A stretch of 12,315 nucleotides of DNA from Candidatus Auribacterota bacterium (GTDB lineage Bacteria; Auribacterota; JAFGBW01), in assembly GCA_016932965.1 (NCBI GenBank), contig JAFGBW010000176.1:1-12315 (forward strand), given 5' to 3'. Below, piece after piece: positions 1-12,315 of this stretch (the stretch's first letter is position 1; every line of letters starts with the position of its first letter). The notes under the pieces were generated by a model. That model made no database searches. It was not told the DNA's origin and worked only from the letters and a program-made list of their open reading frames with translations. A program made the translations under genes and the position numbers.

Positions 1-745
1 GATCTTCAGGAAAAGCGCCTTTTCCAAGAAGGGTGTTTACAACCGGAATATGCAGCTTCTCAGCGAGCTCGCGGACTTCCTTGTGTGCATTCGAAAGCAC
101 ACAGCCATGCCCGATCAAAAGGAGCGGTTTTTTGGAAATGTGCAAGGCTTCCGCGGCTTTTTTTATCAATTCCGTATCCCCTTTTTCTCTGAGATGATAG
201 CCTGGCAAATCCATTTCAACGGTTGAAGAGGCGGTGCAGAGTCCTGAAGAAATGTCTTTGGGAATATCAATCAGAACCGGACCTGGACGACCGGTCTGTG
301 TGATATGAAAAGCTTCCTTGACGATCCGGGGGATAGCATTGACGTCTTTGATCAGATAGCTGTGTTTCACAATAGGCATACTGATTCCGAACATATCCGT
401 CTCCTGGAACGCGTCTTTTCCGAGCATGGAAGTGGCCATTTGTCCGCACAGGATAATCATAGGGATCGAGTCCATATGAGCGGTCATGATTCCGGTGATG
501 GTATTGGTAGCGCCCGGACCGCTGGTGACGAGGACAACGCCTGGTTTTCCGGTCACTCTGGCATAACCGTCTGCCATATGAGTAGCACCTTGTTCGTGGC
601 GCGTGAGGATGAATTTAATCCCGGAACTCAGCAGGGCATCCATGATGGGAATATTGGATCCACCCGGATATCCAAAAATATACTCAATTTCTTCTTTTTT
701 CAAACAATCGATTAGAGTTTGTGCTCCATTTTTCTTTGTTTTCAT
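1..745 (-). CDS. ilvB: Acetolactate synthase large subunit, N-terminal part (cut by window edge)
   Basis: Translating the minus strand from the ATG at 745 gives 248 residues with no stop before the window edge. This is the thiamine-diphosphate-binding N-terminal domain of acetohydroxyacid synthase, followed by the start of the central domain. Visible family motifs are FGYPGG (residues 24-29), the catalytic glutamate Glu51 in TRHEQGA followed by MADGYAR, VTSGPGATN, DAFQETD and RPGPVLIDIPKD. The enzyme condenses pyruvate with pyruvate or 2-oxobutyrate in the first common step of valine, leucine and isoleucine synthesis, in the cytoplasm. The full protein is usually about 550-600 residues, so over half lies left of the window; a small subunit (ilvN) may follow there but cannot be seen. 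The Shine-Dalgarno is weak (GGA, 11-13 bases before the start). A promoter with a perfect -10 and a large palindrome precede the gene. A catabolic acetolactate synthase or related decarboxylase is possible but less likely given the motif set. Confidence 0.95.
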   Translation of the reverse strand, partial: MKTKKNGAQTLIDCLKKEEIEYIFGYPGGSNIPIMDALLSSGIKFILTRHEQGATHMADGYARVTGKPGVVLVTSGPGATNTITGIMTAHMDSIPMIILCGQMATSMLGKDAFQETDMFGISMPIVKHSYLIKDVNAIPRIVKEAFHITQTGRPGPVLIDIPKDISSGLCTASSTVEMDLPGYHLREKGDTELIKKAAEALHISKKPLLLIGHGCVLSNAHKEVRELAEKLHIPVVNTLLGKGAFPED

Positions 746-804
746 TTTGATTCTGATCCAATCATGCTTCTATAAGATTTTTATTTCATTGTTTTTTAAA
801 TACA

Positions 805-833
805 ATTATATATTAACCATAATGTTTAATAAA
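805..833 (-). promoter_or_regulatory. Candidate sigma70 promoter of ilvB
   Basis: On the minus strand a perfect -10 TATAAT (805-810) lies 17 bases from a weak -35-like TTTATT (828-833). Transcription would start near 798, giving a leader of about 50 bases before the ilvB ATG at 745. That leader is too short for a classical peptide-attenuator. The surroundings are very AT-rich, so chance matches are possible, but this is the best promoter in the gap. Confidence 0.5.
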
Positions 834-848
834 AAACAAATAAAATTT

Positions 849-882
849 CTATCATTTATCTTGTATACAAGATAAATGATAG
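849..882. promoter_or_regulatory. Perfect 34-bp palindrome upstream of ilvB
   Basis: Arms of 17 bp (CTATCATTTATCTTGTA and its exact complement) meet with no spacer, centred on GTATAC. The palindrome ends 15 bases upstream of the candidate -35 of ilvB, with its centre roughly 68 bases before the expected transcript start. That position suits an activator or operator site. As RNA it would form a stem of about 15 bp, and on the minus strand it is followed by a loosely T-rich stretch, so terminator or attenuator activity is the alternative reading. Confidence 0.75.
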
Positions 883-1092
883 CTTTTCAAAGACCCTCCC
901 TATGGATTTGCTCGGCAGAAAAAGCGGATAGATAATAGAAGAAGATAAATCATTGAAGGGCTCAGAAGTCAGAAACCCGATTTCAAAAGACATCATCAAA
1001 ACATGAAAAAGAAAAAATGACAACGGTGATTCGAAATTAATAAAACGTTGTGCCGTGCCGCCTTTTTCTTTTTCTTTATTCTGAATTCGTTT
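883..1092. other. Gene-free spacer between the ACT-domain gene and the ilvB palindrome
   Basis: No convincing gene, strong hairpin or T-box-like motif is visible. A 46-codon minus-strand ORF (856-996) ends inside the palindrome but has no ribosome-binding site and no run of branched-chain codons. A weak CAACG/CGTTG dyad (1021-1050) with a 20-base loop, followed on the minus strand by T-rich sequence, could be a poor terminator for the ACT-domain gene. Confidence 0.4.
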
Positions 1093-1644
1093 CTATAATT
1101 CGAGGTTCTCTATAGGAGAAAAATCAATGAGAATATTCAAATGAGCGGCAATTTCGTTCAAATTGGCTTTTAAGTTTTCAGTTGAAATGGAAACAGGGAC
1201 CTCGATTTTCACCAACACTTCAAATTGATTCTGATTATCTTCCGTTTCAGAATGCCGGCAGTGAATATCAGCAATATTGATGTTCAGCCTGGACATTTCT
1301 TTCATGAAATAGAATAAGATTTCTGATCGATCATCACAATAAATGGTGATTTTGTAAGGGATCCACTCCGCCTGTTCTTTTTCCATCAAAGACGGCGGAT
1401 GACATTCCCCGAAAAGTTTGATATTCACTTCGAAATTGACTGTTGAATGTTTGATGGCTGCTTCCAGCTCAGACGCATCGAAATAATCTTTCGATGAAAT
1501 ACAAATCATCAGGGAAAAACATTTTTCCAGTGTGATCATTTTGAAGTCGAGAATGCGGCAATTGCGTTCATATAGAACTTGGGTGATAGAAGCCCCCACG
1601 CCAGGGACATCATACCCGTGTGCGAAAAGGATCATTTTTTTCAT
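1093..1644 (-). CDS. Tandem ACT-domain protein, GcvR/SerB-N-terminus type
   Basis: This 183-residue soluble protein consists of two ACT-type repeats, about residues 3-80 and 95-180. The first opens with HGYDVPGVGASITQVL, the ligand-turn pattern (hydrophobic-x-x-x-D-x-PG) of ACT domains in the glycine-cleavage regulator GcvR and in the N-terminal half of some SerB phosphatases. The second begins at YKITIYCDDRSEILFYF. No HAD phosphatase, DNA-binding or kinase domain is attached, so it is a stand-alone sensor or regulator, probably binding an amino acid at the domain interface. It lies upstream of ilvB on the same strand but 347 bp away with a separate promoter between, so co-transcription is uncertain. 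A link to branched-chain amino acid control is attractive but unproven. No Shine-Dalgarno precedes the ATG at 1644. The next in-frame Met (residue 4) is not better placed. Confidence 0.8.
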   Translation of the reverse strand: MKKMILFAHGYDVPGVGASITQVLYERNCRILDFKMITLEKCFSLMICISSKDYFDASELEAAIKHSTVNFEVNIKLFGECHPPSLMEKEQAEWIPYKITIYCDDRSEILFYFMKEMSRLNINIADIHCRHSETEDNQNQFEVLVKIEVPVSISTENLKANLNEIAAHLNILIDFSPIENLEL

Positions 1645-1652
1645 AGAAAATA

Positions 1653-1658
1653 ATTATA
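1653..1658 (-). promoter_or_regulatory. Perfect -10 box close to the ACT-gene start codon
   Basis: TATAAT on the minus strand ends only eight bases before the ATG at 1644. If used, the transcript would start within a few bases of the start codon and be essentially leaderless, which would explain the missing Shine-Dalgarno. The matching -35 position holds only a T-run, so support is limited. Confidence 0.35.
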
Positions 1659-1670
1659 ATTCAACTCTCA

Positions 1671-1693
1671 TTAAAAAAAAAGGATTTTTTTAA
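1671..1693. repeat. AT-only 9-bp dyad (A-tract/T-tract)
   Basis: TTAAAAAAA and TTTTTTTAA flank a 5-base centre (AAGGA). This lies between the ACT-domain gene and the tRNA promoter, pointing both ways. It could be intrinsically curved DNA or an upstream promoter element. Low-complexity sequence makes chance formation plausible. Confidence 0.35.
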
Positions 1694-1711
1694 TTGATCA
1701 CCAAATAAAAA

Positions 1712-1740
1712 TTGAGCTTTTCCTTTGTTTCACTTAGTAT
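1712..1740 (+). promoter_or_regulatory. Candidate promoter of tRNA-Glu
   Basis: TTGAGC (1712-1717), 17 bases, then TAGTAT (1735-1740), with an expected start about 1747, seven bases before the mature tRNA. The spacing and short leader suit a single-tRNA transcription unit. Confidence 0.5.
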
Positions 1741-1753
1741 AACCGCCGATTTT

Positions 1754-1828
1754 GGCGCCATCGTCTAGCCTGGTCCAGGACATCGCCCTCTCAAGGCGGC
1801 GACACGGGTTCAAATCCCGTTGGCGCTA
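1754..1828 (+). tRNA. tRNA-Glu (anticodon CTC)
   Basis: The 75 bases fold into a complete cloverleaf. The acceptor GGCGCCA pairs with TGGCGCT (one G-U). The D-stem GTCT pairs with GGAC and the D-loop contains GG. The anticodon stem TCGCC pairs with GGCGG around loop CTCTCAA, giving anticodon CTC after T33. The T-stem ACGGG pairs with CCCGT around loop TTCAAAT. The discriminator is A1828. No CCA is encoded, so it must be added by nucleotidyltransferase. It reads the Glu codon GAG; a TTC-anticodon glutamate tRNA is expected elsewhere. No repeated copy of its 3' end is visible nearby, so it is not an obvious integration site. CGCC at 1744-1747 could pair with the 5' acceptor strand before processing. 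Confidence 0.96.
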
Positions 1829-1834
1829 TTTTTT
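1829..1834 (+). terminator. T6 tract directly after tRNA-Glu
   Basis: Six T residues follow the discriminator base immediately, so the acceptor and T-arm helices plus this tract can act as an intrinsic terminator. The next gene on this side is on the opposite strand. Confidence 0.45.
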
Positions 1835-1880
1835 CTTAACTGAGTCTCTGCGAATAGCAAAGCTGATGAAAATCTGCTCA

Positions 1881-3497
1881 TTATCTGTTTATCAAACCGC
1901 ATTGGATCATTTCATTGTCCCATAAAATGCGGGCGGAATGATTTCTCACATACACGTTATACCGGGAATTAGGCCACTGGATGAGCCGATAATCATTTAA
2001 TAAATAGGGTTTGGCTTCCTGTGGGCCGCTCCAGTATTGCCACAGGTGGACCACGATATCCGGCTGCAGTTCGCCGATGGACCAGGCATAATCCCATTTG
2101 TTATGACCCGGGAAAAAACTGGTCCAGGGACTCACTCCCGGCGGAGGATTTTTCGCAGGAAGACCGGCGATTTTTTTGTCGTTTTTTCCCAGGAAATCAA
2201 TCGTATAACGGCAGGAAAAATAGGCCATGGCCCCGACCCGGCTTGCCCCGATTGTTGCATTTTCCTTCGTAACGGCTTTTACCAGAAGCGCTTTTTCCGT
2301 GTTCAATTGATTCTCGCTGACTTCATAGGGTTTTTTCTGGAACAAGAATTCATGCCAGCCATCCAGGGAGAAGGAATTGAATTGAATCAAGCTGAAAAAG
2401 ATCAGGATACCATAAATGAAATTTTGTTTTGCTTTGAAGATTGCAGCATGTTCGCCCAGCCTGGACAGGAAATAGGACAGTGCATAGGCATAGACCGAAA
2501 AATATAGAGGCATCACAAAAGCCAGGAACCTGTTGGCGTCTCCGCGCTCCCAGGCGTCTCCCCCAACCCAGATACTGTATAGGATCTGGGTTGAGAAAAC
2601 AATCAAATGCAGTACAACCGGCCGGTCGTTTTTAACAAAAAGCAGTCCTGCCGGAAGAAAAAACAATAGCGGATTGATTTGCCTGACAAATTGAAAAAAC
2701 ACATAGCCCCCCCTTGTAATCCGGTAGGGAAAAAAAAGTCCTGTCATTTTGAGGTAATAAGTATTGGGAAGCCATTCATGGTAATACAGTTGCCTGAAAA
2801 GGGTCTGTATCCCCAAAAAAAAGGCAAAAATGGATACAGCAATGATGCCGTGTCTGATTTTATTTTGTTTTTCCTGATAAATCAATAAGAGGCTCACACA
2901 CAAATAGGGCACAACCATGTCCAGACGAATGAGTGTTCCTGTCCCCAGCATGAGATACACCCACCACTTAAGCCGCTTAGTTTCTCGATGGCAAAGCAGC
3001 AGCCAGACAGAAAAGCAGACCACAAACGTTTGCAGACCTGTTTCCGTTCCCTGAAGCATCCAGTTATGAAGCGGATAATAAAAGGCCGTTAAAAAGAACG
3101 CTCCGATCGAAACAGCTTTAGAACCACCTGAGAGGATTTCGGCTGTCTTTGTGATCAAGACGAGGGACAATACATAGAAGATGAGTCCGGAAATCTGAAT
3201 CACCAGACAGATCTTGGATGAACCGATTGGAAACAGATGGAAGAAAGACATGAGCCCTACCCAGAGCGGATTGGAAAAGCCTTCTATTTTTTCACCACCG
3301 GGATTCCATACTAGTCCAAAACCATCAGCCAGATTTTTGGCATATCGCATGGAGATCATGGCATCATCGAACAGGCAGAAAAACCGTGTATCGCCTATCC
3401 GGAAACTGGTCTGATAAATAAAAATCCCGGCATAAAGAAAAAAAATGAAATAAAAGAGGCTGCTCAGGTATTTGAAAGGATGGGCGGGCTCATTCAT
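1881..3497 (-). CDS. GT-C family polytopic membrane glycosyltransferase (AftB-like N-terminal motif)
   Basis: This 538-residue protein has about ten hydrophobic segments, the first at residues 11-30, and a soluble C-terminal portion of roughly 150 residues. After the first membrane helix comes FDDAMISMRYAKNLADGFG (residues 43-61), then VWNPGGEKIEGFSNPLW. This Asp-Asp motif on the first periplasmic loop is characteristic of GT-C enzymes that use polyprenyl-phosphate sugar donors and is especially like arabinosyltransferase AftB-type proteins. D44/D45 are the likely catalytic or metal-associated acidic residues. It probably adds a sugar to a cell-envelope glycan or lipid on the outer face of the inner membrane; the sugar and acceptor cannot be read from sequence. 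It is a single gene with a gene-free region upstream and the tRNA downstream on the other strand. The start ATG at 3497 lacks a clear Shine-Dalgarno. Confidence 0.8.
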   Translation of the reverse strand: MNEPAHPFKYLSSLFYFIFFLYAGIFIYQTSFRIGDTRFFCLFDDAMISMRYAKNLADGFGLVWNPGGEKIEGFSNPLWVGLMSFFHLFPIGSSKICLVIQISGLIFYVLSLVLITKTAEILSGGSKAVSIGAFFLTAFYYPLHNWMLQGTETGLQTFVVCFSVWLLLCHRETKRLKWWVYLMLGTGTLIRLDMVVPYLCVSLLLIYQEKQNKIRHGIIAVSIFAFFLGIQTLFRQLYYHEWLPNTYYLKMTGLFFPYRITRGGYVFFQFVRQINPLLFFLPAGLLFVKNDRPVVLHLIVFSTQILYSIWVGGDAWERGDANRFLAFVMPLYFSVYAYALSYFLSRLGEHAAIFKAKQNFIYGILIFFSLIQFNSFSLDGWHEFLFQKKPYEVSENQLNTEKALLVKAVTKENATIGASRVGAMAYFSCRYTIDFLGKNDKKIAGLPAKNPPPGVSPWTSFFPGHNKWDYAWSIGELQPDIVVHLWQYWSGPQEAKPYLLNDYRLIQWPNSRYNVYVRNHSARILWDNEMIQCGLINR

Positions 3498-3554
3498 TGT
3501 ATTTTCAATATAAGATCACACTCAATCCGGTTTATCTACTATTTTCATACATGA

Positions 3555-3635
3555 ATGTCCGGCTTAAAAATAATGAAATAACGTCAAACACAATAAAATA
3601 GTTGGACTGATTAAAAATAAAAGGAAGCCGGACAT
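3555..3635. repeat. 81-bp element with perfect 11-bp inverted ends
   Basis: ATGTCCGGCTT (3555-3565) is exactly complementary to AAGCCGGACAT (3625-3635) across 59 bp of very AT-rich, gene-free sequence. Both arms are GC-rich relative to their surroundings. No clear target-site duplication flanks them. It could be a tiny non-autonomous mobile element or a long hairpin. Confidence 0.6.
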
Positions 3636-3662
3636 AGAATTGCTGCGGGCAACGCCTTTGTC

Positions 3663-3711
3663 CTTTGGGCCTCCCTTCAGGGATGGAGGCCGAAGGCCGG
3701 AACAATACCGG
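3663..3711. repeat. GC-rich palindromic repeat cluster (two adjacent hairpins)
   Basis: GGCCTCC (3668-3674) pairs with GGAGGCC (3685-3691) around a 10-base loop. The stem extends outward, past one G-G mismatch, with CTTT against AAGG (3663-3696). Immediately after, CCGG-7-CCGG (3697-3711) forms a second short hairpin. The GC-richness contrasts with flanking DNA. No gene runs into it from either side, so a terminator role is unlikely and a dispersed palindromic repeat is preferred. Confidence 0.55.
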
Positions 3712-3858
3712 ATTCTGAATTCTTTTAAACATCGCATAAAGTAAAAACCTAAAAAAACAGCATAAAACAATCATGGAAAAAAAACCGGACAGCAGTGATT
3801 TTCATATGAAGCATCATGGAAAAATGACACCCTATTATTTCCTGATGTTAGCCTCAAG

Positions 3859-3975
3859 GATTGAAATTCCCTCAAGCGGTCTTTTTTTGGACATCTCAAC
3901 CCGTAAGAAAGCTTCACAGCTGTTTGTTCGGCCTAACCTCGCTGCTTGCAGAGAGGTATACGGCCGGCGAATTGA
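3859..3975 (+). repeat. Structured intergenic repeat, copy B
   Basis: This matches 11631-11748 in the same orientation. Shared blocks are GATTGA..TTCCCT.AAG at the left, a GGA-ending block, CTGTTTGT.CGG (3920-3931) and GCCGGCGAATT (3963-3973). The two conserved blocks are 43 bases apart here and 44 in the other copy. Between them ACCTC (3936-3940) pairs with GAGGT (3953-3957), closed by GGCC/GGCC (3930-3933 with 3962-3965) and topped by CTGC-TT-GCAG. The other copy has a different but equally paired stem. It ends just upstream of the promoter for the next operon, so it is not part of that transcript. A 72-codon ORF across it (3773-3991) is considered spurious. Confidence 0.65.
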
Positions 3976-3987
3976 TGAAATTATCAT

Positions 3988-4016
3988 TTAACAAACAATC
4001 TAAAATATTTTATAAT
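3988..4016 (+). promoter_or_regulatory. Strong sigma70-type promoter of the receiver-kinase/squalene-synthase operon
   Basis: TTAACA (five of six consensus bases), a 17-base spacer, and perfect TATAAT (4011-4016). The expected start near 4023 gives a leader of about 38 bases to the ATG at 4061. This is the best promoter match in the window. Confidence 0.7.
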
Positions 4017-4039
4017 CCCGATAAACAAATTTCCTTGTC

Positions 4040-4056
4040 GGTCACGAATAGGTCAC
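4040..4056 (+). promoter_or_regulatory. Direct repeat GGTCAC x2 in the operon leader
   Basis: GGTCAC occurs at 4040-4045 and 4051-4056, an 11-base step or about one helical turn, just before the ATG at 4061. The second copy contains the likely ribosome-binding bases (AGG, eight bases from the start). It could be a tandem-site operator near the transcription start or a translational control site; chance cannot be excluded. Confidence 0.35.
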
Positions 4057-4060
4057 AGAG

Positions 4061-5260
4061 ATGAATGCTCTCTTAGAAAAACCGTTGATCTTATTTATCG
4101 ATGATGATGAAGATGTCCTCAGGACCCTGAAATTATGTCTGAACGAAGATTTTCAGGTGCTGACGGCTGCTACCCCTGAAGAAGGTCTTTTGCTGTTTAA
4201 GGAGAATCATCAAGACATCAAGGTAGTGATCACTGATCTCAAAATGCCTTCCATGAATGGAATTGAATTACTGAAGGAGATCAAACATCTTGATAGTCAG
4301 TCAGTGTGTCTTATCCTTTCAGGCCGAGGGGATTTCGAGGAAACCGTGGAGGCGATCAACCGCGATTTGGTATACCGTTACCTCCAAAAACCCTGCGACC
4401 GTGATTCTCTCCTGGAAACCGTTCACAGCGCCGTTAAAGCCAGACGAATGAATGAAACATTGGAAACCGTAAAAAAAATTCTGGCTGAAGAAGGCGCCCA
4501 TCTTACTCAATTTTATGATCAATTGATTTTAAAAGGCGGAACCCCCCTGAATTTCCGTTCAAATGATTATTCGGCCGGAGAAATCGGCCGGATCAAATGT
4601 CTGGCCGAAGTGGGGATGGTCACATTGAAAATTGCACACGATATCAGGAATAAGCTGCTGATTTTGTCTCTGGGGATGGAAGGAATCGAAACCAGCCTGA
4701 AAAAAGAAAATTTTCCTGCCATGTTCATGAACGTGGTAAAAAAATCCATTTCCGAAATCTCAGATTTATTGGAGGAAATTCATTTTTTTGTCACCCAGAA
4801 CGGTACGGAAATACACCCGGCCCAAATCCAGGTAAAAAATTTTATTTCGTCCTGTCTTCCGGAAATCCGTTCTGTTTTTGCGGAAAAAGAGATATCGGTA
4901 CATCTGCAAATACCTGAAGACTTCCAAATCAAGATGGATTCAAGGCTGTTATTGCGGCTCATTCTGAATCTGGCAATGAATGCTGCTGAATCCATGGTGA
5001 AGGGAGATTTCATTATTTCGGCCGAAGAAAAAGATACCACCATGGAATTGATTTTTTCAGATACTGGGAGCCGCTTATTGGAACAGAACCTGGATGACAT
5101 TTTTAAACCTTATGCCACGTATAAAACCGGAGGTTCCCGGATCGGTTTGATGAATCTTAAAAAAACAGTGGAATTACACGGGGGAACTGTCCGGGTAGAA
5201 AGCGCCGCCGGCAAGGGGATCATTTTCATATTGTCCTTGCCGAAAGAAAAAAAGCTGTGA
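4061..5260 (+). CDS. Response-regulator receiver / histidine-kinase hybrid with degenerate ATP-binding boxes
   Basis: This 399-residue cytoplasmic protein has a receiver domain at about 1-125: acidic pocket D14-D16, phospho-acceptor D59 in VITDLKMPSMNG, switch residue S87 and K110 in QKP. A kinase core follows, with H193 in an AHDIRN H-box, N303/N307 in NLAMNAAES, D334 in SDTGS, an FKPY F-box, and GGSRIGL. The G1 and G2 boxes lack usual glycines (DTGSR rather than DxGxG; GSRIG rather than GxGLG), so ATP binding or catalysis may be weak or altered. No sensor or membrane segment is present, so input presumably arrives by phosphotransfer to D59 or by a partner protein. Its stop overlaps the GTG start of the squalene-synthase-type gene by 4 bp, implying translational coupling. 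The start is supported by AGG eight bases upstream and a strong promoter. The output is unknown; no DNA-binding domain is seen. Confidence 0.85.
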   Translation: MNALLEKPLILFIDDDEDVLRTLKLCLNEDFQVLTAATPEEGLLLFKENHQDIKVVITDLKMPSMNGIELLKEIKHLDSQSVCLILSGRGDFEETVEAINRDLVYRYLQKPCDRDSLLETVHSAVKARRMNETLETVKKILAEEGAHLTQFYDQLILKGGTPLNFRSNDYSAGEIGRIKCLAEVGMVTLKIAHDIRNKLLILSLGMEGIETSLKKENFPAMFMNVVKKSISEISDLLEEIHFFVTQNGTEIHPAQIQVKNFISSCLPEIRSVFAEKEISVHLQIPEDFQIKMDSRLLLRLILNLAMNAAESMVKGDFIISAEEKDTTMELIFSDTGSRLLEQNLDDIFKPYATYKTGGSRIGLMNLKKTVELHGGTVRVESAAGKGIIFILSLPKEKKL

Positions 5261-6327
5261 ACGATAAATCCGTTCCTCTTCTGATAAAAGAACGGCAATT
5301 TTGTGCTGAAATTCTGCCCAGGGTCTCCCGTACTTTTGCGGTCAATATCGGTTTCTTAAAAGGCGAACTGCATGAAGCGGTATTATGCAGTTATCTTTTT
5401 TGCCGCATGATCGATACTCTCGAGGATTCCCCCAATCTGGATGTCTCTCAAAAAGTTGCGTTGCTGGAAGAATGGAGCCGGTTTTTCCCTTTTGAGAATC
5501 AGCCGGTTTTCCTTCAAAGGATCCGACTTTTAGGAGAACAAAAGCTTCTCACAGAGAATCGATTTGAAACAGAACTAATCATGAACGCCGAAAAGGTGTT
5601 CACCCTATATCGTTCCTTTGCCACACCCGTACAGGAAATGATTTTAATATGGATCAGGGAAATGGCAAAAGGCATGGCGGAATTTCAAACACGTTCCGTT
5701 ACCGGCGTCTATCCGACCTGCCTGAAAAACATGGACGATCTTGAAAAGTACTGTTATTACGTGGCAGGCACGGTAGGACACCTTCTCACGGAACTTTTTT
5801 GCTATTTTCTTCAGGATATTTCCGAAATTGCCCGTGAAATCATGCGGCAAACAGCCAATTCGTTCGGATTGGGACTGCAGATCACCAATATCATCAAAGA
5901 TGCGCAAAGCGATAAGAAAAGAAACTGGTGTTTCATTCCGGAAAGCCTGATGCTTGAGCATCATCTCACTCCTCAAAATTTTTATGAGGAAATAAACAGT
6001 TTCCAGAGAGCAAAGACCATGCTGGAATTAATAACCCACACCGTACCCAAGCTGGACGAAGCTTTGTCATACAGCCTGGCCATTCCCTCAGAGGCAAAAG
6101 AAATCCGTTTGTTTTGCCTGCTGCCTGTGCATTTTGCCATCCAGACTCTGGTTAAAGCCAAAAAGCATTTTGAAAATAAGGAATTTGATCAGATTAAAAT
6201 ATCCAGGTCCCGTGTGAAAGGAACGGTCATTCTTACCCGGTTGACCTATTTTTCGGATTTTTTTCAGAGACATTTCTATCGGTATTACAGGAACCAGTTG
6301 AACCAAAATTTGAGAATTAAGAATTGA
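5257..6327 (+). CDS. Squalene/phytoene synthase family enzyme (squalene-synthase-like)
   Basis: This 356-residue head-to-head prenyltransferase has all main family landmarks: SRTFA (24-28), first Asp-rich motif DTLED (53-57), YCYYVAGTVG (165-174), and second Asp-rich motif within NIIKDAQSD (211-219) preceded by ANSFGLGLQIT. These blocks resemble the one-enzyme squalene synthases (farnesyl diphosphate to presqualene diphosphate to squalene) more than the short HpnC/HpnD pair. The predicted product is squalene or dehydrosqualene for hopanoids, sterols or carotenoid-like lipids; phytoene is the alternative. No obvious C-terminal membrane anchor is seen. The start is GTG in a GTGA overlap with the upstream signalling gene. 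The next gene begins at or within 8 bp of its stop, so the three form one operon. No cyclase or other hopanoid gene is in the window. Confidence 0.88.
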   Translation: MNDKSVPLLIKERQFCAEILPRVSRTFAVNIGFLKGELHEAVLCSYLFCRMIDTLEDSPNLDVSQKVALLEEWSRFFPFENQPVFLQRIRLLGEQKLLTENRFETELIMNAEKVFTLYRSFATPVQEMILIWIREMAKGMAEFQTRSVTGVYPTCLKNMDDLEKYCYYVAGTVGHLLTELFCYFLQDISEIAREIMRQTANSFGLGLQITNIIKDAQSDKKRNWCFIPESLMLEHHLTPQNFYEEINSFQRAKTMLELITHTVPKLDEALSYSLAIPSEAKEIRLFCLLPVHFAIQTLVKAKKHFENKEFDQIKISRSRVKGTVILTRLTYFSDFFQRHFYRYYRNQLNQNLRIKN

Positions 6328-6335
6328 GAATCGGC

Positions 6336-7109
6336 ATGAAAAAGAATATGCCGGTGCTTCTGGTTATTTCGGGTTTAGACCCATCCAATCATGCGGGTTA
6401 TGGAAGCGATATCCGGATTGCAACATCCATAGGTGTTCACCCGGTAGGTGTGATCACAGCCTTGACTGCTCAGAATCCTGTCCGGTTTGAAAAAGCTTAT
6501 TCCCTTCCCTCTTCCTTGGTTCAACATCAGCTAACCCATCTTCTTTCCTATTATTCCGTTCAGACTGTTAAAATCGGCATGGTTTACAGCCCTGGCATCT
6601 GCAGGATTATTTCAGAAGTCATCAAGAAAATAAAAATGCCTGTTATCACGGATACCGTGCTTACTGCCAGCAGAGGAGGGACTCTTTTAAAAACTGAAGC
6701 CTGGAATGCCTATCATGAGGTTCTCCGATCATCCGATCTGATAACGCCCAATATTCCTGAAGCCATGAAATTGGCCGCAACCAACCATTCAGATCCCAGG
6801 GAATTATGCGCGAGGCTGCATGATTTATACGGAGCGGCTGTTCTCGTGAAGGGGGGGCATTCAAAAGGAAACATCCTTGTTGATTGGTATCATGATGGCA
6901 GGGATTATTGCAGCTGGAAACGAAAAAGGGTATCCGGCGTGAACACACATGGAACCGGCTGCATGCTTTCTTCAGCCATTGCCGCTTTTAGAGCCAGAGG
7001 ATACAGTCTGATCCGGTCCATCCATCTTGCGGAAGAATTTCTCACCAGGAATTTCAAAAATTCCGTCCGGATTCAATCGGATTTGTTTCTGCCGTTTTTT
7101 GCAGGATGA
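6336..7109 (+). CDS. thiD: ThiD-type phosphomethylpyrimidine kinase (ribokinase fold)
   Basis: The 257 residues from the ATG at 6336 show the ThiD pattern: ISGLDPS at the N terminus, the VITALTAQN block (residues 39-47), KIGMV (79-83), a D-containing strand VITDTVLTASRGG, TPNIPEA (138-143), VLVKGGH, and the anion-hole/catalytic NTHGTGC (203-209). ThiD phosphorylates hydroxymethylpyrimidine and its phosphate in thiamine synthesis; relatives phosphorylate pyridoxal. The usual DPSGGAG is DPSNHAG here, so the substrate pocket near the N terminus may differ and the symbol is a family-level assignment. A TTG at 6324 would overlap the previous stop (TTGA) and add four residues. ATG 6336 is chosen because GAG lies about seven bases upstream. 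The gene's 3' end overlaps the convergent glycosyltransferase by 37 bp. Confidence 0.82.
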   Translation: MKKNMPVLLVISGLDPSNHAGYGSDIRIATSIGVHPVGVITALTAQNPVRFEKAYSLPSSLVQHQLTHLLSYYSVQTVKIGMVYSPGICRIISEVIKKIKMPVITDTVLTASRGGTLLKTEAWNAYHEVLRSSDLITPNIPEAMKLAATNHSDPRELCARLHDLYGAAVLVKGGHSKGNILVDWYHDGRDYCSWKRKRVSGVNTHGTGCMLSSAIAAFRARGYSLIRSIHLAEEFLTRNFKNSVRIQSDLFLPFFAG

Positions 7110-8647
7110 AGATCAAAAATGATGAGATGGTTCGGATCATAATAAATGATGGGATATTGATCCATGAGCCTGTTAATCAATAACGGATAACACTGAAGAT
7201 TCATAAAATCGGTGATGGCATAGTAATCCGCCCCCTGTTTCACATACTCATCAAATCGGGTTTTGATAAGATTTTCCCTGTCCGGAGGTTTTTTTTTCAT
7301 GACCATCAGGTAAATAGCCTCTTCTGCATAATTAAGATTCAAATTCCAGCCATATAAATCCGTGAAAAAGAGCAGCCCTCCTGTTGGATATGAAGAGACG
7401 ATGATGGATTGATGCGGGGGGATCATTTTTTTTATCATTTCACCGCATTTGGCGTCATTCTCTCCGATCAAGATTTTATTGAATTCTGTCCGGCCTGTAA
7501 CGGATGTCATGAAAAAATGCAGAAGAAACAAAACGCATGCAGCAAGTCTGACTGCCCTGTGGGAATGTTCTAATAAAAAAAACAGGCTGACAGCAAAAGG
7601 CAGCAATAAGGGGAGGAGGTAATAATAATGGAAGGCCGTGACGCTGTTAAAAACTATGAGATAGAACAAGGCAGATAATAGAATCATGAGCCAGAACCGG
7701 CAGCCTTTTATCACAAAAAAAATGAGGGAACAGGCGAGCAGAAATCCTTCCACGATGGATAGAAAACCGTAATTCATATGGAAACAAAACCGGATATGCC
7801 AGAGTATCCTTGTGTAATAATGAAGGTAATTATCCGGTAAGAACAGTTCTGGCTTAAACCAGTCGAATAAAGATGTGACTGAGGAATAATATCCCGGAAA
7901 TTCCCGGTAAACGCAGATGCCATGCAGGGTCCACAAGCTGATCGGCAGGACAGCGATGAGAATCCATGACAAGCATTTAACGGTAAACTGCCAAACGCCC
8001 GCTGAAGATTTATAAGCACAGTACAACGACGGCAAGATCAATAAGATAAATGAATAGGATTTGGCTAAAATCGAGAGCGAAATGACGAGACAGGAAACAT
8101 TCCATAAAAAATAGCCTTTTTTCTTCAGGGATTGATATAAGAGGAAGATACTCAGGTTATATAAGAAAAACATCAAAATATCAGGCTGGATGGCGCTTCC
8201 CTGCAGCGTTAACACTAAACAGGCTAAAACATAAATCAGCGTCAAATACAGGCTGGTTCCGTTTTGCTTAGAACGGGTTTCAGATATGGTTTTCAGAATA
8301 AAAAAAACCACGATCAGGGAAGAGAGCCACAAGATAACGGAAACGATCCTCCCGGATAAAATCAAGTCATGACAAAATGAATGGTATAAGGCCGCGACAA
8401 GCATTTGATAAAAAGGAAACTCATAAAACACATATTTGTTTATAGGCCCGTTATATTGAATGGTCGGATAAAACGGATTGAAATCCCTGGTCAATCCTTT
8501 TGTGATGCTGAGCGTCTGAATTTCCCTTGGATACATGCTACCTGAAAAGGAACGCCTGATGTTTTCAAGCTGAAATATAACAGCGAGAAAAAATACCAAG
8601 AGAAAAATAATCCTGGAGCAATCGATTTCTTTAAGCAAATTTTTCAT
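7073..8647 (-). CDS. GT-C family polytopic membrane glycosyltransferase (ArnT/PMT-like)
   Basis: The 524 residues from the ATG at 8647 include about eleven hydrophobic segments, the first at residues 12-27, and a C-terminal soluble stretch (VSSYPTGGLLFFTDL onward). The first extracytoplasmic loop has MYPREIQTLSITKGL (38-52) and YEFPFYQMLVAALYH (75-89), the layout of undecaprenyl- or dolichyl-phosphate-sugar-using GT39/GT83-type enzymes, where an acidic residue near E42 is catalytic. It probably transfers a sugar to a lipid, glycan or protein on the periplasmic side; donor and acceptor are unknown. A TTG at 8662 would add five residues but has no ribosome-binding site; AAAGAA near the ATG is also weak. 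The final residues overlap the convergent thiD-like gene by 37 bp, so neither unit has an obvious terminator. Sequence motifs differ from the other GT-C gene, so the two are not recent duplicates. Confidence 0.78.
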   Translation of the reverse strand: MKNLLKEIDCSRIIFLLVFFLAVIFQLENIRRSFSGSMYPREIQTLSITKGLTRDFNPFYPTIQYNGPINKYVFYEFPFYQMLVAALYHSFCHDLILSGRIVSVILWLSSLIVVFFILKTISETRSKQNGTSLYLTLIYVLACLVLTLQGSAIQPDILMFFLYNLSIFLLYQSLKKKGYFLWNVSCLVISLSILAKSYSFILLILPSLYCAYKSSAGVWQFTVKCLSWILIAVLPISLWTLHGICVYREFPGYYSSVTSLFDWFKPELFLPDNYLHYYTRILWHIRFCFHMNYGFLSIVEGFLLACSLIFFVIKGCRFWLMILLSALFYLIVFNSVTAFHYYYLLPLLLPFAVSLFFLLEHSHRAVRLAACVLFLLHFFMTSVTGRTEFNKILIGENDAKCGEMIKKMIPPHQSIIVSSYPTGGLLFFTDLYGWNLNLNYAEEAIYLMVMKKKPPDRENLIKTRFDEYVKQGADYYAITDFMNLQCYPLLINRLMDQYPIIYYDPNHLIIFDLHPAKNGRNKSD

Positions 8648-8727
8648 GGAAGGTTCTTTCAACTTTCGGGTTTACTATTGAACATTTTCCCGCAAATAAA
8701 CAGATAAAAAGTCAAATCCCACCGACA

Positions 8728-8757
8728 AAGCCGGAGTCTTGAAAATATTCCCGGCTT
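8728..8757. repeat. 7-bp dyad AAGCCGG...CCGGCTT
   Basis: AAGCCGG (8728-8734) and CCGGCTT (8751-8757) are separated by 16 bases, about 80 bp upstream of the minus-strand glycosyltransferase start. The arms share the GCCGG core with the inverted ends at 3555-3635. It may be a regulator site or a small repeat; no promoter is convincing here. Confidence 0.4.
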
Positions 8758-8816
8758 AAAGCCTCTTTCACTCCAATAAAAGTGGAATTATATTCGATAA
8801 TTTTCTAATTTTTATT

Positions 8817-9013
8817 CACCACGGAGAGCACGGAAAAAAAAATAAAATAAATTTTGAGTTGTGAGTTTTGACTCGAAGCCAGAAGGTCGAAGAGGGACGA
8901 TACAGTCGCCCTCAAGGTCAAGGGCAGGATGCCCGCAGTCCAGTTATGAGTTAACAAATGAAATTTCATTTAAACTCAACAGTCTTAACTCGCTCTCTCC
9001 AGTGCCCTTCGTG
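8817..9013. repeat. Composite dispersed repeat, MITE-like (no gene)
   Basis: The left end (CACCACGGAGAGCACGG, 8817-8833) and the complement of the right end (8992-9013, CACGAAGGGCACTGGAG) are imperfect inverted copies of a CACGGAG-type motif. Inside are two hairpins, GGG-A-CGA/TCG-CCC (8894-8911) and GGGC-AGGAT-GCCC (8922-8934). There is also a perfect 16-bp palindrome AAATGAAATTTCATTT (8956-8971) nested in TGAGTT/AACTCA (8947-8978). GAGTT/AACTC motifs recur near both edges. The ORF across it (8861-9094) reads like translated repeat. A non-autonomous mobile element is my inference; no transposase is present. Confidence 0.5.
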
Positions 9014-9049
9014 TTGAAATTATTTATTCAAAAAATTTTCTCCGATGAC

Positions 9050-9110
9050 CAAACTTCCTCAGGCCGAAAGCGGTGCGGTAATTTATCGGATTAATCAGGA
9101 GAAAAGTTTG
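9050..9110. repeat. Long hairpin with 7-bp closing stem
   Basis: CAAACTT (9050-9056) pairs with AAGTTTG (9104-9110), extended past a bulge by CCT with AGG. An inner CCG/CGG hairpin lies near 9064. It lies downstream of the minus-strand histidine kinase, with no clean T-tract on either side, so terminator function is doubtful. From 9111 to the kinase stop nothing else is recognisable. Confidence 0.4.
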
Positions 9111-9182
9111 AGCCGATACCAACTCAGATTGGGAGCGAAAGGGGAACTGTGGAATTTCGTTTCGCATCCATGAACTGTTTTC

Positions 9183-10457
9183 TCACAAGCAAGGGAAATA
9201 CAATTTAAAAACAGTCCCCTGTCCATAGTCGGATTCTGCATGAATAAAAGCATTATTTTTTTTAAGTACCCGCATTACCGAATTCAATCCAAGTCCGGTT
9301 CCATATTTTTTTGTAGTTGAAAAAGGGGAGAACAAATGCACAAGCATGTTCGGATCCATGCCGCAGCCTTGGTCCTTGATCGAGAGACAGTAGTAATGTT
9401 CGGCCAGATTTTCATGGGAGGACAGGCCGGGGATATCCTGAACAGAACTCTGATCAAGAAAGAGCCGGACGGATTCATTTTCGTTCACGGCTTCAAGGCT
9501 GTTTTTAATCAGATTGACGAGCACTTGTTCAATTTCATTCTGGTTGCACCGGATTAAATCAGAGTCGGATTCTTCCCTGAGCAAAGGAGACAGTTCGATC
9601 TTTTTTTGAGACTCCGGCAAAAAAAGCAAAAGAGTAGACCGCACAATCTGAGAGAGTGAATGAATGTCGTTTTTTTTCTGATCGTCCGGATAGCAGGGAT
9701 AAGGAGTTTTTATCAGCTCCATCATGTGATGAATACAGGCTTTTAATTGAGAAAATATTTTTTCCTGAAAGGATGGATCTGTCTTGGATTCCATCAGATA
9801 GACAGAATTCCAGGCAGTCGTAAGCACATTGGCGAGATTATGCTGTAAGTGACGAAAAAACAGGATCAGTTCGAATAGAAAAGTCTCATCTTTTATCTGA
9901 AACTTGGAATTAAGCCATTTTCTCATAAAAAAACGATTGAGGCTTTGCCTGGCTTCTGACAGAAATTCCATGCCGATTTTAAAATCTTCTTTTGTGAAAG
10001 CCTTTTTATCAGGAGAATGCAAGGTGATGAATTTATCGCTTTGATCCAGACAATGAAGCAAGGGGAACACCATGGTGCTTTTTCCTATATAATATGGGTA
10101 GCCTGAAGGGTGAATGCGTCCTTGTTCAGAATCAATATTGGAAATATAAATAGGAAGCTGATTCTCCAGGGCTTGATTCAATGGGCCGTGTTCATTTAAA
10201 GCAAACACCTGGTTTCTTTGTTCGAGCAAATATTGGTTTCCGTGAATGATTTTTCCATACCATGTATTATTTCGGTATTCGATAAAACTCCCCCCTCTGG
10301 CTCCGGTCAATTTCATGAAAATAGTGAAAATGAATGATTCAACCTCTTCCGCTTCTTCAGAAGAGTGAATTTTATTTAAAGATCCTATCAACCATACCAG
10401 ATTTTCATCTATGGAGGGCGACATGCTTATATTTAAAAAGCATAAAATATTCCTCAT
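9183..10457 (-). CDS. GAF-domain sensor histidine kinase
   Basis: This 424-residue cytoplasmic protein has no membrane segment. Residues about 20-175 look like a GAF-type sensory domain (HGNQYLLEQRNQVFALNEHGPL and MVFPLLH segments). The kinase core follows: an atypical H-box with H206 in QHNLANVLTT, N-box N315/N319 in VNLIKNSLEA, G1 box KDQGCGMD (361-368), F-box FSPF and G2 box YGTGLGLNS. The ATP-binding boxes are intact, unlike those of the receiver-kinase hybrid at 4061. It should autophosphorylate and pass phosphate to a receiver protein; none is adjacent, making it an orphan here. A trans-acting link to the receiver at 4061 is conceivable but unsupported. The start ATG at 10457 has no clear Shine-Dalgarno; an internal ATG at 10424 is the alternative. 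The gene is divergent from the small-membrane-protein/birA pair across a dyad-rich region. Confidence 0.85.
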   Translation of the reverse strand: MRNILCFLNISMSPSIDENLVWLIGSLNKIHSSEEAEEVESFIFTIFMKLTGARGGSFIEYRNNTWYGKIIHGNQYLLEQRNQVFALNEHGPLNQALENQLPIYISNIDSEQGRIHPSGYPYYIGKSTMVFPLLHCLDQSDKFITLHSPDKKAFTKEDFKIGMEFLSEARQSLNRFFMRKWLNSKFQIKDETFLFELILFFRHLQHNLANVLTTAWNSVYLMESKTDPSFQEKIFSQLKACIHHMMELIKTPYPCYPDDQKKNDIHSLSQIVRSTLLLFLPESQKKIELSPLLREESDSDLIRCNQNEIEQVLVNLIKNSLEAVNENESVRLFLDQSSVQDIPGLSSHENLAEHYYCLSIKDQGCGMDPNMLVHLFSPFSTTKKYGTGLGLNSVMRVLKKNNAFIHAESDYGQGTVFKLYFPCL

Positions 10458-10519
10458 TTGTCATTCATGAGACGCATGACTTAACTAAGCCTTAGAACGA
10501 TCCCTATGCTATGAGATTG

Positions 10520-10547
10520 ATCCTATTAGGTTCGAATAGGATAACAA
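10520..10547 (-). promoter_or_regulatory. Candidate histidine-kinase promoter containing a dyad
   Basis: Read on the minus strand: TTGTTA (10542-10547), 16 bases, then TAGGAT (10520-10525). An exact 8-bp inverted repeat, ATCCTATT-7-AATAGGAT (10520-10542), spans the spacer and the -10, so a bound repressor would block polymerase. The expected leader is about 55 bases. Confidence 0.4.
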
Positions 10548-10550
10548 ATA

Positions 10551-10588
10551 TGTTACCAATTCGTAACGTGACAGGTAACAATGTTACA
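10551..10588. promoter_or_regulatory. Cluster of GTTAC/GTAAC half-sites in the divergent region
   Basis: Four half-sites lie in 38 bp: TGTTACC (10551-10557), GTAAC (10563-10567), GGTAACA (10574-10580) and TGTTACA (10582-10588). They form the pairs GTTAC-6-GTAAC and GTAAC-3-GTTAC plus an outer TGTTACC/GGTAACA dyad. The site lies between the two candidate divergent promoters, a natural place for a shared regulator. The regulator family cannot be named. Confidence 0.55.
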
Positions 10589-10623
10589 AAATTTACTCAA
10601 AATAAAAAAAAACTGCTTTTATA

Positions 10624-10651
10624 TTGAAATACATGAAGTATTTCATAGGAT
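10624..10651 (+). promoter_or_regulatory. Candidate promoter of the microprotein-birA pair containing a dyad
   Basis: TTGAAA (10624-10629), 16 bases, TAGGAT (10646-10651). A perfect 8-bp inverted repeat, TGAAATAC-ATGAA-GTATTTCA (10625-10645), lies between and over the -35, a classic operator position. The layout mirrors the opposite-strand candidate at 10520-10547, which has the same spacing and the same -10 sequence. Confidence 0.45.
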
Positions 10652-10705
10652 AAGACTTTCAGAAACAGATAGAAATGAGATCAAAACGATAACTCAATCC
10701 CTGTC

Positions 10706-10867
10706 ATGAATAAATTATGTATTTTTATCGGCATATTAGTGGGAGGATATCTTGGTTGGTGGCTTGGAGAATATGTGGGTCCAATGACAGCTTTTATCCT
10801 CAGTTCCATTGGGAGTCTTCTGGGAGTGTATTACGGCTGGAAGATTAACCGGGATTATTTCTCCTGA
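10706..10867 (+). CDS. 53-residue glycine-rich membrane microprotein
   Basis: An ORF of 53 codons from the ATG at 10706 encodes two hydrophobic helices, about residues 4-20 and 26-43, rich in Gly and aromatic residues (GGYLGWWLGEYVG; SSIGSLLGVYYGW), ending in a charged tail KINRDYFS. The regular Gly spacing resembles glycine-zipper packing. It is likely a small inner-membrane hairpin protein; I do not know a function, though similar short hypothetical proteins are familiar from Gram-negative genomes. Support: complete reading frame, membrane-like composition, its own candidate promoter, and a stop one base before the birA ATG, which suggests coupled translation. No Shine-Dalgarno is evident. 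It is in a different frame from birA. Confidence 0.75.
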   Translation: MNKLCIFIGILVGGYLGWWLGEYVGPMTAFILSSIGSLLGVYYGWKINRDYFS

Positions 10868-10868
10868 A

Positions 10869-11603
10869 ATGAAGTTAACTGTTCGTAGATTTGAATGCCT
10901 GGATTCGACCAATCTTTATGCCAGGGAGAACTTTTATTCCCTTTCAAACGGGGTTGTCATTTTAGCCAGAACGCAATCTGCAGGAAAGGGACGAAGAGGG
11001 CGTAAATGGATTTCCCCTGATGAGGGCAATCTGTATTTCAGTATTGTGCTTAAAGACGATTTCCCGCATACCGAACAGGTCAATAATATCACCCAGGTCG
11101 CATCCATTGCTGTGGCACAAACTCTTGAATTTTACGGTCTTTTTCCTTCTATTAAATGGCCTAATGATGTTCTTGTTTCAGGGAAAAAAGTATGCGGCCT
11201 ATTGAGTGAATCGGTCATTTACCGGAACCAAATACAAGGCGCTGTTCTTGGGATTGGACTCAATGTGAATATGTCTTTGAAGACGTTAAAAACGATTGAT
11301 CAGCCTGCAACGGCAATGGGGATTGAATTGAAAAAAAATCTGGATCCGGAAGAAGTCCTGGCCATATTGTTGAACCATTTTTCCGTCTGTTATGCCTGTT
11401 TCCAGAAGAAGGGTTTTATCGGATTAAAAGATCATTGGATAAAATACACCAAGGAGTGGATAGGAAAAAAAGTGAGGGTGGAGAATGAAAGCATCAAAAA
11501 GACAGGTTCTATCCTTGCTTTCAATGAGAACGGCACGTTGAAAATAAATTTTGACGATAACGTGTCAACTGTTTATGACGGGGATATTTATATTGACAAA
11601 TGA
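10869..11603 (+). CDS. birA: Biotin--[acetyl-CoA-carboxylase] ligase, short form
   Basis: This 244-residue enzyme activates biotin as biotinyl-5'-AMP and attaches it to the biotin carrier domain of carboxylases. Motifs: LDSTN (11-15), the biotin/ATP loop GKGRRGR (39-45; usual first Arg replaced by Lys), IKWPNDV (95-101), GKKVCGLLSE with a catalytic-site lysine near 106-107, and GIGLNVN (128-134). The C-terminal cap (WIGKKVRVENE to DGDIYIDK) is present. There is no N-terminal winged-helix DNA-binding domain, so unlike the E. coli protein it should not act as the bio-operon repressor. An in-frame upstream extension to 10809 overlaps the microprotein gene and carries no family sequence, so ATG 10869 is preferred. 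It is probably translationally coupled to the microprotein. Confidence 0.92.
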   Translation: MKLTVRRFECLDSTNLYARENFYSLSNGVVILARTQSAGKGRRGRKWISPDEGNLYFSIVLKDDFPHTEQVNNITQVASIAVAQTLEFYGLFPSIKWPNDVLVSGKKVCGLLSESVIYRNQIQGAVLGIGLNVNMSLKTLKTIDQPATAMGIELKKNLDPEEVLAILLNHFSVCYACFQKKGFIGLKDHWIKYTKEWIGKKVRVENESIKKTGSILAFNENGTLKINFDDNVSTVYDGDIYIDK

Positions 11604-11607
11604 ATTT

Positions 11608-11629
11608 GCCCCGTAGCATGCTACAAGGC
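11608..11629. repeat. Palindrome GTAGCATGCTAC after birA
   Basis: A perfect 12-bp palindrome (11613-11624) is extended by GCC/GGC beyond a two-base mismatch on each side. It begins four bases after the birA stop. No T-tract follows, so it is a poor intrinsic terminator; it may be a protein site or repeat fragment. Confidence 0.45.
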
Positions 11630-11630
11630 G

Positions 11631-11748
11631 GAATTGATGTTCCCTGAAGTAAGTTTAAGGGAATCTCCGCTTAAAAGGATGTTTCTCGACTGTTTGTACG
11701 GACATTCCCCCGATGCAAGCTGCGTGGAATGCAGCCGGCGAATTCATT
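11631..11748 (+). repeat. Structured intergenic repeat, copy A
   Basis: Second copy of the element at 3859-3975. It carries ATTGATGTTCCCTGAAG at the left, CTGTTTGTACGG (11690-11701) and GCCGGCGAATT (11734-11744). The variable stem here is CATTCC (11703-11708) with GGAATG (11726-11731), flanked by CGG/CCG and topped by GCA-AGC-TGC. This copy has an extra hairpin, TTCCCT-12-AGGGAA (11640-11663). It ends about ten bases before the Shine-Dalgarno of the next gene and so may be part of its 5' leader if transcription begins upstream. Confidence 0.65.
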
Positions 11749-11770
11749 TGATACCAGGAAAGGAAATGAT

Positions 11771-12315
11771 ATGAAAAAATATGTCATGGCCATGATGCTT
11801 GTTTTATTGCCCGTGAATTTATATTCCATGGGACTTCAGGATCAAACGACTGCTGGGTTTGATCTGGGAATGAAAGATTATGACGGAACCAGTGACAACG
11901 GGGCTTTGATGACACTGAAAGGCCGTTTTGCCATGCTGGAGAATCTGGATTTGATCGGTGCTTATTCCTATGAGTCATTTGAGATAGGCAATTTAAACTG
12001 GGAGACCACCACCCATGATTTCGAATTCGGCATGGACTGGAATTTCATTCCCAAGGATCAGTTTGATCCCTTTATCGGATTCAGCCTGCATTATATCACT
12101 TTTGGAGGAGACAACGATTCTGATAACACAACAAACTGGACATTTCGAGCAGGATTGGAGATCAATCTGATCAACAACTGGTCCCTCACCCCGCTTCTTT
12201 CATACAATCTCAACGAGGATTTTGAAAACGGCATTGTTTTATATGAATTGGCAGTAAACAAATGGTTTAATGAATCCATGTCTTTCGAATTCCGCATCCG
12301 TTCAGATGAGGACGC
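11771..12315 (+). CDS. Exported outer-membrane beta-barrel protein, partial
   Basis: An open frame from the ATG at 11771 runs to the window edge (181 complete codons). A strong AGGAAAGGAA Shine-Dalgarno precedes it. The first 19 or so residues (KK, then a hydrophobic core MAMMLVLLPVNLYS) are a signal peptide. The rest alternates polar and hydrophobic residues with aromatic girdles: GFDLGMKDYDG, LDLIGAYSYESFEIG, HDFEFGMDWNFIP, FDPFIGFSLHYITFGG, WTFRAGLEINLINNWSLTPLLSYN, LYELAVNKWFNESMSFEFRI. This fits an eight-stranded OmpA/OmpX-like barrel inserted in the outer membrane, with acidic, Asn-rich external loops. Six or seven strands are visible, so little is probably missing unless a C-terminal domain follows. 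Specific function unknown. The gene's leader may include the structured repeat. Confidence 0.8.
   Translation, partial: MKKYVMAMMLVLLPVNLYSMGLQDQTTAGFDLGMKDYDGTSDNGALMTLKGRFAMLENLDLIGAYSYESFEIGNLNWETTTHDFEFGMDWNFIPKDQFDPFIGFSLHYITFGGDNDSDNTTNWTFRAGLEINLINNWSLTPLLSYNLNEDFENGIVLYELAVNKWFNESMSFEFRIRSDED

Follow-up and report, generated by a model that had tools for sequence, protein, structure and literature searches.

A dispersed two-hairpin repeat family in a Candidatus Auribacterota genome, with copies lying in frame in protein genes

The window analyzed here is a stretch of 12,315 nucleotides from a Candidatus Auribacterota bacterium (GenBank assembly GCA_016932965.1, contig JAFGBW010000176.1), and spans contig C254 in full; the MAG to which it belongs measures 3.14 Mb in 300 contigs and is 92.6% complete. 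A tRNA gene is located at positions 1754-1828 (Rfam RF00005, 59 bits), and positions 849-882 form a perfect 17+17 bp palindrome with zero spacer (CTATCATTTATCTTGTA/TACAAGATAAATGATAG), which is not related to the repeat described below. The gene at 4061-5260 encodes a response-regulator receiver domain fused to a histidine-kinase-like ATPase. Its neighborhood is unusual, with genes for squalene/phytoene synthase and phosphomethylpyrimidine kinase. The window further contains two copies of a repeat, which can be aligned with each other over ~115 nt, far above chance (Table 1). Copy 2 ends ~24 nt upstream of the ATG of an outer-membrane-protein ORF.

An earlier note on this DNA had described a motif pair kept at nearly the same distance in both copies, and we found it as described: CTGTTTGTTCGG...GCCGGCGAATT at 3920-3973 in copy 1 and CTGTTTGTACGG...GCCGGCGAATT at 11690-11744 in copy 2, with start-to-start spacings of 43 and 44. 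In a scan of the whole genome, the exact motif pattern matched these two sites alone, and the reversed control gave 0 matches. The two stems reported between the motifs, ACCTC/GAGGT and CATTCC/GGAATG, are both present as sequence, but the latter is missing from the minimum-energy fold of copy 2. Hairpin 1 pairs poorly in copy 1.

Table 1. Repeat copies, their hairpins and the candidate ORF in the window. R1 scores and E-values come from a profile built from 17 copies, both window copies included.
Feature	Position	Strand	Details and basis
Repeat copy 1	3859..3975	+	~115 nt, two hairpins; profile R1 77.9 bits, E 7e-23
Repeat copy 2	11631..11748	+	~115 nt; profile R1 91.5 bits, E 4e-27
Hairpin 1 region, copy 1	3867..3894	+	family consensus TTCCCTAAAGC AAG CTTTAGGGAA; alignment with other copies, consensus fold
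Hairpin 2, copy 1	3923..3971	+	TTTGTTCGGCC..ACCTC..GAGGT..GGCCGGCGAA; fold and alignment
Hairpin 2 region, copy 2	11693..11742	+	CATTCC..GGAATG; alignment
Candidate 72-aa ORF	3773..3991	+	translation; residues 30-67 are the copy 1 peptide (profile match without stops)

A looser version of the pattern revealed a third copy on another contig (C300), and BLASTN with copy 2 as query returned about a dozen more copies at 71-84% identity. The sequence-only profile R1, built from a 17-copy alignment (A5), gave 52 matches in the genome at E<1e-3, and a second profile, R2, built from all 53 aligned matches, again gave 52. The family thus defined has ~52 copies on ~40 contigs, of which 43 are near full length (~114 nt) and the rest are fragments and short forms. 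Its consensus is ATTGAAGTTCCCTAAAGCAAGCTTTAGGGAATCTCCGCTCAAAAGGATGCTTCGCAACTGTTTGTTCGGCCTAACCCCGCTGCAAGCAAAGGGGTTTGCGGCCGGCGAATTCAT. In the ~114-nt unit, equivalent to 38 codons, the conserved linker TCTCCGCTCAAAAGGATGCTTCGCAACTG separates the left hairpin, TTCCCTAAAGC-AAG-CTTTAGGGAA, from the right one, GTTCGGCCTAACCCCGCTGCAAGCAAAGGGGTTTGCGGCCGGCGAA, and the two ends match weakly as inverted sequences (TGAA.../...TTCA). Conservation is uneven along the unit, with the AAT of GGGAATCTCC and the GAATTCA blocks above some others. Pairwise identity between copies averages 64% (range 45-85%), and no copy therefore appears recent.

Short forms of ~49 nt, of which there are at least four (L101, L102, L074 and L075; near locus positions 1980-2120), fuse the left arm from hairpin 1 with the right arm from hairpin 2 at a shared GCAAGC, as would be expected if slippage or recombination had involved both hairpins. 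On contig C63 (L081:1928-2151), two full copies lie in tandem with a common junction, GGCCGGCGAATTGAA.

The family appears to be confined to this genome. A profile search found no homologue of the family in 43 other genomes of the phylum, the nearest of which belong to another family of bacteria. Two weak R1 matches in relatives (G004 and G046) appear by eye to be coding sequence. Across 84,980 named genomes the exact pattern had 0 matches, and a search of viral contigs, phages and plasmids returned nothing meaningful, in collections from which records of the window's own genome were possibly left out. The looser pattern matched 13 times in the named genomes, each time singly. We judged these matches to be chance; four of them had weak R1 scores, the best of which (23 bits) is due to the pattern used for selection.

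The consensus folds into two hairpins and a linker, and does so better than shuffled sequences (RNA z -2.8, DNA z -3.3). The earlier note saw in the stems of the two copies compensatory changes that suggested selection on RNA or hairpin DNA structure. A rival reading would make the repeat a family of structured RNAs, either cis-regulatory (such as a riboswitch-like leader) or sRNAs, with the fold under selection, and would make the window copies regulators of the outer-membrane protein and of the signalling operon; that copy 2 stops just short of an ATG would suit such a role. However, RNAalifold returned no consensus structure from 17 copies and none from 53, and the columns with the highest mutual information are adjacent subfamily markers rather than base pairs. 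We compared stem pairing in the 43 full copies with the column-shuffled expectation. Neither the outer stems nor the stem cited for compensation showed an excess: GAAG/CTTC, TTCCC/GGGAA and ACCCC/GGGGT pair as independent columns would, and for ACCCC/GGGGT, the stem in question, 63.5% were paired versus 65.2% if independent.

Compensation persists in one place, the apical part of hairpin 1, which ranks first among all possible 5-bp runs and is the sole stem in excess (67.5% paired versus 61.1% when shuffled, with 2 of 1000 shuffles as high). When arms are exchanged between copies, folding is poorer by ~0.9 kcal/mol for hairpin 1 (z -3.0) and by 0.9 for hairpin 2 (z -2.0), and column-shuffled copies fold ~3 kcal/mol worse than the real ones (plus strand z -5.8, minus strand z -3.2). 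Together, the arm swaps and column shuffles point to a modest memory of hairpin pairing. This is not how a maintained RNA fold would appear, and the memory could be explained by palindrome-templated correction or by subfamily history as well as by selection. Given that RNAalifold yields no structure, that the cited stem shows no excess and that the covariation in apical hairpin 1 is modest, a conserved cis-regulatory RNA is unlikely. Rfam, searched at gathering and at permissive (E 10) thresholds, matched the tRNA together with sub-threshold chance matches, and placed the repeat in no described RNA family.

Genomic context bears on the same question. We placed 47 copies of at least 60 nt relative to their neighbor genes, as predicted by a simple ORF caller. 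Twelve sites lie between convergent genes, 12 between divergent genes and 17 between genes running in the same direction, the remaining 6 being at contig ends; among the 17, the repeat's strand agrees with the genes in 8 and opposes them in 9. Since these orientations are near random, a role as a 5' leader across the family is excluded, and the shared placement of the window copies upstream of plus-strand genes, to which the earlier note had drawn attention, is coincidental. Some copies, moreover, lie within coding sequence. We therefore regard an RNA family under selection, with regulatory leaders in the window, as very improbable, and ascribe no dedicated regulatory role to the repeat at the two window sites. 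Three loci elsewhere (L079, L087 and L063) and the window stretch 11675-12315 show a repeat just 5' of a co-directional gene and stop-free into the long downstream frame; these may be N-terminal extensions.

Hairpins near either end, the missing target-site duplication, short single-hairpin forms and dispersed intergenic copies are features that would also fit mobilization by a RAYT (Y1/TnpA_REP), as in REP/REPIN-type families, or an element with subterminal hairpins that derives from IS200/IS605. The earlier suggestion of a REP-like family holds in the broad sense of many copies with a hairpin-forming consensus; short hairpin repeats, high copy number and a mostly intergenic location are likewise traits of REP/REPIN with RAYT. 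In the strict, RAYT-linked sense it finds no support. The Y1 transposase profile (PF01797, Y1_Tnp) has no match in this 92.6%-complete genome, yet it is found in 5 of 14 control genomes, and the present unit is far longer than REPs and displays no GTAG-type tag in the alignment. A RAYT-mobilized origin thus has little probability. By eye, the GCCTAAC of the right hairpin resembles the attC core motif, which raises integron attC sites or another recombination-cassette repeat as a further alternative. Against this stand the single copies scattered over ~40 contigs in random orientation, the lack of a matching GTTRRRY box in the alignment and the position of the sites, which is not between gene cassettes; we give this alternative next to no weight.

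Three copies are located within long ORFs, on one strand and in one frame throughout. A peptide profile (A7), built from the three gene-copy peptides and two fragments, recovers all three, each exactly 114 nt (38 codons) and stop-free, in ORFs of 450, 681 and 694 codons. Pfam identifies the host proteins as a zf-HC2 protein (repeat at C97:9955-10068), a DEAD/DSHCT Ski2-like helicase (C70:11820-11933) and the glycogen branching enzyme GlgB (C112). The encoded segment is hydrophilic, spans 36-38 residues (an example stretch is KDASQLFFQPDSAAGK) and leaves the host gene unbroken. By comparison, the span is a multiple of three in only 14 of 40 other copies, most of the others carry stops in the family frame, and the consensus itself has stops in hairpin 1 when read in this frame. 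As a pattern across these three copies, the repeats in genes appear to have been filtered by the need to remain open and in frame.

In GlgB, the repeat occupies L084:1330-1442 and encodes residues 579-616, near the C-terminal beta domain. Alignment with PDB 5gqw places query residues 29-574 on 128-692 and 615-690 on 697-772; between the two blocks, ~40 query residues face 4 residues of the chain, and this interval coincides with the repeat peptide. All eight GlgB homologues from the same phylum (57-62% identical) lack the segment, with the gap at the place seen in 5gqw and a net difference of 36 residues. The inserted stretch, IEAPLTQLQETSVRKDASQLFFQPDSAAGKEVYGRQI, is the translated repeat and is located at the start of the Pfam Alpha-amylase_C segment (609-690). 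At the level of sequence, the comparison offers direct proof that GlgB carries a repeat-encoded insert of net 36 residues, and GlgB is the one case among the three gene copies in which comparison with homologues proves the insertion.

The helicase copy precedes the conserved FPYDTFQLKAI on its N-terminal side. An N-terminal insertion is probable rather than proven, because similarity to MTR4/Ski2 begins at about residues 39-51 and the start must be a TTG overlapping the gene upstream. In the zf-HC2 protein, the repeat falls in a low-complexity linker, and the putative insertion rests on its frame and openness. A codon-position test on the three gene copies gave no purifying signature at position 2 (0.23/0.35/0.39, versus 0.35/0.34/0.41 in other copies), and the inserts thus look tolerated rather than selected or used.

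The two window copies differ in whether the family frame is open. Copy 1, read from position 3860, is open for 38 codons and translates as IEIPSSGLFLDISTRKKASQLFVRPNLAACREVYGRRI (A7 52.7 bits, no stops), while copy 2 has 2 stops in the family frame. The candidate 72-aa ORF around copy 1, whose C-terminal half is the repeat peptide, has no clear ribosome-binding site; it may have arisen recently as a gene from the repeat, or may be open by chance.

Among described repeats, the closest in kind appear to be the Rickettsia palindromic elements (RPEs) for insertion in frame, and CIR and ERIC for anatomy and distribution (PMC10969869, PMC2229807). RPEs (Ogata et al. 2000, 2002), as covered in these two reviews, are hairpin-forming elements of ~100-150 bp, located between genes or in frame within conserved genes, which contribute a recognizable peptide in a constant frame and leave the host protein apparently intact. 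The present family shares the size class (~52 dispersed, hairpin-forming copies of ~114 nt) and the combination of intergenic and in-frame gene copies; strand and frame are constant across 3 of 3 host genes (38 codons, no stops), the host protein is apparently intact, and the insert is missing from homologues of the conserved enzyme GlgB, with the zf-HC2 and helicase copies also in frame. It differs in having two separate hairpins and a linker instead of one palindrome extending from end to end with a long terminal inverted repeat, in the stops of its consensus frame and in the fraction of copies within ORFs, which is 3 (possibly 4) of ~52 here and nearly half of the first RPEs described. The repeat acts like an RPE in protein genes but is not classed as one: it lacks the single palindrome, and the likeness is one of size class, hairpin formation and in-frame habit.

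ERIC/IRU elements of enterobacteria (127 bp) have terminal inverted repeats with TA target duplication, and their ORF-bearing copies are sometimes fused to genes (PMC2229807). The present repeat resembles them in size, in its imperfect palindromic character, in its intergenic and orientation-independent placement and in its ORF-bearing copies, but neither terminal inverted repeats nor TA duplication were found. CIR, the CcrM-associated intergenic repeat of Caulobacter and Brucella, consists of two independent stem-loops and a linker; all of its frames contain stops, and it is not found within genes (PMC2229807). The two stem-loops with a linker recur here, as does a GANTC motif (GAATC) in the consensus; in contrast to CIR, the present repeat also lies within genes, some copies are open, and the GANTC letters show no special conservation (the G, first A and C positions stand at about 60-75%).

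The resemblance of this anatomy to CIR (PMC2229807) lends some credit to a further possibility, that the repeat is a functional intergenic DNA element retained for protein binding, methylation, attenuation or mRNA stability, roles that have been suggested for ERIC, CIR and BIME; the gene copies would then be accidental. Uneven conservation, together with mostly full-length copies at high divergence, points the same way. However, neither gene context nor orientation shows a preference, and as the family occurs in none of the relatives searched, long-term conservation is not demonstrable. We consider a retained function of this sort unlikely, though less so than an RNA or RAYT-linked origin.

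Taken together, the window copies probably belong to a dispersed, non-autonomous repeat that is specific to the lineage and of the same kind as MITE, ERIC and RPE; it would have spread in trans, would now be inactive and would have no dedicated regulatory role at the window sites. An enzyme acting in trans probably dispersed the copies long ago, with the hairpins either part of its recognition or a by-product of palindromic replication and correction. The family is probably inactive today and decaying. Intergenic copies would gather stops and indels, whereas gene copies would survive only where they lack stops, have a length divisible by three and sit in a tolerant surface loop or terminus. 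Several observations weigh against a mobile origin. The terminal inverted repeats are weak and, as a departure from a classical MITE, no target-site duplication is detectable (native flanks 4.81 matches versus 4.84 for mismatched flanks); a search covering the Y1 class found no mobilizing enzyme; and, with the nearest genomes in another bacterial family, no filled and empty site pair is available at the DNA level. The full length of most copies at 36% divergence and the uneven block conservation may also reflect constraint instead of simple decay.

The repeat is a new family of a known kind, with an in-frame coding habit, from a bacterial lineage that has been little sampled and is represented here by a single genome; most copies are intergenic and a few lie in frame in proteins. 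Its discovery carries a caution, as two copies with matching stems resembled a regulatory RNA and the full family revealed mostly decaying repeats. In-frame palindromic inserts in conserved proteins have been reported as peculiar to Rickettsia and related bacteria, while ORF fusions of ERIC and similar repeats, on a smaller scale, are already known. A 2024 review of MITEs regarded the same route of protein evolution outside the kin of Rickettsia as conceivable, not shown (PMC10969869). We tentatively raise the possibility, which we hold to be less than even, that the present family represents a second, independent origin of 'protein-coding palindromes' outside Rickettsiales, where gene content and genome size would place this lineage, with the frame-preserving 114-nt subfamily serving as a hydrophilic peptide cassette that is retained in working enzymes and may seed small ORFs, such as that around copy 1. 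GlgB with its repeat-encoded insert provides a directly testable case.
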